A stretch of DNA of 64,000 nucleotides. Source: a virus. The DNA lies in the IMG/VR virus record IMGVR_UViG_3300020473_000013, positions 160,854 to 224,853 of that record. One strand, 5' to 3'. The position numbers were made by a program, and so were the translations under genes. The notes below the pieces were generated by a model. The model was given only the letters and a program-made list of their open reading frames with translations. It was not told the DNA's origin and made no database searches. Positions 1 to 64,000 of the stretch are shown one piece after another (the stretch's first letter is position 1; every line of letters begins with the position of its first letter).

Positions 1-697
1 GCCGGCTGCTAAGACTCGCGGTAAGTCCCAGGCAGCCAAGGCGCGAACTCAGGCCACCAAAGTGAACAAGCTCCTCCGCCAGTTCTCTGGTGAAGATAAG
101 GAAGTGGTTCGCTCCGTCGTCGAGTCCCTGCGAGATAACGACTTAGAGTCCGCTGGTCACACCCTGAAGACCGCAGACACTGCCGTGCGGGAACCTGTGC
201 TCGATGTCATCGACCGTGAGTATTGGCCTGCGCTCGGGTTCAAAGCCCCTGTCTCTAAGCCGTCATCTTCTCGCCGCAAGAAAGCTGCCCGGAAGCCGCA
301 GACCAAGGCCAGCAAGCATCCTGGGCTGGAGATTCCGCAGGGCCAGACAGCCAAGCAGGACAAGCAGGGCGAGAACCTGAAGCGTATCGCCGAGAAGGAT
401 ATTACGCCTACGCTCAAAAAATTCGGCCTGAAGTTGGAGCGTGTTGCTGGTTCTCCTTCCGACTGGGTCGCTACAACTGCTGTCGATGCTAAGACTATCC
501 GCACTATCAAGGACACGTTCCAGAATGCGGGGTGGAAGATCGACTATCGGAAAGGAGGCAGTAAGACGCGCCGGCGAGGTGTTGGAGGCTCCTTCACGTA
601 CATGAACATCGCTCTAACAGGAGCCAATCGCCACATCACCATTCAAACCACAGGCAAGAGCAAAGGCCGTCTCGTCATTCGCTCTGGGAAAAGCTAA
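1..697 (+). CDS. Partial basic protein with Lys/Ala-rich linkers (5' end outside window)
   Basis: The reading frame is open from base 2, so the gene begins upstream of the window. The visible part starts with a Lys/Ala/Thr-rich stretch. It continues with a short helical segment (about residues 20-80 of the visible part) and a second Lys/Arg/Ser-rich linker around bases 260-330. It ends in a folded-looking domain of about 110 residues. The alternating basic linkers resemble histone H1-like or nucleic-acid-binding tails, but no catalytic motif is visible. I do not recognise the family. The next gene starts 12 bases downstream, so the two are probably co-transcribed. Confidence 0.75.
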   Translation, partial: PAAKTRGKSQAAKARTQATKVNKLLRQFSGEDKEVVRSVVESLRDNDLESAGHTLKTADTAVREPVLDVIDREYWPALGFKAPVSKPSSSRRKKAARKPQTKASKHPGLEIPQGQTAKQDKQGENLKRIAEKDITPTLKKFGLKLERVAGSPSDWVATTAVDAKTIRTIKDTFQNAGWKIDYRKGGSKTRRRGVGGSFTYMNIALTGANRHITIQTTGKSKGRLVIRSGKS

Positions 698-709
698 CCG
701 GAAGGGCCT

Positions 710-1033
710 ATGGTAACTAAACTGAAAGACTCCAACTTCTCGGAGGCGCTTGCTTCGGAGAAGCCTGTTCTCGTCCTGTTTAGTGCGCACTGGAGCGGTC
801 ACTCTGAACTAATGGAGAAGGTCGTCGAAGGTATCGCTGAACGGGACGATTCTATCGACATCTATACGGCACCTGCCGTCGATTGTACGAGGACTATCGC
901 CAAGTTTGGTATTCGTACCGTTCCCACGCTGGCTCTGTTCGATCAGTCAACGTTGGTTGGTATACGTATCGGCCCTCAGCTTTCGGAGAATGTCACCAAA
1001 TTCATCCAATCCTCCTTAAAGAAGGAATCATGA
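710..1033 (+). CDS. Thioredoxin-fold protein lacking both active-site cysteines
   Basis: This 107-residue protein has the length and motif order of thioredoxin: an N-terminal helix, a PVLVLFSAHW strand, and a TVPTL segment with the cis-proline at about residue 72. At the active site, where thioredoxins have WCGPC, it reads W28-S-G-H-S32. Both redox cysteines are therefore replaced by serine and it should not act as a dithiol reductase. The only cysteine is residue 59. The ATG follows a GGAAGGG ribosome site. It lies just upstream of the DNA polymerase, which recalls the structural use of thioredoxin by T7 polymerase, but no direct evidence links them. A structural or chaperone role is inferred. 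Confidence 0.75.
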   Translation: MVTKLKDSNFSEALASEKPVLVLFSAHWSGHSELMEKVVEGIAERDDSIDIYTAPAVDCTRTIAKFGIRTVPTLALFDQSTLVGIRIGPQLSENVTKFIQSSLKKES

Positions 1034-1060
1034 TGGGTACGTCTCGGGTGTTGCTACACG

Positions 1061-1069
1061 GTGTAAAGA
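1061..1069 (+). promoter_or_regulatory. TGTAAAGA motif (candidate promoter)
   Basis: The site reads GTGTAAAGA and lies 30 bases before the ATG of the small gene at 1099. It matches the recurrent intergenic motif TGTAAA(T/G)A found ahead of many units in this window. Confidence 0.4.
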
Positions 1070-1098
1070 CATAGTGATACCTGAAGTACGAGGCCGCT

Positions 1099-1275
1099 AT
1101 GTTCGATAACAGTTGCATCACCCCGCTCCGCAAGCACAAGCCACACATCGTCCTGATAGGAGGCTACTGGAGAGTAAGCAAGCTCCACAAGCCTTACATC
1201 AACAGTGTGTGGTGGAATCACGCGCACGCCTTTATCACGCGCCTCAATTCCGAGCAGCGTCCCAATGAAGCCTAA
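1099..1275 (+). CDS. Small conserved-looking phage protein (58 aa)
   Basis: This 58-residue frame is too short for usual gene callers. It contains a G-Y-W-R-V-S segment near residue 22 and a W-N-H-A-H-A-F-I segment near residue 40, aromatic and histidine motifs that look selected rather than random. It sits between a candidate promoter and a terminator, so it would be a single-gene unit between the thioredoxin-like gene and the polymerase. Function is unknown. The ribosome site (GAGG) is weakly placed, so the start is tentative. Confidence 0.5.
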   Translation: MFDNSCITPLRKHKPHIVLIGGYWRVSKLHKPYINSVWWNHAHAFITRLNSEQRPNEA

Positions 1276-1278
1276 GGA

Positions 1279-1314
1279 AAAGCCCCGATCGCCTAGTGCC
1301 TTCGGGGCTTTTTC
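1279..1314 (+). terminator. Rho-independent terminator
   Basis: AAGCCCCG pairs with CGGGGCTT around a loop of about 16 bases and is followed by a T-run. The T-run is directly followed by cGTGTCT, a tail shared with other terminators here. Confidence 0.85.
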
Positions 1315-1326
1315 GTGTCTATGGAA

Positions 1327-1335
1327 CTGTAAATA
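1327..1335 (+). promoter_or_regulatory. TGTAAATA motif upstream of DNA polymerase
   Basis: CTGTAAATA lies 41 bases before the polymerase ATG and directly after the preceding terminator, which is the expected position for the promoter of a new unit. Confidence 0.5.
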
Positions 1336-1375
1336 TCTGGCATAAGCGATACACGCTTTGTTCGGAGTCCATTTT

Positions 1376-4357
1376 ATGAAGAAGCCCAAGTATGTAGACT
1401 TGAGCTACAGGTTCTCCCCATCGTATCGGAATCTCCAAAACGATTTCAGTTACGTGCAGTTGGCCAAGCATAAGACCTCGAAGTCTAAGGAGAAGATTCT
1501 CCTTGTGCTGGACTACATGCCTACGGAGGACCTGAAGTCTGGTCGTATTCTCTCAGGTGCCACAGGGACGTTGCTCAAACGCATCCTCCAGGTATCCAAT
1601 CAGTTTTACGGTGAAGAAAGGACACTCGACAGCTATAACTGGCTAGCGGTGTCCTATCATGCGTTCAAGACCTCTGGTGAGAGCCCTGCCTTCAAGGAGG
1701 GAGCCCACAAGGAATTCCGGAAACGTCTCAACCACATCATTGCTGAGTACAAGCCCGACACGGTGATCACCTTCGGCCCTGATCCTTACAAGGCGCTGAA
1801 TGGCACCAAGATCAACGAGTACAACGGTAAGCTGCACCATCTGTTCGGCGTCCCGACCCCGACCACCATCAAGCACAAGGGCGAGAAGCACAAGTTCAAG
1901 CATGTGCCTTCCCTCAGCCTGAATACGCTGGTGAACGACGCTGGCAAGGGTAGCGAGATGGCGCTCGCCGGTTACGTGGCACGTAACCTCGTGAACGGCC
2001 TACACGGCAAGCTCAAGTACCGCATACCGAAGCGGCCCGACTACCAGACAACACTTATCGACACCGTGGAGAAGTTCGATAAGATGTTGAAGAAGTTGCT
2101 GCGGGCCAAGTACGTGGCAATCGACACGGAGACGGAGAACCTAAACAGGCGCGCTAACAGGATGCTGACGCTCCAGTTCGCCTGTAGTACCAAGCGTGCG
2201 TTCGTTTTACCGTACTTCCACAAGGACAGCCCGTTCACCGCGCAAGAGCTGGAGTACATCGCCAAGAAGCTCCGCAAGTTCTTCGAGGTGAAGAACGAGA
2301 ACAAGTACCACGTATTCGCCAACGCCACGTTCGATCTGACGGTCCTCCGCAAGAACCTCGGCATCCGGTACTTCAAGACGCAGGTGTGGGACCTGTTCGC
2401 CGCCGAGTTCGCGCTCGACGAGAACATGAAGTTCCTTAGCGGCGTCACAGGCCACTATTACTACAGCCTGCTCAACCTGAGTATGCAGTACGGGTGCCCT
2501 GCGTATTACGAGGCGGAGTTCGGCAAGGAGAACAGGAAGACCATTGTCTCCGCCGACCTGAACGACGCGCTCCTGGAATACTGTTCGCTGGACGTTGTGA
2601 TACCGCTGCACATCATGCGGGTCCAGATGGAGCGGGCGGCCGACATCGAATACGAGAAATACGAGTCCATCGTATCGGAGCAGATCAGTGACATGCTCCA
2701 CTCGTTCTCTACGTTCGAGTACAACGGCGCCTACACGGACATCGAGTACCTGTTCTACCTCAAGACGAAGGACAGTCCGATCCGTGCGGAAATGCTCAAG
2801 ATCGAGGAGCGCCTCAAGAATACCAAAGGCGTCCAGAAAGCCAACAAGATACTCAGTAAGAAGAAAGGCGCTCCGACTGTCGGCCTGTGGGGCAAGTCCA
2901 CCTTCGACCTGTTCGACATCGGCAAGCAGGACCACCAGCGCCTCCTGTTCTTCGACATCCTCAAGCTCAAGCCGTTGCAGAAGGGTAAGTCCGGGCACGG
3001 CAAGATCGACAAGAAGTTTCAGGAGAAGTATTCGGACGTCGAGGAGGTCAAGCTCTACTCCGAGCTCCAGAAAGCCAAAAAGCTGTTCAATGCCTACGTC
3101 AAGTCCTTCATCAAGAACTGGGGAGAAGACGAGGACATGCGGTTCGACCGTCGCATCCGTCCTCACTTCAAGTTCCTCGACGTTGTGACGGGTCGTACAT
3201 CAGCCCAGAAGCCCTCGCTTCACCAGATTCCTTCTCGGTCCGAACTAGGCAAGCATATCAAGCGCCTGTTCATCACCGAGGAAGGTCGCATCATGATCAA
3301 GGTCGACTATGCTGCGCACGAGGTGCGCTGTTGGTCCTTGTTCACAGGCGATAAAGATGTGGCCAACCTGTTTGGTAAGGGTATGGACATGCGCCAGCGC
3401 TACAAGCTGGCACCTGATCCTGGCCTCCTCAAGAAGATCGACCTCGAGGGCGACGTTCACAAGATCAACGCCAGTTACTTCTTCGGCGTACCGATCGAGA
3501 AGGTGGACAAGCCGATTCGTAACGCGGTTAAGCAGGTTATCTTCGGTCTGATCTACCAGCAGGGTCTGAAAGGTCTGGCTGAATCGACAGGCCAACCGCT
3601 CGCCGTCATCGAGAAGCTGGTCGAACAGTTCAAGAAGAAGTACCCGGTCGGTGTATCGTGGTTCGACGACATCAAAGGGTTTGCTCGCAATCACCTATAC
3701 GTCGAGTCTCCGCTCGGTCGCCGCCGTCACGTTTGGGGTCTGTTGATTCCCGACGATGCTCCGAATGCTGATTCGTGCAAGGCGCGTAACGAGCGTCAGA
3801 GCGTGAACAGTCCTATTCAGGGTATGGGTTCCGACTTCCTGATCAATGGTAGTCGCCAGATCGAACGCCTACGCTTCGAGCATTTGCAGGAGACCGGTCA
3901 CTACCCTGACTTCTATCAGGCTAACTCGGTGCACGACTCCATCATCTTTAGCTGTGCTATCGAGGACTTCTGGACAGCCATCAAGATCATCGAGGAAGGT
4001 CTCACCGCCGCCGTTGCAGAGGTGTCCTACGAGCGTCACGGTATGGAGTTCCATGTTCCGCTGGAGATCGACTTCGAGATTGGCTCCAACGAGCGTGATG
4101 TCGAGGGTTGGGATTACAGCATGGAGCATCTGTCCAAGATCATCAAGGGTACGGCCAAGACTCACAAGGAGTGGGAATATAAGGCCAAGGTCAAGACGAT
4201 GCACGACGACATCATGTACCAGCAGTACGACCAGATGCCTGATTGGGCTAAGAAGCAGTGCTGGAATCTCGGTTGGAAGCTCAAGGGTATGAAGAAAGAC
4301 CCTCGCTCCAAGAAAGACAAGCACAAGGTTGTCACCGAGAGAAAGAAGGCGGCCTAA
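1376..4357 (+). CDS. Family A DNA polymerase with 3'-5' exonuclease and UDG-like N-terminal region
   Basis: This 993-residue protein is the probable replicative polymerase. Residues about 35-170 look like a uracil-DNA-glycosylase-superfamily fold. A DEDD exonuclease follows, with D-T-E near residue 248, an N-A-T-F-D block, and Y-C-S-L-D-V. The polymerase domain shows motif A (D-Y-A-A-H-E-V-R, about 644), motif B (R-N-A-V-K-Q-V-I-F-G-L-I-Y, about 714) and motif C (V-H-D-S, about 852). Motif A is divergent from the usual DYSQIELR, but the catalytic D and E are kept. I place the start at the ATG at 1376, with GGAG nine bases upstream, rather than an in-frame TTG at 1358. The Lys-rich C-terminus is typical. 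It heads the replication unit and is followed 16 bases later by an unknown gene. Confidence 0.93.
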   Translation: MKKPKYVDLSYRFSPSYRNLQNDFSYVQLAKHKTSKSKEKILLVLDYMPTEDLKSGRILSGATGTLLKRILQVSNQFYGEERTLDSYNWLAVSYHAFKTSGESPAFKEGAHKEFRKRLNHIIAEYKPDTVITFGPDPYKALNGTKINEYNGKLHHLFGVPTPTTIKHKGEKHKFKHVPSLSLNTLVNDAGKGSEMALAGYVARNLVNGLHGKLKYRIPKRPDYQTTLIDTVEKFDKMLKKLLRAKYVAIDTETENLNRRANRMLTLQFACSTKRAFVLPYFHKDSPFTAQELEYIAKKLRKFFEVKNENKYHVFANATFDLTVLRKNLGIRYFKTQVWDLFAAEFALDENMKFLSGVTGHYYYSLLNLSMQYGCPAYYEAEFGKENRKTIVSADLNDALLEYCSLDVVIPLHIMRVQMERAADIEYEKYESIVSEQISDMLHSFSTFEYNGAYTDIEYLFYLKTKDSPIRAEMLKIEERLKNTKGVQKANKILSKKKGAPTVGLWGKSTFDLFDIGKQDHQRLLFFDILKLKPLQKGKSGHGKIDKKFQEKYSDVEEVKLYSELQKAKKLFNAYVKSFIKNWGEDEDMRFDRRIRPHFKFLDVVTGRTSAQKPSLHQIPSRSELGKHIKRLFITEEGRIMIKVDYAAHEVRCWSLFTGDKDVANLFGKGMDMRQRYKLAPDPGLLKKIDLEGDVHKINASYFFGVPIEKVDKPIRNAVKQVIFGLIYQQGLKGLAESTGQPLAVIEKLVEQFKKKYPVGVSWFDDIKGFARNHLYVESPLGRRRHVWGLLIPDDAPNADSCKARNERQSVNSPIQGMGSDFLINGSRQIERLRFEHLQETGHYPDFYQANSVHDSIIFSCAIEDFWTAIKIIEEGLTAAVAEVSYERHGMEFHVPLEIDFEIGSNERDVEGWDYSMEHLSKIIKGTAKTHKEWEYKAKVKTMHDDIMYQQYDQMPDWAKKQCWNLGWKLKGMKKDPRSKKDKHKVVTERKKAA

Positions 4358-4373
4358 CAGTCGGAGAACAATA

Positions 4374-4796
4374 ATGGCACTGATTCGATTCGGCGTCGAG
4401 GTTGATAGACCTCTCGCCACTTTCTTCCAGCTCACTGGGTTGGACGAAACCGAAGTTCCGCGAATCATCCGCGACTCTCCTCGCCTGTGCATGAAGACCT
4501 GCGTTACGCGGGAAAACGGCGGTGATACTATAGACACTAGCCGTATCGACATGTATTTGGAGACTCTGGAGAACGCTGTAAATAAACACGCAGAGAGACA
4601 ACTGGAGAAAAATGGGTTCAAGGCCCGCGATCCTAAGATAAGGGTCGTTTGCTGTTTTGTCGAAGACGAGGACCTGAGTAAGAAGGCTCGTGGAGACGGC
4701 ACACTCCAGATCAAATTCTACCGCTGTGACGCGCTGGAACCCAAACCCGGCTCCCGCCTCATCGGAATACTGAATCGCACCGAGACGTACCATTAA
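4374..4796 (+). CDS. Unknown protein between polymerase and clamp
   Basis: This 140-residue protein starts at an ATG preceded by CGGAGAACA. An in-frame start at 4329 would overlap the polymerase and has no good ribosome site. It is mixed alpha/beta with no membrane segment. A V-V-C-C-F-V strand near residue 92 is notable. It lies between the polymerase and the clamp-like gene, which suggests a replication accessory role, but no motif supports a specific function. Confidence 0.7.
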   Translation: MALIRFGVEVDRPLATFFQLTGLDETEVPRIIRDSPRLCMKTCVTRENGGDTIDTSRIDMYLETLENAVNKHAERQLEKNGFKARDPKIRVVCCFVEDEDLSKKARGDGTLQIKFYRCDALEPKPGSRLIGILNRTETYH

Positions 4797-4810
4797 GGAG
4801 ATAGGCAGTA

Positions 4811-6001
4811 ATGCTCAAGAAAATTTCAATCAAGACTGGCGCTAGCTTCGGGTTCGTCTGCGAGTCCTCTAAGTTGTCAGGTGCTATTACCAAGGCTCTG
4901 ACGGTAAGCTCCTTTTCCAACAGCGCGGATAGCGAGAAGCACCACTTCATCCTGTCCAGCAAGGGAAACCTGTATGTCATCGGCTATTCGCCTGAGACAT
5001 TCATCATCATTCAGGTTCCCAATGTCGAAACAGAGAAGGATGGCATCCTCGGCTTCACTCCTGGCATCTTGCAAGGCTTGATCAAGAACAGGAAAGAGCT
5101 GGAGTTCAGCTTCAACAAGGGCCAGCTCGACTTCAAGGCTATCAAGGGCAAGTACAGTGCCAACATCGAGACCATTGCCGTCACCGATGATCACGTTCCT
5201 CATATCGAGCGGATGCTTAACCCTAAGTCCAAAACTAAGGCCAGTTCCATGAGCGGGTCGCTGCTGGAGGAGATTCGTAAGGGCGTGAAGTGCGCGGACC
5301 TGCGCGACTTCTATAACGACGAGCAAATCCTCTGCGCCATCCGCGTCAAGAAGAATACGCTCGACGTGTCGGCCCATGATAACTTCCACATGTCCTACTA
5401 CAAGGCTCAGGTGGAGGACGCCAACGACTTCGAGCTGGCGATCCCTGTCAACACTTTCAAGCTGATCGACCGCTTTATCTCCGACGAGAAGGAAGATGCT
5501 GACTTCTTCCTCGACAACAAGCAGTTCCGCATTGTGGGCAAGACCTACATGGTGACCCTGCCTCCTGTACAGGTAGACGAGGACTACTTCGACCGCGTGC
5601 CCGGGTACATTCAGTCCCTCAAGAACCCGCTGGTCCAGTTGAAGTTCAACGCCGAGGCTATCCGCACAGTGGACAACATGTTCACCATAGCGGACGACGA
5701 GACGCGCCTCAGCCTGACAGTCCAGAAGTCGGGCACAGTCGGTATTTCGCTGGCTACCGAGAGCGGCAAGATCAGTGACGGGTTCAAGTCGAAGAAAGTG
5801 AGCATCGACGGTATGGACAAGGTCTCCTTTATGATTGACCCTCGCATCTTCGCCGACCTGTTTGGCAAGGTGCGTGATCGTAAGGAGGTTCCGATGCGCC
5901 TGTTCAGTAAGAGGAACAAGGGCGTGTCTTCCTGCTTCATGATTTCCGGTTCTACCGAGACGTCCAAGTCCTTTCTGGTAGGTACGTACTATGAAGAATA
6001 A
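4811..6001 (+). CDS. DNA polymerase sliding clamp-like protein (beta-clamp fold)
   Basis: This 396-residue protein has the overall length and periodicity of bacterial beta clamps (DnaN, about 366 residues). Three successive beta-rich segments alternate with phrases such as S-S-K-G-N-L-Y-V-I-G, I-P-V-N-T-F-K-L-I and F-M-I-D-P-R-I-F-A-D-L, and it ends with a short acidic-hydrophobic tail. Sequence similarity is weak, so the call rests on length, composition and position directly after the polymerase. If right, it forms a ring on DNA that tethers the polymerase and could also couple transcription to replication. It starts at an ATG after TAAGGAG and overlaps the next gene by 11 bases. Confidence 0.6.
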   Translation: MLKKISIKTGASFGFVCESSKLSGAITKALTVSSFSNSADSEKHHFILSSKGNLYVIGYSPETFIIIQVPNVETEKDGILGFTPGILQGLIKNRKELEFSFNKGQLDFKAIKGKYSANIETIAVTDDHVPHIERMLNPKSKTKASSMSGSLLEEIRKGVKCADLRDFYNDEQILCAIRVKKNTLDVSAHDNFHMSYYKAQVEDANDFELAIPVNTFKLIDRFISDEKEDADFFLDNKQFRIVGKTYMVTLPPVQVDEDYFDRVPGYIQSLKNPLVQLKFNAEAIRTVDNMFTIADDETRLSLTVQKSGTVGISLATESGKISDGFKSKKVSIDGMDKVSFMIDPRIFADLFGKVRDRKEVPMRLFSKRNKGVSSCFMISGSTETSKSFLVGTYYEE

Positions 6002-6434
6002 AGGGAAGATCAGCTTCCTGCATTCTTTGGTCGACCCGTTCGAGTATAGCCCGAACGCTCTCAACTCCTTCGAGGAGTTGGGGGCGGGTCCGCAAGGCGA
6101 GTACCACGTCGCCGTGTTTTTCCGCAACGTGGTAGCTTCCGTTCTCCAGATCGACTACAAGAATCCGATCAGAAGCACCAAACACTCCACTCTATACAAC
6201 ATCACCAACACGGGAGGCACCGTCTACGGCCTCCTTTTCGTCGTCAATCAAGACAAGTTCCGCATAGGTTCCAATCACATGGTGATCGACGGCGATAAGG
6301 CTACCGTTGGAGACTTCTCTCCATTCCCGTTCTCCGGTGACAAGTATAGCGTGTCCATGTACCGGGATAGTGCCGATACCCTGTTGGTCAACGTCGGTGA
6401 ATCCGATTCAAAACTCGTAGTGTTGGATGACTAG
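5991..6434 (+). CDS. Unknown protein translationally coupled to the clamp-like gene
   Basis: This 147-residue protein starts inside the last codons of the clamp-like gene, an 11-base overlap that suggests coupled translation. It is predicted beta-rich, with several Val/Tyr/Ser strands and no cysteines, signal peptide or catalytic motif that I recognise. Its position between clamp and helicase suggests a replication accessory factor. Function unknown. Confidence 0.7.
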   Translation: MKNKGKISFLHSLVDPFEYSPNALNSFEELGAGPQGEYHVAVFFRNVVASVLQIDYKNPIRSTKHSTLYNITNTGGTVYGLLFVVNQDKFRIGSNHMVIDGDKATVGDFSPFPFSGDKYSVSMYRDSADTLLVNVGESDSKLVVLDD

Positions 6435-6436
6435 CC

Positions 6437-6979
6437 ATGGCAGATAAACAAGACCTGTTGCGGATCAAGCGCTTGATCCAAAAGGACAAGCGCGTCAAGA
6501 AACTGGACCGCGCGTTCGAGCAACTTGCCGAGTACAACCTTCCTATCAGGGAAATGTACGAGGAGATCGAGCGCATCCACATGACGCGGAAGACGCGACA
6601 CTTGGACAAGAGCAGCGAGACGTTCGTGCAGGACGTTACCGACGCCATGCTCAACGATCAGGCCAGCCGTTCCCGCCTTACCGAACTCCTGATGTCGTGT
6701 ATCCACGCGAAGCGCAATCTGGAGAACACGCTGGAGAACCTGGAGGGCTACCTGATGATCGAGTACGCTGACCAGCTATCTCCCATCCGAACCAAGGCGG
6801 AGCGCACCAACTTCATCAGCCACCATGTGATGTCCAAGTACCACAAGTACATCGACCGCGTGGCTCGCATCAAGGAGGCCGCCGAGCTGGCTACGGTGGA
6901 CATCGACAAAGCCGGTTATATGCACCGTAATCTTATCGAAGCCATCAAGCTGGCTGCTGGTCGCCGCGAGGTGATGTAG
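6437..6979 (+). CDS. Unknown helical protein, charged
   Basis: This 180-residue protein is almost entirely helical and highly charged, with Lys/Arg and Glu alternating in the pattern of coiled coils (for example residues 5-50 and 75-105). It begins two bases after the stop of the preceding gene. No enzymatic motif is seen. The helical, basic character and the helicase immediately downstream fit a DNA-binding or mediator role, but this is only positional inference. Confidence 0.7.
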   Translation: MADKQDLLRIKRLIQKDKRVKKLDRAFEQLAEYNLPIREMYEEIERIHMTRKTRHLDKSSETFVQDVTDAMLNDQASRSRLTELLMSCIHAKRNLENTLENLEGYLMIEYADQLSPIRTKAERTNFISHHVMSKYHKYIDRVARIKEAAELATVDIDKAGYMHRNLIEAIKLAAGRREVM

Positions 6980-6983
6980 CGCA

Positions 6984-6992
6984 CTGTAAAGA
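6984..6992 (+). promoter_or_regulatory. TGTAAAGA motif upstream of helicase
   Basis: CTGTAAAGA lies 38 bases before the GTG start of the helicase gene, the same spacing seen before the polymerase and dUTPase genes. Confidence 0.5.
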
Positions 6993-7029
6993 CGTTGCAT
7001 ATTCATCCTAAGAACCATAGGGACCCAAT

Positions 7030-8682
7030 GTGCCTAAACACGACTATGACGACGAGACCATCATCGTCCGGGACAAGATATACGTCCCGGCGGATACTGT
7101 GGATGTAGAGGCCGCCCAAAACGCCTACACTCACTACATGTATGATGAGAAGAATTGCAAGCGGTGCCCGAATCGTCCACTGCGTCACAACTTCGAGTGT
7201 GACCAGTGCTTGTCTTTCAAGGGCGCCATTGCTACCTGCAACACCACGTTCAAGAACGGCATCGAGTATGTAGGTCTTCCTCTGGGCGACCGTTTGAAAG
7301 TGGAGCGGAAGGTCGGATTCGACATGTCCGACTACAAGATCATCGACATGCGGAAGAAGCCCAAGTTCGATTATCCTATTAAGCTCCGCAAGAGTTTCAA
7401 GCTCCGCGATTACCAGGAAGAGGCTGAGAACGCTTGGTGGGACTACAAGCACGGCCTGATCGTGGCACCACCCCGCTCGGGTAAGACTCCGACGATGTTG
7501 CACCTTGCGGTGCGTATCGGATACCGGATGATCTTGCTTGCCAACCAGCATGAGTTCCTCCAGCAGTTCGTGGAACACATCGAGGAGCTGACCAACCTTC
7601 CGCATCTTGAGAAGAAGTACGGCGTGAAGTTGTACGGGTTCCCGAAGAAGATCGAGGACTTCGACACGCTCCAGATCGCGGTCTGTACATACCAACAGTT
7701 CGTTAGCGAGAAAAATGGGCAGGAACGCTTTAAGCGTGCCATCAAGAACTTCGGCACGGTCGGCGTCGATGAGGTACACAAGGCCAACGCCAACGAGTTC
7801 GCCCGCGTCATCAACCGCTGGCCTGCTCGCGTGAAGTTTGGTGTGACGGGTACCGATAAGCGGAAAGACGGTCGCCACATCGTATCAGCGGAGATTATCG
7901 GTCCCGTGGCTGCCCGTGTGGAGATCGACCAGCTCACTCCAAAGCTCGTCGTCCACGTCTGCGACTATGTGAAGTCGCGCAGCAAGTTCCGAGGTCCTGC
8001 TGGATTCACCTATGCTTGCCAGTTCCTCGCCAAGCATGAGAAACGTATGGACGAGATTCTGTCCTACGTCCTCAAGGACTTATCGAAAGGCCACAGCATC
8101 GTCATCCCAGTGATGTTCAAGGAGCACGTCTGGGACCTCGTCAAGCGCATCAACGATCTTGCAGGTGACGAGGTGGCTAAAGGCTTCGTCGGCGGCGGAG
8201 GCAAGCGCAACAAGGAGCAACGCGAGAAGATCATTGAGGAAGCTCGCGAAGGCAAGGTACGTGTAGTCGTCGGTATCCGCAGTATCATTCAGCTCGGTAT
8301 CAACATCCCCCGTTGGTCCTGCCTGTACTATATCGTGCCTATGAGCAACGAGCCGAACTGGAAGCAGGAGTCCTCTCGTATCCTGACGCCGATGGAGAAC
8401 AAGCGACAGCCGTTGATCCGTATGTTCGTCGATCCTGAGATCGGCCTTAGCCTAGGCTGCTTCGTTAGCACCTACAAGTCCTCCATGAAGTTCAAGCACG
8501 CGCCTACCGACACCGCTCGCGAGCGTGCAGGCGAAATGTTTGAGCTGCAAGGTGCAGGGCGCCGCAGTCTTGAGGAGGATAGCGGTATCGAGATCGACTA
8601 TGACGCCGACGAGAACTATCAAGGCGGCAAACGTAAGTCCAAACCCAAAAAGAAGAAGGCGAGCGGCCTCTTCGGACGTTAA
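7030..8682 (+). CDS. SF2 DNA helicase, UvsW/ResIII-like, with N-terminal Cys cluster
   Basis: This 550-residue superfamily 2 helicase has Walker A (A-P-P-R-S-G-K-T, residues about 146-153), a DEVH box (about 247-250), T-G-T motif III, and a C-terminal helicase domain ending with Q-E-S-S-R-I near residue 446. Residues 40-75 hold a cysteine cluster (C-x2-C, then C-x2-C and a further C) likely to bind zinc. This is the architecture of phage branch-migration or ATP-dependent DNA helicases such as T4 UvsW. It starts at a GTG at 7030. The C-terminus is Lys-rich. It is probably involved in recombination-dependent replication or fork repair. Confidence 0.88.
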   Translation: MPKHDYDDETIIVRDKIYVPADTVDVEAAQNAYTHYMYDEKNCKRCPNRPLRHNFECDQCLSFKGAIATCNTTFKNGIEYVGLPLGDRLKVERKVGFDMSDYKIIDMRKKPKFDYPIKLRKSFKLRDYQEEAENAWWDYKHGLIVAPPRSGKTPTMLHLAVRIGYRMILLANQHEFLQQFVEHIEELTNLPHLEKKYGVKLYGFPKKIEDFDTLQIAVCTYQQFVSEKNGQERFKRAIKNFGTVGVDEVHKANANEFARVINRWPARVKFGVTGTDKRKDGRHIVSAEIIGPVAARVEIDQLTPKLVVHVCDYVKSRSKFRGPAGFTYACQFLAKHEKRMDEILSYVLKDLSKGHSIVIPVMFKEHVWDLVKRINDLAGDEVAKGFVGGGGKRNKEQREKIIEEAREGKVRVVVGIRSIIQLGINIPRWSCLYYIVPMSNEPNWKQESSRILTPMENKRQPLIRMFVDPEIGLSLGCFVSTYKSSMKFKHAPTDTARERAGEMFELQGAGRRSLEEDSGIEIDYDADENYQGGKRKSKPKKKKASGLFGR

Positions 8683-8691
8683 GGAGATTCT

Positions 8692-9051
8692 GTGTTTATC
8701 CTCGACCAAAACACTAGAGAGGTCCAAGCTTGGTTTGCACCGGGCTGCCCTCCTCTGTTCTTCATCAGCACGGACGCAGGTCCTCTTATGGACCCTCGCA
8801 TCGTGCATAGCTTGCAAGAACTGCTGGATACGTTCTGTGCCGACCTCGACTCTCCGAGCGCGGACATCGTTAACCTCGTCGCCTTCTTCAACAGAGGGCC
8901 GATCAATCCTCCTTGGGTTATACGGCATGACGGTGATATACAAAACGCTATCAATCGCGTGCTAGTGTCCAACTATCCGTATCGCGATGTGATCGAAACG
9001 GACATGGAAAACCTGCGCGACTTCTTCCCCGCACCTGACAACGACCAGTAA
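8692..9051 (+). CDS. Unknown protein (119 aa)
   Basis: This starts at a GTG preceded by AAGGAGATTCT, a strong ribosome site. The protein has hydrophobic-aromatic N-terminal strands, several Asp/Pro-rich turns and an acidic C-terminus. No motif is recognised. It sits 9 bases after the helicase and 8 bases before a small membrane protein, so it belongs to the same transcript. Confidence 0.65.
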   Translation: MFILDQNTREVQAWFAPGCPPLFFISTDAGPLMDPRIVHSLQELLDTFCADLDSPSADIVNLVAFFNRGPINPPWVIRHDGDIQNAINRVLVSNYPYRDVIETDMENLRDFFPAPDNDQ

Positions 9052-9059
9052 GGAAAATC

Positions 9060-9374
9060 ATGGAACTGCCCACCTTCATGTACGCCGCATCCGTCATCCT
9101 CCTCATCGTCAACAGCGTCCTGCTCATAGTGATGCTCGCTCTCTTTCGCCTCGGTATTTTCCGCGGGCCTCGCGGCTTCAACGGACCTCCTGGCGCTATG
9201 GGTGCGATGGGTGAACCTGCGTCCATCATCAGCTTCATCGCCGTACTGTCGAGTCTGGACGATCTTCCTGACGATCCTGAGCACGCCGACTGCTATATCG
9301 TCAACGGGCGTTACATGGTGTACTCCAACGTGGAGGAGAAGTTTCAGGATGCTGGGTCCATAAGCCGTGCGTAA
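9060..9374 (+). CDS. Small membrane protein with a collagen-like Gly-X-Y segment
   Basis: This 104-residue protein has one strong N-terminal membrane helix (residues about 8-32). A short Gly-X-Y repeat follows (residues about 36-52: G-P-R-G-F-N-G-P-P-G-A-M-G-A-M-G), then a small acidic C-terminal domain with a Y-I-V-N-G-R-Y-M-V-Y hairpin. Collagen-like repeats are common in phage fibres but unusual in a membrane-anchored protein. A role at the cell envelope is inferred from the helix. No lysis family is recognised. Confidence 0.65.
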   Translation: MELPTFMYAASVILLIVNSVLLIVMLALFRLGIFRGPRGFNGPPGAMGAMGEPASIISFIAVLSSLDDLPDDPEHADCYIVNGRYMVYSNVEEKFQDAGSISRA

Positions 9375-9383
9375 GTGTAAATA
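9375..9383 (+). promoter_or_regulatory. TGTAAATA motif
   Basis: GTGTAAATA immediately follows the membrane-protein stop and lies 46 bases before the next ATG. Confidence 0.45.
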
Positions 9384-9428
9384 GAGAGCATCAGCTAACG
9401 AATAGCGCATTGTATATTTGAGGATCGC

Positions 9429-10088
9429 ATGTCCGCCAATCCACTAAAAGCCCCGAAGTTGAAGTTCCGCTTCGAAGGCAAACGACAGAAGGTAATGCGA
9501 TCCCGGGGTGTTGATGGTGTTTTGTTCGCAGGCCAGAGGAATGCTTTTGAGTTCGACATAGCTGCGGTCCGAATGAAACCTGATATTCCCGGGATCATTA
9601 CCAAAGGTATCTCGGTAAAGCGTCAGGTCAAGACGCTGACCAAATTGTTTTCCAATCCGCTGCGCGGGCACCCTGTCATAGGCATAGGTAGCTTTCCGTC
9701 TGACCTGCGGGCCAAGATGCTAGCCGCTAATCTTATGGATCGCGCAATCATGGCTCAAGACTTGGCTAAGCGCGGTCGACTAGCCATTCGCGATTATCCT
9801 CTGTGGCACAAAGTCTACGGCGGGCTCGGTGACCCTCTGCGTGATAAAGGACTGCCTGATAATCCAAGCATGTTGATCATATCTAACGTGGATGCCGACA
9901 GCACCTCGTTCAAGATAGAGAAGGTGCGAGATATTCTGGAACAGAACACCCACATTCCGCGCGTCGTCGTGGTAAGCGGTTGCGACCCTATGTGGTTCTT
10001 TGCAACCAAGCTTCACATGCCTATGGATTATGGCTACTATATAGGTGCGGATAACCGCGAAGGGAAAGGGAGCATACTGGACCTATGA
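9429..10088 (+). CDS. Degenerate AAA/DnaC-like ATPase-fold protein (tentative)
   Basis: This 219-residue protein shows the spacing of a small AAA+ ATPase. A hydrophobic strand plus glycine turn at about 82-90 (V-I-G-I-G-S-F) is followed by a helix. A Walker-B-like strand M-L-I-I-S-N-V-D lies near 160 and a sensor-1-like V-V-V-S-G-C-D-P near 186. The P-loop lacks the GKT triplet, so nucleotide binding is doubtful. By position in the replication block it could be a helicase-loader relative. The call is tentative and other alpha/beta folds are possible. Confidence 0.5.
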   Translation: MSANPLKAPKLKFRFEGKRQKVMRSRGVDGVLFAGQRNAFEFDIAAVRMKPDIPGIITKGISVKRQVKTLTKLFSNPLRGHPVIGIGSFPSDLRAKMLAANLMDRAIMAQDLAKRGRLAIRDYPLWHKVYGGLGDPLRDKGLPDNPSMLIISNVDADSTSFKIEKVRDILEQNTHIPRVVVVSGCDPMWFFATKLHMPMDYGYYIGADNREGKGSILDL

Positions 10089-10393
10089 CCATTACAAGAC
10101 TTCCCATGCCTCCTCGTATGAAGAAGCACTGGCAGGAAAAGCAACGCTCCGCGATCGAGGCCAGAATACTTCCTCGGTTACTCAAGCCTGAGACTCGCGA
10201 GCTTTGCCACTTCCAGCTCAACGGAGGTTTCAGTCTCACCATCTATCCTGTGGAGGGACAGGACAGATTTGCCTTGCGTCGAGTGTTGGCTGAGTTGGAG
10301 AGCGCGGGTGTTGTGGCTAACTCCATCTTGTTTCATAACGAACTCCAGACACAGCTTCAATTTGGATGGCGCGACGCGCTGCACCAAGAATAA
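10085..10393 (+). CDS. Unknown protein (102 aa)
   Basis: This overlaps the previous stop by 4 bases (ATGA), a translational coupling signal. The protein is basic at its N-terminus (residues 8-40) with a central beta hairpin. No known motif. Probably expressed together with the AAA-like gene. Confidence 0.65.
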   Translation: MTITRLPMPPRMKKHWQEKQRSAIEARILPRLLKPETRELCHFQLNGGFSLTIYPVEGQDRFALRRVLAELESAGVVANSILFHNELQTQLQFGWRDALHQE

Positions 10394-10403
10394 GGAACCA
10401 CCC

Positions 10404-10922
10404 ATGAAATTCATATCTAGCCTGTTGGACGCGCTACTCGGTAAACCCTTCTCCGTACGGGATGAGCCGGACCTGAGCCCTATTAAGGATGCTTCCAAGC
10501 TGCTTCGCGCTGTCGATCCGTATATTGAAGGTATGCGCGAAGAGGTTGAGGTGTGCGGTTCATCCGGCTGGATTTCCATCGAGTCAGAAGGTCTAATCGA
10601 GTCCAGACTCGTTAAGTACGGTCCATCCGCAGCTATGATGACAGGTACCGCTCTTGAATGTCGCACTCGACGCGGTACGCGCTTCGACCGTCTCTGCGTT
10701 TCATGGTTTGACCTCATACACCACTACGGTCGCAGCCTTGTAACGGACGACGGTCCAAATCCTGCCGACTTGAAAGGTTCGACGGCTACCCTTCTGGGTG
10801 TGTTTCCGCAGGTCGAGACACATGAAGTTATATCGTACCGAGAGACGCAGGTCGGCCAGTTAGTTTCTAAGCCGACAGGATTCATCAAGTGGTTGTTCGT
10901 CTATGACTGCTCTATAACATGA
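10404..10922 (+). CDS. Unknown protein (172 aa)
   Basis: This starts at the ATG at 10404 after AAGGAACCACCC. Upstream in-frame starts overlap the preceding gene and lack ribosome sites. It is alpha/beta with two cysteines in the middle and a hydrophobic, aromatic C-terminus (W-L-F-V-Y-D). No family recognised. Confidence 0.65.
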   Translation: MKFISSLLDALLGKPFSVRDEPDLSPIKDASKLLRAVDPYIEGMREEVEVCGSSGWISIESEGLIESRLVKYGPSAAMMTGTALECRTRRGTRFDRLCVSWFDLIHHYGRSLVTDDGPNPADLKGSTATLLGVFPQVETHEVISYRETQVGQLVSKPTGFIKWLFVYDCSIT

Positions 10923-11269
10923 GGCTTGGAGTAGTTGGCAGCCGGGATTTCGGGGATGACGAGCTTGTTTGGAGCACGCTCGACTGGGTTCATGCTACAT
11001 ACGGTATCACCGAAATAATCTCCGGAGGTGCCCGCGGTCCAGATCGCGAGTCCGTGCGCTGGGCTAAAGCCAACAACATTCCTGTGACCGAGCACCTTGC
11101 GGACTGGGAAAAGCATGGACGGGCGGCTGGATACATTCGTAACCATGACATCGTGACGGATAGCGAGCGGATACTAGCCTTCTGGGATGGGGTTTCCAAA
11201 GGTACGTACCATTCAATCACTCTGGCTCGCCGACACAAAATACCCCGTAAGATTATCTACCCTTTATAA
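10919..11269 (+). CDS. SLOG-family (YspA/DUF2493-like) nucleotide-binding protein
   Basis: This 116-residue protein begins M-R-L-G-V-V-G-S-R-D-F and has the diagnostic I-S-G-G-A-R-G-P-D motif at about residues 39-47. It ends with a W-D-G segment typical of YspA-like members of the SLOG superfamily. The fold is Rossmann-like and binds nucleotides or nucleotide-derived ligands, and members are recurrent in phages and in signalling or defence contexts. The ATGA overlap with the preceding gene indicates coupling. The ligand cannot be told from sequence. Confidence 0.8.
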   Translation: MRLGVVGSRDFGDDELVWSTLDWVHATYGITEIISGGARGPDRESVRWAKANNIPVTEHLADWEKHGRAAGYIRNHDIVTDSERILAFWDGVSKGTYHSITLARRHKIPRKIIYPL

Positions 11270-11279
11270 GGATACCTAT

Positions 11280-12158
11280 ATGGTACCCCAACATGCTCAA
11301 CTACCCGTGCCGACTTTCCTTCCTGTGCTCTACGCGGGCGATCCGGACTACGAGAAGACCCTCGACGACCGTATCGCCGAGACGTCCGCTAAGATGGAAA
11401 GTCTGCGTGCGAAGCGTAAAAGCATCGAGAACGAAATGGAGCGCGTGTCTATGTTGTACCGCGCTCAGTTTCCTAATGTCGCCCAAGGCATCATTGCTGC
11501 CGACGAGGAGATCGCAGAGGCTCAGACCGAACTCATGCTCCTTCTCGGCAATCCTGAAGGCGATGAGAGCGCTCCCGAAGGCGAAGAAGATGAACAACCG
11601 GAAGACGTATCGCACGACGAGAAGAAAGCGCGCAAGGCACGAAAGCGTAACTCCAAGGACATCTACGGCAAAATTTGTAACCTGTGCCACCCCGACAAGA
11701 ACAAGGGTCTGGAACAGGACCGTCTGGATGAGCTTACCGAGCTGTTTATCGAAGCGACCGATGCTTACAAGGCTCGCAACCTCGAACGCCTGATTGAGAT
11801 TTACGCTACCGTCATGGCGCTCCGCTCTGGCAAGTCCGACCATGAGATTGCCGAGGAGAAGCGCAAGCGCCTGGAGTACCTTCTGGACACGGTGGAAGGT
11901 CAGCAGCGGCAGATCGATCAACTGCGTGAGCACGTCGTCTACCACGTCATGGAGCTTCACAACTCTGGCAACCGTGGTCGCGCCAAGTCTATTTACGGTC
12001 AGGTGTTCCGGCACATGCTGCAGGAGCGTCACAGTATGCTCAACGGCATCCGCTCGGAAATCGCCAAGATCAAGCGTATGCGCAATGGTGACCCGGAGCC
12101 GCCTCCCGGCCCTGACGGCTATGAGTTCACAGTCTCATTCAACTACGGAGATACCTGA
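11280..12158 (+). CDS. J-domain-like protein with coiled coils
   Basis: In this 292-residue protein, residues about 20-80 form a charged coiled coil, followed by an acidic linker (about 95-115). Residues about 125-175 resemble a J-domain: a helix ends with C-H-P-D-K-N at 136-141 (the HPD motif that activates Hsp70) and is followed by F-I-E-A-T-D-A-Y. A second long helical region follows and the C-terminus is Pro-rich. If functional it would recruit host DnaK, perhaps for replication-complex remodelling as with lambda O/P and DnaJ. The ATG follows AAGGATACCT. It overlaps the next gene by one base. Confidence 0.65.
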   Translation: MVPQHAQLPVPTFLPVLYAGDPDYEKTLDDRIAETSAKMESLRAKRKSIENEMERVSMLYRAQFPNVAQGIIAADEEIAEAQTELMLLLGNPEGDESAPEGEEDEQPEDVSHDEKKARKARKRNSKDIYGKICNLCHPDKNKGLEQDRLDELTELFIEATDAYKARNLERLIEIYATVMALRSGKSDHEIAEEKRKRLEYLLDTVEGQQRQIDQLREHVVYHVMELHNSGNRGRAKSIYGQVFRHMLQERHSMLNGIRSEIAKIKRMRNGDPEPPPGPDGYEFTVSFNYGDT

Positions 12159-12841
12159 TGGAAATGGTTAAGCACGACCGCCTTGTTCTGTGTTCTGATA
12201 CGCTGTCCATCTCGCAGTACAAACGCATTCTGGATGTCATTCAGGACCAACACCCGTTCGCCGACATCCATGGCGCCAACGTCAAGTACATCGACTCCGA
12301 GGTGACGATTACCACCGTCAAGGACACGCGAGATTCCTCCGCCTTCACCGTAAAGATCGGGATGCGCGCTCTCGGTGACTCCGTCGTGTTCTCTCAAGGC
12401 TCTCAGGAGCTCTTGGATATGATGGAGGAGAATCCCGGCGAGGACCCGTATCATCAGCGCGAGTACAGCGGCAAGTCGATGTTCGAGACGATCACCGAGT
12501 ACCTGGAGCGCAACGGTAGCAATCGCAAGGCTTTCTCTGCCTCGTCTATCGGTCGCCTGAAAGGAGCCAAGTGCATCTTCGGTGCTTATAGCGGTAAGTA
12601 TCACATGCACGACATCTTCCCAGGGTTCGCGGCCTTCTTGTCTGTTCGCCACGCGAAGTCAACCCATCTGTTCGAGCTGTATCGGGATGATGAGCTTACA
12701 GGGTATCTGGCGTTCGACAACGATACGCGGGATGCCTTGATCTTCAACACCGACCAGCAACTGATATTCGCTGGTCGTCTGGAATGTCTCGATGACATGC
12801 TCACCGCGCTGCGCCTCGTAGGCGTTCGCACCTCGTATTAA
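12158..12841 (+). CDS. Unknown protein (227 aa)
   Basis: The ATG overlaps the previous TGA by one base. The protein is alpha/beta, with an acidic patch near residue 90 and several aromatic/His residues around 145-165. I see no catalytic motif. It lies between the J-domain-like protein and the exonuclease in one transcript. Confidence 0.7.
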   Translation: MEMVKHDRLVLCSDTLSISQYKRILDVIQDQHPFADIHGANVKYIDSEVTITTVKDTRDSSAFTVKIGMRALGDSVVFSQGSQELLDMMEENPGEDPYHQREYSGKSMFETITEYLERNGSNRKAFSASSIGRLKGAKCIFGAYSGKYHMHDIFPGFAAFLSVRHAKSTHLFELYRDDELTGYLAFDNDTRDALIFNTDQQLIFAGRLECLDDMLTALRLVGVRTSY

Positions 12842-12850
12842 GGACTCCTC

Positions 12851-13432
12851 ATGAGCCGTACCGTAGCAACCATTGATCTGGAGAGTATGTCTCTCCGTAC
12901 CGATGCTGTGATCGTATCCGTCGGTGTTGTGTTCTTCGATCTGGAGGAAGTGGACACGTTCGAGGACCTCCTTAAGCGAGGTACAATCTTGTACGTCAGT
13001 GCTGAGGAGCAAGCCAAGAATGGAGGGCGGCGAGCTGACTCTGACACGCTGGATTGGTGGCGCAAGCGTCCGGAAGACGTGCAGGACCAGTTGAGCCATA
13101 AGGGCGTGTCGCCTGCAATGTTGGCTGACCTGATGACTCAGATGATGTGGGCCAACAATACGAAGCGCAACAACACCCGCTGGTACGCCCGCGGCCCTCA
13201 GTTTGACATTGCCAAGCTGGAAGACCTGTTCTGGCAGTTCGAGGTTACCAGCCCTTGGCATTACCGCAAGCCTCGGTGCTCCCGCACATTCTTAGAGGAG
13301 CACGGCGTCGAGGATGATGGCAAGATCGCGTTTCCTGCAGGAATGATTCCGCATAACGCTCTCCATGACGCTGCGTTCGAGGCTTTCATGATGCAACGCG
13401 CCTACAACGGCGTCCCGATGATCGTTAACTAG
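12851..13432 (+). CDS. DEDD 3'-5' exonuclease, DexA/RNase T-like
   Basis: This 193-residue protein has Exo I D-L-E-S at residues 9-12. A segment D-S-D-T-L-D-W-W typical of T4 DexA and Rv2179c-like exonucleases lies near 64-71. An Exo II-like P-Q-F-D-I lies near 116 and Exo III H-N-A-L-H-D-A-A near 172-179. It degrades single-stranded nucleic acid 3'-5', either DNA like DexA or RNA like the Rv2179c group. All acidic catalytic residues appear present. The ATG is preceded by AAGGACTCCTC. Confidence 0.85.
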   Translation: MSRTVATIDLESMSLRTDAVIVSVGVVFFDLEEVDTFEDLLKRGTILYVSAEEQAKNGGRRADSDTLDWWRKRPEDVQDQLSHKGVSPAMLADLMTQMMWANNTKRNNTRWYARGPQFDIAKLEDLFWQFEVTSPWHYRKPRCSRTFLEEHGVEDDGKIAFPAGMIPHNALHDAAFEAFMMQRAYNGVPMIVN

Positions 13433-13441
13433 GAGTCTACC

Positions 13442-13798
13442 ATGCCCAACACTACCGCGCCCGGCACTTCTCGCTCTGTTGGTGTTCTGTCCGAGGGAGT
13501 TCGAGGCGGAGCCGCTCCGGTCGATGATAACGACCCTCGCAATGTCGTCAATGCGTCCTCCTATCAGGAGTTAGAAGCCCTTCTCGTGGACATCGCTGAA
13601 CTCGAAGATCAGCTCGGCCATCTGGAGACAAAACTGGGCCCGATCCTCAATCCTGCTCTGACGGGTGTTGGTGAAGGTACGAACTCCGATAAGCGCGAGG
13701 AGACTAGCGTGATGCGTGAGCGTATTCGCGGCGGTCGGGCACACGTGGAGCGCCTGTCCGGCATCCTGGGCGACATCCGCCGCCGTATCGACCTGTAA
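13442..13798 (+). CDS. Unknown coiled-coil protein (118 aa)
   Basis: A low-complexity Thr/Gly-rich N-terminus of about 30 residues is followed by two heptad-like helices (about 40-65 and 85-117) separated by a Gly-rich turn. This looks like an antiparallel coiled coil. Last gene of the unit before a strong terminator. Function unknown. Confidence 0.65.
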   Translation: MPNTTAPGTSRSVGVLSEGVRGGAAPVDDNDPRNVVNASSYQELEALLVDIAELEDQLGHLETKLGPILNPALTGVGEGTNSDKREETSVMRERIRGGRAHVERLSGILGDIRRRIDL

Positions 13799-13837
13799 CA
13801 CTCTGTCCTTTTGTTCCCGAAATTCCCTGCGTGATTT

Positions 13838-13869
13838 GGCACCTTCAGGCAACTGTCGGTGCCTTTTTT
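13838..13869 (+). terminator. Rho-independent terminator
   Basis: GGCACC and GGTGCC form a 6-bp stem around a 14-base loop with six following T. GTGTCTA follows the T-run, as at 1315 and 57851. Confidence 0.85.
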
Positions 13870-13902
13870 GTGTCTACGGTCCTCAGTCCAACCTACTCAC
13901 AA

Positions 13903-13912
13903 TATAATTTAG
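13903..13912 (+). promoter_or_regulatory. TATAATTTAG motif upstream of sheath unit (candidate late promoter)
   Basis: The site follows the terminator and lies 77 bases before the first sheath gene. Similar TAATTTA sites occur before the second sheath gene (39923), the scaffold gene (31838) and the head unit (28534). Confidence 0.45.
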
Positions 13913-13988
13913 AGCGTGGTGTCTGAGACGAAACTGGCCGAGTTTCGATAACGACCATCTATAAGAAACGCTAGAAGGAGTTTCGAGA

Positions 13989-15620
13989 ATGAATACAGTG
14001 TACCCCAGCGCGGGCGTGTACCCCAATGAGACGGACCTGTCTCAGCGCGTCGCCGCGGTGTCCACCAGCATCGGAGCTATCATCGGTGCTGCACGGAAAG
14101 GCCCTGTTGGCAAGCGCGTCCTGATTACTGACACCGCTGAGCTTTCCCAGACGTTCGGTGATCCCAGCGCCCGTTGGTATCAATACATGATGTACTGTGC
14201 CGACGCATTCATCCGCAAGAGCAACCAGCTCTATGTCACCCGTGTGGTAAACGGCGCGCTTACCGCCGGTGCCTACCTGACTGTGGACGACCCGCAGGCT
14301 TCGACCCCGATCATGTCACTGACCAATTTCGATGACGGATCGAACAACCCGCAAGGCGTGGACGACCCGATGAACAATCTGGCGTTCTCTGCCGAGCAGG
14401 CGGATTTGGAGAGCACCATGCTTTTCATCTGCGCTGATAACCCCGGCGAGTGGAACAACAAGATTTCTGTTCGTATCGTGCCTTCCAACCCCAAGGGCCT
14501 GCCTGTCGGCGAAGGGCACGATCCTCACCATTTCTACATCGAGGTGTACTACGACTACACAGGTCCTAACAACCTGCCGGTCGAGAAGTTCCTCGTCAGC
14601 CGCCGTCAGGGTGAAGTGGACGGTGCCGGCCGTGCCTTGTTCGTCGAGGACGTGGTGAACAGCGGAAGTCGCTACATCAAGGTGCGCAACAACGCGCAGT
14701 GTCCCGAGTACGGCGTCTACAACACCGTGTTCGAGTTCCTGGCAGGAGGTACCGACGGCGACCCTGTTACCCACGATCAGGTGGCCGAAGCATGGTCCCT
14801 GTATGAGGACCCGGAAGAGATCGACGTTAACATCCTGATCAACGGAGGCTACGCTTCTCCGACGGTGCACCGCACCATGATCGCTCTAGCTGAAGGGCGT
14901 GGTGATGCGACTGCTGTTCTGGATATGCCCGACGAGTATTACGAGGTGGCGGATGCTGTGAACTACCGCCGTAACGACCTCAACGTCAATTCCAGCTACG
15001 GTGCTATCTACGGTCCTTGGGTGCAGATTCGGGATACGGCGAACAACAAGAAGATTTTTGTTCCGCCTTCTGGTCTGGTTGCCGGAGCCTATGCTGCTAC
15101 CGACAGCAACCGTGCTCTCTGGTTCGCGCCTGCTGGTCTGAGTCGTGGCGGCCTGTCCGTGCTGGGCATCCGCAAGAAGTACAATCAGGGTTCACGCGAT
15201 GCTCTGGACCGTGCGCAGATCAACCCGATCCGTTTCATGCCTGGTCGTGGCTATGTTGTCTGGGGACAGGAAACTCTCCAGTCTCACGCCAGCGCTCTGT
15301 CGAACGTCAACGTGCGCCGCCTCATCAACTACATCAAGAAGTCCGTCAGTACCGCGGCGAACGTTGGTGTGTTCGATCCGAACGATACATTCCTGCGTAC
15401 CCGACTCAGCGGTATCGCTGAGAGCTTCCTGAAGCCTATTCGCAACGGTCGCGGCCTTTACTCGTTCGAGGTCATCTGCGACGAGAGGAACAATAAGGCT
15501 GACAACATCGCTAACGGCGACATCATTCTGGACATCTATGCTGATCCTGTGATTCCTGCCAAGCAGATTCACCTGACCGCTCACGTCCAGCCCACAGGTT
15601 CTACTTTCGAGGGCGGATAA
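13989..15620 (+). CDS. Tail sheath protein 1
   Basis: This 543-residue contractile sheath protein has the N-terminal S-A-G-V-Y-P-N-E-T-D motif of T4 gp18-like sheaths and an A-V-S-T-S-I-G-A segment. It also has a P-P-S-G motif near residue 358 and a C-terminal D-E-R-N-N...P-V-I-P-A-K-Q-I-H-L insertion sequence used in subunit interlocking. It is clearly paralogous along its whole length to the second sheath gene at 39977. It is followed by fibre genes rather than tube genes. The start ATG has an AAGGAG site. It polymerises around the tail tube and contracts on infection. Confidence 0.93.
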   Translation: MNTVYPSAGVYPNETDLSQRVAAVSTSIGAIIGAARKGPVGKRVLITDTAELSQTFGDPSARWYQYMMYCADAFIRKSNQLYVTRVVNGALTAGAYLTVDDPQASTPIMSLTNFDDGSNNPQGVDDPMNNLAFSAEQADLESTMLFICADNPGEWNNKISVRIVPSNPKGLPVGEGHDPHHFYIEVYYDYTGPNNLPVEKFLVSRRQGEVDGAGRALFVEDVVNSGSRYIKVRNNAQCPEYGVYNTVFEFLAGGTDGDPVTHDQVAEAWSLYEDPEEIDVNILINGGYASPTVHRTMIALAEGRGDATAVLDMPDEYYEVADAVNYRRNDLNVNSSYGAIYGPWVQIRDTANNKKIFVPPSGLVAGAYAATDSNRALWFAPAGLSRGGLSVLGIRKKYNQGSRDALDRAQINPIRFMPGRGYVVWGQETLQSHASALSNVNVRRLINYIKKSVSTAANVGVFDPNDTFLRTRLSGIAESFLKPIRNGRGLYSFEVICDERNNKADNIANGDIILDIYADPVIPAKQIHLTAHVQPTGSTFEGG

Positions 15621-15649
15621 TCGTCCTCCCTCTATCTGAGGAAAGCAAC

Positions 15650-15763
15650 GTGACCGATATCCAACGACTGACACGGGCGGCAACCATCGCCCGTTCGGTA
15701 TCCACTCTCCTCGACCAGTGCTATCAAGCGCACGTCGTGGCAGCAAATCAAACGCGAGGCTAA
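15650..15763 (+). CDS. Possible small protein or leader (37 aa)
   Basis: This GTG-initiated frame lies between sheath 1 and the next gene, preceded by TGAGGAAAGCAAC and ending two bases before the next ATG. The sequence is helical and Ala-rich. It may be a translated leader that feeds ribosomes to the next gene. No homology suggested. Confidence 0.35.
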   Translation: MTDIQRLTRAATIARSVSTLLDQCYQAHVVAANQTRG

Positions 15764-15765
15764 TC

Positions 15766-16404
15766 ATGGAACTTCGACTGCAAAATCTCATCGAGGACTT
15801 CGAGCGCGTATCCAACGTCCGGAACCTCGACGAGAACAACCCGATCGTGATGCGGCTCAGTCACCCGACCAACGCCTCGGTGCATGTCATCGTGTGCGCG
15901 CTGACCGAGCCCGAAACTCTGGTGCTCCCGCTGAACGTCACGTGGTTCGTGTACGATCCGCTGCACAAGTTCTACCGCCAGGCTCTCCGCCGTAAGAGCA
16001 AGGACTCCGATCCTACAGGTGAGTTCTCCCATACGTGGGAGCGCGTCGAAACCTACGATGAAGTGTTCGTCGATCAGTATTATGACGCTGACGATACGGA
16101 CAAGCTCAGCGATAACTCAGGTCCTGACGTTGCTCAGCCTTCCGTGCTTGGCATCGCGCGTCTGTCCGTTGAAGCCGAGGTAGCGTCCAATCCTGTCGTC
16201 GTTGCCGAAGGTGACCCTCGCCTGAGCGATGCACGCGAACCTCTGGCCCACACGCACCCGGAACGTCCCGCTCGACAGCTTCGCACTTCCGAAGGTGTTG
16301 TCACCATCGAAGGTTCCGCCGAGCCTGTGACTGGTGCCGTCCTCGTAGCAACGGGACCCAACACCGCTGAGTGGCGCAAGCTCCGCACTTCCGACATCCG
16401 CTGA
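15766..16404 (+). CDS. Fibre-associated protein, paralogue of the N-terminus of the Ig-repeat protein
   Basis: This 212-residue protein closely parallels the first about 200 residues of the following gene. Both share L-E-x-F-x-x-R-x-x-x-V, an E-N-P-V/I-x-M stretch, L-V/T-L-P-L-N-V-T-W, a Y-R-Q/K-A-L-R-R segment and H-T/Q-H-P. The shared N-terminal domain is likely a virion-attachment or oligomerisation domain. It lacks the Ig repeats and C-terminal module. ATG at 15766. Confidence 0.75.
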   Translation: MELRLQNLIEDFERVSNVRNLDENNPIVMRLSHPTNASVHVIVCALTEPETLVLPLNVTWFVYDPLHKFYRQALRRKSKDSDPTGEFSHTWERVETYDEVFVDQYYDADDTDKLSDNSGPDVAQPSVLGIARLSVEAEVASNPVVVAEGDPRLSDAREPLAHTHPERPARQLRTSEGVVTIEGSAEPVTGAVLVATGPNTAEWRKLRTSDIR

Positions 16405-16418
16405 TAAGGGAGCATCCC

Positions 16419-19400
16419 ATGAATCGACTGGAACAATTCGTCGATCGGTTGATGGCGGTTGCCGATAAGCGTAACCTCGCTTACGAAAACCCCGTCACCA
16501 TTATGATCGACGTAGGCCAGGAGCAGTTTTACGTGGTGGTCAGCCATGCTGAACCTAACCACGTGACTCTGCCTCTAAACGTCACATGGATCGTAGCCGA
16601 TCCCGAAAGCCCGAACTACCGCAAGGCCCTGCGCCGTGCTTCCGCTCTACCGTTCGATGGACTGCGTAACACCTGGGCGGAGCTTCGTACCTACGAAGAC
16701 TTCACCGAGGAACTCCAGTTCTGGGACCTGAGCGCCACCTTCCAGTTCGGTGAGATTCAGGTTCCCGGCGTCAAGGAGGCCACTCCTACCCGTCGCGGTC
16801 TGTTCTCTCTGAATCGCGAAGCTGGTGACCCTGACGATCCTGTCGTGGTAGGTGACAACGACGAGCGCATGTCCAATCCGCGCCAGCCGCTCCCTCACCA
16901 ACATCCCCTGCTTCCGAGCACCATGCTGGCAGGCAGCACAGGCATCAACGAGTTCTACGTCATCATCAGCGAAGGAGGTAGTCCCGCCGAAGGTCAGATT
17001 CTCTGTTTGACCGAGCCTGGGGATGAAGAAGGTGAATGGAACGGTATCTGGCGCTACCCGACTGCGGCTGACATCGTGTATGACGGTCCGACGGTTCAAG
17101 AAATCGTTATCAACGGCCCCGCCGACGATCAAGTCGAAGAGGGTACTCCTGTTCCGTTCACGGCTACCGCCGTGTTTACCGACGGTTCAACCATCGAGTC
17201 TATCGCTGCGGAGTGGGAGATCATCGCCAATACTGGTGCAGGTACGATCAGCACCAGCACAGGTGTCTTCACCTCAGCGGACGTGTCAGGTGATCAGGTC
17301 GTCCGTATCCGAGCCTCCTGGGTTCACGAGGAGAGCGGCGAGCAGCATCAGGGTACCTACGACCTTACCGTGATCGACACCACGGTCGTGGCCGTGCTGG
17401 AGCGTATTGAACTCTCGGGTGTTGATTCCATCGACGAAGGTGGCAACACTTCCCAGTTCACCGTCACCGCGTTCTACGATGACGGCTCCAGCCGCGGTGT
17501 TACGCCCACCACCTTCACTTCGAGCAACCTGTCCGCTGGTTCCTTGAACAGCAGTACCGGTATGTTCACGAGTGCGGTGGATGTGGTGAACAACCAGACC
17601 ACAACCCTGAACGCGACCTACACCGAGAACGGCGTAACCGTGTCCGATGCTCTCGACCTCACCGTAGTGGACACCACGGTGTACCCGGAGAGCGCGGTCA
17701 TTCAGGGCCCGGTCGTTGTCGCCGAGAACACCGAGGAAACATACGTCCTCGTCGTCACGTTTACCGACCAGACCTCCAGCCAGGTCGCGGTGTCCGACTG
17801 GGCTATCGACAATGCTAGCGCAGGTGTTATCGGGTCTTCCGACGGCGTACTTCAGGCCCCGACCAACCTCGACGCGGACGAGATCGCTACGATCAGCGCT
17901 AGCTTCACGTCCAATGGGCGTACCGTGAACGCCAGTTACGAAATCACCGTGACTGACGAGACCGTGTACCCTGTCAATGCTACCGTCGTTGGTCCGAACC
18001 AGATCGACGAAGGTGAAGTGGTTACCTACCAACTCGAAGTCGAGTTCAGCGACGGTACCACCAGCTTCGTCTCCGTGTCCGACTGGTCTCATGATACTGC
18101 GTCCGCAGGTAGCATCGGTCCTTCCAGTGGTGAGTTCACCGCCTCGGAGGTTACCGCGAACACCGACACTGTCATCAGTGCTAGCTACACTCAGTCTGGT
18201 GACACCGTGTCGGACACTCTGACGCTGACCGTGCTCGATACCACGAACTACCCGGTGTCTGCTCGCATTGTCGGCAACGCTACCATGGGCGAAGGCTCCA
18301 CTCAGGACCTGGACCTCGAGGTCACCTACCAGGACAACACAACAGCTATGGTTGTCGCCGATTCCTGGGTGAGCTCCGACGACACGCTACTCCCTGTATC
18401 AGCCATCGGTGAGGTCGTGGCTAAGGATGGTCTTCGCACTGACAGCTTTGCTACCATCACCGCCAACTACTCCGAGAACGGCGTCGACCTCGCACCGACT
18501 CTCACGATCACTGTGACTGACGATACCCTGTACCCGACAGGTGCTCAGATTCTCGGTCCTATCGTGGTCAACGAAGGTACCACTGTCGGTTACTCTCTCG
18601 AAGTCACCTACGAGGGTGGTGGGAAGCAGGTGGAGCCGGTCAATACCTTCGCAATCGACAACGCCTCAGCCGGCACCATTACTAACGATGGTCGTCTGTC
18701 TGCGCCTGCCGATGTGACCTCCGATGTTGCGACGCAAGTTAGCGCCAGCTTCACTCTCGACGGCACCACCGTCAGCGCTACTCTCGACATCACCGTGACG
18801 GACGACACCGTCTATCCTGCCAGCGCTCAGATTCTGGGTCCTGTTAGCATCGACGAGGAGACCGTTCACACCTACGAGCTGGAGGTTACCTACACAGATG
18901 CTACGAAGGGTGTCGTGACCGTAAGCGACTGGGACAGCAGCAACACCGCTGCCGCCACCATCGATACGTCCACGGGTCAGCTCACCGCGCTCAGCCTTGC
19001 GGAAGACGCGATGACCACCATCAGCGCCAGCTTCACTGAGAACGGCACGACCGTTGGAGACACCATGGACATCACTGTCCGTGACGTTACCAACTACCCC
19101 GTCAGCGCCCAGATTCTCGGCGTTGCATCCGTTCCAGAGAACGGTACCGCCACCTATGAACTGGAAGTTACGTTCAAGGACAGCACCGTTCAGAAGATGC
19201 CTGTTACCAACTGGGCTTCTTCCAACACCAACGCTGGTGTCATCAACGCAACCACGGGCGCGTTCCAAGCGCGTGCTAACGTGACCGCTGACGTGAACAC
19301 CACCATCAGCGCCAGCTACACTGCCTTTGGGCAGACTGTTAGCGACACGCATCTGGTGACCGTGACCGACGAAACTGCGTACCCAGTGTCCGCAACCCTC

Positions 19401-20915
19401 AACGGTCCTGTCACTGTGGACGAGAACACCGACGCCCAGTACACTCTGCGCGTAGTGTTCGACGACAGCTCCGAGCGTGACGTGCCTGCCACTGACTGGG
19501 CTGTGGACAACCCTGCCGCAGGCTCCATCGTGGCAGACACTGGTGTGTTCAGTGCTGCCGAGAACGGTACTGGTGCCAACATCACTACCGTCGTGTCCGC
19601 TTCGTGGAATGTGGATGGCGTTGAAGTGTCCGACCAGAAGACTATCGGCGTTGTCGATACGACCGTGTACCTCGAATCCGCTGAGGTGCAGGGTGCTGGC
19701 TCTGTGGACGAGGGTGCTTCCGAGACGTACCAGCTTCGCGTCTTCTACACCGATGGTTCCGACCGCGTGGTATCCGTCGAAGACTGGGGCATCGACAGCG
19801 GCGGCGCGTTCGCTACTATCGACCCGGTCACCGGCGTGCTCACCGCGGACGCCAACTTCATCGGCGACAAGACTGTGACCATCAGTGCGTCGTTCACCGA
19901 AGGCGGTATTACCGTCGGCGACAACCTGCTGATCAACCTGGCTGACGTGATCCTGCGTCCCATCAGCCTCGACATCAGCGGTCAGAACGAAATCGACGAG
20001 GGACAGTCCGACACCTACAGCGCAGTGGTGACTTACGATAACGGTTCCACCGCGTCTGTCTCCCTGACTGATTGGGCTACGGATAACGCTGCCGCTTCCA
20101 TCGACGCCACAACTGGGGAGCTGACTGCGAATCAGGTGGACGCAGATACCGACGTGATCATCACCGGTTCCTACACGGAGAACGGTGCAACCGCGAACGG
20201 TTCGTTCACCATGCGCGTCATCGACGTGTACGCTGTCTCCGCCGCTATCACTGGTCCGACGTCCGTACTGGAAGGCACCACCGCTCAGTACGAAATGAAC
20301 GTGACTTTCAGCGACAGTTCCGTGGATACTCGCGCTATCAGCGACTGGGCTACCTCGGATGAGGCTGTGGCGACCATCGACGCTTCCACCGGCGAACTGA
20401 CCGCCGTGATGCTCGATGCTGATACTCCTGTCACGATCAGTGGTTCGTATACCGAGAACGGCTACACGGTTAATGCGACGCTTGACATCACCGTGACCGA
20501 CACTCCGCCTGTGACGCAGGCTCTGCCGAAGTGGGGCTACGCTCCGTATGCTGGTCCTGATCTGACGGCCGCAGGCGACACCGTTCAGTCGTTCCTAGAC
20601 GCTTTGCCTAGCGACATGCCGAGCGAGAGCAACGGCGAGGAGTTCACCTACGACCTTCCGGATGGGAACACTTATGCGTACTTCGCGCATCCGAAGTCGC
20701 TGGGTCTCGCCACGTTCACCGACACGGCTAACAACTTCGCCGGTTCGTGGGACGGTGCTTCGTGGCAGAGCGATCTGTCCAACATGGACAACACCGGTCC
20801 GATCGAGGTGACCTACGACGATGGTTCTGGTCCGGCCCAGTGGTACGTATATCGTACTGATTGGCCTGGACCCAGCAACAATCCGTCCACCTTCCGGGTC
20901 GATTACGCGGGCTAA
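16419..20915 (+). CDS. Giant tail fibre/adhesin with about twelve bacterial Ig-like repeats
   Basis: This protein is 1498 residues long. Residues 1-220 match the preceding gene and probably attach it to the virion. From about 225 to 1362 there are about twelve tandem repeats of 90-95 residues of the bacterial Ig-like (Big2) type. Each begins with a pattern like Y-P-V-S-A-x-I-x-G-P and E-x-T, contains D-W, T-G-x-F/L-x-A and T-x-I-S-A-S-Y/F-T-x-x-G, and ends I-T-V-x-D-T. Residues 1365-1498 form a terminal module (Y-F-A-H-P-K-S-L-G, G-P-I-E-V-T-Y-D-D-G, W-Y-V-Y-R-T-D-W) found again in the proteins at 21517 and 22125. A stalk with a receptor- or glycan-binding tip is inferred. Repeat divergence suggests recombination between repeats. 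Confidence 0.9.
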   Translation: MNRLEQFVDRLMAVADKRNLAYENPVTIMIDVGQEQFYVVVSHAEPNHVTLPLNVTWIVADPESPNYRKALRRASALPFDGLRNTWAELRTYEDFTEELQFWDLSATFQFGEIQVPGVKEATPTRRGLFSLNREAGDPDDPVVVGDNDERMSNPRQPLPHQHPLLPSTMLAGSTGINEFYVIISEGGSPAEGQILCLTEPGDEEGEWNGIWRYPTAADIVYDGPTVQEIVINGPADDQVEEGTPVPFTATAVFTDGSTIESIAAEWEIIANTGAGTISTSTGVFTSADVSGDQVVRIRASWVHEESGEQHQGTYDLTVIDTTVVAVLERIELSGVDSIDEGGNTSQFTVTAFYDDGSSRGVTPTTFTSSNLSAGSLNSSTGMFTSAVDVVNNQTTTLNATYTENGVTVSDALDLTVVDTTVYPESAVIQGPVVVAENTEETYVLVVTFTDQTSSQVAVSDWAIDNASAGVIGSSDGVLQAPTNLDADEIATISASFTSNGRTVNASYEITVTDETVYPVNATVVGPNQIDEGEVVTYQLEVEFSDGTTSFVSVSDWSHDTASAGSIGPSSGEFTASEVTANTDTVISASYTQSGDTVSDTLTLTVLDTTNYPVSARIVGNATMGEGSTQDLDLEVTYQDNTTAMVVADSWVSSDDTLLPVSAIGEVVAKDGLRTDSFATITANYSENGVDLAPTLTITVTDDTLYPTGAQILGPIVVNEGTTVGYSLEVTYEGGGKQVEPVNTFAIDNASAGTITNDGRLSAPADVTSDVATQVSASFTLDGTTVSATLDITVTDDTVYPASAQILGPVSIDEETVHTYELEVTYTDATKGVVTVSDWDSSNTAAATIDTSTGQLTALSLAEDAMTTISASFTENGTTVGDTMDITVRDVTNYPVSAQILGVASVPENGTATYELEVTFKDSTVQKMPVTNWASSNTNAGVINATTGAFQARANVTADVNTTISASYTAFGQTVSDTHLVTVTDETAYPVSATLNGPVTVDENTDAQYTLRVVFDDSSERDVPATDWAVDNPAAGSIVADTGVFSAAENGTGANITTVVSASWNVDGVEVSDQKTIGVVDTTVYLESAEVQGAGSVDEGASETYQLRVFYTDGSDRVVSVEDWGIDSGGAFATIDPVTGVLTADANFIGDKTVTISASFTEGGITVGDNLLINLADVILRPISLDISGQNEIDEGQSDTYSAVVTYDNGSTASVSLTDWATDNAAASIDATTGELTANQVDADTDVIITGSYTENGATANGSFTMRVIDVYAVSAAITGPTSVLEGTTAQYEMNVTFSDSSVDTRAISDWATSDEAVATIDASTGELTAVMLDADTPVTISGSYTENGYTVNATLDITVTDTPPVTQALPKWGYAPYAGPDLTAAGDTVQSFLDALPSDMPSESNGEEFTYDLPDGNTYAYFAHPKSLGLATFTDTANNFAGSWDGASWQSDLSNMDNTGPIEVTYDDGSGPAQWYVYRTDWPGPSNNPSTFRVDYAG

Positions 20916-20976
20916 GCCCAAACCAACGGGGCGCATCCAACCGGGTGCGTCCTACTCTCTCTATCTGAGGTGAATC

Positions 20977-21498
20977 ATGGCAATCCCAATTTCCTCGTAT
21001 CTCTCGAAGGCGAGTGCCGCCATTCCGTTCCTTCTCAAGGACACCGATCTGCGGGGCGGCTTCCGCTGTGTGGCCGATGCTACAGCCCGCGACGCTATCC
21101 ACGTCGGCGCCAAGACTCACGGCATGCTGGTGTTCGTTATCGCTGACGCTACGTATTGGCGCTGGAACAACGACACCGCCGCGTGGGACTCCTGGGACGT
21201 GACGGGGCTGGTCAGTCTGGGTGCAGGTATCAAGCGTGACACCAACAGCGCTCTCGCCGTCGATACCGGGCACCTGAATACCATCTACGCGCTCAAGACT
21301 CACACCCATGAAATCAGTGGTGTGAACAACCTCCAGCAGACGCTCGACAGCAAGGCCGCCGTGTCGCACAATCACACCTTCGCGTCGCTGCAAAGCGTCC
21401 CCAAGGTGACCGCGATGCCCGGCGTCACCGTATCGACTGCGGAGCCCGGCAGTACCGATGGTGAAGATGGAGACCTCTGGTTCGTCGTTCCCGCCTAA
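20977..21498 (+). CDS. Tail fibre-like protein with H-x-H repeats
   Basis: This 173-residue protein has a domain rich in Trp near residues 65-80. It then has H-T-H-E-I-S-G-V near 108 and S-H-N-H-T-F near 130, the metal-binding H-x-H pattern of trimeric phage fibre shafts, separated by L-Q-Q-T-L-D-S-K-A. The C-terminus is Gly/Asp-rich and ends D-L-W-F-V-V. It is in the fibre cassette between the Ig-repeat protein and two proteins carrying the shared tip module. Confidence 0.8.
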   Translation: MAIPISSYLSKASAAIPFLLKDTDLRGGFRCVADATARDAIHVGAKTHGMLVFVIADATYWRWNNDTAAWDSWDVTGLVSLGAGIKRDTNSALAVDTGHLNTIYALKTHTHEISGVNNLQQTLDSKAAVSHNHTFASLQSVPKVTAMPGVTVSTAEPGSTDGEDGDLWFVVPA

Positions 21499-21516
21499 TA
21501 GCTAGAGGTTCATATT

Positions 21517-22068
21517 ATGCCTTTGATCACAAAGACCGGAGGCGCTTGGAACCAACTGCTTCAAGGCGACGTCCATGTGAACGACGGTGGCGCTATGAAA
21601 GCCGCCGACCAGGTGTTCGTGAAGGATAATGGCGTTTGGGTACCTATGTTCGAGAGTCTGACACAACCCCGCTGGGGCTATGCGTCCTATGCAGGGCCGA
21701 CTCTTTCGGACAACGGGTACCTCGGTGCTCAGTCGTTCATCGAGGAGAACCTCACTACCTTGATGGCCAGCGACGCGGACAATCTGGAGTTTACATACGA
21801 CCTCCCTGATGGTCAGACCTACGCATACTTCGCTCATCCGAAGTCGCTGGGCCTTGCTGTGTTTACGGACACGGTATCCAGCTTCGCCGGAGCGTGGGAT
21901 GGCGCCAAGTGGCTCGAAGACCTCAGCAACATGGACGAGACTGGACCCATCGAGGTAACCTTCGATGCAGGTAACGGTCCCGAGCAGTGGTACGTATATC
22001 GTACTGACTGGTCAGGTCCCAGTTCTGAACCCACTACGTTCCGAGTCGAATACCCCAATCGCTCGTAG
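21517..22068 (+). CDS. Fibre tip protein carrying the shared C-terminal module (copy 2)
   Basis: This 183-residue protein has a short N-terminal segment (P-L-I-T-K-T-G-G-A-W-N), shared with the next gene. Residues about 48-183 are closely similar to the C-terminus of the giant Ig protein, including T-Y-A-Y-F-A-H-P-K-S-L-G-L-A and W-Y-V-Y-R-T-D-W. It probably assembles as an alternative or additional receptor-binding tip. Confidence 0.8.
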   Translation: MPLITKTGGAWNQLLQGDVHVNDGGAMKAADQVFVKDNGVWVPMFESLTQPRWGYASYAGPTLSDNGYLGAQSFIEENLTTLMASDADNLEFTYDLPDGQTYAYFAHPKSLGLAVFTDTVSSFAGAWDGAKWLEDLSNMDETGPIEVTFDAGNGPEQWYVYRTDWSGPSSEPTTFRVEYPNRS

Positions 22069-22078
22069 ACGTGACGGA

Positions 22079-22102
22079 GAGCGGTCCTGCGGGGCCGCTT
22101 TT
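22079..22102 (+). terminator. Terminator-like hairpin between fibre genes
   Basis: AGCGGTCC and GGGCCGCT pair around a short loop, followed by TTTT and CGTATCTA, the variant terminator tail. It may reduce readthrough between two tip genes. Confidence 0.65.
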
Positions 22103-22124
22103 CGTATCTACGCAGGAGTTCCAC

Positions 22125-22706
22125 ATGCCCTTACTTACCAAACAGTCGGGGGCTTGGACGGATTTGGCAGCGAGCGCTGTCTTCTTGTTCCACTCTGGAC
22201 AGATCAAGAACCCGACCCAAGCCTTCATCAAGCGAGCAGGATCATGGCAGCCAGTATTCGATGCTGGGAATCCATGGCCTGCTTCTCCTCTCCCTGCAGG
22301 TACGCCTCGCTTCGGTGTCGCACAGTTCTCCGACACCGACTTCACAGGAGGCAAGACCGACCCCAACCCAGCTGGCGATCCGTACATCCGCTGGTCAGGC
22401 GTTCAAGAGTTCATGGATACCGTACTGCTACAACAAGGTACGGACATAGACCTTAACGTTCCCTACCCTGAGTATGGTTACTTCGCGCATCCGAAGTCCA
22501 TGGGTACCGCATCTATTGTCGATAATGCGTTCGGCTTTGAAGGCGGTTGGGACGGCGCAGCATGGGAAGAAGACGGCGGCACGGGCTCTACCACAGGTCC
22601 TGTCGAGGTGACCTACGATGATGGCGACGGACCCAAACAGTGGCTCGTCTATCGTACAGACTACTCAGGCCTCGGTCAGATGTCTTGGTCTGCCACCATC
22701 TCCTGA
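22125..22706 (+). CDS. Fibre tip protein carrying the shared C-terminal module (copy 3)
   Basis: This 193-residue protein begins P-L-L-T-K-Q-S-G-A-W-T, like the previous gene. Its C-terminal module is the most diverged of the three (Y-F-A-H-P-K-S-M-G, T-G-P-V-E-V-T-Y-D-D-G, W-L-V-Y-R-T-D-Y). A separate terminator-like hairpin precedes it. Inferred receptor- or saccharide-binding tip. Confidence 0.78.
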   Translation: MPLLTKQSGAWTDLAASAVFLFHSGQIKNPTQAFIKRAGSWQPVFDAGNPWPASPLPAGTPRFGVAQFSDTDFTGGKTDPNPAGDPYIRWSGVQEFMDTVLLQQGTDIDLNVPYPEYGYFAHPKSMGTASIVDNAFGFEGGWDGAAWEEDGGTGSTTGPVEVTYDDGDGPKQWLVYRTDYSGLGQMSWSATIS

Positions 22707-22712
22707 CGAAAG

Positions 22713-22721
22713 CTGTAAATT
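22713..22721 (+). promoter_or_regulatory. TGTAAATT motif
   Basis: CTGTAAATT follows the tip-gene stop, 101 bases before the next start. It is the least typical member of the motif set, and two hairpins lie between it and the gene. Confidence 0.3.
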
Positions 22722-22747
22722 GTAGATATAAAGTGCGTGCCGCGCAC

Positions 22748-22808
22748 GGGCAGGCCCTGTAATTGGTAGCCTTGCCCAAATCTGATTATGGGGCCTACGC
22801 CCCTCTCT
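22748..22808 (+). terminator. Two consecutive hairpins in the leader of the acidic protein
   Basis: GGGCAGGC (22748) pairs with GCCTTGCCC (22769) with one bulge. GGGGC (22790) pairs with GCCCC (22799) and is followed by TCTCTTT. These could be a terminator with an upstream pause hairpin, or leader structures. Confidence 0.45.
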
Positions 22809-22821
22809 TTGGAGAGGATTT

Positions 22822-24216
22822 ATGTTCTTTGTATCCCTAGCCGCCAACATTGACCCGGACGACTATGCTTGGCTGGTGTTCACCCGTGCGACGAAGATGC
22901 GCCTCAAAGGCTATCACCAACGCCATGTTCTCAATCTGGAGAAAGGTGACATCTTTGGCGTCCGCCGTACGCGGTCCAACACCTACCAGTTAGTCAAGTC
23001 TGACTCGATGCACATTTTGTATCGCAACATCAAGCCGAAGACGCACGATAACATTCTGAACAACAGTATTCCTTACAAGGGACCGACTCCTTCCAAGCAG
23101 GAGGTTGAGGAAGGGTTTGTGCGGCCTCGCAAGGTGTCTACGCGGGAGCCTAGCCAACGCTCCAACAAGCGCACCGACGACTACTTTAAGCCGTCCAAAC
23201 AGCGTATTACCGAGAAGTACGAGATCGACCAGTCCAACTATCAGTGGCGCAAGCTCAAGGAAGGGCCCATCCGCGTCCTTAGTAAGAAGCAAGGCAAGGC
23301 GCGCGGTATTCTGCGTTCTGGTGATGTGGTAGGTATGCGTTTCCGCAGCCCTGCCCGAGGCGGTTATGTTCTTCTGGACGGTAACGTTCGTGTTCACGTT
23401 TCCCACGAAATGTACACCGAGATAGTCCACGCCTCCCGTGTCGTACCTGATAGTGAGCAGCGCTCGGACGTGGTTGATCTTGGCAAGAACGTTTCCGAGG
23501 AAAAGCTCAAGGAGCAAGAGGCTAAGCGAAAGAAAGCACTTCCTGTTAAGCGTAAGCCTGCCGCTCCTCCAGAAGACATCGAGGAGGAGCCCATCCAGAA
23601 GATGTACGACATCGACGAGGTGGACGAAGACTTCCACGCTCGGACTAAGCGTCGCGCCAAAACACAGCGCAATTTGCGCAGGACAATCCGCAAGCTGTTG
23701 GAGGTACCGGAGCAGGATACTTGGGTAGAGAACGAGGATGAAGGTTTCGAGGACGAAGGTGAAGCCCCTGTTCAAGGTACCCCGGAATCTGGAGACGAGT
23801 TCGAGCCTGAGGATGAAAGCACGCCTGAAGAGGAGCCTGATCTGGACGAAGACGCTGATCTGGATGAAGATGAGGACGAGGACGAGGACGAAGAAGATAC
23901 CTCTCCTGCTATCGAACAGCTTGAACCCGGCACCGTCTTCCGTATGACGAAAGGCAGCAACCGTACTTTTGTCGTGGTCGAATCTAATCCTATGGAGCGC
24001 AACGAGAACCTGGTGGAACTCACTCTGTTCGATCCTGCTGCTGGTGGTGATGATGACTACGACATGTACCGCCTCCGTCTTAACGTCAACATGCCGATGT
24101 CCAAGTTCAAGGAGAGCGCCGAGGTTTCGGCTGAACCCTTCGATCCCAAAAAACTCAAAGAACTACAGGACAGTGTAGAGTATGCTGACATTAAATCTAT
24201 CTCTCTCGTCAAGTAG
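22822..24216 (+). CDS. Unknown acidic protein upstream of DNA ligase
   Basis: This 464-residue protein has a basic first third and a Lys/Arg-rich hinge (about 230-255 and 275-300). A long acidic run, almost pure Asp/Glu, lies at about 315-355 and precedes a C-terminal beta-rich domain (370-464). An ATG follows GGAGAGG. Polyacidic stretches are typical of DNA mimics, scaffolds or histone-like partners. It is next to the ligase with an 11-base gap. No family recognised. Confidence 0.7.
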   Translation: MFFVSLAANIDPDDYAWLVFTRATKMRLKGYHQRHVLNLEKGDIFGVRRTRSNTYQLVKSDSMHILYRNIKPKTHDNILNNSIPYKGPTPSKQEVEEGFVRPRKVSTREPSQRSNKRTDDYFKPSKQRITEKYEIDQSNYQWRKLKEGPIRVLSKKQGKARGILRSGDVVGMRFRSPARGGYVLLDGNVRVHVSHEMYTEIVHASRVVPDSEQRSDVVDLGKNVSEEKLKEQEAKRKKALPVKRKPAAPPEDIEEEPIQKMYDIDEVDEDFHARTKRRAKTQRNLRRTIRKLLEVPEQDTWVENEDEGFEDEGEAPVQGTPESGDEFEPEDESTPEEEPDLDEDADLDEDEDEDEDEEDTSPAIEQLEPGTVFRMTKGSNRTFVVVESNPMERNENLVELTLFDPAAGGDDDYDMYRLRLNVNMPMSKFKESAEVSAEPFDPKKLKELQDSVEYADIKSISLVK

Positions 24217-24226
24217 GAACCGTGTC

Positions 24227-26194
24227 GTGCCTAAACGTCCTGAAGGTGTCTCCTTAGCTGCGTTCAACCGTGATCCGGGTGTGTACGCGGAGAAGCTCAA
24301 CCGTACGCAATCCATCGGTCTGGCGAAGTACCTCGACTACTGGTACCACGAGAAAAACAAGCCAAAGTCTGAGGACGAGGCCTACGACATCCTGCTCGAT
24401 CTCATTCAGGCCCGCTGGCCCAAAGCTCGCTACCTGAAGAAGGTCGGCCATAAGGTCGTAACGAAAGGCCGCAAGGAGGTCCAGCTTCCGATCTTCATGC
24501 CCTCTCTCGACAAGGCCAAGGCGGATACGAAGAACCTGCCCAAGTTCCTGTCCGGCGCATTCGTCGTGTCGGACAAGCTCGACGGTATCAGCCTTCTGCT
24601 AGAGTATCGCAACGGCATTCCCTACGCCTGCTACACGCGGGGCGACGGAACTAAGGGGCAGGACGTATCTGGTGTCATCCCCGCCCTCAATATACCGAAG
24701 CGTATCACCGACAAGTCTACCGTGCTGGTTCGGTGCGAGTTCATCATCAAGCGTACCACATTCAACAAACGCCACTCTAAGGCACAAGGCAAAGGCGAGT
24801 ATAAGACTAGCCGAAACATGGGTGGTGGCCTTCTCACTCGCAACGAGCCTTCCAAAGCGGTGAGCGACTTCGATGTGAAGGCCTACGAGATTTCCAAAGG
24901 CAAGGGCGCGGGTAAGCCGCTGAGTTCTCAGCTCGCGTACCTCAAGCGGCAAGGCTTTACCGTGGTACGCCACAAGAAGTACAGCTCCTTGACCGTCGAT
25001 CAACTGACCGAGCTTCTGGAGCAGTTCCGCTCCACAGCCAAGTATGACATCGACGGCATCGTGGTGACGAAGGACAAGTCGTACTCCATCACACGCTCCA
25101 ACCCGAAGCACGCCAAGGCGTTCAAGATGAACTCCCTCGCCGCATCCAAGGTGGTGAAGATCAAGGACATCGAGTGGCGTCGCTCGCGCTACGGTAAGCT
25201 GGTGCCGCGTGTTATCCTCGACCCGATCGAACTCGGCGGTGTCACGGTGACCTACCTCACAGGTCACAACTTCTACTATATCCAGCACGGCTTTCGATAC
25301 CAAGATCGTAACAAGGGTTTGCCTGTTCGCCCCTTGGGCAAAGGTGCTGAGATTCGCGTCATCCGCAGTGGCGATGTTATTCCGTGGATCATGGAAGTCG
25401 TCAAGCCTGTTCGCAAGCCCTCGCAACCTCAGGAACCTTTCACTCTCGACGAGTCTGGGGTGTTCGCTATGGCCGTGCGGGAGAAAGGTGCCAAGGACCC
25501 TGCGCTTCGTAAGCAACGTATCACCCATTTCTTTAGTGCCATGAAGATGAAGGGTGTGAAGGCAGGACAGATAGAGCGCTTGTACGATGCAGGTTTCCGC
25601 ACGTTGCGCAGCATTCTCCATGCTACAGAGGACAAGCTGCTGAATGCCGGGTTTAAGGAGAAGACTGCTCAGAACATCACGACCACCGTGCGCAAAGGTC
25701 TGGCCGATGCCACGTTCGCTAAAACTGCCTACGCCAGCTCCGTTTTCGGGGACAAGATCGGCGAGTCTAAGATGCAGGCCGTGATCGACGCATATCCTGA
25801 CATCATGGAGCGCGTCGATACGTTCAGCGCTCAGGAGCTACAGGAGCAGATCGAGGAGATCGAAGGCATCAAGACGCAAGCTCGCGTGATAGCTCGGCGT
25901 CTGCCCAAGTTCGCCAAGTTCCTTGAGCGTAACCGCATTCAGCTCGTGGGTGAGGTCGCTCAGGTACAGGAGAGCAATAAGCTGGAAGGTATCAAGGTGT
26001 TGTTCACTTCCGTGCGTGATGATGACCTGCTTCAATCCATCAAGGCGAACGGCGGCGACAAGGCCTCTTCGGTCAAGTCAGCCACCCATCTAGTCGTCAA
26101 GCCCGGCGCGTCGAACAAGAAGACTGCCGAGGCGGAGGACAAGGGCATCCCGATCATGACTGTGGACGAGTTCCGCAAGAAGTTCAAGCTGTGA
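24227..26194 (+). CDS. ligA: NAD-dependent DNA ligase, lacking the zinc finger
   Basis: This 655-residue protein has the nucleotidyl transferase domain with S-L-D-K-A, the adenylation motif K-L-D-G (lysine near 116) and T-R-G-D-G-T-x-G-Q-D-V. An OB-fold (about 300-390) follows, with G-A-E-I-x-V-I-R-S-G-D-V-I-P. Helix-hairpin-helix repeats lie at about 440-570 and a C-terminal BRCT domain at 588-655. The four-cysteine zinc finger that normally follows the OB-fold is absent: the region has no cysteines. I prefer the GTG at 24227 with TAGGA upstream over an ATG at 24182, which lies inside the previous gene. It seals nicks using NAD+. Confidence 0.92.
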   Translation: MPKRPEGVSLAAFNRDPGVYAEKLNRTQSIGLAKYLDYWYHEKNKPKSEDEAYDILLDLIQARWPKARYLKKVGHKVVTKGRKEVQLPIFMPSLDKAKADTKNLPKFLSGAFVVSDKLDGISLLLEYRNGIPYACYTRGDGTKGQDVSGVIPALNIPKRITDKSTVLVRCEFIIKRTTFNKRHSKAQGKGEYKTSRNMGGGLLTRNEPSKAVSDFDVKAYEISKGKGAGKPLSSQLAYLKRQGFTVVRHKKYSSLTVDQLTELLEQFRSTAKYDIDGIVVTKDKSYSITRSNPKHAKAFKMNSLAASKVVKIKDIEWRRSRYGKLVPRVILDPIELGGVTVTYLTGHNFYYIQHGFRYQDRNKGLPVRPLGKGAEIRVIRSGDVIPWIMEVVKPVRKPSQPQEPFTLDESGVFAMAVREKGAKDPALRKQRITHFFSAMKMKGVKAGQIERLYDAGFRTLRSILHATEDKLLNAGFKEKTAQNITTTVRKGLADATFAKTAYASSVFGDKIGESKMQAVIDAYPDIMERVDTFSAQELQEQIEEIEGIKTQARVIARRLPKFAKFLERNRIQLVGEVAQVQESNKLEGIKVLFTSVRDDDLLQSIKANGGDKASSVKSATHLVVKPGASNKKTAEAEDKGIPIMTVDEFRKKFKL

Positions 26195-26202
26195 GGTGAT
26201 GG

Positions 26203-26724
26203 ATGAAGATCGAAAGAGCAGGGTTGGTCGGTGGGTATTTCGAGGAGTTTCGACTTCCTACAGAAGGCGAAGAGGCTCAGTCTTTAGTGGCGGTTCCTGA
26301 TGGAATTGTTGTGAAGACCCAAACGGGCGATCGCCCTGTTCCTAGAGCCTTAGAGGACTTCCTGTCTCCCGGTAGCTTCACATTCACTATCCCTGCAGGC
26401 ATGACGAGCTTGAAGTACACTCTCTCCGGAGGCGCTGGAGGGTCTGGAACCGGGTTCTGGGGAGGTAGATACTATGTATCCTACGGAGGCGCTGGAGCCC
26501 TCGTAGAAGGCACGTTAGATGTGACAGGCGGACAGGTCGTCAACGTTACTGTAGGGGCCATGGGTGATCGCTCGGACGGGTATGCCACGGTTATGGAGAT
26601 TGACGGACGGCGTATACAAGCTCTAGGCGGCGAGCGCGGTCAAGGGTGGGGTGTCAATGGGGACCCGGCGCTGCCCTTAGGAGGATCAGACTCTAATGGT
26701 TACGCTATGTTTGACAGGGGATAA
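26203..26724 (+). CDS. Glycine-rich fibre-tip-like protein A
   Basis: This 173-residue protein begins M-K-I-E-R-A-G-L-V-G-G, nearly the same as the next gene. It has a beta-rich core, then loops such as S-G-G-A-G-G-S-G-T-G and Y-G-G-A-G-A. This is the pattern of phage glycine-rich adhesin domains that bind receptors at fibre tips. ATG follows GAGGTGATGG. It lies in an odd place, between ligase and glycosyltransferase. Confidence 0.7.
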   Translation: MKIERAGLVGGYFEEFRLPTEGEEAQSLVAVPDGIVVKTQTGDRPVPRALEDFLSPGSFTFTIPAGMTSLKYTLSGGAGGSGTGFWGGRYYVSYGGAGALVEGTLDVTGGQVVNVTVGAMGDRSDGYATVMEIDGRRIQALGGERGQGWGVNGDPALPLGGSDSNGYAMFDRG

Positions 26725-26726
26725 GT

Positions 26727-27380
26727 ATGAAGATCGAAAAGGCACACATGGTGGGAGGATCCTTAGAACGTCTGTCTCTTCCCACGGTCGGCGATCCCTC
26801 GACTGGGGCTCTTGTTGTCCAGGATAGCGACATCCACATAGGCATGAACGATCAGTTCAACTCCCTCCGTCCAGAGTTCTCATTTAGCGCTCCAGGGCCT
26901 GGGACGTATACCATGACCGTGCCGTACGGCGTACACCGCATAGTCTGTAACCTGCGCGGAGCAGGAGGCGGAGGCGGCGGCGCCGGACTGCATCCGAACT
27001 CGATCTACACGCATCGAGACGCTAACGGTGGCAGCGGAGGGGATGGTGCTCGACTGTACGAATACATAGACGTGTCCCCTTTTGATGAGATTCGCCTGAT
27101 TGTTGGACAAGGTGGGTCCGCAGGATCCAACAGGACCGGATATAACGTTAGAGGAGCTTCAGGGTCAAACGGTCAATCGACTCGACTTTATATTAACAAT
27201 AGCCAGGTCCTTCACGCGGATGGAGGAGGCTATGGTCGGGGAGGTCTTCAGAATGAGTCGTCAGGTCGCAATGGTTCTGATGCTTCCCCTTCAGGCGGCG
27301 CTGTAGGCGGCTCTCGTGGTACGCGCTCCTCTCAACCTACTAGCGGACAAGATGGTTCCGCTTCACTGTCACTCGCTTAA
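26727..27380 (+). CDS. Glycine-rich fibre-tip-like protein B
   Basis: This 217-residue paralogue of the preceding gene shares the N-terminal M-K-I-E-K-A-H-M-V-G-G and L-P-T-V-G motif. The core P-G-T-Y-T-M-T-V-P-Y-G-V is followed by polyglycine loops (A-G-G-G-G-G-G-A-G) and a Ser/Gly-rich C-terminal third. The codons differ from the flanking enzymes. The two tandem copies probably arose by duplication and give variable receptor specificity. Confidence 0.72.
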   Translation: MKIEKAHMVGGSLERLSLPTVGDPSTGALVVQDSDIHIGMNDQFNSLRPEFSFSAPGPGTYTMTVPYGVHRIVCNLRGAGGGGGGAGLHPNSIYTHRDANGGSGGDGARLYEYIDVSPFDEIRLIVGQGGSAGSNRTGYNVRGASGSNGQSTRLYINNSQVLHADGGGYGRGGLQNESSGRNGSDASPSGGAVGGSRGTRSSQPTSGQDGSASLSLA

Positions 27381-27389
27381 GGAAACACG

Positions 27390-28490
27390 ATGACCAAAGT
27401 AGCCGTATATGCAATAGCCAAGAACGAATCGTTCCACGTTGATCGCTGGTATAGTTCAGTGAAGGACGCGGACGGTATCTTCGTTCTGGATACAGGTAGC
27501 GAGGACAACACCGTCCAGATGTTGGAGGCTCAAGATGAAGGCTGTCCGATCGAGGTGTTTCGCGCCTCGTTCGATCCCTTCCGTTTCGACATCGCCCGTA
27601 ATTTCGTTCTGAACCAGATTCCCAGTGACTTCGATTACGTCATGTTTATGGACCTGGATGAGGTCGTGGAGCCTGGTTGGAAACAAGCGATCATCGACAT
27701 GGTGGAGGAAGACCCGAGCATCACCGCTATCAACACACGGATGGTATTCGACGTGAATCCTGACGGTAGTCCGGGCACCACCTATAATCGGCTGATGGTC
27801 ACACGCAACGGCATGTATCGGTGGGTATATCCCGTACACGAGGTGCTCGACGCTAAGAATGGTGTACCTGTTAACGAGACGTTCTCCGACATTCGGGTCC
27901 GCCATCTGCCTGATCCGAACAAGAGCCGATCCGATTACCTGAACCTGCTGTACATCGCAGCTCAGGAGCGCCCTACCGATCCTCGCTGTGCTCAGTATTT
28001 GGCTAAGGAGTTGGCTGGACGTGGGCGCACGGCAGAAGCTCTGGCCGAGTTCCGTCGCCACCTTACACTGGAGAACAACACTTGGTTCCGCTGCGAGACA
28101 ATGCGTATGATGGCGTACTGTCACGAGGCGGACGGTGACACTCTGGAGGCACGCAATCTCCACACGGCCGCTTGCGCCGAAGCTCCTGAACTGCGTGAGC
28201 CGTGGGGCGATGCTGCTGCTTTCTACATGCGCGTGGAGCGCTACCACTCGGCTCTTGGGTGCGTCGAAAGCATGATGGACGTGACGGAGCCTCCTCAGCA
28301 CACCATCATACGCAATGATGCTTACTACGGAGCGTGGCCTCACCACGTGGCGGCTGTATGCTACCACCGACTTGGTGATACAGCATCCGCGCAGCGCCAC
28401 ATTCGTATAGCCGCATCGTTGTCGCCCAACGACGTGTCCATTCTTACCGACATGGTCACCATCTGCGATATTCCAGTCGAGGAGAAGTGA
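27390..28490 (+). CDS. GT2-family glycosyltransferase with TPR-like C-terminus
   Basis: In this 366-residue protein, residues 1-180 form a GT-A domain with A-I-A-K-N-E at 8-13, L-D-T-G-S-E-D-N-T near 33, and a metal-binding D-L-D near 88-90. Residues about 195-350 have tetratricopeptide-like helices. It transfers a sugar from a nucleotide-sugar to an unknown acceptor. Candidates are phage virion proteins, host surface glycans, or modified DNA bases. The acceptor cannot be told, but the neighbouring glycine-rich tips raise the possibility of fibre glycosylation. It ends at a strong terminator. Confidence 0.83.
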   Translation: MTKVAVYAIAKNESFHVDRWYSSVKDADGIFVLDTGSEDNTVQMLEAQDEGCPIEVFRASFDPFRFDIARNFVLNQIPSDFDYVMFMDLDEVVEPGWKQAIIDMVEEDPSITAINTRMVFDVNPDGSPGTTYNRLMVTRNGMYRWVYPVHEVLDAKNGVPVNETFSDIRVRHLPDPNKSRSDYLNLLYIAAQERPTDPRCAQYLAKELAGRGRTAEALAEFRRHLTLENNTWFRCETMRMMAYCHEADGDTLEARNLHTAACAEAPELREPWGDAAAFYMRVERYHSALGCVESMMDVTEPPQHTIIRNDAYYGAWPHHVAAVCYHRLGDTASAQRHIRIAASLSPNDVSILTDMVTICDIPVEEK

Positions 28491-28494
28491 CGAT

Positions 28495-28518
28495 CGGGGG
28501 CCTAGCGCCCCCGTTTTT
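28495..28518 (+). terminator. Rho-independent terminator
   Basis: CGGGGGC and GCCCCCG form a 7-bp GC stem with a 5-base loop followed by five T. Confidence 0.9.
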
Positions 28519-28533
28519 GTTGGCCGTCCTTTT

Positions 28534-28542
28534 CTAATTTAC
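28534..28542 (+). promoter_or_regulatory. CTAATTTAC motif before the head unit
   Basis: This TAATTTA-type site lies directly after the terminator and 25 bases before the ATG at 28567. It is a candidate late promoter for the head genes. Confidence 0.35.
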
Positions 28543-28566
28543 CGCATCTTTACAGGAGGCAAACCA

Positions 28567-30204
28567 ATGACCGAGATCGTTATAAGCGGTTTCGAGTCCT
28601 TGTCGTTCTCTAATCCGAGCTCCGTCCGCAAATCACGCAACAGTAAAGGTGGCGGTGTTCAGAAGAAGCGCAAGGGCGCGACAACGCGCTTAGGTAAGGA
28701 CCAGTTTCTCAAGCTGTCCAGCAAGGAGCAGGAACGCTATCTGGAGACGTTCCCCAAATCCAGCCACCGCAATCTAATCGGCGGCAAGGAAAAGGACTCC
28801 TCTCCTGAGCCTGAGAAAGAAGCCAAGAAGCCGAAGACTGGCAAGGCTCCCGAAGATCAAGCACCTGCTAAAGGGAAGAAAAAGAAGGGAAAGAAAGCCA
28901 AGAAAAAGGAGCAGGACTTCCAAGTCAAGGACGAGAAGCCAAAGAAGATTTCTCACGAAGACTTCCTCAAGTTGAGCGAGAAGGAACAAAAAGCCTATAA
29001 GAAGGCTTATCCGAAAGACTCATTTACTCGCAAGCATCACGTTACCAAGAAAAAGAACATCGTCGAGCAAAACAAGACCGGCGATGCAGGTGAGACTGTC
29101 CTGGATGGCAGCGAGAAGTCTTCCACCTCCAAGCAGCGCAAAGCCGCAGAAAATAAGGCCTTGAAGCAAGGACGGGATGAGGCTAGAAAGGATGTGCGTC
29201 ACGGCGTTACTCAGGAAGCTACGGACGCGCTCAAGACCTCAAAGCCCGAGGATTTGAAGGCTGCGTCCAAGAACCTGAAAGATAACCGTGAGGACAACGT
29301 CCGCAACATCAAGAAGACGCTGCGGAATCGCCACGAGTTTGTGTCCTTCGATAAGAAGGAGATCAAGCGGGCTCAGGAGGCGATGCGTCGTGAAGCCAAA
29401 CGCGACGAGACGACGTGGAACAATCGCGACCTCAACAAGACCAAGAAGCTGCTGGAACGCTTGGAGAAAGGCGACACCCAAAAGCTGACCAAGCACGAGC
29501 GGGAGCTTCTGGAGCGTGTAGGCGAAAGCGCTCCCAAGAAGAAGGAACCGTTCTGGAAGCGGGACCTCAATACCTTAAAGCAGATCATGACAGGCGAGAA
29601 GGTGGAGCCCGAAGGTCGCAGTAACGCGATGTTGGCCCTCACCATGGTGTCTCGCTACGCCCTTCTGGCCGGAGGTGTTGCAGCCCTTTCCATCGGTGCG
29701 GCACCTGCCGCTCTCCACATCGCCCAGCACCTGTTCTCACAGTGGGATGACTTCACGGTCAACGCTTCCTCTGTAGAGGACATCGACGAGCACGCGGATG
29801 CCGACGCGGCTATCTATGCTGCGTATGATGCTGTGGCTGATACTCTGGCTCACATGGATCATGAGGAGTTTGTCGAGGACGTGACCAAGACGTTCCGAGA
29901 GTTCCGGTCCGAATCCAGTTCCGACGATATGTTGAGTAAGCTGATGGTGTTCCTTATGAACACAGGTGTCCACGTCAAAACACGTCGCCAGTACAGCTTA
30001 GGATTTCGCACGTCCCAGACAGAGGCGGCCCGCAACTGCCTAGACCGTTTCGCAACAGCTAACGGCTTCTCCCTCACGGCCGACAGCGATAACGTCGAGT
30101 ACAGCCGTAATCAGGAGCAGCTTACCATGCCGATCGGCAAGAGCGTCGTTCTGTATAACCCTGGCAACCTCGCGTTCGCCAAAGACATCGCAGGGAGGTC
30201 CTGA
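28567..30204 (+). CDS. Lys-rich virion/head-associated protein with one membrane-like segment
   Basis: This protein has 545 residues. The N-terminal half is extremely basic, with long Lys runs around 100-120. It contains two copies of a short motif, F-L-K-L-S-x-K-E-Q-x-x-Y (about 49-60 and 138-149), each followed by F/Y-P-K-x-S and a short basic tail. A hydrophobic helix lies at about 365-385 (A-L-L-A-G-G-V-A-A-L-S). The C-terminal part contains N-A-S-S-V-E, similar to the xAS motifs of the scaffold. Position just before the protease suggests a capsid-internal or DNA-binding head protein. Not recognised further. Confidence 0.65.
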   Translation: MTEIVISGFESLSFSNPSSVRKSRNSKGGGVQKKRKGATTRLGKDQFLKLSSKEQERYLETFPKSSHRNLIGGKEKDSSPEPEKEAKKPKTGKAPEDQAPAKGKKKKGKKAKKKEQDFQVKDEKPKKISHEDFLKLSEKEQKAYKKAYPKDSFTRKHHVTKKKNIVEQNKTGDAGETVLDGSEKSSTSKQRKAAENKALKQGRDEARKDVRHGVTQEATDALKTSKPEDLKAASKNLKDNREDNVRNIKKTLRNRHEFVSFDKKEIKRAQEAMRREAKRDETTWNNRDLNKTKKLLERLEKGDTQKLTKHERELLERVGESAPKKKEPFWKRDLNTLKQIMTGEKVEPEGRSNAMLALTMVSRYALLAGGVAALSIGAAPAALHIAQHLFSQWDDFTVNASSVEDIDEHADADAAIYAAYDAVADTLAHMDHEEFVEDVTKTFREFRSESSSDDMLSKLMVFLMNTGVHVKTRRQYSLGFRTSQTEAARNCLDRFATANGFSLTADSDNVEYSRNQEQLTMPIGKSVVLYNPGNLAFAKDIAGRS

Positions 30205-30548
30205 TGTCCCGTATTTCATACCGCTGCCTTCCTGAGGAGCGTGGTCTTCCTTTCGCGGAGAAAACTCGCTGGTACGTATATCACGGCGAGAGTTGCGTTG
30301 GGTGTATCAAGCTGAGCGATAGCGCACAGGCTCGCTCACCTAATCTGCGCGTCTGGCACCCTATTGTCCATGAACAGGCTTTCGATCCCATGGAGTTCCC
30401 GCATACAGATGACGGGCAAGGGTTCGCGGAACCGTTCGTGTTGACGAACGACACGGAGGACGAGCACAACCTCGAACTTCATTACCCCTCGCTGATGTCC
30501 ATGTACGAAGCCCGGCAATGGATTCGCAGCATCGTTAACCAGGAGTGA
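30204..30548 (+). CDS. Unknown protein in head module (114 aa)
   Basis: The ATG overlaps the preceding TGA by one base. The protein is alpha/beta with several Trp/His/Tyr residues and a beta-rich first half. No motif recognised. It lies directly before the protease gene, 7 bases apart. Confidence 0.65.
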   Translation: MSRISYRCLPEERGLPFAEKTRWYVYHGESCVGCIKLSDSAQARSPNLRVWHPIVHEQAFDPMEFPHTDDGQGFAEPFVLTNDTEDEHNLELHYPSLMSMYEARQWIRSIVNQE

Positions 30549-30555
30549 CTCCACC

Positions 30556-31302
30556 ATGAGCAATATGATGAAGTCGGTGAGCTTTAGTATCGGCGCACCG
30601 GCTACCGAACTGAAAGGCGTCAGCAACAAGAGCAAGGACGTCCGCCTCGGCAGCCAGGTAACAGGCGATGCTGAGCGTACAATCGACGCCAACCTTTGGC
30701 TCGGGCGTGCTGCGGAGCATTACCATATCAGCCCCAACCTGAGTGATTACATTCTGGTGCCGGTGCCTAGCGTGATCTCCGAGCTACCGAATACCAACGG
30801 CGACTCCGTTTCCACTGCCGAGCTGTTGCGCTTCCATCCGGAACTCGGTCAGCTCGCGTACCGATCGTGGGTGGGTAAACCGACTCACGTGGAGCACGAT
30901 AACCGCGACATCACCAAGGCCAAAGGTGTCATCTTCGACGTGTTCCTTCGTAAGCTGCCGAGCTTTGCCGGAGGCCACGTCAAGGTAATCAAGTTGCTCG
31001 GTTTCGACCGTACCAAGGACTCGGTTCTGTGCGACGCCATCCTGTCCAAGCGTGTAAATACGTATTCGCTTGGCATGTATTTCAAGGCGTACCAGTGCTC
31101 CATCTGCGGTAACGTCGTGTCGCAGAACTCTGGGGCGCCGTGCCAGCACACCCGCCCTCGCCGCAAGACGTATAAGCAGGTGGACGGCCGCCTCGCGTAC
31201 CGCAAGTGCCTGAACATTATCGGGTTTGAAACCTCGGTCGTAGCAGACCCGGCCTACTCAGTCGCGAACAGCGACCTGATTTTGGACCCGACCAACATGT
31301 AG
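30556..31302 (+). CDS. Prohead core protease-like protein (T4 gp21-like fold)
   Basis: In this 248-residue protein, a histidine-containing T-H-V-E-H-D-N-R-D block (His111/His114) and a downstream N-T-Y-S-L-G-M-Y (Ser171) match the His...Ser layout of T4 gp21 and herpesvirus-type assemblins. A C-S-I-C...C-Q-H cluster near 179-197 may bind zinc. The order protease, scaffold-like acidic protein, capsid protein is as in T4. It would cleave scaffold and capsid precursors during maturation. The start has GGAGTGACTCCACC upstream. The identification is by motif and position, not by alignment. Confidence 0.72.
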   Translation: MSNMMKSVSFSIGAPATELKGVSNKSKDVRLGSQVTGDAERTIDANLWLGRAAEHYHISPNLSDYILVPVPSVISELPNTNGDSVSTAELLRFHPELGQLAYRSWVGKPTHVEHDNRDITKAKGVIFDVFLRKLPSFAGGHVKVIKLLGFDRTKDSVLCDAILSKRVNTYSLGMYFKAYQCSICGNVVSQNSGAPCQHTRPRRKTYKQVDGRLAYRKCLNIIGFETSVVADPAYSVANSDLILDPTNM

Positions 31303-31310
31303 GAGGATTC

Positions 31311-31826
31311 ATGCTTACCCACATGGTGAGTTTGTCTAGCGTCAGTTGGGAAGTTAGCCCGTACACCGGAACCAAAGGCTGTTACGTGGCAATGCAACCC
31401 GACGATCCCAGCAAGCTGCGTATTATGGACCTGTGCGCACGCCTCGGTGTGGATACCGATCCGCGCAAGCTGCACAGCACCTTGATGTACAGCCCTGAGC
31501 TGGCCCCGGAACCTGATACGTTCACCAGCTATCCTTCACGCGCTACTGCGCAGTGTCGAAAGGTGGAATACTTTCCGGGTCACAACAACGCCGGCTACTT
31601 GGTGGCAACACTGGATAGCGATGATCTCCAGTCCGAGCATCTTCGACTCAAGGAGAACGGCGCGAAGCACACCTACGATCCTTACAAGCCGCACGTCACT
31701 CTAGCCTCCCACTTCGACATGACCGACGAGTTGGACGAGGCCATGCAGGCGATGAACATGGAACTGGGCGCTAACCCTGTCCAGTTCGGCTTCGATTCGT
31801 ACACGGTGAGCGACATCAAGGACTGA
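31311..31826 (+). CDS. 2H phosphoesterase, candidate anti-CBASS nuclease (Acb1-like)
   Basis: This 171-residue protein has two H-x-T motifs, H55-S-T57 and H128-V-T130, each within a strand, as required by the 2H phosphoesterase fold. T4 Acb1 (gene 57B product) is a 2H enzyme of similar size that hydrolyses the cyclic oligonucleotide signals of CBASS immunity, and this protein matches it in size and motif arrangement. Other 2H enzymes (RNA ligase/cyclic phosphodiesterase, LigT) are possible. It starts after AGGAGG with an 8-base gap from the protease and is expressed in the head unit. Assignment to Acb1 is inference. Confidence 0.65.
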   Translation: MLTHMVSLSSVSWEVSPYTGTKGCYVAMQPDDPSKLRIMDLCARLGVDTDPRKLHSTLMYSPELAPEPDTFTSYPSRATAQCRKVEYFPGHNNAGYLVATLDSDDLQSEHLRLKENGAKHTYDPYKPHVTLASHFDMTDELDEAMQAMNMELGANPVQFGFDSYTVSDIKD

Positions 31827-31837
31827 TTTTTGCAGTC

Positions 31838-31846
31838 TATAATTTG
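31838..31846 (+). promoter_or_regulatory. TATAATTTG motif before scaffold
   Basis: This TAATTT-type site lies 150 bases before the scaffold ATG, in a 169-base gap that also holds a terminator hairpin and a second hairpin. Confidence 0.35.
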
Positions 31847-31919
31847 TTACCATTGCAGCGATTCGAGGCTTGCTCAGAAGACCAACGCCGATTTCTGCAT
31901 TTGGTAATTTTAATGCAAC

Positions 31920-31943
31920 GCACGATAAGTAGCGTGCATTTTT
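31920..31943 (+). terminator. Terminator-like hairpin upstream of scaffold gene
   Basis: GCACG and CGTGC form the stem, followed by TTTTT. A second hairpin (GCGGCCCT with AGGGTCGC, about 31947-31966) follows. It lies downstream of the TATAATTTG site, so the main promoter for the capsid genes may be elsewhere. Confidence 0.55.
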
Positions 31944-31995
31944 GCCGCGGCCCTAATCAGGGTCGCACCCTCCAACCTTCATGATAGGAACCGCT

Positions 31996-33936
31996 ATGAA
32001 AAAGTCCAACGTTACTCTCCGGGGTATCGTGGTCGCGGGCGATTCTCGGCAAGAAGCTGAGGATAACTACCGCGCTGTGGCTACTGGCGTTTCGGTGAAG
32101 GCGCTCCAGGATAAGGACAACGAGTTTGTCATTCTGAGCAACGCCGATTCCGAGCTGACCCTCATGAACCCGCTTAGCGGCGACATGAACCTGGTCGAAG
32201 CCAGTGACCTGCAGAACGACCACTTCGAGTTTCTAGCGTCCGATAGCGACGAGACGGTGACTACGCACTACACCCTCTGCGCCTCCGGATGTGGTTCGCA
32301 CATCATCGCCGATGATACCGAACTCATGGAACGCTGCCCCGTCTGCGCTTCCACTCTCGAAGACCTCAGCGCTGATGACATCGAGGAAGCCCTCAACGCC
32401 GAAGCCTCCGACGAGGAAGAGGAAGACTTCGATGAAGAAGTCGAGGCCTCCGATGACAGCAATGAAGGCGTCTCCACTCCTCTTCTGGTGGTGGCCGGTT
32501 CGTACAACGATGCTGTCGAAGCGTTCCGCTCCATCGCTAGCGGCGAAGCCGATACCGAAGGCTATGACTGTGGTGGCCTGACCATCGTGGCCGACGCAGA
32601 CTCGGACATCCAGTACAGCCCGTACAACGCCGAAGAAGCTGTGGCGTCCGAAGCTCCGGAAGGCTTCTCCGTCGAGGCTTCCACAAACGGCGATTACGCT
32701 GCTCACTGGTACATGTGTGCCAGCGACGAGTGCGGTGTTCATGTCGTGGCGTCCGATGATGAGCCCGTTTTCTGCCCCGTGTGCGCTTCAGGCCTGATCG
32801 AGCCTGACGAGGAAGATCAGCAGGAAGACGAGGTTACCGCTTCCGCCGAGGACGACGAGGAAGACTACGAGGCCGAACTCGAAGACGTGGCTCTGGCCGG
32901 CGACGACGAGGATGAAGAGGAAGACGAGCCCGACGACGAAGACGATGATGACGAAGACGACGAGGAGGATGACGACGAAGACGAAGACTTCGACGACGAG
33001 AACTCCATGTCTGTCTCCAGCGTCACCGTGGAAGACGACGAGGAAGACTTCAAGGGTGAAGCCTCTGCCGAGCACGAAGAAGCCGCAGCGTCCGCAGCTT
33101 CGGAGCCCGCTCCTCTGGAATCTGTGTCCACCGACCTGCTGGCGCTTGCGTCCGCTCAAGGTGAACTCTCCGTCGACCAGCTCGAAGTGGCGTTTGCCGG
33201 AGACATCGCTGGCGAGAGCACCTGGGTAGCGTTCCATGGTGGTAAGCCTGTGGCCACCGTCACCGCGTCCGGCACCAGTGCTCAATCCGAAGTCTTCAAT
33301 TCCAACGTATTCAGCAATCTGGTTCATGCCTCCGCTTCCGAGCAAGGTGTGAGCGCTGCGCTGGAGGAGCTGGGCTTCAAGCCGATCGAGGCATCCGTCG
33401 AAGTCGATTCCTATGTACAGAATGAAGTCTCCAGCCGAGTCGAGGCCGGTGTTTCTGATGTTCGTAGTAATTTCGAGAAGTCCAGCAGCGATCACGCTGC
33501 TCGCTTCGAGGCCGCCCTGGCGACCGCCGCCACCGGCATCAACAAGGGCTTCTTCGACAACGTGAACAACCCTGTTAAGGGAGCCCTCGTGGCCACCATG
33601 AGTTCTCTCGGTATCCGGAACCCGGAGCGCGTCGTTGCCTCGGCATTCGCCAAGCACAACGAGCAATACCTCCGCAATCTGGTCGCCAAGGCGAACGAGA
33701 TCATGGACTACGACGTGGAAGTGCAGAACCAGCTCACCAAGGCTGTCGCTTCTACTGCCGAAGAGCAAGTCGCTACGGCCAGCGCCGGTGAAGGTGAACA
33801 CCTGCCGATCGGCAAGCCCGTAACCTCCGCGAAACCCTCGGCCCGCCCGCAGGAAGACGCACCCTCGCAGGAAGCCACTGCATCCGCCGGCCCGAACCTG
33901 GACGCTGTTCTGGGTACCCTCGGCCGTCGGCGCTAA
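31996..33936 (+). CDS. Acidic scaffold-like protein with duplicated zinc-ribbon modules
   Basis: This protein has 646 residues and ATG 31996 with a GGA site. Two related modules (about residues 5-120 and 155-270) each contain a beta-rich domain (V-V-A-G-x-x-x-x-A) and a C-x-x-x-C...C-P-V-C zinc ribbon (about 94-118 and 239-265). A long Asp/Glu run follows (about 290-340), then a helical region and a C-terminus ending T-A-S-A-G-P...G-R-R-R. Motifs of the form x-A-S, often V/I-E-A-S, occur repeatedly along the protein. Position between protease and capsid gene, acidity and helical C-terminus fit a scaffolding core protein cleaved in maturation. Confidence 0.72.
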   Translation: MKKSNVTLRGIVVAGDSRQEAEDNYRAVATGVSVKALQDKDNEFVILSNADSELTLMNPLSGDMNLVEASDLQNDHFEFLASDSDETVTTHYTLCASGCGSHIIADDTELMERCPVCASTLEDLSADDIEEALNAEASDEEEEDFDEEVEASDDSNEGVSTPLLVVAGSYNDAVEAFRSIASGEADTEGYDCGGLTIVADADSDIQYSPYNAEEAVASEAPEGFSVEASTNGDYAAHWYMCASDECGVHVVASDDEPVFCPVCASGLIEPDEEDQQEDEVTASAEDDEEDYEAELEDVALAGDDEDEEEDEPDDEDDDDEDDEEDDDEDEDFDDENSMSVSSVTVEDDEEDFKGEASAEHEEAAASAASEPAPLESVSTDLLALASAQGELSVDQLEVAFAGDIAGESTWVAFHGGKPVATVTASGTSAQSEVFNSNVFSNLVHASASEQGVSAALEELGFKPIEASVEVDSYVQNEVSSRVEAGVSDVRSNFEKSSSDHAARFEAALATAATGINKGFFDNVNNPVKGALVATMSSLGIRNPERVVASAFAKHNEQYLRNLVAKANEIMDYDVEVQNQLTKAVASTAEEQVATASAGEGEHLPIGKPVTSAKPSARPQEDAPSQEATASAGPNLDAVLGTLGRRR

Positions 33937-33958
33937 CCCTCCTTTGGAGACATGAGAC

Positions 33959-34645
33959 ATGATCAACCAAAAGTACACTCGTCTTTTCAATACTGAGCAC
34001 CGTCCGGTCGAGACCGGCGTGATCATCCCCGATGAAGGCATCGCCCTCGTCTACACCAAGGAAGGCGACAAGACCGTCGTTCGTCCGTCCACCGGCGCCG
34101 CCGGCGAGCACTTTGCGGGCCTGAGCCTGTCGCGCAACGCTCCGCCGCTGTTCATGCCGTACATCGAAGAAGCCTCCGTCGAAGGCGAGTTCCTGGAGCT
34201 GCCGCGCACTCCGATCGCCGGCCAGATTCTGGTGAAGATCGGTGGCACCAAGGTCACCATCAACGCCGGTACCGACGCACCTGCCGATGCTTCCAGCGTC
34301 AGTCTCGATGACAACACCATCCGCTTCCACGCTGATCACGACGGCGAAGACCTGATGGTGCAGATGATGTACGAGCCGACCATCACCGAAGCACGGCAGT
34401 GGAAAGGCGACATGCCGGTCGGCGGTCTGCCCTCTTCCGCTCAGGGTATCATCGGTGTCATCACCAAGGGCGACGCCAGCACTACCTACTTCGACGCCTC
34501 TGCCGACTGGTCTGGCGCAATCAAGGCCAAGCTGGGCCCGGACGGCATCTTCACTACCGTCGGCTCTGGCGCTCAGGCCGAAGGCGTCACCGTGCTGCAA
34601 TCGCCGACCCCGGCGGTTCCGCTCCTCGTCCTCAACATCGACTGA
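33959..34645 (+). CDS. Probable capsid decoration or structural protein
   Basis: This 228-residue protein is beta-rich, Gly/Pro/Asp-rich and without cysteines, encoded with strongly C-biased codons like the capsid gene that follows 51 bases later. That indicates high expression. It ends V-P-L-L-V-L-N-I-D. No catalytic motif. A head decoration or vertex protein is the natural reading from position. Confidence 0.65.
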   Translation: MINQKYTRLFNTEHRPVETGVIIPDEGIALVYTKEGDKTVVRPSTGAAGEHFAGLSLSRNAPPLFMPYIEEASVEGEFLELPRTPIAGQILVKIGGTKVTINAGTDAPADASSVSLDDNTIRFHADHDGEDLMVQMMYEPTITEARQWKGDMPVGGLPSSAQGIIGVITKGDASTTYFDASADWSGAIKAKLGPDGIFTTVGSGAQAEGVTVLQSPTPAVPLLVLNID

Positions 34646-34696
34646 TCCCACTCCAGCGAAGATCAGCAGACCATTTTAATCACGGAGAACTGAATC

Positions 34697-35797
34697 ATGA
34701 CTCAACCGTACAAAGGCGCACGTATGGTGCTCGCCAGTGGCGATCCGATCGAAGAACTGCGCTTCGGCAACTCCAACCAGCGCGCGCTCGATCCGAAGAC
34801 CGGCGAGTTCAACGCCAACGACAAGGGCGAACTGGTCAATGCCATCAGCAACCTGATGTCGGCCTACGCCAGCGGTGAAGTTCGCGAACAGCAGCCTGCC
34901 GAGATGTCCAGCGCCGAGATTTCCGAAGCTCGTCGCGAAGTTCTCGCCAGCGCTCTGAACGACGCTACCGGTCAGGAGTGGGCAGCTCTGGGTTCCGGCC
35001 TCGCTCGCCAGATCGACTCTGAGACCAGCCGTCAGGGCTTCCTGCGTCGCATCGCTCAGGGCCAGACCCTGCGCCAGGGTGAAGTGCCGCGTGTTCCGAT
35101 GCCCGCGCACGACAGCATCGCCATCGTCGCCACCAACGCTTCGTCTGTCGGCTACCAGACCATCCGTCAGCGCGTGTTCACTCCGGACGAGTTCGAGATT
35201 CAGGCGAACGTCCGCGTCGAGAACCTGGACATCGAACAGGTGAACGGCGATCTGCTGGAGCACGCCTACAACGACGGCCTGCAGGCTGTGATGGTTCAGG
35301 AAGACCGCCTGTGGAAAGACGCTGCTGACAAGACCGTCGGTGTCGTGAACGATCTGGAGTACATCGCTGGCGAGCTGACTACCCGCAACCTGGGTAATCT
35401 GCGTCAGGCCGTGGCCCGCTGGAACCTGCCGGTCAACACCGCCATCATCAGTAACGACTACTGGGCGGACATCATCGGCAGCCAGGACTTCGCTACCTTC
35501 CTCGATCCGATCACCAAGTACGACTTGGCTCTGAACGGTCAGATCGGTACTCTGGTCGGCATGCAGCTCCTGACTGACGCCTTCCGTCAGCCGAACCAGA
35601 AGGTCCTCGGCAGCGGCGAAATCTACGTCGTCGCCAGCCCGGAGAACCACGCTGCCTACTCCACCCGTGGCGGCATCCGGTCCACTCCGACCTCCGGTGC
35701 CAACGCCGGTAACAGCACGCGCGGCTGGTTCATGACTGAGCCGTTTTCTTTTGTACTCGCCAACAGCCGCTCCGTGGCGAAAGGCAAGCGGGTCTAA
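34697..35797 (+). CDS. Major capsid protein (HK97-like fold)
   Basis: This 366-residue protein shows an acidic/helical N-terminal segment of about 70-90 residues (delta-domain-like) with A-S-G and A-S-A motifs. A beta-rich capsid domain follows, with the spine-helix region (R-N-L-G-N-L-R-Q-A-V), I-S-N-D-Y-W and a C-terminus F-S-F-V-L-A-N-S. It is highly C-biased in codons, expected for the most abundant virion protein. N-terminal cleavage near L-A-S at residues 12-14 would resemble T4 gp23 processing. ATG follows CGGAGAACTGAATC. Confidence 0.82.
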   Translation: MTQPYKGARMVLASGDPIEELRFGNSNQRALDPKTGEFNANDKGELVNAISNLMSAYASGEVREQQPAEMSSAEISEARREVLASALNDATGQEWAALGSGLARQIDSETSRQGFLRRIAQGQTLRQGEVPRVPMPAHDSIAIVATNASSVGYQTIRQRVFTPDEFEIQANVRVENLDIEQVNGDLLEHAYNDGLQAVMVQEDRLWKDAADKTVGVVNDLEYIAGELTTRNLGNLRQAVARWNLPVNTAIISNDYWADIIGSQDFATFLDPITKYDLALNGQIGTLVGMQLLTDAFRQPNQKVLGSGEIYVVASPENHAAYSTRGGIRSTPTSGANAGNSTRGWFMTEPFSFVLANSRSVAKGKRV

Positions 35798-35824
35798 TCT
35801 CCCGACCCGGAGATACCGAGCACG

Positions 35825-35833
35825 ATGTAAAGA
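35825..35833 (+). promoter_or_regulatory. TGTAAAGA motif inside the structured element before the homing endonuclease
   Basis: ATGTAAAGA is flanked by CACGAT and ATCGTG, which can pair. It may be a promoter or simply part of the folded RNA. Confidence 0.3.
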
Positions 35834-35838
35834 GTACA

Positions 35839-35902
35839 GGGTATCGTGAGGACAAGGCCGGCCAGCCCTGTCGCTTCCCTGAGTGACTAACTCACGGTAC
35901 CC
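35839..35902 (+). ncRNA. Structured RNA element A, upstream of homing endonuclease
   Basis: GGGTATCGTGAG (35839-35850) pairs with CTCACGGTACCC (35891-35902), giving a 12-bp stem with one wobble. Inside, GACA (35851) can pair with TGTC and GGC with GCC, and GAGTGACTAACTC forms another hairpin. The junction reads GAG|GACAAGGC on the left and CTAA|CTC on the right. Exactly this arrangement recurs in element B. A conserved RNA fold is inferred. No known class is assigned. Confidence 0.6.
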
Positions 35903-35929
35903 TTCTTATTGTTTCAGGGGACAATCATC

Positions 35930-36943
35930 ATGCGAAGCGATTTTTATGTCTATGCACTTCTCGATCCGAGAAAGCCAGGCAAGTACCGTTACGGTAAACT
36001 CAGGTTCGACTATGAACCGTTCTACGTCGGAAAAGGATGCGGTAAAAGGCACGACGCTCACTTCAAGGTAAATCCTTCGAAGGTCTACAACAAGTGGAAG
36101 GATCGGAAGATACGTCGCATTCAGAAAGAAACAGGAAGCGACCCTATCGTCCGTATTTTGAAACGCGACGTTGTAGAGTCAACTGCCTTCCGCCTCGAAG
36201 CTAAAGCCATAGGGCTGATAGGGCGCAAGGGATCAGGCCCTCTCACCAACCTTACAGACGGCGGTGAAGGAACATCTGGCAGAGTGGCTTCCGCTGCTCA
36301 GCGATTGAAGAATGCGGCTTCATGCCGTAGAGTTCGATTGACCATGCCTAAAGGTAGACAGCAGCTATGGTTCAAGAGAATATCCGAAGCCAGCAAGCGT
36401 AGAACGCTAGAAGAACGGGCAGCACTCAGCAAGCGGTATAGCGACATCCAGCACAACCTGCCGGAAGACGTTGACGCCAAACGCCGTGCAGCTCTATCCA
36501 AGTCGAACAAGCGGTACCGTGAATCTATGACGGAGGAACAACGCGAAGCCGAGTCGAGAACCCTGTCCAGTGCAGTCTCCCGATATTGGGAATCAGCATC
36601 CGACGAGGAACGAAAGTCTCGCAGCGACGCGATCCGCCGTGGGTATGCCTCAAAGGCCAGATCGGAAGTAGAAGCAAAGAACCAGAAGATTGCCAATGCC
36701 ATCAAGCAACAACACAGCTCAGCCTCTCCGTTTGACAAGCGGATGCGTAGCTTCAACGTGATGGCAGGTGTCATGGTTCGTAACAGCGTTAACTCTGGCG
36801 AGATTGATCCTGCCGATGCGGATACGATCAAGGCACGCCTCAAAGTGTCTGCCACCAAGTTCTACTCGAAAGAGCATAATTTGGAGCGTGAACCCAAAGC
36901 CCTTCGGGAAAAGGTTCGCAACGTTATCGCCCAGTATGCGTAG
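35930..36943 (+). CDS. GIY-YIG homing endonuclease
   Basis: This 337-residue protein has an N-terminal GIY-YIG domain with F-Y-V-Y-A-L-L-D and P-F-Y-V-G-K-G, a catalytic-region arginine/glutamate block (F-R-L-E-A) and L-T-N-L-T-D-G-G-E-G. It then has repeated basic helical DNA-binding segments (R-R-A-A-L-S-K and similar) across the C-terminal two thirds. The base composition is lower in GC and codon use is less C-biased than in the neighbouring capsid genes, a sign of transfer. It sits directly after the capsid gene, flanked by structured RNA elements A and B. It is a mobile gene that would cleave unoccupied cognate sites. Confidence 0.9.
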   Translation: MRSDFYVYALLDPRKPGKYRYGKLRFDYEPFYVGKGCGKRHDAHFKVNPSKVYNKWKDRKIRRIQKETGSDPIVRILKRDVVESTAFRLEAKAIGLIGRKGSGPLTNLTDGGEGTSGRVASAAQRLKNAASCRRVRLTMPKGRQQLWFKRISEASKRRTLEERAALSKRYSDIQHNLPEDVDAKRRAALSKSNKRYRESMTEEQREAESRTLSSAVSRYWESASDEERKSRSDAIRRGYASKARSEVEAKNQKIANAIKQQHSSASPFDKRMRSFNVMAGVMVRNSVNSGEIDPADADTIKARLKVSATKFYSKEHNLEREPKALREKVRNVIAQYA

Positions 36944-37234
36944 CCATAAATATCGCTTCGTGTGTTGATTTTTCCTGACCAATAGGAGGAGATAATATGT
37001 GCTTCTAACATTGGCAGGTATCTCCTAAAGATCATTGGTCGTTAGACCGCACCGAGTGCGAGCACCCTGCGAGGACAAAGCACCGTAGCTTTGATGCTGT
37101 CTAGTCACATGGATTCCAGCATCTAACTCGCAGGGCGCTCCCTTTCTCTCGGGTGATCTTGTGTCTTGGTCGTAGCAAGCTGTCACGCCCGGGAGCGACC
37201 TGCGGCCAAGATTGTGCAAAGGGAGGATAGTCCT
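36944..37234 (+). other. Non-coding, heavily structured 291-base region after the homing endonuclease
   Basis: No gene is seen. Several long complementarities are present: GACCAAT (36977) with ATTGGTC (37034), AGGAGATA (36987) with TATCTCCT (37019), GGTC-gtta-GACC, GCAC-cga-GTGC, element B at 37060-37140, and CTCTCGGG (37146) with CCCGGGAG (37188). TCTTGG can pair with CCAAGA across that last stem, giving a pseudoknot-like arrangement. It resembles a catalytic intron core in density of pairing, but I cannot fit a group I core with confidence. Confidence 0.55.
37060..37140 (+). ncRNA. Structured RNA element B, downstream of homing endonuclease
   Basis: GAGC-a-CCCTGCGAG (37060-37073) pairs with CTCGCAGGG-c-GCTC (37127-37140), about 13 bp with one mismatch. 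Inside, AAAGC-accgta-GCTTT forms a hairpin and GATGCTG pairs with CAGCATC. The junction GAG|GACAAAGC...CTAA|CTC matches element A. Different stem sequences with the same architecture are what covariation would produce. Confidence 0.6.
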
Positions 37235-37708
37235 GTGAATAAAGCGTGCGACCTTTTCGCACTAGCCATTACTGCCTTCAAGGAAGGTAAGTACGACTCC
37301 GCAGCTAAATTCTTCTCCTCCGCGATGGGGTCTGATGACCTCGACTCGTTCGTGAATGACATCGCCCGCAACGTTCCACGTTCGGCGCTCACGGGCCTTG
37401 TACCTTCTTCTGAAAACACACTGTCGCCGTCTCTGGCTTCTGCTGACTCTGAGGACCTTTCCTACATTGTCGAGCGGATCGAAGCTGGATTCCGGGCCGA
37501 GTGCTCTCTCCTTGATGAGGGTGATGAAGAAGCCGAGGTTCGAGCGTCCGATGAGGACGAGGATGATGACCTTGACGAGGAGGACGACCTCGACGATGAA
37601 GACGACGATGACCTCGATGCTGAGGACACGGAGTTGGATGACGAGGAAGACCACAACTCTGGTAAGATGAAGCTCACGGCGTCGGCTGGTCCTGTGCGAT
37701 TCAAGTAA
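37235..37708 (+). CDS. Acidic internal head protein-like (157 aa)
   Basis: The GTG start at 37235 has GGGAGG upstream. An in-frame start 69 bases earlier would run through the structured RNA. The protein has a helical N-terminus, then a long Asp/Glu run (about 105-145), and ends L-T-A-S-A-G-P-V-R-F-K. It also contains L-A-S and R-A-S sites. The T-A-S-A-G-P end matches the C-terminal region of the scaffold-like protein. Possibly a scaffold component or internal head protein processed by the same protease. Confidence 0.65.
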   Translation: MNKACDLFALAITAFKEGKYDSAAKFFSSAMGSDDLDSFVNDIARNVPRSALTGLVPSSENTLSPSLASADSEDLSYIVERIEAGFRAECSLLDEGDEEAEVRASDEDEDDDLDEEDDLDDEDDDDLDAEDTELDDEEDHNSGKMKLTASAGPVRFK

Positions 37709-37712
37709 AACG

Positions 37713-37746
37713 ATCCCCCTCAGGGCACTCCCTAGGGGGATTTTTT
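37713..37746 (+). terminator. Rho-independent terminator of the head unit
   Basis: ATCCCCCT (37713) pairs with AGGGGGAT (37734), followed by six T, then GTATCC. Confidence 0.88.
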
Positions 37747-37775
37747 GTATCCCTGCGATGTAAGGAGTACAGCTT

Positions 37776-38453
37776 ATGTCCGCGAAAGGAGAGGGTTTCG
37801 ATCTACTCGCCTCCATACGCAACGCGCAGACCCCACTGTTCCTGACGCTCACTGGCTTTCGGAAGTCCATGGCCAAGCATCTGGGGCTGACGATTCTGCC
37901 GTTCATCCTGCACGACAACCCAAAGGCTGTGATTCGACGCAGCCAGAACGCAGAATACCCGTACGGATACTTTCGTCTCAACTCGTTCGAGATCATGCGG
38001 GACCAGCAGGCGGTCAAGACTATTCGTCGGCACGGTTCGACCCGCTCGCTCGATGACATGACCAACGCGGCTATCAGCAAAGGCTACATGTTCCCGTGTA
38101 AGCTGATGGTGGAGCTCCACTTCATCCACAATGAGCCTAGAGAGGTGCTAGCGCTGATCGAGAAGGCTTCTATCCTTGGAGCAGTAGACGGGTTTTCATT
38201 CGAGGCCACTATGGAAGGCTCAACGCCGTGGACGGTAGGAGTCGCTATGGAGGAAGGTCCCGTCGAGATTCCGCAGGTGTCCCTTGAGGAGGAGTCTGAT
38301 GCTGCTGCATTCGACATCCAGTTCTCCTTCTCTATCACTTCTCGCGTCGGTGTCGTCAAGAGCGTGCCCAAGATCAACAACCAAGGCCACGTCACACGCA
38401 ACATCGGTGTGCCTGGCGCGGAGCCTGAGCCTTTTTCAGGAGGTGACCAATGA
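37776..38453 (+). CDS. Virion protein upstream of sheath (neck/tail candidate)
   Basis: This 225-residue protein is alpha/beta with a basic first half and an acidic loop near residue 165 (L-E-E-E-S-D), followed by a V-P-G-A-E-P-E-P tail. Four-base overlap with the next gene. Position between head and tail modules suggests a neck, terminator or tail completion protein, but I recognise no motif. Confidence 0.6.
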   Translation: MSAKGEGFDLLASIRNAQTPLFLTLTGFRKSMAKHLGLTILPFILHDNPKAVIRRSQNAEYPYGYFRLNSFEIMRDQQAVKTIRRHGSTRSLDDMTNAAISKGYMFPCKLMVELHFIHNEPREVLALIEKASILGAVDGFSFEATMEGSTPWTVGVAMEEGPVEIPQVSLEEESDAAAFDIQFSFSITSRVGVVKSVPKINNQGHVTRNIGVPGAEPEPFSGGDQ

Positions 38454-39925
38454 GCAAGTTTCGATCCGCGAGCCGTACCGTAGTCACGGAGATCAAGTCC
38501 TTCGTCGTGGACACGGTCGCCCGTACTGGTGCCTTTCGACAGTCCGTTAGTGCTCGTATTACAGAGACCGATTCTCTGGATCGGCGCGACATCAACGTGT
38601 CTGAGGAATACCCCTTTATCATACCCAAGGACACCAACGCGGTGCTAGGCATCCTCAGTCCGGAGCCTGTACGCCTCGTACTTACGCAGACAGGTGAGTA
38701 CGATCTGGAGCCTGAGCCCGAGCCTGTGCCAGACCCTCCCGCGTTCGACGTGTCAAGCCAGATATATGCAGGCAGCACCTTGAACATCGGCCTCACTGAT
38801 TCGTCAGTCAAGTATCCTCGCAACCGTTTAACCATCACCGCGTTTAACATGCGTACTGGTGAGACGGAGGCGGTAGAGCTAAACCGGGACGACGAGGACG
38901 TTTTCCGTGGAACCCTGCAAATCGCTCTGGGTGAGGACGGTAACGACTTCGACGGTGTGATGTACGCCGAGTCTCAACATCAAATCCTTCTCCAGTACCA
39001 CGTAAATCCTGATGAGAACGAGCTTCTGGAGACGACGGTCAATGTCGATTCTCCTTACACCGATCCTGCTATCTCTAGTCTCCACCGCGTATTTCCTGGG
39101 AAGCCTATTCCTGTATACGTGGATGATCCGGACCTTGATGGAGCGCATTCTGTTAGCGTCAACGTGCTGAACCTGAACTTCGGTTCGTCTCGGACGATGG
39201 AGCTAAGCCCTGTGGAAGGGGAGACTGGCCTGTTCTACGGCCTTCTGCTTACCCGTTCCGAGGACGCTCCTGAGAACGACAGCGCTATCACCGTCCGTGT
39301 TGGTGACGAGGTTTCCCTGACCTTCCGTTCCCCGTACTACGATCAGGTCGACCTCGTTGAGGAGATCGTGCTGATCGAGGATTCTCGTGACATCGACGCG
39401 CAAATCTCGGTCGAGGCCGAAGTCATGCAGGGAGGTAGTTTCGACATCGCCCTGAACGACTACAACCTGAGCGGCGTTGGTACCACCGAGCTAGTAGTGT
39501 CCAACGTTCGCACTCGGGAGTACGTGCTGGTCAAGTGCCGTGAGCTGATCCCGCACGGCGGCGTGTTCAACGGCACGGTCAACACTACCCTAGGAACATC
39601 GGATGTCGCCAACGGGCTTCTCGGTGTAGAGGTCGGAGACGTGATCCGCACCACGTACATCGACAGTACGGCTGAAAGCATGCCGTCCATTCGTGTCGAA
39701 GGAGACACGCTAGTCACTTCCGGCCTCGCTCCCTCGCCTGCCGGCATTTCTCTCATGGTTGAGTCGGAGCAGGAGCCCGAGACGGAGCCCGAGACGGAGA
39801 CGAAAACTCAAACGGTAGAAATGATTGTCGATGGCCTGTTCTACCTGAACGGCGCTTTCAAGGGCACGGTGGAGGTTTACGGACTCTCCCCAGAAATGAC
39901 TCGCTGTTCGATCCTCCACAGTTGA
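38450..39925 (+). CDS. Beta-rich, Ig-like virion protein with acidic Glu-Pro linkers
   Basis: This 491-residue protein has a basic N-terminal segment, a linker E-P-E-P-E-P-V-P-D-P-P (about 85-100), and then three related beta-sandwich repeats of about 110 residues. The repeats share G-L/V-F-x-G-T/L and V-G-D-E/V-V-S/I-x-T-F/Y. A second Glu-Pro/Glu-Thr linker (about 445-460) precedes a short C-terminal domain. Precedes the second sheath gene. A virion surface or sheath-associated protein is inferred. Confidence 0.65.
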   Translation: MSKFRSASRTVVTEIKSFVVDTVARTGAFRQSVSARITETDSLDRRDINVSEEYPFIIPKDTNAVLGILSPEPVRLVLTQTGEYDLEPEPEPVPDPPAFDVSSQIYAGSTLNIGLTDSSVKYPRNRLTITAFNMRTGETEAVELNRDDEDVFRGTLQIALGEDGNDFDGVMYAESQHQILLQYHVNPDENELLETTVNVDSPYTDPAISSLHRVFPGKPIPVYVDDPDLDGAHSVSVNVLNLNFGSSRTMELSPVEGETGLFYGLLLTRSEDAPENDSAITVRVGDEVSLTFRSPYYDQVDLVEEIVLIEDSRDIDAQISVEAEVMQGGSFDIALNDYNLSGVGTTELVVSNVRTREYVLVKCRELIPHGGVFNGTVNTTLGTSDVANGLLGVEVGDVIRTTYIDSTAESMPSIRVEGDTLVTSGLAPSPAGISLMVESEQEPETEPETETKTQTVEMIVDGLFYLNGAFKGTVEVYGLSPEMTRCSILHS

Positions 39926-39933
39926 TAATTTAG
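39923..39933 (+). promoter_or_regulatory. TGATAATTTAG motif before second sheath
   Basis: This site overlaps the stop of the preceding gene and lies 44 bases before the sheath ATG. It matches the site before the first sheath gene in ATAATTTAG. Confidence 0.45.
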
Positions 39934-39976
39934 CCCGTACAATGGTTTCTACGAACCAACGAAGGAGATTGTAGAT

Positions 39977-41566
39977 ATGCCTGTGAACAGTGGTTCCAGC
40001 ACGAGTGCTGGTGTTTACACGGGTGAGGTGAACAATAGCGTCCGCACTACAGCGGTCTCCACTTCGGTGGGCGCTATTGTGGGTCCCTCTCACCGTGGTC
40101 CCGTGGGAGTTCCGACTCTGGTCGTGGATGAAGAAGACTTCATTCGTCAGTTCGGCAACTCTGATCAAGCTCTGACCTACATGCACTACTGCGCTCGCGC
40201 TTTCCTCCAGGAGAGCAGCCGACTGTACGTCGTGCGTATCGCAGACAATGCCAAGTTCGGCGGTGTTCGCGTGTCCACCGTGGACAATTTCAGCGAGTGC
40301 AGCAACTTTGTCAACGGTTGGGAAGACCCTGACGAGTATGTGTTCGACACCTACGACATTCTGGCAGTGTTCGGACGCAATCCTGGAGACTGGAACAACG
40401 ACCTGCGCGTGCTCCTCCATCCGGACACCGACGATATGTCGGGCGAGGGCTTCGTGCTCAGCGTCTACGAGGGCACCAGCCAGATTCCGGTCGAGGTGTT
40501 CCGCGGTACCCTTCACGACAAGATCGACGGCTACGGGCGCCAGCTCGCTATCGAGACCCAAGTGGAGGAGGCCGACTACTCGCGCATTCAGGTCCGCGTC
40601 AATCACGACCACCCGGATCGCAAGTACAACGATGCCACTCCGCTGATCAACGCCGTGACCGTAGGCGAACTGACGCAAGGTAGCGTCGGTGATCCTATCA
40701 ATCAGTCTCACGTCATCGAAGGCTGGAACCTGTTCGAGGACAAGGAAGACGTTGCGGTCAATATCCTGATCAACGGCGGCTACTCTGATCCGAGCATCCA
40801 GCTCCGCATGATCGAGATTGCGGAGGAGCGCGATGACTGCTTTGCAATCCTGGACCTGCCGTCGGATAAGCAGCTCACGCAGGAAGCGGTGAACTACCGT
40901 CGCAACGTGCTGAACGCCAACACCAGCTACGCCGCTCTCTACGGCCCCGATCTTCTGGTGCGCGATACTCGCGAAGCTCGCGACCTGTACGTTCCCCCGT
41001 CCGGCCATATCGCAGGTGTGTATGCTCGCACCGACCGTGTGGCGGAAGCATGGTTCGCTCCTGCAGGCCTGAATCGCGGCCAGCTCAACGTCAACGGTGT
41101 CCGCGAGATTTACAAGCAGGGTCATCGTGACGTGTTCGCCGAGAACCAGATCAACCCTGTGCGCTTCATGAGCGGTCAGGGTATCGTAGTCTGGGGAGCG
41201 GAGACTCTGGAATCTCAGGCCAGCGCCCTGTCCAACATCAACGTTCGCCGTCTGCTGCTGGTCCTCAAGAACAGCATTTCCGACACAGCGCTCTCTGGTG
41301 TGTACGAACAGAACGACGAGTTCCTGCGCACCCAGCTCCGTGGCGTGGCGGAAGGGTTCCTCAACCCGATCATGCGTGGTCGCGGTCTGTACGGGTTCCA
41401 GGTCATCTGTGACGAGCGCAACAACACGCCGGATCGGATCGCCAATGGGGATGTTATCCTCGACGTTTACGTGGACCCGGTCATTCCGGCCAAGCGTATC
41501 CACCTCAATGCCATCATCCCGAAGACTGGTCAAATCCAGTTCGCTCAGGAAGAGATGGGGCTTTAA
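39977..41566 (+). CDS. Tail sheath protein 2
   Basis: This 529-residue protein is homologous along its length to the sheath at 13989. They share S-A-G-V-Y at the N-terminus, T-A-V-S-T-S-V-G-A-I-V-G, D-P-x-I-N-Q-S-H/T-H-D-Q-V, V-N-I-L-I-N-G-G-Y, V-P-P-S-G, A-W/L-W-F-A-P-A-G-L and C-D-E-R-N-N...V-I-P-A-K-R-I-H-L. It is followed by the tube gene, which is the T4-like gp18-gp19 order, so this is probably the main sheath. ATG after AAGGAG. Confidence 0.95.
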   Translation: MPVNSGSSTSAGVYTGEVNNSVRTTAVSTSVGAIVGPSHRGPVGVPTLVVDEEDFIRQFGNSDQALTYMHYCARAFLQESSRLYVVRIADNAKFGGVRVSTVDNFSECSNFVNGWEDPDEYVFDTYDILAVFGRNPGDWNNDLRVLLHPDTDDMSGEGFVLSVYEGTSQIPVEVFRGTLHDKIDGYGRQLAIETQVEEADYSRIQVRVNHDHPDRKYNDATPLINAVTVGELTQGSVGDPINQSHVIEGWNLFEDKEDVAVNILINGGYSDPSIQLRMIEIAEERDDCFAILDLPSDKQLTQEAVNYRRNVLNANTSYAALYGPDLLVRDTREARDLYVPPSGHIAGVYARTDRVAEAWFAPAGLNRGQLNVNGVREIYKQGHRDVFAENQINPVRFMSGQGIVVWGAETLESQASALSNINVRRLLLVLKNSISDTALSGVYEQNDEFLRTQLRGVAEGFLNPIMRGRGLYGFQVICDERNNTPDRIANGDVILDVYVDPVIPAKRIHLNAIIPKTGQIQFAQEEMGL

Positions 41567-41583
41567 TCAAAGGAGCATAGACA

Positions 41584-42093
41584 ATGCCTAAGCCGAATAT
41601 CAATGACGTGTTGGACGTCGCTGATCCGATGCTGTCGGACAACTACGACCTTACGTTCGCAAGCGTACCGGGTGGTGGCGACAACCGTCAGCTCACCATT
41701 CAGTGTAAGACGGCCGTGAAGCCGGGTACCACTCTGACCGAGGTCGAAGTGGAGCTGTTCGGTCACAAGGTCATGCACGCCGCCAAGCGGGAGTGGAGCC
41801 ACGACATGTCCATCGAGTTCATCGAGGACAATCAGGGCACTATCACCCGGAACCTGGAGAACTGGGCCGAGGTTGCTCGTGCTCACGAAACCCAGCACGG
41901 TGCGTTCAAGGCCGACTACGCCGTCGATGCGATCTTCAAAATCTACGACCAGACTGGTGCGGTCGCGATGGAGTACAAGATCATCAACTGCTGGCCGAGC
42001 GAAGTGCCCGAGCTTTCCTTCGACGGCTCCGGCGGCACAGCCATCAGCCTCAGCGCCACGTTCAAGTTCGATTACGTAGAGCGCGTCAGGTGA
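41584..42093 (+). CDS. Tail tube protein (T4 gp19-like)
   Basis: This 169-residue beta-rich protein directly follows sheath 2 with an AAGGAG site. Typical features are W-S-H-D-M-S-I-E-F-I-E-D, a central helix region, Y-D-Q-T-G-A-V-A-M-E-Y-K-I-I-N-C-W-P, and the C-terminal strand L-S-A-T-F-K-F-D-Y. The order and length fit the contractile-tail tube. Codons are C-biased, as in other abundant virion genes. Confidence 0.82.
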   Translation: MPKPNINDVLDVADPMLSDNYDLTFASVPGGGDNRQLTIQCKTAVKPGTTLTEVEVELFGHKVMHAAKREWSHDMSIEFIEDNQGTITRNLENWAEVARAHETQHGAFKADYAVDAIFKIYDQTGAVAMEYKIINCWPSEVPELSFDGSGGTAISLSATFKFDYVERVR

Positions 42094-42123
42094 GGTAACA
42101 AGTAACACCGTGTGCTGTCTCGG

Positions 42124-42150
42124 GCTTAGGCTCGGGGCAGCCTTAGCTTT
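42124..42150 (+). terminator. Hairpin after tube gene
   Basis: GCTTAGGCT pairs with AGCCTTAGC with one mismatch around CGGGGC, followed by TTTG. A weak terminator or attenuator that would lower expression of downstream tail genes relative to the tube. Confidence 0.5.
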
Positions 42151-42158
42151 GTAGGGGA

Positions 42159-42167
42159 ATGTAAATA
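42159..42167 (+). promoter_or_regulatory. TGTAAATA motif close to the second tube-like gene
   Basis: ATGTAAATA is only 13 bases before the ATG and overlaps the ribosome site region. At that distance it is less convincing as a promoter than the others. Confidence 0.3.
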
Positions 42168-42179
42168 TAGGAGGGAAAC

Positions 42180-42737
42180 ATGCCCGACACAAGTATTGGT
42201 ATCCTGGAGAGTCGAAAGGATGCTAAGCTGGACCCACTCCTCGACTTCAAATGGGCTTGCACCTCGCTTCCTCTCGGGCACGATGTTTCCTATGTGGAAG
42301 AGGTCGAGCTTCCCTTCCCTCAACTCAGTCCTAAAGAGGGTCTGTTCGGCGCGGGTCAGTACACGTACTACCCGGCGTTTCAGGACATCAACGCCTTCGA
42401 CATCACCTTCTACGAGGACAGCAAGCTCAACACCACACGCTGGTTAAAGACGTGGTTCGAGCGCATCCGTCGGCCGAGCGATGGGGCATACTACCTGCCC
42501 ACGAACTACAAGTTCGACATCGACATCGCGCTTATGGATACCACAGGACAGGTTGTAGGAGAGGCCCGACTTATCAATGTTTGGCCTACTTCGCGAGGCA
42601 CCTGGCCTCTAGCATACTCCGGTAATGATCGACTGAAAGTCCAGCAAAACTTCTCGGTCGACAACATGGAATTCAAATTTAACAGCATCGGTACAGGAGT
42701 TCTAAGTGGAATCCTTCAAGCCCTCAACATTACCTAG
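42180..42737 (+). CDS. Tail tube-like protein 2
   Basis: This 185-residue protein has the same overall pattern as the preceding tube protein. It shows F-D-I-T-F-Y-E-D, a helix, L-M-D-T-T-G-Q-V-V-G-E-A-R-L-I-N-V-W-P and a final beta strand with S-V-D-N-M-E-F-K-F. It may form a special tube segment at the baseplate or head end, as T4 gp54/gp3-type fold relatives do, or be a second tube subunit. It overlaps the next gene by 32 bases. Confidence 0.7.
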   Translation: MPDTSIGILESRKDAKLDPLLDFKWACTSLPLGHDVSYVEEVELPFPQLSPKEGLFGAGQYTYYPAFQDINAFDITFYEDSKLNTTRWLKTWFERIRRPSDGAYYLPTNYKFDIDIALMDTTGQVVGEARLINVWPTSRGTWPLAYSGNDRLKVQQNFSVDNMEFKFNSIGTGVLSGILQALNIT

Positions 42738-43494
42738 TCGCTGCATCCCGTACTCCTTCAATGAGATCGAGATGGAGCCGTTCCGCATCGCTCAGATCAT
42801 GCAGCTTTCTCGGGCTGTGGCTCTGGACTCTATCCAACCCGCGATCGAGGCAATGGATTCCGTCCTGAACGTGGACGTGAACGAGCTTACCGACGGGGAC
42901 TTCTATTATCTGTTGGCGTACCAGCGTCTCAACGCTTACTCCAACAGCCCTCTTCTGGCGCAGTGGGAATGCGGAGGTACCGTGTTCCAAGAGCAGGACG
43001 GCCTGAAGCGGACGTTTACGTCCGAGCAGCTCCGCGCTCTTGTCGATGAATACGACAACGCTTCCGAAGAGGATCGCGAACACCTCACAAATCCGGATGA
43101 TCTAACGGTAACCTCCATCCCGTGCAAGCACCAGAACCGCGTGGAGATCAAGCTGGATCATCTGACCACCGTCTTCCTCGAACAGGAGAAGCTGCCCGAC
43201 GGCCTCGACTTCCCGCGTATCAGCACGCTGGTGGACACCCAGGTCCGCAGCAAGGACCCTGCTGAGGAGCGCGTTGCTCACGCCGCACGCTGGATACAGC
43301 CGGGGAACACGCTGGAGGAGAAGATCGACATTCTCCACAACCAGCCCACGCTTGCCCTGTTCGAGAAGGCCCTTCAGGCTAACGCCACCGTCGTTCACGG
43401 TGTGTCCCAGATCATCGTACTGCCGTGCGAGCACTGTGGTCAGATGTCCGAGCATATCTTCAACATCAGTCCGAAGACCTTCTTCGACGTGTGA
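42706..43494 (+). CDS. Tail/baseplate assembly protein, paralogue 1, C-terminal Cys pair
   Basis: The GTG start overlaps the previous gene. This 262-residue protein has a mostly helical N-terminal half with V-N-E-L-T-D-G-D-F-Y-Y-L-L. Its central R-W-I-Q-P-G-N-T-L-E-E-K-I-D matches the next gene, and a C-x2-C zinc-ribbon-like end (L-P-C-E-H-C-G) precedes the C-terminus. It lies between tube and tape measure, the usual place of tail assembly chaperones. It may be analogous to T4 gp26/gp51, but sequence alone does not settle this. Confidence 0.65.
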   Translation: MESFKPSTLPSRCIPYSFNEIEMEPFRIAQIMQLSRAVALDSIQPAIEAMDSVLNVDVNELTDGDFYYLLAYQRLNAYSNSPLLAQWECGGTVFQEQDGLKRTFTSEQLRALVDEYDNASEEDREHLTNPDDLTVTSIPCKHQNRVEIKLDHLTTVFLEQEKLPDGLDFPRISTLVDTQVRSKDPAEERVAHAARWIQPGNTLEEKIDILHNQPTLALFEKALQANATVVHGVSQIIVLPCEHCGQMSEHIFNISPKTFFDV

Positions 43495-43506
43495 TGTGGA
43501 GGCCCT

Positions 43507-44496
43507 ATGCTCGATAAGTTTGGAGTACCCAAAGAGATATACAACGATTACCGGTATGTCGATGTTGGTGACCTTCCGACTGGATTCGGGCCATACGTAG
43601 GGCTGGGCGTAAAGAAAGTGTACGTCCGGCCTTTTTGCGTTAAGGAGCTCTCGCTTTTGCACATGGGCTCCAACCTGGGTTCGTCTGGTATCAGTCACAT
43701 TATCCGCGCCGTGGACATGGCCATCTCCTGCGATGTCAATATCCTGACGGACGGTGACTTCGAGTATATGATGGCGTGGTTGCGCTTGAACTCCTACCCG
43801 AAGGCTCCGTCGCTCGTACGGTGGACATGCCGCAAACTCAACGTGATCGAGTCCGAGGGTCGTGCGTTCTACACCAAGCCTGACGCTTGGTCCTTATCCG
43901 AACGCGAGATGGCATTGCGCGGGCTGGAGTATGAGGTATGCAACGCCTCCAACAACGAGATCGTCCACAACGTTAAGATGGACATCCTGACGTTCGATGA
44001 CGACGACCTCACCATGGAGTACGACGATCTGGACTTCCCGCGCGTCGATACTCTGGTGGAACTGAATGAGCTTATCCAATCGCGCCCTGAGTATGAGCAC
44101 CACGCTCGAATGGCTCGTTGGGTGAAAGAAGGTTCCACGCTACAGGAGAAGATGGACGCTCTGGACAGGGCGCCTGATCTTGACATGTACTTCCGCATTC
44201 AGGAGTGCATCAAGCGTTACCAGCACGGTGTCGTCGAGAAGATGAAGCTCCGCTGCCGTACATGCGGTAACACGGTGGACCATGACTCGGTCCCTAATCC
44301 GTTGACCTTCTTCGCAGATAACTCGGAGAAGGATATTCTGGATATACAGTACACCCTTCTCGCGGAGCTAAAGCTCCAACCGAATGATGACATGCCTGCC
44401 AAGACGCTGCTTTACCACCATTCTTGCCTTGCTAAGGACAAACAGGAAGAGGAGGAGCGCAACCGTCTTCGCAACGCTATGAGCAAAGGTAAGTAA
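43507..44496 (+). CDS. Tail/baseplate assembly protein, paralogue 2, C-terminal Cys pair
   Basis: This 329-residue protein is paralogous to the preceding gene: L-T-D-G-D-F-E-Y-M-M-A-W-L-R-L-N, A-R-W-V-K-E-G-S-T-L-Q-E-K-M-D and L-R-C-R-T-C-G-N-T. It has an added C-terminal helical, Glu/Lys-rich extension. The pair probably forms a complex in tail initiation. ATG at 43507 after GGAGGCCCT. Confidence 0.68.
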   Translation: MLDKFGVPKEIYNDYRYVDVGDLPTGFGPYVGLGVKKVYVRPFCVKELSLLHMGSNLGSSGISHIIRAVDMAISCDVNILTDGDFEYMMAWLRLNSYPKAPSLVRWTCRKLNVIESEGRAFYTKPDAWSLSEREMALRGLEYEVCNASNNEIVHNVKMDILTFDDDDLTMEYDDLDFPRVDTLVELNELIQSRPEYEHHARMARWVKEGSTLQEKMDALDRAPDLDMYFRIQECIKRYQHGVVEKMKLRCRTCGNTVDHDSVPNPLTFFADNSEKDILDIQYTLLAELKLQPNDDMPAKTLLYHHSCLAKDKQEEEERNRLRNAMSKGK

Positions 44497-44498
44497 CC

Positions 44499-47400
44499 AT
44501 GGCTGACAGAATAGCGAACGACATGCTAGACATGGCCAGGTCCTACGAGCCCCAGCATCGCGTTCCGATGTTGCAGGACCGAGCCAAGCAGGCGTTCCAG
44601 TCTGCGAAAAAGAAATTTGGCGGGTCCAAGTCGGCGCGTGAGGCTGCGGATACTCCCAAGTCTGGTCCCTCTAAAGCAAAAGAGGCCGGGTCGAACGCTA
44701 TTCAAGGCGGCCACGGCCTGGTCGGAGTGTTGCGCAAGTCGTTTGATAAGCGCGGTGATGAGGACGCTCGCCAGCATCGTGAGGTGATGCAGAGCCAGAG
44801 ACGCCAAACTTCGGCGCTTCGTGAAGTTCAAGGTAGTGTCTCCAGCATCCAGAACATGATGCAGAAGGATCGCTACGGGCCCAAGGTGGAGCCGTACAAG
44901 CGCGATCAGGAGGGTACCGGTGCATCGGTGCGCGAGCTTACCCAGCAGCTTGGTGAGCAACATCGCGAACTGATGCAGGAACTCCAGCAGATTCGCTATG
45001 CCATCATGAACATTGATGGTCTCGGCGGAGGCATGTTCGGCGGAGGCTGGGGAGGCCGCAGAGGGGGTAACCGTGGAGGCGGCCGCGGAGGCAATCGAGG
45101 CGGTGGCGGCTTTGGTCGCAATCGTGGCGCTAATCGCACGCCTCCTACTGCCAATCGTACAGGCGGCGCTCCTCGAATCGACACGCGAGCTACTACAGCG
45201 CGCAACGCTGCCCGCGCGGGCGGTACTCTCGATCTGGATATTCCGACTAATCGCTCCGGCGGGTCAGGGTCTCCTAGTACAAGATCGTCGTCAGCTAGCT
45301 GGGGAAGCCGACTCAAGAACGCTGTTACCGGAGCTACGCACGGCGGCGGATGGCGTACTCGCGCTCTGGAGGCTGCCCTAACAGGTGGTGCCGCGATCTA
45401 CACCGGCATTCAGATGTTTGGAGGCAGCGACACACCATCCACTGTGAGCGGCGGCAACAGCGGAAGTAGCGCCAATGTGCGTACAACCGGGCCCGTTACT
45501 GAGTCTACTGCGTGGTCTGGTTTGGGCAGTATCAGCCAGTCCAACGAGTCTACTGATGGTGTCCATACGATCAGCTCCGGGCGCGGCGATCACGGCGGTG
45601 TGAGCTATGGTGCGCACCAGTTAGCGTCCGCCAACGGTAGCATGACGGAGTTCTTGGAGTCATCTGAGGGTGCGCCCTTCGCTCCGGCTTTCCAAGGAAT
45701 GCGCCCCGGCTCTCAGCAGTTTAACCAGCGCTATGCTCAGGTTGCCGACGAGTATGAGACGGAGTTCGCCCGTGCTCAGTCCAACTACATCAAGCGCACC
45801 CATTACGAGCCGATGCTCGATAATGTGCGTGAGGGTTCCGGTGTTGATCTGTCGGGTCGCGGACCTGCCGTCCAGGAAATGCTCTACAGTACGGGCGTTC
45901 AGTACGGCACAGGTACCAGCGTCATTAACCGTGCGCTTCGCGGACAGAACGCGAATGCCATGTCCGACGCGGAGATCATCAATGCCGTCCAGAACTACAA
46001 GGCGCAGTCCGTCGGCCGCTACTTCCGCTCCTCTAGTGCCAACGTCCAGCAGTCGGTAGCACGCCGCGCCGTTCGCGAGAAAGGGCAGTTACTGGCGCTA
46101 AACGAGCAGTTCCAGAGCGGCGAACTCGACGGAATGATGGGTGCCCAAAGCGGGGACGAACTTGGCCCTGCTGTAGGCACAGGCGAGAGCGAAGCTCAGG
46201 TAGCCCAGACATCGCCTGCGCAAAACACGGCGTCTCCTCAACAGTCTGAATCTGACGGCTTGATGGGTAGCGCCACGGTGGCTGCCGCCGGTGTTGGAGC
46301 TGGCGCCCTTGCTTTGGGCGGTAAGTCGATGGTGCAGTCTGCGGCACCTACTCCTGCGGCTAGCGCTCCTGCTTCCACTCCGTCCGCTCCCACGTCTGCC
46401 CGAGCCGCTAGTGCTCCGCCCGCATCCATACGTGCCCCGTCCAGTACGGCCGCCCGCGCAGGAAACGCGGTACGTGGCGCCGCGAGTGGCGCTTCGTCTG
46501 CAGGCAAAGGCTTAATTCGACGGCTGCCTGGTGCTAACGTAGCGTTTGGTGCCATCGACGCTGCTATGGTGGTATCGGACGACTCACTCACGACAGGGGA
46601 GAAAGCTGGTGCTGTTACTGACATCGCTGGCGGCACTGCTGGGGGCGCTGTCGGTGCTCAAGCCGGCGCCGCAGCAGGAGGTGCGGTCGGTCTGCTGGGC
46701 GGTCCGCTTGCTCCTGTCACTGTGCCTGTTGGTGCAGCTATTGGTGGTATTGCCGGAGGCATAGGCGGCTACTGGGCTGGCTCCAACATGACCAAGAAGG
46801 CTCGCGAGTGGGTCTCGGGTTGGTGGGGCGATGAAGAGGATGAAGCTGACGTTGAGAGTTCCAGCAGCGTCTCAGGCAACTCGTCCGGATTTCTTGGTGC
46901 CGACGTTAGCAGTGCTGTGGAGCAAGCGCGTGAGTCCCAGAATGCGGATGTCGATAGTACAGGTTCCGTGCGCACTACAGGTTCCGCGCAGGAAATGCTG
47001 GCTCAGATTTCTCCTAGCACCCAACGGACGCTGGACGAGCTTCGCAACGGTACCGAGCAGCAGCGCAACATTGTCCAGAGTTCTGCACAGGCTTCTCAGG
47101 AGGCGGCAGATCGCGCAGTAGCCGCGCAGGAGGCAGCGACAGGCGCAACGCTCGACGCGGGCGCAGTACAATCCGCAGCTCAGGTGGCAGCATCCGTCGG
47201 TCTTGGTGCTGGAGCCTCCGCAGCAGGGGCTGGAGCTGATCGTTCCGTCGCAGGTCAAAATACCGTGCCGGGTCAGAACGTGAGCGGTGGATCGGGTGGT
47301 ATGTCCCTCGATCCGAAGACTGCCATGGCGGGAGCCGCTTTTAGCTCACTGTTTGGCATGAACCCGATGTCGATGACTCCGACCGGGTATGGTATGGCAG

Positions 47401-48107
47401 AGCGGTATGGAAATCGTCCTCCTGAAACTGCGCCTTCTCCTGCTCCGGAGCGCAGACCCGCTACTGTGCGCGAAGGTAATCAGGTAACGCACGACTTCAC
47501 AGGGCGCCAAGCTCCAAGTAGAGGTCCTGCTCCTCCGGAGTATACCGACGAAGACATTTCTACTCGTCCTGTTGGATCGTCTCCTGACAGCAGTGGGTAC
47601 GCAGCACAGAGAATGCAGGCTAGATCGGCTTCGCAGCGTCCTTCTCCGTCGCAGCCTGCGCGACGCACCAACGCTCGGGCAGCAAGCCGTTCGACGGGTC
47701 CTGCTCAAGGATTCATGGACAATGTTAGCAGTGTGTCCCCTATACCTGGCACCTCTCCCAGCCTAAGCGCAGGGGTGGCAGGCGCCGCGGCAGGCATGTC
47801 CGTATCGTCCGTATCGCAGTCTGGAAGAGGGTCGATTCCTGATCCCGCGACGAGCGCTTCCGACATTAGCACACGGACGGTTAACGAGACTCCGTCAGGA
47901 CGTTCTACGCACGATAGCGTTCGGAAGGTGATGATGGTTGATCCTACCGTCTCCAAGACGCATGAGCGCAAGGACTTGACTCAGGAGGGGCGCGCACCTA
48001 GCACTACGTCTACGTTCGAGGGTCGCAGCACCCAACCCAAGATCGACGACACTCCGGTGCTGGTCGCTGACTTCGGTCTTACATTCCTCAACACAGGGTT
48101 CATCTAA
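44499..48107 (+). CDS. Tape-measure-like virion protein with muramidase domain
   Basis: This 1202-residue protein has a basic helical N-terminus, then a Gly/Arg-rich stretch at about 180-215 (repeats of R-G-G-N-R-G-G-G). At about 336-537 it has a peptidoglycan hydrolase domain resembling the C-terminal muramidase of T6SS VgrG3 (S-S-G-R-G-D-H-G-G-V-S-Y-G-A-H-Q-L-A). Hydrophobic and Gly-zipper segments (about 590-610 and 700-770, G-A-A-A-G-G-A-V-G) could insert in membrane. The remainder is Ala/Ser/Pro-rich disordered sequence with a short conserved C-terminus. Position and length suggest a tape measure released at infection that also opens peptidoglycan. Confidence 0.78.
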   Translation: MADRIANDMLDMARSYEPQHRVPMLQDRAKQAFQSAKKKFGGSKSAREAADTPKSGPSKAKEAGSNAIQGGHGLVGVLRKSFDKRGDEDARQHREVMQSQRRQTSALREVQGSVSSIQNMMQKDRYGPKVEPYKRDQEGTGASVRELTQQLGEQHRELMQELQQIRYAIMNIDGLGGGMFGGGWGGRRGGNRGGGRGGNRGGGGFGRNRGANRTPPTANRTGGAPRIDTRATTARNAARAGGTLDLDIPTNRSGGSGSPSTRSSSASWGSRLKNAVTGATHGGGWRTRALEAALTGGAAIYTGIQMFGGSDTPSTVSGGNSGSSANVRTTGPVTESTAWSGLGSISQSNESTDGVHTISSGRGDHGGVSYGAHQLASANGSMTEFLESSEGAPFAPAFQGMRPGSQQFNQRYAQVADEYETEFARAQSNYIKRTHYEPMLDNVREGSGVDLSGRGPAVQEMLYSTGVQYGTGTSVINRALRGQNANAMSDAEIINAVQNYKAQSVGRYFRSSSANVQQSVARRAVREKGQLLALNEQFQSGELDGMMGAQSGDELGPAVGTGESEAQVAQTSPAQNTASPQQSESDGLMGSATVAAAGVGAGALALGGKSMVQSAAPTPAASAPASTPSAPTSARAASAPPASIRAPSSTAARAGNAVRGAASGASSAGKGLIRRLPGANVAFGAIDAAMVVSDDSLTTGEKAGAVTDIAGGTAGGAVGAQAGAAAGGAVGLLGGPLAPVTVPVGAAIGGIAGGIGGYWAGSNMTKKAREWVSGWWGDEEDEADVESSSSVSGNSSGFLGADVSSAVEQARESQNADVDSTGSVRTTGSAQEMLAQISPSTQRTLDELRNGTEQQRNIVQSSAQASQEAADRAVAAQEAATGATLDAGAVQSAAQVAASVGLGAGASAAGAGADRSVAGQNTVPGQNVSGGSGGMSLDPKTAMAGAAFSSLFGMNPMSMTPTGYGMAERYGNRPPETAPSPAPERRPATVREGNQVTHDFTGRQAPSRGPAPPEYTDEDISTRPVGSSPDSSGYAAQRMQARSASQRPSPSQPARRTNARAASRSTGPAQGFMDNVSSVSPIPGTSPSLSAGVAGAAAGMSVSSVSQSGRGSIPDPATSASDISTRTVNETPSGRSTHDSVRKVMMVDPTVSKTHERKDLTQEGRAPSTTSTFEGRSTQPKIDDTPVLVADFGLTFLNTGFI

Positions 48108-48108
48108 T

Positions 48109-48822
48109 ATGCCAATCACCAACATCGGGGCCGCTATGGCCCCAGTCAAATCGGTGTCTGAGGTTGCCCCGTTCGGTGGGGTCGACGGCGGTTTCCCTGA
48201 CATGTATACGGCCGAGCTGGATGCCATTCTGCGTAGCGGGGAACGCATCACTATCAAAGCGCCCTTGCCAGAGAACTATCAGTTCCAGCTCTCGACTTCG
48301 TTCGACAACCCGTTCAACCAGCCACTCTCCAACTTCGCTGCACAGTTCGGTAACGGCGTTGGTCAGGCCACCGATGCTCTATCTACCGGTGTCTCGATGG
48401 CTACAGGGCGCAGCACGATCAATAAATGGTTCAGTGGTGCCGTGTGGACAGGTGGCAGCTTGTTCCAGATCACCGTGCCTTTCGTTATCCACGCCTACGA
48501 GGACACGAAGAAAGAGATCGTCGAAGTAATGCGTGACATGTTGAAGCTGGTAGCTCCTTCTGAGGCCACAGGCGGCTTCCTCATCGCGCCTGGTCCTACG
48601 ATGTCTCAGGCGTTTGAAATGACCAACGAAGGCGATGACATCACCATCCGCATCGGTAAGTTCTTCACCATGCGCCCGTGCGTTATTGAATCGGTCACTT
48701 GCGACTTCGATACGCAGATGGATGTGGACGGAGAGTCACCCTTGTCCGCCACCATTACCGTGAATGCCATGTCCTTCTGGGCCACCACCAAGCAGGACCT
48801 CGACTCTTACTTCAAGGTGTGA
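48109..48822 (+). CDS. Baseplate tube-cap protein, T4 gp48/gp54-like
   Basis: This 237-residue protein starts one base after the tape-measure stop. Its N-terminus contains several small hydrophobic and Gly-rich segments. The core has F-V-I-H-A-Y-E-D-T, a long helix with V-M-R-D-M-L-K-L-V, and a tube-like beta end (F-F-T-M-R-P-C-V-I-E-S-V-T-C-D-F). This order (tape measure, gp48/54-like, gp53-like, gp27-like) suggests a tube-initiating baseplate protein. Confidence 0.68.
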   Translation: MPITNIGAAMAPVKSVSEVAPFGGVDGGFPDMYTAELDAILRSGERITIKAPLPENYQFQLSTSFDNPFNQPLSNFAAQFGNGVGQATDALSTGVSMATGRSTINKWFSGAVWTGGSLFQITVPFVIHAYEDTKKEIVEVMRDMLKLVAPSEATGGFLIAPGPTMSQAFEMTNEGDDITIRIGKFFTMRPCVIESVTCDFDTQMDVDGESPLSATITVNAMSFWATTKQDLDSYFKV

Positions 48823-48825
48823 TCC

Positions 48826-49155
48826 ATGTCTATCCTACGTAGAAACGAGCACGTGGTTGTGGACAATCTCGGTATGGACCCGCTTCGCGATTCTTCGTTC
48901 GAGCATATCCGCAACATTGCCGACTGGACGTACTTCACGGTTACCGATGCGGAGAAATTCAACGCTCCGTTGATCGCGCACAACATGTACGACAGTCCTG
49001 ACATGTGGTGGGTCATTTTGGTTTACAACGGGATTCCAGATGCCTTTTCCCTTACGCCAGGAACACGGCTAAAGATTCCCAACCAGAACGCGGTTATCTC
49101 GGCTCTATCCGTGGAGCAGGAGAAAGCTCCCATCAACTCGGTAAGAGAGCTATAA
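48826..49155 (+). CDS. Baseplate wedge-like protein, T4 gp53/LysM-like
   Basis: In this 109-residue protein, D-M-W-W-V-I-L-V-Y-N-G-I-P-D followed by P-G-T-R-L-K-I-P is the pattern of gp53-like wedge subunits, in which a LysM-like fold is used structurally. An A-P-L-I-A-H-N segment precedes it. It is 3 bases after the previous gene. Confidence 0.78.
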   Translation: MSILRRNEHVVVDNLGMDPLRDSSFEHIRNIADWTYFTVTDAEKFNAPLIAHNMYDSPDMWWVILVYNGIPDAFSLTPGTRLKIPNQNAVISALSVEQEKAPINSVREL

Positions 49156-49156
49156 T

Positions 49157-51886
49157 ATGGAAGCCGTCCTTCACGTCCAAAATCTTGCGTTCTGCAAGAT
49201 CGAAATTGAAGATTCGCCTATGCCGGCGTCCTTCAACTTGATCGACCATATCGTCATTCAGGAAGGGTTCGGTATTGCGGTACCAACCTTGACCCTTTAC
49301 CTGTTCGATCAGACAGGTTCTCTCCAGAATGAAATGAACCTCGTTCAGGGTACCAAGTGTACCATCTCACTCGCACGAAACGGACAGCAGGACCGCATTA
49401 TCAAGCGCACGTTTAGCCTCTGGGGCATGACCAAAGGGGTTACGGATAGCGGTCCCCACCTCCAGGTCACCTTCATCCTAGAGGTGCCTAAGTGGAGCGC
49501 AGGCGTCTACTGTGAGAACTTCCGGGGATCGTCCGACAACGCCATGTCACAAATCGCGTCTCGCGCAGGTCTCAAGTATAGTGGGCCTGGCGGGACCGAC
49601 GACAACATGAACTGGCTCAACGTCAACACGACACGGAGCAACTTCTCCGAAGACGTGGCCATGCGCGGCTACCGGGGCACCAGTAGTTGTATGGCTCGCG
49701 TTCTGACCATGAATAGTGAGCTTCGGTACAAGGACATCTTCGAGAAGCTGAAAGAGCAGGAGACTGGGACGCTGCTCCTCAACATGGAGGACGAGGGTCC
49801 CAATCCGTACCCTGTGAAGGAGACCGAGCACTGCTCCTTGAGTGGTGTCATGGCCCACTGGTTCAACTATGGTCAGATTCAACATGAACACTCTCTGGAC
49901 AGCAAGGGCCAGCAGAAGACGGACAAGATTTCGGCACCCGTCTTAGGCGATTCGTTTCCGCTTAGTGACCGCATTAAGGGCATGATCTCCGACGCGGTGG
50001 CTGCGCGTGTGACGTACACCGGTATGGACCCCGGCACTGAGCCGAAGCCGAACTCCAACATCCACAACAAATACGAGACGGCCTTCTACCAGAACCTTCG
50101 CGGACTCGGCCTGTTCTGTGAGCGCATTCGCTCCATGATCACGGTGATGAGTGACATCTACAGTCTGGATTGTGTTCACTATAAACAGCGTGATCCTGTA
50201 GGGCACCAGTTCGTACCTAGCAAGACTATCAACGGTAAATACCTAGTGGCAGGTAAGACCATCCGTATCAAGAACGGTCACGTCTACAGCGAGGTGCTTG
50301 ATCTTGTGCGTCCGTACGTGTCCAATCCAGGCATGAGTAATCAGACCTCTGGCGCTCAGGGTCGTACCCAGGTTCCAGCTAACGAAGGACCGTTTGATCT
50401 GGCTAGCGAGCGTGAACAGAGACTCTCCGAGACGCCTGTGGCTAATGCTATGCCTCGTCCGACAGTCGATCCCGCAGCGAATGAAGTTGACTCAGCTCGC
50501 GGCCTGATGAACTCGCTGGAGGAGTACGACTCGGTGAACCCTGCAATACCTGATACTCCGCTCGGAGGTCCGGGTGGGTTGAGTCCCAGCTCTCCTGTGT
50601 CGTTGTCCGGGGCGAAGATTCGTAACGCTATAGGGGAGGTCAACCGCGTCAACCGCACGTTGTCGGACGTGATCGACAGTTCCAACAGCGGGTTCGACCC
50701 GACGCAGAGTCATACCATAAAGCGTATTGCGTCTGAGGCTATCTCGACTTCGGCCAACGGCACTATCAACGCGATGAAGCGGTACGCTGAGGAAACGGGG
50801 CGCATCATAGACTCTCCAGAGAACCTGCCTGACTCATTCCTCCGCGATACAATCGTGAGCGTTGAGAAGCCTATTCTGGACCGCTATTCTATGGATGGCA
50901 CCGAGCTGAAAGAAGACCTATTCCGATCCATCGTCTCCCCTGTGAGTGCTGTTGGGCTCGAAGTGGACGATCTGTTGGGTGACATTCAGAACGGCGGTGT
51001 GTTCGTCGAGGACTTCCTGCGGAATGGACTGGATGACCCGTCTAGCTTCTTTGAGGATAAGGCGGTCAACGCTATCGAACAGGTTGCCAACAAAGGCGCC
51101 AACTTCGCATTTCCTGCTTCGCAGTTTGGGCTCGGAGCCAGCGACGTTGCAATCAACCCGAAGAAAGTGGCCGACTTCGTTATCGAGTACGCGGAGAGCA
51201 ACAAGAACCCACAGGAGTTCCTCAAGGAGAAAGGTGCTGAGGCGTACCAGCGTGTGTTCGGCAACAAGCCTCCTACAGACGCCAAGACCGCAATAGACGA
51301 TCTGGGCGAAGCAGCCAAGCGCGTGGCCGAGAAGTTCGGGGACAACGAGTTCCTTGTGGATGGTGCGAATGCGGTGTCCGACGTGGCCGACATCGTTACA
51401 GACCGAAACGTCCAGACCGTGTTTGACGAGGATGCCAGCAAGGAGCGCCGCTTAAAAGCCGCCCGCGATGCGCTGTCCATCAAGGACCCAACAGCTACGA
51501 TCAAGACATCGAGGCTAGGCGGGTTCGAGTCTAGCACTCGGTTGAACGTGGACAAGGCTATCGAAATTGCCAGCCGTAGGTCTGGCGATACGGACTACTC
51601 CGAGACGTTAGACTTCCAGTTCGGTCAGACGGGTGTGTCACCTCTTGTCGAGCGCGTCGTATCCAAAGGTCGCGATCAGGAATACTCGGAAGCCGAAGTC
51701 ATCGAGACGGTACGTGAAGCCTTGTCTTGGGCACAGTACACACGCATCGGCAACAACGAAGCGAAGAAGCAGGGGACCGAGGATGAGGAACACCATTGGG
51801 AATTCCCGTTCTCTATCCCGTTTGAGATTTACGAGGAAGGAGAAGGGATTGCGTTCGACATAAGTGACGCTCCGCCCGACTTTTAA
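49157..51886 (+). CDS. Baseplate hub protein, gp27-like, with long C-terminal extension
   Basis: This 909-residue protein overlaps nearly seamlessly with the gene before it. Residues about 1-400 fit a hub domain of the gp27/gpD kind, with several beta domains (P-T-L-T-L-Y-L-F-D, L-Q-V-T-F-I-L-E-V) and a gp27-like K-T-I-R-I-K-N-G-H-V-Y-S-E-V-L near 370-385. The remaining 500 residues are helical, Asp/Glu/Ala-rich and contain no lysozyme motif. It ends with a domain rich in aromatics (H-H-W-E-F-P-F-S). It forms the trimeric hub beneath the tail spike. The spike itself is not obvious in the window. Confidence 0.75.
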   Translation: MEAVLHVQNLAFCKIEIEDSPMPASFNLIDHIVIQEGFGIAVPTLTLYLFDQTGSLQNEMNLVQGTKCTISLARNGQQDRIIKRTFSLWGMTKGVTDSGPHLQVTFILEVPKWSAGVYCENFRGSSDNAMSQIASRAGLKYSGPGGTDDNMNWLNVNTTRSNFSEDVAMRGYRGTSSCMARVLTMNSELRYKDIFEKLKEQETGTLLLNMEDEGPNPYPVKETEHCSLSGVMAHWFNYGQIQHEHSLDSKGQQKTDKISAPVLGDSFPLSDRIKGMISDAVAARVTYTGMDPGTEPKPNSNIHNKYETAFYQNLRGLGLFCERIRSMITVMSDIYSLDCVHYKQRDPVGHQFVPSKTINGKYLVAGKTIRIKNGHVYSEVLDLVRPYVSNPGMSNQTSGAQGRTQVPANEGPFDLASEREQRLSETPVANAMPRPTVDPAANEVDSARGLMNSLEEYDSVNPAIPDTPLGGPGGLSPSSPVSLSGAKIRNAIGEVNRVNRTLSDVIDSSNSGFDPTQSHTIKRIASEAISTSANGTINAMKRYAEETGRIIDSPENLPDSFLRDTIVSVEKPILDRYSMDGTELKEDLFRSIVSPVSAVGLEVDDLLGDIQNGGVFVEDFLRNGLDDPSSFFEDKAVNAIEQVANKGANFAFPASQFGLGASDVAINPKKVADFVIEYAESNKNPQEFLKEKGAEAYQRVFGNKPPTDAKTAIDDLGEAAKRVAEKFGDNEFLVDGANAVSDVADIVTDRNVQTVFDEDASKERRLKAARDALSIKDPTATIKTSRLGGFESSTRLNVDKAIEIASRRSGDTDYSETLDFQFGQTGVSPLVERVVSKGRDQEYSEAEVIETVREALSWAQYTRIGNNEAKKQGTEDEEHHWEFPFSIPFEIYEEGEGIAFDISDAPPDF

Positions 51887-51887
51887 A

Positions 51888-51896
51888 CTGTAAAAA
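51888..51896 (+). promoter_or_regulatory. TGTAAAAA motif before RNR unit
   Basis: CTGTAAAAA lies right after the hub stop and 63 bases before the RNR start, but a terminator lies between. Its role is therefore unclear. Confidence 0.3.
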
Positions 51897-51904
51897 GACC
51901 GTGT

Positions 51905-51931
51905 GCGGACGGCTTCCTGTCGTCCGCTTTT
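51905..51931 (+). terminator. Rho-independent terminator at end of tail module
   Basis: GCGGACG pairs with CGTCCGC around a 9-base loop, followed by TTTT. It separates the tail module from the nucleotide-metabolism unit. Confidence 0.85.
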
Positions 51932-51958
51932 CTCCCATTGTAACCACAGAGAGATCGC

Positions 51959-53755
51959 ATGTCCACACCTGTAGCTTTAGGCCCCACTCTTCCCATCTCC
52001 GAAGAAATCCATCGCACCAAGTACCGCCAGGACGGCGAGACTTTCCGTGAGGCGATGGGGCGTATCGCCAGCACGCTGTCCGACGGCGAGCGGCACTTCT
52101 ACGAATTTCGTGACATCATCCTTCACCAGCGTTTCATGCCGGCTGGCCGTGTGCAGAGCGCCATCGGCAGTCCGCGTCAGACCACAGCCTACAACTGTTT
52201 CGTCAGCCCGCCCATTCCTGATAGCATGGATGGCATCATGGACTGCGCCAAGTTGGCAGCACGCACCATGCGTATGGGTGGCGGTATCGGTTACGACTTT
52301 TCTACCCTGCGTCCTGCTGGCGACCTGATCGTCAGTCTGGAGAGCTCCAGCAGCGGTCCCGTCAGCTTCATGGACATCTTCGATTCCGTGTGTGGGACCA
52401 TCTCCAGCTCAGGTCATCGTCGTGGCGCACAGATGGGCGTGCTGCGTGTCGATCATCCCGACATCGAACAGTTCGTCGAAGCCAAGACCAACAGCAACAA
52501 GCTGACCAACTTCAACATCAGCGTTGGCGTGACCGATGAGTTTATGACGGCGGTGCGTAATAAGGAGCAGTTCGACCTGCGCTTTGACGGTAAGGTGTAC
52601 AAGCGTATCGACGCCCACGCCCTGTGGGAAAAGATCATGCGTGCCACCTGGGACTGGGCGGAGCCTGGCATCCTGTTCATTGATCGCATCAACGAAATGA
52701 ACAACCTGTGGTACTGCGAGACTATCGCCGCCACCAACCCGTGCGCTGAGCAACCGTTGCCGCCGTATGGTGCGTGCCTGCTCGGGTCGTTCAACCTCGT
52801 CAAGTATCTCATCCCGAACCTGATTCGTGACGAAGGCGAGGCGCCGTTCGACTTCGACTGGGATGCTTTCCGCGCAGACATTCCGAATGTCATCCGCGCC
52901 ATGGATAACGTGGTCGATCGTACCATCTATCCTCTGCCGGAGCAGCGCCAGGAAGCGGAAAGCAAGCGCCGCATGGGCATCGGCATCACGGGCTTCGCGA
53001 ACACAAGTGAGGCTATCGGTTACACGTACGGCTCTCCGGAGTGTCTGGCATTCGAGGACGAACTTCTGGAAATGCTGGCGAACGAGGCATACCTCGCATC
53101 CTCCGACCTGGCCGTCGAGAAAGGCAGTTTTCCGCTGTTCAATGCGGACAAGTATCTGGAAGGCAAGTTCATCCAGACCTTGCGCCCCGAAGTACGCGAG
53201 CGCATCCGGCGCAACGGTCTGCGTAACAGCCACCTGCTGTCCATCGCGCCCACAGGCACTATCAGCCTCAGCGCCGACAACGTGAGCAGCGGTATCGAAC
53301 CTCCGTTCATGCACTACTTCGACCGTACCGTCATTCAGTCTGACGGAAGCCAGAAGGTTGAGCGCGTGGATGACTATGCCTATCGCGAACTCAAGATCGA
53401 AGGCCGTACAGCCAATGAGTGTTCCGTGAAGGAGCACCTGGACGTCCTGATCGTGGGAAGCCGCTGGGTGGACAGCGCCGTCTCCAAGACTCTTAACGTT
53501 GGCGATCACGTCACGTGGGAGGAGTTCAAGGACATCTACATGACAGCGTGGCTGCACGGATGTAAGGGCTGCACTACGTTCCGCGCAGCAGGCAAGCGCT
53601 TCGGTATCCTTAATGCAGCTTCGGACGAAGGCGAAGAAGAACAGGACGCTCCGGCCATGGGTGATGCCGTCGATACTTCCGATGAGCTTCAGGAACAACA
53701 GGAAGGTGCCTCCTGTACGTTCGATCCGGCTTCAGGCCGTCGCACCTGTGAGTAA
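51959..53755 (+). CDS. nrdJ: Class II (adenosylcobalamin-dependent) ribonucleotide reductase
   Basis: In this 598-residue protein, an N-terminal cysteine (A-Y-N-C-F near residue 78), a finger-loop N-P-C-A-E-Q-P-L-P with A-C-L-L-G-S (about 260-276), and S-I-A-P-T-G-T-I-S near 428 mark a ribonucleotide reductase. The single-gene context, lack of a NrdB partner and the overall pattern fit NrdJ. It ends in C-T-F-D-P-A-S-G-R-R-T-C-E, a Cys pair expected to relay electrons. It reduces ribonucleotides to deoxyribonucleotides for phage DNA synthesis and needs host cobalamin. ATG at 51959. Confidence 0.9.
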   Translation: MSTPVALGPTLPISEEIHRTKYRQDGETFREAMGRIASTLSDGERHFYEFRDIILHQRFMPAGRVQSAIGSPRQTTAYNCFVSPPIPDSMDGIMDCAKLAARTMRMGGGIGYDFSTLRPAGDLIVSLESSSSGPVSFMDIFDSVCGTISSSGHRRGAQMGVLRVDHPDIEQFVEAKTNSNKLTNFNISVGVTDEFMTAVRNKEQFDLRFDGKVYKRIDAHALWEKIMRATWDWAEPGILFIDRINEMNNLWYCETIAATNPCAEQPLPPYGACLLGSFNLVKYLIPNLIRDEGEAPFDFDWDAFRADIPNVIRAMDNVVDRTIYPLPEQRQEAESKRRMGIGITGFANTSEAIGYTYGSPECLAFEDELLEMLANEAYLASSDLAVEKGSFPLFNADKYLEGKFIQTLRPEVRERIRRNGLRNSHLLSIAPTGTISLSADNVSSGIEPPFMHYFDRTVIQSDGSQKVERVDDYAYRELKIEGRTANECSVKEHLDVLIVGSRWVDSAVSKTLNVGDHVTWEEFKDIYMTAWLHGCKGCTTFRAAGKRFGILNAASDEGEEEQDAPAMGDAVDTSDELQEQQEGASCTFDPASGRRTCE

Positions 53756-54059
53756 TAGTCCTTGCGTAGGCGTCTGCAAGCTCCAGAATGGTATTTGTTC
53801 CGGTTGCGAGCGGACGCTCCATGAAATATCCGAATGGGGAAAGATGCCTATGTCCGATCGTATGGACCTGATGCGTAAGCTGGAAGGTCAGTCGTCCACG
53901 CATAGTTGTCCGTCGTGCGGTGCGGCAAGCTACTGCGCTATGGAGGCAGGTAAGAGCGCCAATACCTGTTGGTGTATGACGGTAGAAGTGACTGACCCCA
54001 AGAAGATGAACATGGACTCCGAGCGCTGCATGTGCCGGACATGTCTACGAAGTCAGTGA
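53748..54059 (+). CDS. Cys-rich protein: DUF1289-like plus CWC-like zinc domains
   Basis: The GTG start overlaps the end of nrdJ by 8 bases. In this 103-residue protein, residues 1-40 have S-P-C-x3-C, C-x2-C and E-I-S-E-W, the DUF1289 pattern. Residues about 52-100 have C-P-S-C, C-W-C and C-M-C-R-T-C-L, as in cysteine-rich CWC proteins. Both are small probable metal-binding domains of unknown function. The two together and overlapping a reductase could indicate a redox or metal role for nrdJ. That is inference. Confidence 0.82.
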   Translation: MSNSPCVGVCKLQNGICSGCERTLHEISEWGKMPMSDRMDLMRKLEGQSSTHSCPSCGAASYCAMEAGKSANTCWCMTVEVTDPKKMNMDSERCMCRTCLRSQ

Positions 54060-54061
54060 AG

Positions 54062-54070
54062 ATGTAAATA
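54062..54070 (+). promoter_or_regulatory. TGTAAATA motif before dCMP deaminase-like gene
   Basis: ATGTAAATA overlaps the left edge of the terminator hairpin at 54071. It lies 49 bases before the ATG at 54119. The hairpin would lie at or near the transcript start. Confidence 0.35.
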
Positions 54071-54104
54071 AAGGGCAGACAGCCGTGAGTTGTCTGCCCT
54101 TTTT
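54071..54104 (+). terminator. Rho-independent terminator
   Basis: AAGGGCAGACA pairs perfectly with TGTCTGCCCTT (11 bp) and runs into Ts. It ends the RNR unit. Confidence 0.88.
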
Positions 54105-54118
54105 GTTTGGAGGCAAGC

Positions 54119-54979
54119 ATGACACGTAGGTACCTTGATGTGGACCCTATGCGACTGGAGAACGCCATCACTCCTGAGCAGGTTATCATGGCGACGATGG
54201 ATCAAATACGCAACACGGTGAGCGACTTCGATCTTGAGCGCATGCCGACGATTAGCGCGAGTCCCCTGCAAGGGTGGCCGTTCAAACCTGAGGACTATCT
54301 TAGCTCCGCTATTCGCCATCTCTATAGCATGGTCAGCTCCGATAAGGAGTTTGCGGCTCACGTTCGTATGTTGATGTCCTTGTATGGACGTTGGAACGGT
54401 AAGGACTACCCGCCTCCCTTGAGAGTGGAGCTAAGTGGGCGTAACGATGAGGTTATCGTCCGTTACGAAAAATGCCGTATTTCCTTCCCGTACAACAAGC
54501 CGCTAATGCGGCCCCGCTTGGACTGGCACGACTACTTCATGGATCAAGCCCTGAATGCTAGCGAGCGTAGTACCTGCGCGTCTGGTCGTCGGGTAGGTAG
54601 TGTGTTCGTCAAAGACAAAGTGCCTCTCATGAGTGGGTTTAACGGAGTGCCTCCGAACTACCCTCACCCTAAGGTATGCCCGCGTATCGAAGCTGGGTGT
54701 AAGTCAGGCGAAGGGCTTGATATGTGTCCGTGCAACCACGCGGAGAAGAACGCTATCAATCTGGCGGCGAAGCATGGTGTTTCTTTGCACGGCTCCACCC
54801 TGTATTGTACCACGCGACCCTGCTTCGGTTGTATGGGTGATCTGGCTGTCGCCGGGGTAGAGCGCGTCATCTACCTGCAGGATTATCCAAACGAGACGAG
54901 CACGCTGATCGCTCATCACGCTGATATTCAAGTCCAACATATTTCGGAGGCCAAGAATGGAAATCGAGATTCCGCTTAA
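54119..54979 (+). CDS. dCMP/cytidine deaminase-like protein with N-terminal extension
   Basis: This protein has 286 residues and starts at the ATG at 54119, preceded by GGAGG. A TTG at 54107 also opens the frame but falls inside the T-run and GGAGG. The C-terminal half has the zinc deaminase motifs: C-N-H-A-E near 205 and R-P-C-F-G-C near 232, as in ComE/dCMP deaminases. The first 140 residues are an extension without recognised motifs. It supplies dUMP for thymidylate synthesis, in line with the adjacent dUTPase. It overlaps the next gene by 23 bases. Confidence 0.85.
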   Translation: MTRRYLDVDPMRLENAITPEQVIMATMDQIRNTVSDFDLERMPTISASPLQGWPFKPEDYLSSAIRHLYSMVSSDKEFAAHVRMLMSLYGRWNGKDYPPPLRVELSGRNDEVIVRYEKCRISFPYNKPLMRPRLDWHDYFMDQALNASERSTCASGRRVGSVFVKDKVPLMSGFNGVPPNYPHPKVCPRIEAGCKSGEGLDMCPCNHAEKNAINLAAKHGVSLHGSTLYCTTRPCFGCMGDLAVAGVERVIYLQDYPNETSTLIAHHADIQVQHISEAKNGNRDSA

Positions 54980-55445
54980 CCCGCACGTTGTATCCGAGGA
55001 ATTTCCGGACGAAGACCAGAAGCTGGTAGATGCCTACGCCAAGATGATGTGCGAGGCGCAGAGCGTTCACGATATGGTACTGACCGCAGGTCTCCGCGTC
55101 GAAGCCGGCACCACTGACCCAAACCGCCCGTATGACGGGCAGGTCCACACAGGACAGGGCGAGCGAGGCAAGCAGGTCGTAGACGGTCTGACAATGCGCG
55201 ATCTAGCAGATTGCATGGTGAAAGGTATCGGACACGCAGCCAACGACCAGCTCACCGAGGAAGCATACGACCGCCTCCAGAAGGATCAGTACGAGTACGG
55301 CGAACTCTATGATCTGGACCTGAACAAGGTGGACATCATCGCTGCCGTGCAAAACTTCGGTGTTGAAGTCGAGAAGCGCATGGGCATCTACCCCAATCTG
55401 CCCAAGGCTATGCTGGAAGCTATACAGGAGCGTGGCAATGTCTGA
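54957..55445 (+). CDS. Unknown protein (162 aa)
   Basis: This starts within the deaminase gene, overlapping by 23 bases, and overlaps the next gene by 8. The sequence is helical and acidic with a central Gly/Asp-rich loop. No metabolic motif was recognised. The context suggests nucleotide metabolism. Confidence 0.6.
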   Translation: MEIEIPLNPHVVSEEFPDEDQKLVDAYAKMMCEAQSVHDMVLTAGLRVEAGTTDPNRPYDGQVHTGQGERGKQVVDGLTMRDLADCMVKGIGHAANDQLTEEAYDRLQKDQYEYGELYDLDLNKVDIIAAVQNFGVEVEKRMGIYPNLPKAMLEAIQERGNV

Positions 55446-55812
55446 CCAGAAATTTATCCAACAGCACGTCGCACCTGTCATCCAGAACTACGATCCCAAC
55501 ATGACGCTGAGTGGTCGCAAGGCGCAGCAGCAAGTTGAGCTGGTGTTCCAAGTCTGGGACTATACTGCCAAGTTCACGGTCCCTGTAGGCGGCAACTGCA
55601 CTGGGCTTTCTATCATGGATAGCGCGATCGGCACCATCTATGAAGACCTGCCTGGGCTTCCGTACGACGAGGAGACACCCATGCTCATCCTCTACAATGC
55701 TGCTGGTGAGCCGATGGAATGCGCGGACGACGAGGATCGAGACGAGGACTGGCTCAAGGATATGCTGGTATCTGCCCGCATTCTGAGCATCGAACCCGAT
55801 GGTATGATCTGA
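55438..55812 (+). CDS. Unknown protein (124 aa)
   Basis: An ATG at 55438 gives an 8-base overlap with the previous gene. An upstream in-frame start lies deep in that gene and has no ribosome site. It is alpha/beta with an acidic C-terminal third (D-D-E-D-R-D-E-D). Function unknown. Confidence 0.65.
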   Translation: MSDQKFIQQHVAPVIQNYDPNMTLSGRKAQQQVELVFQVWDYTAKFTVPVGGNCTGLSIMDSAIGTIYEDLPGLPYDEETPMLILYNAAGEPMECADDEDRDEDWLKDMLVSARILSIEPDGMI

Positions 55813-55814
55813 CA

Positions 55815-55823
55815 CTGTAAATA
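55815..55823 (+). promoter_or_regulatory. TGTAAATA motif upstream of dUTPase
   Basis: CTGTAAATA starts two bases after the preceding stop and lies 37 bases before the dUTPase ATG. Confidence 0.5.
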
Positions 55824-55859
55824 TTCGTCAGTACGCAAACACACTCACAGGAAGAACCA

Positions 55860-56687
55860 ATGTCACCCATGCTCCTCAATCGTCCGGCCATCGCCTATAA
55901 CTCGGGTTTCAGCTTCACCGGCGAACAGCTCGCTGAAATGTTCCGCTTGCAGGCCGAAGCCAACAACGTCATGTCCGACGTGTGGCGCGAGTCCGACAAC
56001 AACTCCATCCCGTACTATCGCGCATCGCACGTCGAGTCTGTGGAAGCCTTGCAGCACGTCGGCTACAAGTGGTGGAAGCGCATCGTGCCTAACGTCGCTC
56101 AGGCCAAGATGGAGTTGATCGACATTCTCCACTTCGCGATCTCCGACATGCTGCGCGACGGTCCGAATACCACGGTATGGCATGAGCTGTTAGGGTACGG
56201 GCACTACCAAGCGCACAAGCTGTCTGAGGGTTCCGTGCTTTTCTACGCGATCGGCCGCTTTGTTAACGGATTCGAGAATGTCCACATCAACGGTCATCGT
56301 ACTTACGCCGACGGAAACGAGTTCTACGTCGCCGAAGACGTGGACTTCTTCGACTTTGCCGACCTGTGTGAACAGTTCAGCTTCTCCACCATCATGTACG
56401 GCAGCAACGACATGGGTATCCTGTGTGCCATGTTCGAGCATATCGGTATGACCCCGAATCAAGTTCATGCCATGTACGTCGGTAAGAACGTCCTCAACAA
56501 GTTCCGTACCGACATGGGGCAGCGCGAAGGCCTGTACAGTAAAATCTGGGACGGCCGCGAGGACAACGAACACCTCACAGAGTACCTCGACCGGTTGGTC
56601 AAAGACAATGAGCCTACTTCCGAAGAGGACATCTACGCATTCCTCAAGACCAGGCACGCCAACGCGAAGACGCTCAAGGAGGCCTGA
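55860..56687 (+). CDS. Dimeric all-alpha dUTPase-like nucleotide pyrophosphatase
   Basis: In this 275-residue protein, residues about 60-100 have K-W-W-K followed by A-K-M-E-L-I-D-I-L-H-F. This is the E-x2-D metal-binding pattern of the dimeric dUTPase/MazG-type all-alpha NTP pyrophosphatases. A second helical region with N-x4-K-F-R-x4-Q-R-E-G-L-Y-S-K-I-W is at about 208-230. It converts dUTP to dUMP, protecting DNA from uracil and feeding dTMP synthesis. Starts with GGAAGAACCA upstream; the ATG at 56687 of the next gene overlaps by one base. Confidence 0.85.
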   Translation: MSPMLLNRPAIAYNSGFSFTGEQLAEMFRLQAEANNVMSDVWRESDNNSIPYYRASHVESVEALQHVGYKWWKRIVPNVAQAKMELIDILHFAISDMLRDGPNTTVWHELLGYGHYQAHKLSEGSVLFYAIGRFVNGFENVHINGHRTYADGNEFYVAEDVDFFDFADLCEQFSFSTIMYGSNDMGILCAMFEHIGMTPNQVHAMYVGKNVLNKFRTDMGQREGLYSKIWDGREDNEHLTEYLDRLVKDNEPTSEEDIYAFLKTRHANAKTLKEA

Positions 56688-56923
56688 TGCTCAATCGGAC
56701 GATCCCCGTCATGGGGATCATGACACTCCACCCGAATATTCCCGACTTCGCACCTCGCGGTTCCAGCACGAGGTATAAACGACGGTATCGTCGTGCAACC
56801 CGCACGCTTCGCCGTCGCCTGCAGTTCCTCGTAGGTCGTCCCGTCAATAGTGAAACTCTGGCGGCCACGCAACGCGAAATCGACGCACTGCGCCCAACGC
56901 TCATGCGTCTCGTTTTAGGGTGA
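56687..56923 (+). CDS. Small basic protein (78 aa)
   Basis: The ATG shares a base with the dUTPase stop. The protein contains a dense Arg-rich helix near residues 27-47, then a short helical tail. Nucleic-acid binding is plausible from charge only. Function unknown. Confidence 0.55.
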   Translation: MLNRTIPVMGIMTLHPNIPDFAPRGSSTRYKRRYRRATRTLRRRLQFLVGRPVNSETLAATQREIDALRPTLMRLVLG

Positions 56924-56979
56924 TCGAACCGCCCTACCTTTGAAGGCACTCGCCTTCCCACCACTTTAGGAGAACCATC

Positions 56980-57393
56980 ATGGCAGCTAAAGATCAGAAG
57001 AATCCTCAGCAGACCGCAGCCGCTAGCAAGCCGACGACTGCCAAGAAGCCGCAGTCCAAGGCTAAGAGCGCTCCGAAGTCTCAACCCATTCCTGTGTCGA
57101 ACGAAGGTCGTCCTGAAGTCGCACCCACCGCCCTCTTCCACGTCGAGGTGCGGGAGACTCAGTACCTGAAGACCCAAACGCCGAAGGAGGGTGAAGTCGT
57201 CGAGTCTGTCGGTACCTTCCTTCACACCGTGGCCGTCACTGTGCCTATTGAGCGGGCTGCGCACTTCGACGCCAACAGCGTGTACGCCGAGATTCGCGAC
57301 CTTATCATCGGAGACTACATGTCTCCTGAACTCACCGAAATCGAAATCGTGGGCGCACGTCGTGACGAGATTCTGTCTCTGCACGTTGTCTAG
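56980..57393 (+). CDS. Protein with Lys/Ala/Pro-rich N-terminal tail (137 aa)
   Basis: The first 45 residues are a Lys/Ala/Pro/Gln tail of low complexity. Residues about 50-137 form a beta/alpha domain. An AGGAG site precedes the ATG. The tail recalls the partial protein at the left edge, and both could bind DNA. Function unknown. Confidence 0.65.
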   Translation: MAAKDQKNPQQTAAASKPTTAKKPQSKAKSAPKSQPIPVSNEGRPEVAPTALFHVEVRETQYLKTQTPKEGEVVESVGTFLHTVAVTVPIERAAHFDANSVYAEIRDLIIGDYMSPELTEIEIVGARRDEILSLHVV

Positions 57394-57583
57394 GACGGCA
57401 CCGCGGACAGAAAGACGCTAATTTCCTATAAGAACGCTTAGCCCATAACAAGGGTACCGTTAGCGTAGCATTCGCCGCCCAGAAATTCATCGCTGCCTGC
57501 TAAGTTCATTGGTGCCCGATAAGGAGGTGTTCTCCCGCGCTAGAGCGCGGGTATTGTAACCTTTTATCGCAGGGAACATTCCA
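57394..57583 (+). other. Structured 190-base intergenic region
   Basis: No gene seen. ACGCTAA (57415) pairs perfectly with TTAGCGT (57460), enclosing CTATAAGAACGCTTAG, a string also seen just before sheath 1 (CTATAAGAAACGCTAG at about 13961). CCCGCGC-taga-GCGCGGG (57534-57551) is a strong hairpin without a T-run. GGTACC and further short complements are present. Candidate leader RNA or promoter region. Confidence 0.5.
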
Positions 57584-57814
57584 ATGAACGACATCAAGCG
57601 GTGTTATATTTTAGGGCGGAAGGACCTGGCTATGCCTGTCCGACATCTGCCTCTGAGTCAGGCGAAGCTCAGACACATTTTACCTTCGAGCATGTCCAAG
57701 CAGCAGATCAAGGACGCTCAACTCATTGTAGTGAAGGTATCCAACGTGGAAGGGGTGACGTTGAAGGACGTCATTTCTGTATCGCCGGAACCTGAATCAG
57801 AACTTGTAGATTGA
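57584..57814 (+). CDS. Small unknown protein (76 aa)
   Basis: This is the only gene between the structured leader at 57394 and a terminator, thus probably its own unit. It is alpha/beta, with a central Lys/Gln stretch followed by V-V-K-V-S-N-V-E. It may be regulated by the leader. Function unknown. Confidence 0.6.
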   Translation: MNDIKRCYILGRKDLAMPVRHLPLSQAKLRHILPSSMSKQQIKDAQLIVVKVSNVEGVTLKDVISVSPEPESELVD

Positions 57815-57818
57815 TCGC

Positions 57819-57850
57819 AGGGCGCTCCTCCAACGAGGGCGCCCTTTTTT
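57819..57850 (+). terminator. Rho-independent terminator
   Basis: AGGGCGC pairs with GCGCCCT, followed by Ts and then GTGTCTGAG. Confidence 0.87.
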
Positions 57851-57862
57851 GTGTCTGAGAAA

Positions 57863-57871
57863 CTGTAAAGA
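57863..57871 (+). promoter_or_regulatory. TGTAAAGA motif
   Basis: CTGTAAAGA lies 13 bases after the terminator T-run and 44 before the next ATG. Confidence 0.5.
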
Positions 57872-57914
57872 CAGATCGCAGGACAACTCATACCTATCCT
57901 CCTAAGGAGACGAC

Positions 57915-58529
57915 ATGACCGTTTCGTTCGACACCCTCAGCGTGGGCAATTTCATCCAGACTCGCGGTAACGACTGGCACGCCGTCATGTACAAGTACGG
58001 AAACGAACGCATGGTGAGCGCCGTTGGTCTGGGCAAGCGCGACGGGTACCCGATCCTTCTGGACGAGATCACCGATACGGCCAGTGAGCTTCCGCTGGTG
58101 TTCACCCTGCAGGGTGATGATATACTCGTGTGGGGAGACCGCAACGGCAATGCCTTCGTATCCCTGCCTCCGCAGAAAGACGCGGAAGGTAATATGCTCC
58201 AAGGTCCGCGTCTCGCCACTCTGGCACGCCTGACCGACGGCAGCACGATCTTTGCCAACGTCACTGACTTCGCTTTTTTGTACCACGTGGAAAGTCTGGC
58301 CTTGGCGGATCGTATGCCCGGCACTACCGACCTGGAAGCCGTCAAGGCTCACGCTCAGCGCGCGGCTCTCACTTCGTCAGGCTCTCGCGACCTGGAAGGT
58401 GCACTGCACAAAGTCGGTGCCGGCGACATTTCAGCGCATCTGGGGGCCGTCGTGTTCAGCGAAGACCTCGACATGGGTGCAACGATCTACGTTCCCTCGC
58501 CGAGCATCCTCCATCCTATTGGCGACTAA
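57915..58529 (+). CDS. Unknown protein (204 aa), single-gene unit
   Basis: ATG after AAGGAGACGAC. It is beta-rich in the first two thirds (D-D-I-L-V-W-G-D-R-N-G-N) and helical in the last third. It has its own promoter-like motif and terminator. No family recognised. Confidence 0.68.
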   Translation: MTVSFDTLSVGNFIQTRGNDWHAVMYKYGNERMVSAVGLGKRDGYPILLDEITDTASELPLVFTLQGDDILVWGDRNGNAFVSLPPQKDAEGNMLQGPRLATLARLTDGSTIFANVTDFAFLYHVESLALADRMPGTTDLEAVKAHAQRAALTSSGSRDLEGALHKVGAGDISAHLGAVVFSEDLDMGATIYVPSPSILHPIGD

Positions 58530-58547
58530 TCGCCTCGTAGGTACCCA

Positions 58548-58574
58548 CAGGGTGGTCTCTGACCGCCCTGTTTT
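58548..58574 (+). terminator. Rho-independent terminator
   Basis: CAGGGTGGTC pairs with GACCGCCCTG with one mismatch and is followed by TTTT and CGTCTGAAA. Confidence 0.87.
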
Positions 58575-58583
58575 CGTCTGAAA

Positions 58584-58592
58584 CTGTAAATA
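58584..58592 (+). promoter_or_regulatory. TGTAAATA motif
   Basis: CTGTAAATA lies 10 bases past the terminator and 40 before the ATG at 58632. Confidence 0.5.
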
Positions 58593-58631
58593 TATGACGT
58601 AAGGCAAACACGCAAGCAACAAGGAACAGGC

Positions 58632-59015
58632 ATGTATCTAAAGATTCGCGATGTGGAACGCGGCTGTTGGTTGTATATCAGCGGTTTCGACAGGGTAGAG
58701 GCCTTCGATAAGAAACACTACTCTGAGCTTTCCCATGCTCCTGACCAGTCGGAAGCGTGCGAGCGTATGGACACCATCATTCAGGAATGCGGAGCCTCGC
58801 TGTCCGTTATCGACGTGGACAAGATACGCTCTGGTAACCTGATGGTCCTTCATTGTATCACAGACGATGAGGATGCTCCGAAGCCCACGCACAAGAAACT
58901 GGCTTTCAACACATACGGATTCCTGTGCAACGACAGGGGCGATACCATGGACCGCTTCTCAGTTAACCACTACGACCATCTCAAGAAGTCGCCACGTAAA
59001 CGGGAGGAAGCATGA
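58632..59015 (+). CDS. Unknown protein (127 aa)
   Basis: First gene of an accessory run that reaches the right edge. It has a beta-rich start and two cysteines near residues 14 and 44. ATG after AAGGAACAGGC. It overlaps the next gene by 4 bases (ATGA). Function unknown. Confidence 0.62.
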   Translation: MYLKIRDVERGCWLYISGFDRVEAFDKKHYSELSHAPDQSEACERMDTIIQECGASLSVIDVDKIRSGNLMVLHCITDDEDAPKPTHKKLAFNTYGFLCNDRGDTMDRFSVNHYDHLKKSPRKREEA

Positions 59016-59494
59016 TCGACACAACAGGTGAGTTCTCAGACACCCGTTACGTTGGGTCCTACGCTCCGTCCTGCGAACCCGTCGATGCTAGCGTCGGACA
59101 AATCATCAATGTGATCGACACCCTGCCCGACGGAAGGGACCGCTTCGTCACGCAGGTTTTCAACGGTGAGGATTGGTCACTCGTTCCTCACTGTGGTGTT
59201 GATATCGGAGGGTTCCGACTCTACCTGCCGCACTACCGCGATATGGTCTACAAGAAAACGGGTAAGTTCCCTTATGGGCAAGACTCGGCTGCGATCATCC
59301 GTGAATTTATGTGGGGCGTGGAGTTCAAAACGAAGACACATGCTTTCGTCGCCCATGTTGCCGACTACAATCACACTCCTCATATCGTCCTGCGTGATGC
59401 CGCTGGGCAGGTGCACTTCCTGCGGACGTTCGCCGACGAGTCCTGGGGCGTTCTGTCGCACAGCCAGATGAAGGAGATGGCGCATGGCGCGTAA
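59012..59494 (+). CDS. Unknown protein (160 aa)
   Basis: Coupled by ATGA overlap. It is alpha/beta, with several Tyr/His/Asp residues in the second half and no recognised motif. It overlaps the next gene by 11 bases. Confidence 0.62.
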   Translation: MIDTTGEFSDTRYVGSYAPSCEPVDASVGQIINVIDTLPDGRDRFVTQVFNGEDWSLVPHCGVDIGGFRLYLPHYRDMVYKKTGKFPYGQDSAAIIREFMWGVEFKTKTHAFVAHVADYNHTPHIVLRDAAGQVHFLRTFADESWGVLSHSQMKEMAHGA

Positions 59495-59693
59495 GCAAGT
59501 GCTCGCTTCCGCAATGGCTGGCGCGCTGGGGTCACTCAGCGGATGGTTCATGCTCCCCAGTCAGATAGCCGGGCCAAACTTCTTCACGGACAACGCGCCC
59601 GTCATCAACAACACCCGAGGCACCAAACAACACCAACGCCAGATGCAACGCAAGCGCGCCCAGAAGCGGGCCAAGAAAAGAGGACATTACTGA
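59484..59693 (+). CDS. Small basic protein (69 aa)
   Basis: Basic C-terminus rich in Lys/Arg/Gln. The N-terminus contains a short Ala/Gly/Leu hydrophobic segment that could be a signal or weak membrane helix (residues about 7-25). ATG overlaps the previous gene by 11 bases and ends on the next ATG. Function unknown. Confidence 0.55.
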   Translation: MARKQVLASAMAGALGSLSGWFMLPSQIAGPNFFTDNAPVINNTRGTKQHQRQMQRKRAQKRAKKRGHY

Positions 59694-60253
59694 TGGACGA
59701 TCAACCGAACAACGTCGTATCTCTGCATGGTCAAACAGCAGAACGGAACCAGCGTGGCTACTACAAGGCGATGGTAGAACCGCACCTAGCCTCCTATGAC
59801 TATCCGGGTGCTCAGATCGCCTTGTACGGAGGACTGCCACCCGGACACAGCTACAACTACGTCAGCTCCTCCTTTCTGTGTGGTTTGGTGAATTACGCAG
59901 GCATCAAGACTGGGTATATGCTGAATCGTTACGGTCTGGACGACTGTGACTGGGAAAGCTACGCGCAGGTAATCGAGCACATCAACACCATGCCTCACTT
60001 CATCGACCCGGATGCGGACGATGTGGTGTTACTCGGAGAGACGGACACCTGCTTCTGGTGGTTCTGGTTCGATCGGGACGTGTCCGACTGTAATGTCACG
60101 CGCATCCCGCGGGAGCTGTTCCGCAACGACTTCGAGTTTTTCGAGCAGTGCATCCTGGAACACCTGCGCGAGAACTACGACGGCTGGCAACACACCGAGG
60201 ACGCAGAGCCAGAGTTCTACCGATTCAAGGTCAACGGGTGGATTTCGTGGTGA
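59693..60253 (+). CDS. Unknown protein, Trp/Tyr-rich (186 aa)
   Basis: The ATG at 59693 overlaps the previous stop by one base. It has many aromatics, with C-F-W-W-F-W-F-D near residue 120, and an acidic pocket-like D-P-D-A-D-D near 104. The composition suggests a folded cytosolic protein. No family recognised. Confidence 0.62.
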   Translation: MDDQPNNVVSLHGQTAERNQRGYYKAMVEPHLASYDYPGAQIALYGGLPPGHSYNYVSSSFLCGLVNYAGIKTGYMLNRYGLDDCDWESYAQVIEHINTMPHFIDPDADDVVLLGETDTCFWWFWFDRDVSDCNVTRIPRELFRNDFEFFEQCILEHLRENYDGWQHTEDAEPEFYRFKVNGWISW

Positions 60254-60471
60254 GCAAGGCTAGAGTCGTATTCGGGCAGGTCTACTCTGTGAAGCCTGCT
60301 CCAGGTACCAAGGTGCCGTTCACTGTGCAGTATGAGGCACAGGACGAGGACACGCCTGTCATTACCGTCACGGACAGCAACGGCTGGAAGCATGAGCTAA
60401 CCGACGTTGAGGCGGAGGAGCTGGCGCGCCAACTCAATCACGCTCTACGCCGTTTACCGTCCAGCAAGTGA
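60247..60471 (+). CDS. Small unknown protein (74 aa)
   Basis: A GTG start at 60247, 60250 or 60238 would overlap the stop at 60251. GGGTGG lies just upstream. The protein has a beta meander followed by one helix (V-E-A-E-E-L-A-R-Q-L). It resembles small phage accessory proteins in size only. Function unknown. Confidence 0.5.
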   Translation: MVSKARVVFGQVYSVKPAPGTKVPFTVQYEAQDEDTPVITVTDSNGWKHELTDVEAEELARQLNHALRRLPSSK

Positions 60472-60480
60472 GGAAGGACA

Positions 60481-60723
60481 ATGGTTGATATAGGAGCGAT
60501 CCTACTAATCGGAGCATTCGTCTTGTCGGTCTGCTATATAGCGACAAGAGCGTATGAGCGGCACGCCTGGAACAAAGGCATCAGCCCGTACAGCGGTCGA
60601 CCTTGGCAGTATTTCGACACTGCCTCAGATAGCTCCAGAGGATACACCGATGGTGAAGGTAACGTCATCTGGATTAACACCAACGTGGATAAGCAGCAGG
60701 AGAAAACACATGTCCGAGGATAA
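60481..60723 (+). CDS. Small membrane protein (80 aa)
   Basis: A clear N-terminal membrane helix (residues about 4-23) with few charges, then a short basic and polar tail. AAGGACA precedes the ATG. Overlaps the next gene by 14 bases. An envelope-targeted accessory protein is inferred. Confidence 0.6.
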   Translation: MVDIGAILLIGAFVLSVCYIATRAYERHAWNKGISPYSGRPWQYFDTASDSSRGYTDGEGNVIWINTNVDKQQEKTHVRG

Positions 60724-61192
60724 ATCCATCCATACGCAGCCCGAACTCGTCAAGGCTATCCTCAACTTGGAGTATCCGCGCGTCACTCGCGACTTCGTGG
60801 AGAAGATGGTTGAGGAGGTGAAGTACGACGTACTGAGCGACGGTATGACCACTGTTTGCACTCTGATGATGTTCGGTGGCACCTACAGCGCACGCGGCCA
60901 CAGCGCTCCAGCGGACCCTCGCAACTTCGACGAGAAGATCGGTCGCACCCGTGCCTACTCGAAGGCTATGGATGCGGCGTTCGACATCGGCAGCGCTATT
61001 CTGGCTTTCAACATGTTCATGGCGCGCAGCGGTTCCAACCAACACCTACTTGAACTCATGAAGTCGGAACTCGACCAAGACATCGAAGCCCTCGATAACG
61101 TCGGCTTCACTCCGTGCGATGGCCACGTCCTTCGCTATCTCCGCAACTATCGAGAGGTTCTCCATGGTAACGTCGATCATTCGCAAGATTAA
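60710..61192 (+). CDS. Unknown helical protein (160 aa)
   Basis: An ATG at 60710 is preceded by AGGAGAAAACAC. It is mostly helical, with hydrophobic patches and Gly/Thr in the centre. Function unknown. An alternative upstream in-frame start lies inside the preceding gene and is disfavoured. Confidence 0.6.
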   Translation: MSEDKSIHTQPELVKAILNLEYPRVTRDFVEKMVEEVKYDVLSDGMTTVCTLMMFGGTYSARGHSAPADPRNFDEKIGRTRAYSKAMDAAFDIGSAILAFNMFMARSGSNQHLLELMKSELDQDIEALDNVGFTPCDGHVLRYLRNYREVLHGNVDHSQD

Positions 61193-61382
61193 GTATCCGT
61201 TCATCCGTCAGTCGCGCCTTATGATGCACCCTGAAAGCCCTGGGGACCGCATCCTCATCCGGCGCAGCCCGTTCGAGGCCCTGTTCAAGTCGCGGCACTT
61301 CGCCACACTCAATGAATCTCTGAGGAGACACCGTGAACTGCAAAAACTGCAAGTGGGCACGCCTAGCCGGAAACAAGGGTGA
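61164..61382 (+). CDS. Small basic protein (72 aa)
   Basis: ATG at 61164 with GAGAGG upstream, overlapping the previous gene by 29 bases. The product is Arg/Lys/His-rich. It also overlaps the next frame by 50 bases, so one of the two may not be translated as drawn. Confidence 0.45.
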   Translation: MVTSIIRKIKYPFIRQSRLMMHPESPGDRILIRRSPFEALFKSRHFATLNESLRRHRELQKLQVGTPSRKQG

Positions 61383-61602
61383 CGACATCGTTGGTTGCGC
61401 CCTGCTAGCTAATGATGCAATACTCATAAAGGACGTGAAGCAGGGCCCTGTTTTTCAAGGCTGGTTGTATAACAACCGGCTCCCGCATGAGAAGGAAGGG
61501 GGCAACAGGGCCTTCGACGGTGCCATGACGTACGGACCTAATCTGGTCGCCTCGTATGCTACATGTTACCAATATGAGCACGAACAACTACAGGCAGGAT
61601 AG
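61333..61602 (+). CDS. Small Cys-containing protein (89 aa)
   Basis: The GTG start after TGAGGAGACACC gives M-N-C-K-N-C-K-W, a C-x2-C near the N-terminus, with a further Cys at about 22 and one near 78. A small zinc-binding or redox protein is plausible. It ends in C-Y-Q-Y-E. Recurrent type in phages, function unknown. Confidence 0.6.
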   Translation: MNCKNCKWARLAGNKGDDIVGCALLANDAILIKDVKQGPVFQGWLYNNRLPHEKEGGNRAFDGAMTYGPNLVASYATCYQYEHEQLQAG

Positions 61603-61611
61603 GAGTGCCGG

Positions 61612-61944
61612 ATGGCTAAAAAGGAATCTAGCTCACTAGGCAAGAAAGCTATCGACAAAGCCAAGAACTACACCGCATGGGAACTAAGTGGCTTTGTCTT
61701 TGTGGCACTTGCCTCACACTACGGGTGGAAAGATCGCATCAACATTAGTGCTGGGTACTCGCTTGCGTGCAGCACCGTTGAAAACCTTCCGCCCGTTACT
61801 CTATTTGGCTTGTCTCCCGGAGAGTACATCGCTATCAAGGAGCTTTTGGATCATAGCTTGAGGCGGAAACACCAGAGCTGGATAAGCACTGACAAAAACT
61901 ACACTGATCGTCCTAAGTCAGGTGGCATAATCTCCATCTACTAA
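61612..61944 (+). CDS. Unknown protein (110 aa)
   Basis: Basic N-terminal 20 residues followed by a hydrophobic F-V-F-V-A-L-A segment and a C-terminal basic tail. Lower GC than the neighbours. ATG after AGGAGTGCCGG. Function unknown. Confidence 0.6.
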   Translation: MAKKESSSLGKKAIDKAKNYTAWELSGFVFVALASHYGWKDRINISAGYSLACSTVENLPPVTLFGLSPGEYIAIKELLDHSLRRKHQSWISTDKNYTDRPKSGGIISIY

Positions 61945-61961
61945 ACAAAAGGTAAGTAGGC

Positions 61962-62420
61962 ATGAAAACCAAGAACGTAAGAGTGAAGTTTCAGGACATC
62001 AAGACAGGCCGTATCATTTACGTGGCACACCCCGTATACGGTATTGAGCGCTTCGTTATCCGCTCTAAGCCCTATTTCAATCCTCGTGTGGGCAGCCATT
62101 TCGTCAAGGTTGAGGTACGTGCTAAAGACTTCTCCTTCCAAGACAGCCGTTCGCTCCACGATATGGGCATCCCGAGCAATCCAACCAACGCTTCTCAATT
62201 CTACAACGGTCGCCGTGCATTCTTCAAGCTGCATCAGGCCGAGGAGTGGAAGCGCAAGTGGATCAAGGACAAAGGGTTTCAGCGTTGGCAAAGCAGGCAT
62301 GAGCAAGAAACAGACTACATGCTGCAAGGACTCCACTATGCCGACTCTATTATGGAAGAAGCGTGGTTCAATGAGCACTACGGTCCTCAAGAGGAAGACG
62401 AGCGGGAGATTATGCCGTGA
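61962..62420 (+). CDS. Unknown basic/aromatic protein (152 aa)
   Basis: N-terminal beta domain with several Val/Phe strands, then a helical domain rich in Trp/Lys/Glu/Gln. The end is acidic. GTGA overlap of four bases with the following broken gene suggests they were coupled. Confidence 0.62.
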   Translation: MKTKNVRVKFQDIKTGRIIYVAHPVYGIERFVIRSKPYFNPRVGSHFVKVEVRAKDFSFQDSRSLHDMGIPSNPTNASQFYNGRRAFFKLHQAEEWKRKWIKDKGFQRWQSRHEQETDYMLQGLHYADSIMEEAWFNEHYGPQEEDEREIMP

Positions 62421-62683
62421 CTAAGCCCGTCCGCGTGCTGGAAATGCTTACTGATGGAGACGGAAGAGGAACCTGCAAGGCTTCGTTCGTCGCGCACATC
62501 GTAACCTCACGCTCAACACGCCCCCGACCGTAACGGAGATACCCTGTACTTTCCTGCCAAGTACGTCGCAGAGTCCATCGTCCAGATTTTCAACTGCTGT
62601 AATTTTTAGGGCGGAGCAGTTGTCGAGGATGATCACTCCGACTGCAAGTACATCATCGTTAAGCCTGATCGGGATTCATACCT
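62417..62683 (+). pseudogene. Small gene apparently broken by a frameshift and an in-frame stop
   Basis: A GTG at 62417 overlaps the preceding stop by 4 bases, a normal start for this genome, but the frame ends after 38 codons at 62533. In the +1 frame, a plausible continuation (G-D-T-L-Y-F-P-A-K-Y-V) reads to a TAG at 62607. After that stop the same frame continues with V-V-E-D-D-H-S-D-C-K-Y-I-I-V-K-P up to the next gene. The pattern suggests a once-intact protein of about 85 residues. A sequencing error in the CCCCC run or the TTTTT run is an alternative. Confidence 0.5.
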
Positions 62684-63220
62684 ATGTTCAAGGACCTTGG
62701 AAAGCGGAACGCTCCTACTAAAAAGCGAGTAGACAAGTATCTAGGATTGTCCATCGACGATCCGAACCGGGTTATCACAGCGCACACGGACGGGTCGTGT
62801 CGCGACAACCCAGGGGCAGGAGGATGGGGCGCAGTGCTCCAGCTTCCTGACGGCCGCGGAAAGAAGATCAAAGGTGGTCATCCCGCTACGACCAATAACA
62901 GAATGGAATTGCAGGCCGCGATCGAGGTCTTCAAGCTGCTGCAAGGTCGCGGAAGCTGTAAGGTCATTCTATTCACCGATTCCCAGTACGTGCAGAAAGG
63001 CATGCTAGAGTGGGTACGTGGCTGGAAGATGCGAGGCTGGAAGACCTCAGGTGGCGCACCTGTGAAGAACAGCGATCTCTGGATCGAACTGGAGTTTCTG
63101 TCCAGTACCCACATCGTCGAGTGGAACTGGGTGCGTGGACACAACGGCGATTATTTCAATGAGATGGCTGACCGCTTGGCGGAGGAAGGGGCCATCGAAG
63201 CAGGGTACTATAAGGATTAA
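62684..63220 (+). CDS. rnhA: Ribonuclease HI
   Basis: This 178-residue protein has an N-terminal extension of about 30 residues (basic, K-R-N-A-P-T-K-K-R-V). Then come T-D-G-S-C-R-D-N-P-G near 34, N-N-R-M-E-L near 70, F-T-D-S-Q-Y near 97 and H-N-G-D-Y-F-N-E-M-A-D-R-L near 148-160, with all four catalytic acidic residues (D-E-D-D). It degrades RNA in RNA-DNA hybrids, for example lagging-strand primers. The start may be influenced by the broken gene upstream. It is separated from the next gene by 4 bases. Confidence 0.93.
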   Translation: MFKDLGKRNAPTKKRVDKYLGLSIDDPNRVITAHTDGSCRDNPGAGGWGAVLQLPDGRGKKIKGGHPATTNNRMELQAAIEVFKLLQGRGSCKVILFTDSQYVQKGMLEWVRGWKMRGWKTSGGAPVKNSDLWIELEFLSSTHIVEWNWVRGHNGDYFNEMADRLAEEGAIEAGYYKD

Positions 63221-63224
63221 AGGC

Positions 63225-64000
63225 ATGGCACACAAGATCACACTCAAGTTCAACTCGCGCATCACCATTGCTCACTGGGAGGCATTCTGCCGTACGCACG
63301 GGCTATCCTATCAACCCAAGCTCGCCAACCAGAACATCTACTCCTCGAACGTTCTCGAAGTAATGCTCGGCGACTGGGGAACCGAGACGCAAGAGAACGG
63401 GTGCCTACCTCCGAACAGCTTTGACGAGCTACGTATCTTTCCTTATAAGGATGAAGACGCGGGAAAGGCAATCGCCCTGATGGACTCTATCCAGTCGAAG
63501 TTCGGCGGCTCTGTCGTTCCCCAACACAGCACGCTTCCGTTGTGGGGCCGCACGCTTCCTCAAGAAGAGCCTAGCAAGGTTGCCGGTCCTAGTCCTCTGG
63601 ACGCTATCAACGCACGGCGCATCGTGGATAAAATCCGGGGTGACCTCGAGGCATCCGTGGAGAACCTGATGTACAGTTCGCCTCGCCACTCTGATGAGGA
63701 GCTGCGTAACGTCCTTACCAAGATGCTCCAACGCGCAGTCGACCGCAAAATGGTAGAGAAGGCTAATGTGGAAAACATGCGTATCGAGCATGTGACGTGG
63801 GCTGACCTGTATCCTCGTCGCCGTGATCGTCTCCGTGCTCTATTCACGCGCAAGGTTCTCCGCTTCAATCCTGTCATTTCAGGCCGACCTGGCACCTTTT
63901 TGAAGATGCTTGGTTATAAGTGCGAGCGCAAGATGCGGTACGACCGCGAAGCATTTGAAGCATTGGTTGCGGACGCTATGGATACCGATCAGGGTACCGC
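63225..64000 (+). CDS. Unknown protein, 3' end outside window
   Basis: The ATG follows GGATTAAAGGC and the frame stays open to the window edge (at least 258 codons). It has an alpha/beta N-terminal domain with several aromatics, a Pro/Ser-rich linker near residue 105-125, and a helical basic segment after that. No motif recognised. Confidence 0.7.
   Translation, partial: MAHKITLKFNSRITIAHWEAFCRTHGLSYQPKLANQNIYSSNVLEVMLGDWGTETQENGCLPPNSFDELRIFPYKDEDAGKAIALMDSIQSKFGGSVVPQHSTLPLWGRTLPQEEPSKVAGPSPLDAINARRIVDKIRGDLEASVENLMYSSPRHSDEELRNVLTKMLQRAVDRKMVEKANVENMRIEHVTWADLYPRRRDRLRALFTRKVLRFNPVISGRPGTFLKMLGYKCERKMRYDREAFEALVADAMDTDQGT

Follow-up and report, generated by a model that had tools for sequence, protein, structure and literature searches.

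The window analysed in this study, a stretch of viral DNA of 64,000 nucleotides, contains a small structured RNA, element A, upstream of a GIY-YIG homing endonuclease gene. Its fold is a three-way junction, and its covarying homologues in phages make up a family that has no entry in Rfam 15 and is apparently new. Element A is best read, with a probability of roughly 0.83, as a leader in which a pseudoknot between the P3 loop and the Shine-Dalgarno sequence would block translation of the endonuclease, and as a module inherited with such enzymes. The features of the locus are as follows.

35838-35903, + strand: element A, putative three-way-junction leader RNA of the endonuclease gene (fold, match to covariance model R2, covarying homologues)
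35838-35850 / 35891-35903, + strand: P1, 13 bp
35851-35855, + strand: J1/2, GACAA, conserved junction (family consensus GACAR)
35856-35867, + strand: P2 hairpin GGC(CGGCCA)GCC with palindromic loop GGCC
between P2 (35856-35867) and P3 (35870-35887), + strand: CU junction
35870-35887, + strand: P3 hairpin, with the anti-Shine-Dalgarno held by loop and inner stem
35875-35882, + strand: anti-Shine-Dalgarno UUCCCUGA, 8-bp match to 35914-35921
35888-35890, + strand: UAA junction
35914-35921, + strand: endonuclease Shine-Dalgarno UCAGGGGA, predicted target of sequestration (cis complementarity against permuted partners)
35914-35955, + strand: long-range pairing, 5' arm, running from the endonuclease Shine-Dalgarno through the start codon into the first codons (duplex energy)
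35930-36943, + strand: GIY-YIG homing endonuclease gene, 337 aa, start ATG 35930 (PHROG 314 homing endonuclease, E=6e-7)
36938-36978, + strand: long-range pairing, 3' arm, across and just past the endonuclease stop codon (duplex energy)

Element A and the endonuclease locus

A sequence-only reading of this DNA had proposed two elements with identical junction strings, A and B, on either side of the endonuclease gene. Both are present at the positions it gave and both fold stably, with ViennaRNA z-scores of -3.9 for element A and -5.2 for element B. The string GAGGACAARGC-N-CTAACTC occurs in the whole 224,853-base contig only at these two elements, and a reversed control is absent. A descriptor of the form 'P1 closing on GACAR ... 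UWA' scored 21.8 for element A and 21.5 for element B; the best score was no higher than 16.0 in all 200 dinucleotide-shuffled 64-kb windows. The junction letters GACAR, YU and UWA proved to be family-wide, but the GAG/CTC at the base of P1, which had been counted among the identical strings, is not conserved in the family. A near repeat, GATGTAARGAGTACAG, was noticed at 35825-35840, ahead of element A, and at 37758-37773, where it forms the ribosome-binding region of a gene at 37776.

The endonuclease gene, whose ATG lies 26 nt from the 3' strand of P1, follows the major capsid gene and precedes a small acidic gene. The same endonuclease occupies the same site in three other phage contigs, L031 (63% identical), L365/L294 (58%) and L032 (46%). 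Element A is present in all three, its P1 and P3 helices altered yet still paired, and GACAA-GGCNGGCCNGCC is nearly fixed across the four loci. The P2 hairpin of element A recurs in L031, L365, L313, L298 and others. The P3 region and the Shine-Dalgarno sequence covary in the homologues, reading CCCCUGA/UCAGGGG in L031, CCCCUAG/CUAGGGG in L365 and CCCUA/UAGGG in L032. In element A the anti-Shine-Dalgarno takes letters of the inner P3 stem besides the 4-nt loop, and P3 and the pseudoknot therefore partly compete.

A further pairing of about 40 nt connects the start region of the endonuclease gene with the sequence at its end. The duplex energy is -50.7 kcal/mol in the window, against -18.0 +/- 3.5 for shuffled sequences, and it ranges from -51 to -59 kcal/mol in the window and the three homologues, against about -17 when shuffled. 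Each arm finds its best partner in its own locus in 4 of 4 cases, and cross-pairing between homologues is weaker. In this subfamily the pairing may constitute a second layer of silencing or, possibly, a site for RNase III.

The RNA family, its neighbouring genes and element B

Neither the window nor the family members matched any RNA class in Rfam, intron and ribozyme models included, at gathering or loose thresholds. The statement of the sequence-only reading that the fold suits neither a tRNA nor a hammerhead agrees with this result, since neither ARAGORN nor Rfam gave a tRNA match, and the junction letters are unlike the CUGAUGA / GAAA core of the hammerhead, for which Rfam also gave no match. 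Other GIY-YIG loci carry a similar junction upstream, of the form P1-GACAG-P2-UU-P3-UUA-P1', and the family fold can be written as P1-GACAR-P2-YU-P3-UWA-P1', in which conservation falls on the junction letters.

A pattern scan of viral contigs returned at least 120 stretches, with 59 distinct cores having all three helices among the matches listed. A covariance model, R1, was built from 29 of the pattern-scan cores, with GACAG/UUA fixed. It detects the element in six GIY-YIG loci whose retrieval had relied on their proteins only, and finds several copies per genome in large phages. In an alignment of 82 distinct sequences, fitted to the model, all 16 pairs vary and both partners differ in 361 cells, where slid registers give 53-98; since the two innermost pairs of P1 and some of P3 are set by the patterns, the free evidence for covariation comes mainly from outer P1 and P2. 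J1/2 is nearly invariant, save for its last letter, in alignments A1, A2 and A9, a conservation that is partly imposed because GACAR was part of the search patterns, and much of the data set was collected by patterns fixing the junction letters.

Element A itself was not found by R1, because that model fixes GACAG/UUA. Bridging sequences have the P2 hairpin of element A together with GACAG or UUA. A second model, R2, was made from these and related members, leaving out element A, L031, L294 and L032. It finds element A with 40.6 bits and E=2.2e-8 in the 64-kb window (a rough E-value from a short calibration), then L031 and L294, and L032 weakly. R2 also matches Pseudomonas phage PaBG (NC_022096.1, 138294-138349, minus strand), where the member lies 30 nt upstream of the annotated HNH endonuclease gp297, its P3 loop CUCUGAA facing the Shine-Dalgarno UUCAGAG, and where J1/2 is GAAAA, not GACAR. 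PaBG is a cultivable phage of the P. aeruginosa laboratory strain PAO1.

The string with which the two elements had been recognised gave 28 stretches in viral contigs, mostly by chance, and among them P1 extends as in the window only in L015, from the same contig as L031. At E<=0.5 there was no R1 or R2 match in T4, Aeh1, Aeromonas phage 25, KVP40, SPO1, P-SSM2, G, RaK2, CP220, NCTB, Mater, S-PM2, BcepSaruman or Deifobo; weak R1 matches, with E of 0.5-1.7, came from RaK2, BcepSaruman and S-SRM01. Bacterial genomes gave 66 pattern matches, of which about 6-8 are convincing by R1, and the family is therefore regarded as essentially viral. A weak partial R1 match (E=3.4) was seen at L034 1145-1183, away from the endonuclease there. 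No description of the family was found in the open-access literature, although the thousands of unnamed candidates in one survey may include it (PMC8040213).

Dozens of members are followed, after about 20-35 nt, by a phage homing endonuclease gene. The enzymes that start after the RNA are of unrelated types, namely GIY-YIG, HNH, endonuclease VII and DUF723-like, and the genes ending ahead of it are mixed, with many tail sheath genes among them. Among 20 further start-proximal proteins, 19 had PHROG matches, nearly all to homing, HNH or endonuclease VII proteins. In the 224-kb phage G008, 7 of 7 copies precede an endonuclease-like ORF, some of these judged by start sequence only. Two full copies are present in contig L096, and a large homing-endonuclease-like ORF follows each. 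Near-identical RNAs stand in front of different nucleases (L298, L317). L185 retains the RNA and the first codons of an endonuclease gene that has been lost, which suggests that the RNA arrived together with the gene. The proposal of an undescribed RNA travelling with the GIY-YIG gene thus holds for element A, which has covarying homologues and no Rfam match, but not as a restriction to GIY-YIG, the RNA accompanying many homing endonuclease types. The module is not exclusive to endonucleases either, since an RNA with a P3/Shine-Dalgarno match also precedes DnaD-like/Lin1244-type replication initiator genes with no endonuclease present (L125, L143, L136, L161, L180, L144). A T4-type late promoter motif, TATAAATA, occurs directly before P1 in 22 of 79 members, against 0.5 expected.

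Element B and the region behind it comprise the following features.

37060-37140, + strand: element B, second three-way junction, sharing its junction letters with element A (fold z, descriptor score)
37060-37073 / 37127-37140, + strand: P1, 14 positions with one mismatch
between P1 (37060-37073) and P2 (37079-37090), + strand: GACAA junction
37079-37090, + strand: P2
between P2 (37079-37090) and P3 (37093-37123), + strand: UU junction
37093-37123, + strand: P3
37124-37126, + strand: UAA junction
37138-37145, + strand: possible anti-Shine-Dalgarno CUCCCUUU of the next gene, 8-bp match to 37218-37225, overlapping the 3' edge of element B
37218-37246, + strand: downstream gene, with Shine-Dalgarno AAAGGGAG at 37218-37225 and GTG start at 37235

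The junction-letter match of element B is above chance, and the same letters stand in a three-way fold on both sides of the gene, as had been claimed; element B nevertheless lies outside the family model, with nothing up to E=5 against R2 and 4.4 bits against R1 with filters off. Its P3 loop does not match the Shine-Dalgarno, a UCACA/UGUGA pairing at the start codon being the only one found, and by reading it is absent from the three syntenic homologues (L031, L365/L294, L032). The idea that elements A and B are two ends of one mobile unit was rejected, since element B is missing at those three loci and has no R2 match and no P3-loop/Shine-Dalgarno match. The TCTTGG/CCAAGA pairing, taken before for a possible pseudoknot, exists but belongs to an ordinary hairpin, 37164-37176 with 37199-37211. 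The homologues of the downstream gene in L031 and L365 begin at the same codon. Its Shine-Dalgarno has a complement some 70-80 nt ahead of it (CUCCCUUU/AAAGGGAG), and an analogous pair, CUCCUUAGU/ACUGAGGAG, was read before this gene near 2110-2175 of L031.

Loop complementarity and competing explanations

The cis form of the RNA, in which the element precedes the endonuclease on the same strand, was represented by 51 members. Complementarity of P3 to the Shine-Dalgarno amounted to 17.4, against 12.9 +/- 0.34 with swapped partners, a value reached in 0 of 5000 permutations; in element A the pair is UUCCCUGA/UCAGGGGA, the P3 region against its own Shine-Dalgarno. As a control, the P2 loop of the same 51 members showed no enrichment against the Shine-Dalgarno. 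The P2 loops of the cis form instead contain palindromes: 30 of 36 do so, where shuffled sequences give 13.5 +/- 2.7, and copies within phage G008 mostly differ in this palindrome. The P3/Shine-Dalgarno match and palindromic P2 loops were also seen, by eye, in three G008 copies that do not belong to the pattern set. Palindromes that differ between copies suggest self-specific kissing dimers.

In an antisense form of 13-14 members (among them L183, L038, L045, L211, L095, L102, L107, L172, L094 and L092) element and endonuclease are on opposite strands. Here it is the P2 loop that matches the endonuclease Shine-Dalgarno, with 19.4 against 12.6 +/- 0.93, and the coding-strand copy is not enriched (11.9 against 12.2). 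T4-type promoter motifs were noticed on both sides in several of these members.

Translational silencing of the endonuclease is the likely function of the family, as judged from these sequences. Element A would be the 5' leader of the endonuclease mRNA, folding into a three-way junction that displays two hairpin loops. The P3 loop would pair with the Shine-Dalgarno of the gene, some 30 nt downstream, and the resulting pseudoknot would bar ribosomes from the endonuclease start until the structure is opened. Two copies of the same RNA would probably kiss through their self-complementary P2 loops, and in the antisense form the same scaffold, made from the opposite strand with a P2 loop matching the endonuclease Shine-Dalgarno, could act in trans. 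The module probably moves and is passed on together with homing endonucleases, whatever their nuclease type, each of which would therefore be silenced by its own address-matched leader.

The conservation of single-stranded junction letters might also reflect a bound partner. Were GACAR, YU and UWA to bind a small molecule or ion, stabilising or releasing the P3/Shine-Dalgarno pseudoknot, the RNA would be a riboswitch. A three-way junction with a Shine-Dalgarno pseudoknot is a common riboswitch plan, which the fold matches; the unpaired letters are near-invariant across very different phages, and endonucleases and replication initiators have the RNA in common. However, the gene context points to no ligand, the antisense form has the same junction though it targets a gene on the opposite strand, the palindromic P2 loops would be left unexplained, and the GAAAA of PaBG indicates that the junction is not fully invariant; a riboswitch is considered unlikely. 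A phage or host protein binding the junction, so that the RNA serves as a translational operator comparable with those of T4 RegA and gp32, is a little less probable again: phages do use such repressors (PMC3014915), but the same RNA is found in unrelated phages and an unsystematic look noticed no accompanying conserved protein gene.

Two other explanations dispense with a leader. The inverted repeats could be a DNA site for cleavage, nicking or recombination by the endonuclease, with an incidental RNA fold, and the position at the edge of an inserted gene, the palindromic P2 and the occurrence of both orientations relative to the endonuclease would suit this. It is nonetheless improbable, given that the orientation-specific pairings (P3 in cis, P2 in antisense) fit RNA, and that the element is common to unrelated nucleases yet its helix sequences differ copy by copy. 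The suggestion that elements A and B are halves of an altered or split group I intron drew on the two similar structures flanking the gene and on the frequent location of GIY-YIG genes within introns. It has hardly any credibility left: no group I or group II model matched, Rfam intron models remaining unmatched even at E up to 10, neither the capsid ORF upstream nor the ORF downstream is interrupted and both are collinear with L031, L032 and L365, element B is missing from the three homologues, and element A, complete by itself, recurs alone in dozens of places.

Relation to known systems and significance

Sequestration of ribosome-binding sites by hairpins is known for the phage homing endonucleases I-TevI, I-TevII, I-TevIII, T4 segB and Aeh1 mobE (PMC2988022, PMC3014915). 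The target is the same here, the Shine-Dalgarno of a homing endonuclease, by sequence and via the P3 loop, as is the presumed purpose of keeping the enzyme low or late, and late promoters are likewise nearby. Those structures are simple hairpins described gene by gene, whereas the present family combines a conserved three-way junction, its junction letters fixed, with a predicted loop-Shine-Dalgarno pseudoknot and a palindromic second loop; T4, Aeh1 and Aeromonas phage 25 are unmatched by R1 and R2. In I-TevI the late promoter is placed so that late mRNA lacks the hairpin, whereas in relatives of element A TATAAATA stands just before P1 and, with start sites predicted from this motif, the whole leader would be kept. 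The principle of sequestration is thus known (I-TevI, segB, mobE), and the RNA family appears to be new; as far as could be searched, the conserved junction, loop-Shine-Dalgarno pseudoknot, palindromic loop and antisense form are missing from the literature on T4-type hairpins.

The kissing loops of retroviral dimer initiation sites (DIS) contain 6-nt palindromes in a hairpin loop, as do the P2 loops, one family member having GUGCAC, but the biology is different and dimerisation of the phage RNA is presumed. HEARO / IscB-type RNAs are structured RNAs that recurrently adjoin an endonuclease gene, as the present family does; the latter differs in being a small leader with Shine-Dalgarno complementarity, common to several nuclease types and without an Rfam match. 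CfrI of cyanophage S-PM2, an antisense RNA linked to a homing endonuclease gene and proposed to concern psbA and intron spread (PMC12197685), resembles the antisense form in adjoining such a gene, but S-PM2 is matched by neither R1 nor R2.

Phages commonly carry homing endonucleases as selfish genes, and what keeps these from damaging their hosts has been worked out for individual genes only. An RNA module shared by many unrelated endonucleases would give a general answer to this restraint, and would also serve as a marker for finding endonucleases and as a natural loop-programmable translational switch. The use of one scaffold for a cis leader and an antisense RNA, together with the palindromic loops, leads to direct and simple predictions. 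More tentatively, and with the odds somewhat against it, the scaffold may be an address-programmable silencer common to unrelated phages and endonucleases, in which P3 blocks its own ribosome-binding site, a locus-specific homodimer formed through the palindromic P2 loop senses how much of its own mRNA is present, the antisense P2 acts in trans and selfish endonucleases swap the module. If true, this silencer would be a mobile control module exchanged by selfish endonuclease genes.
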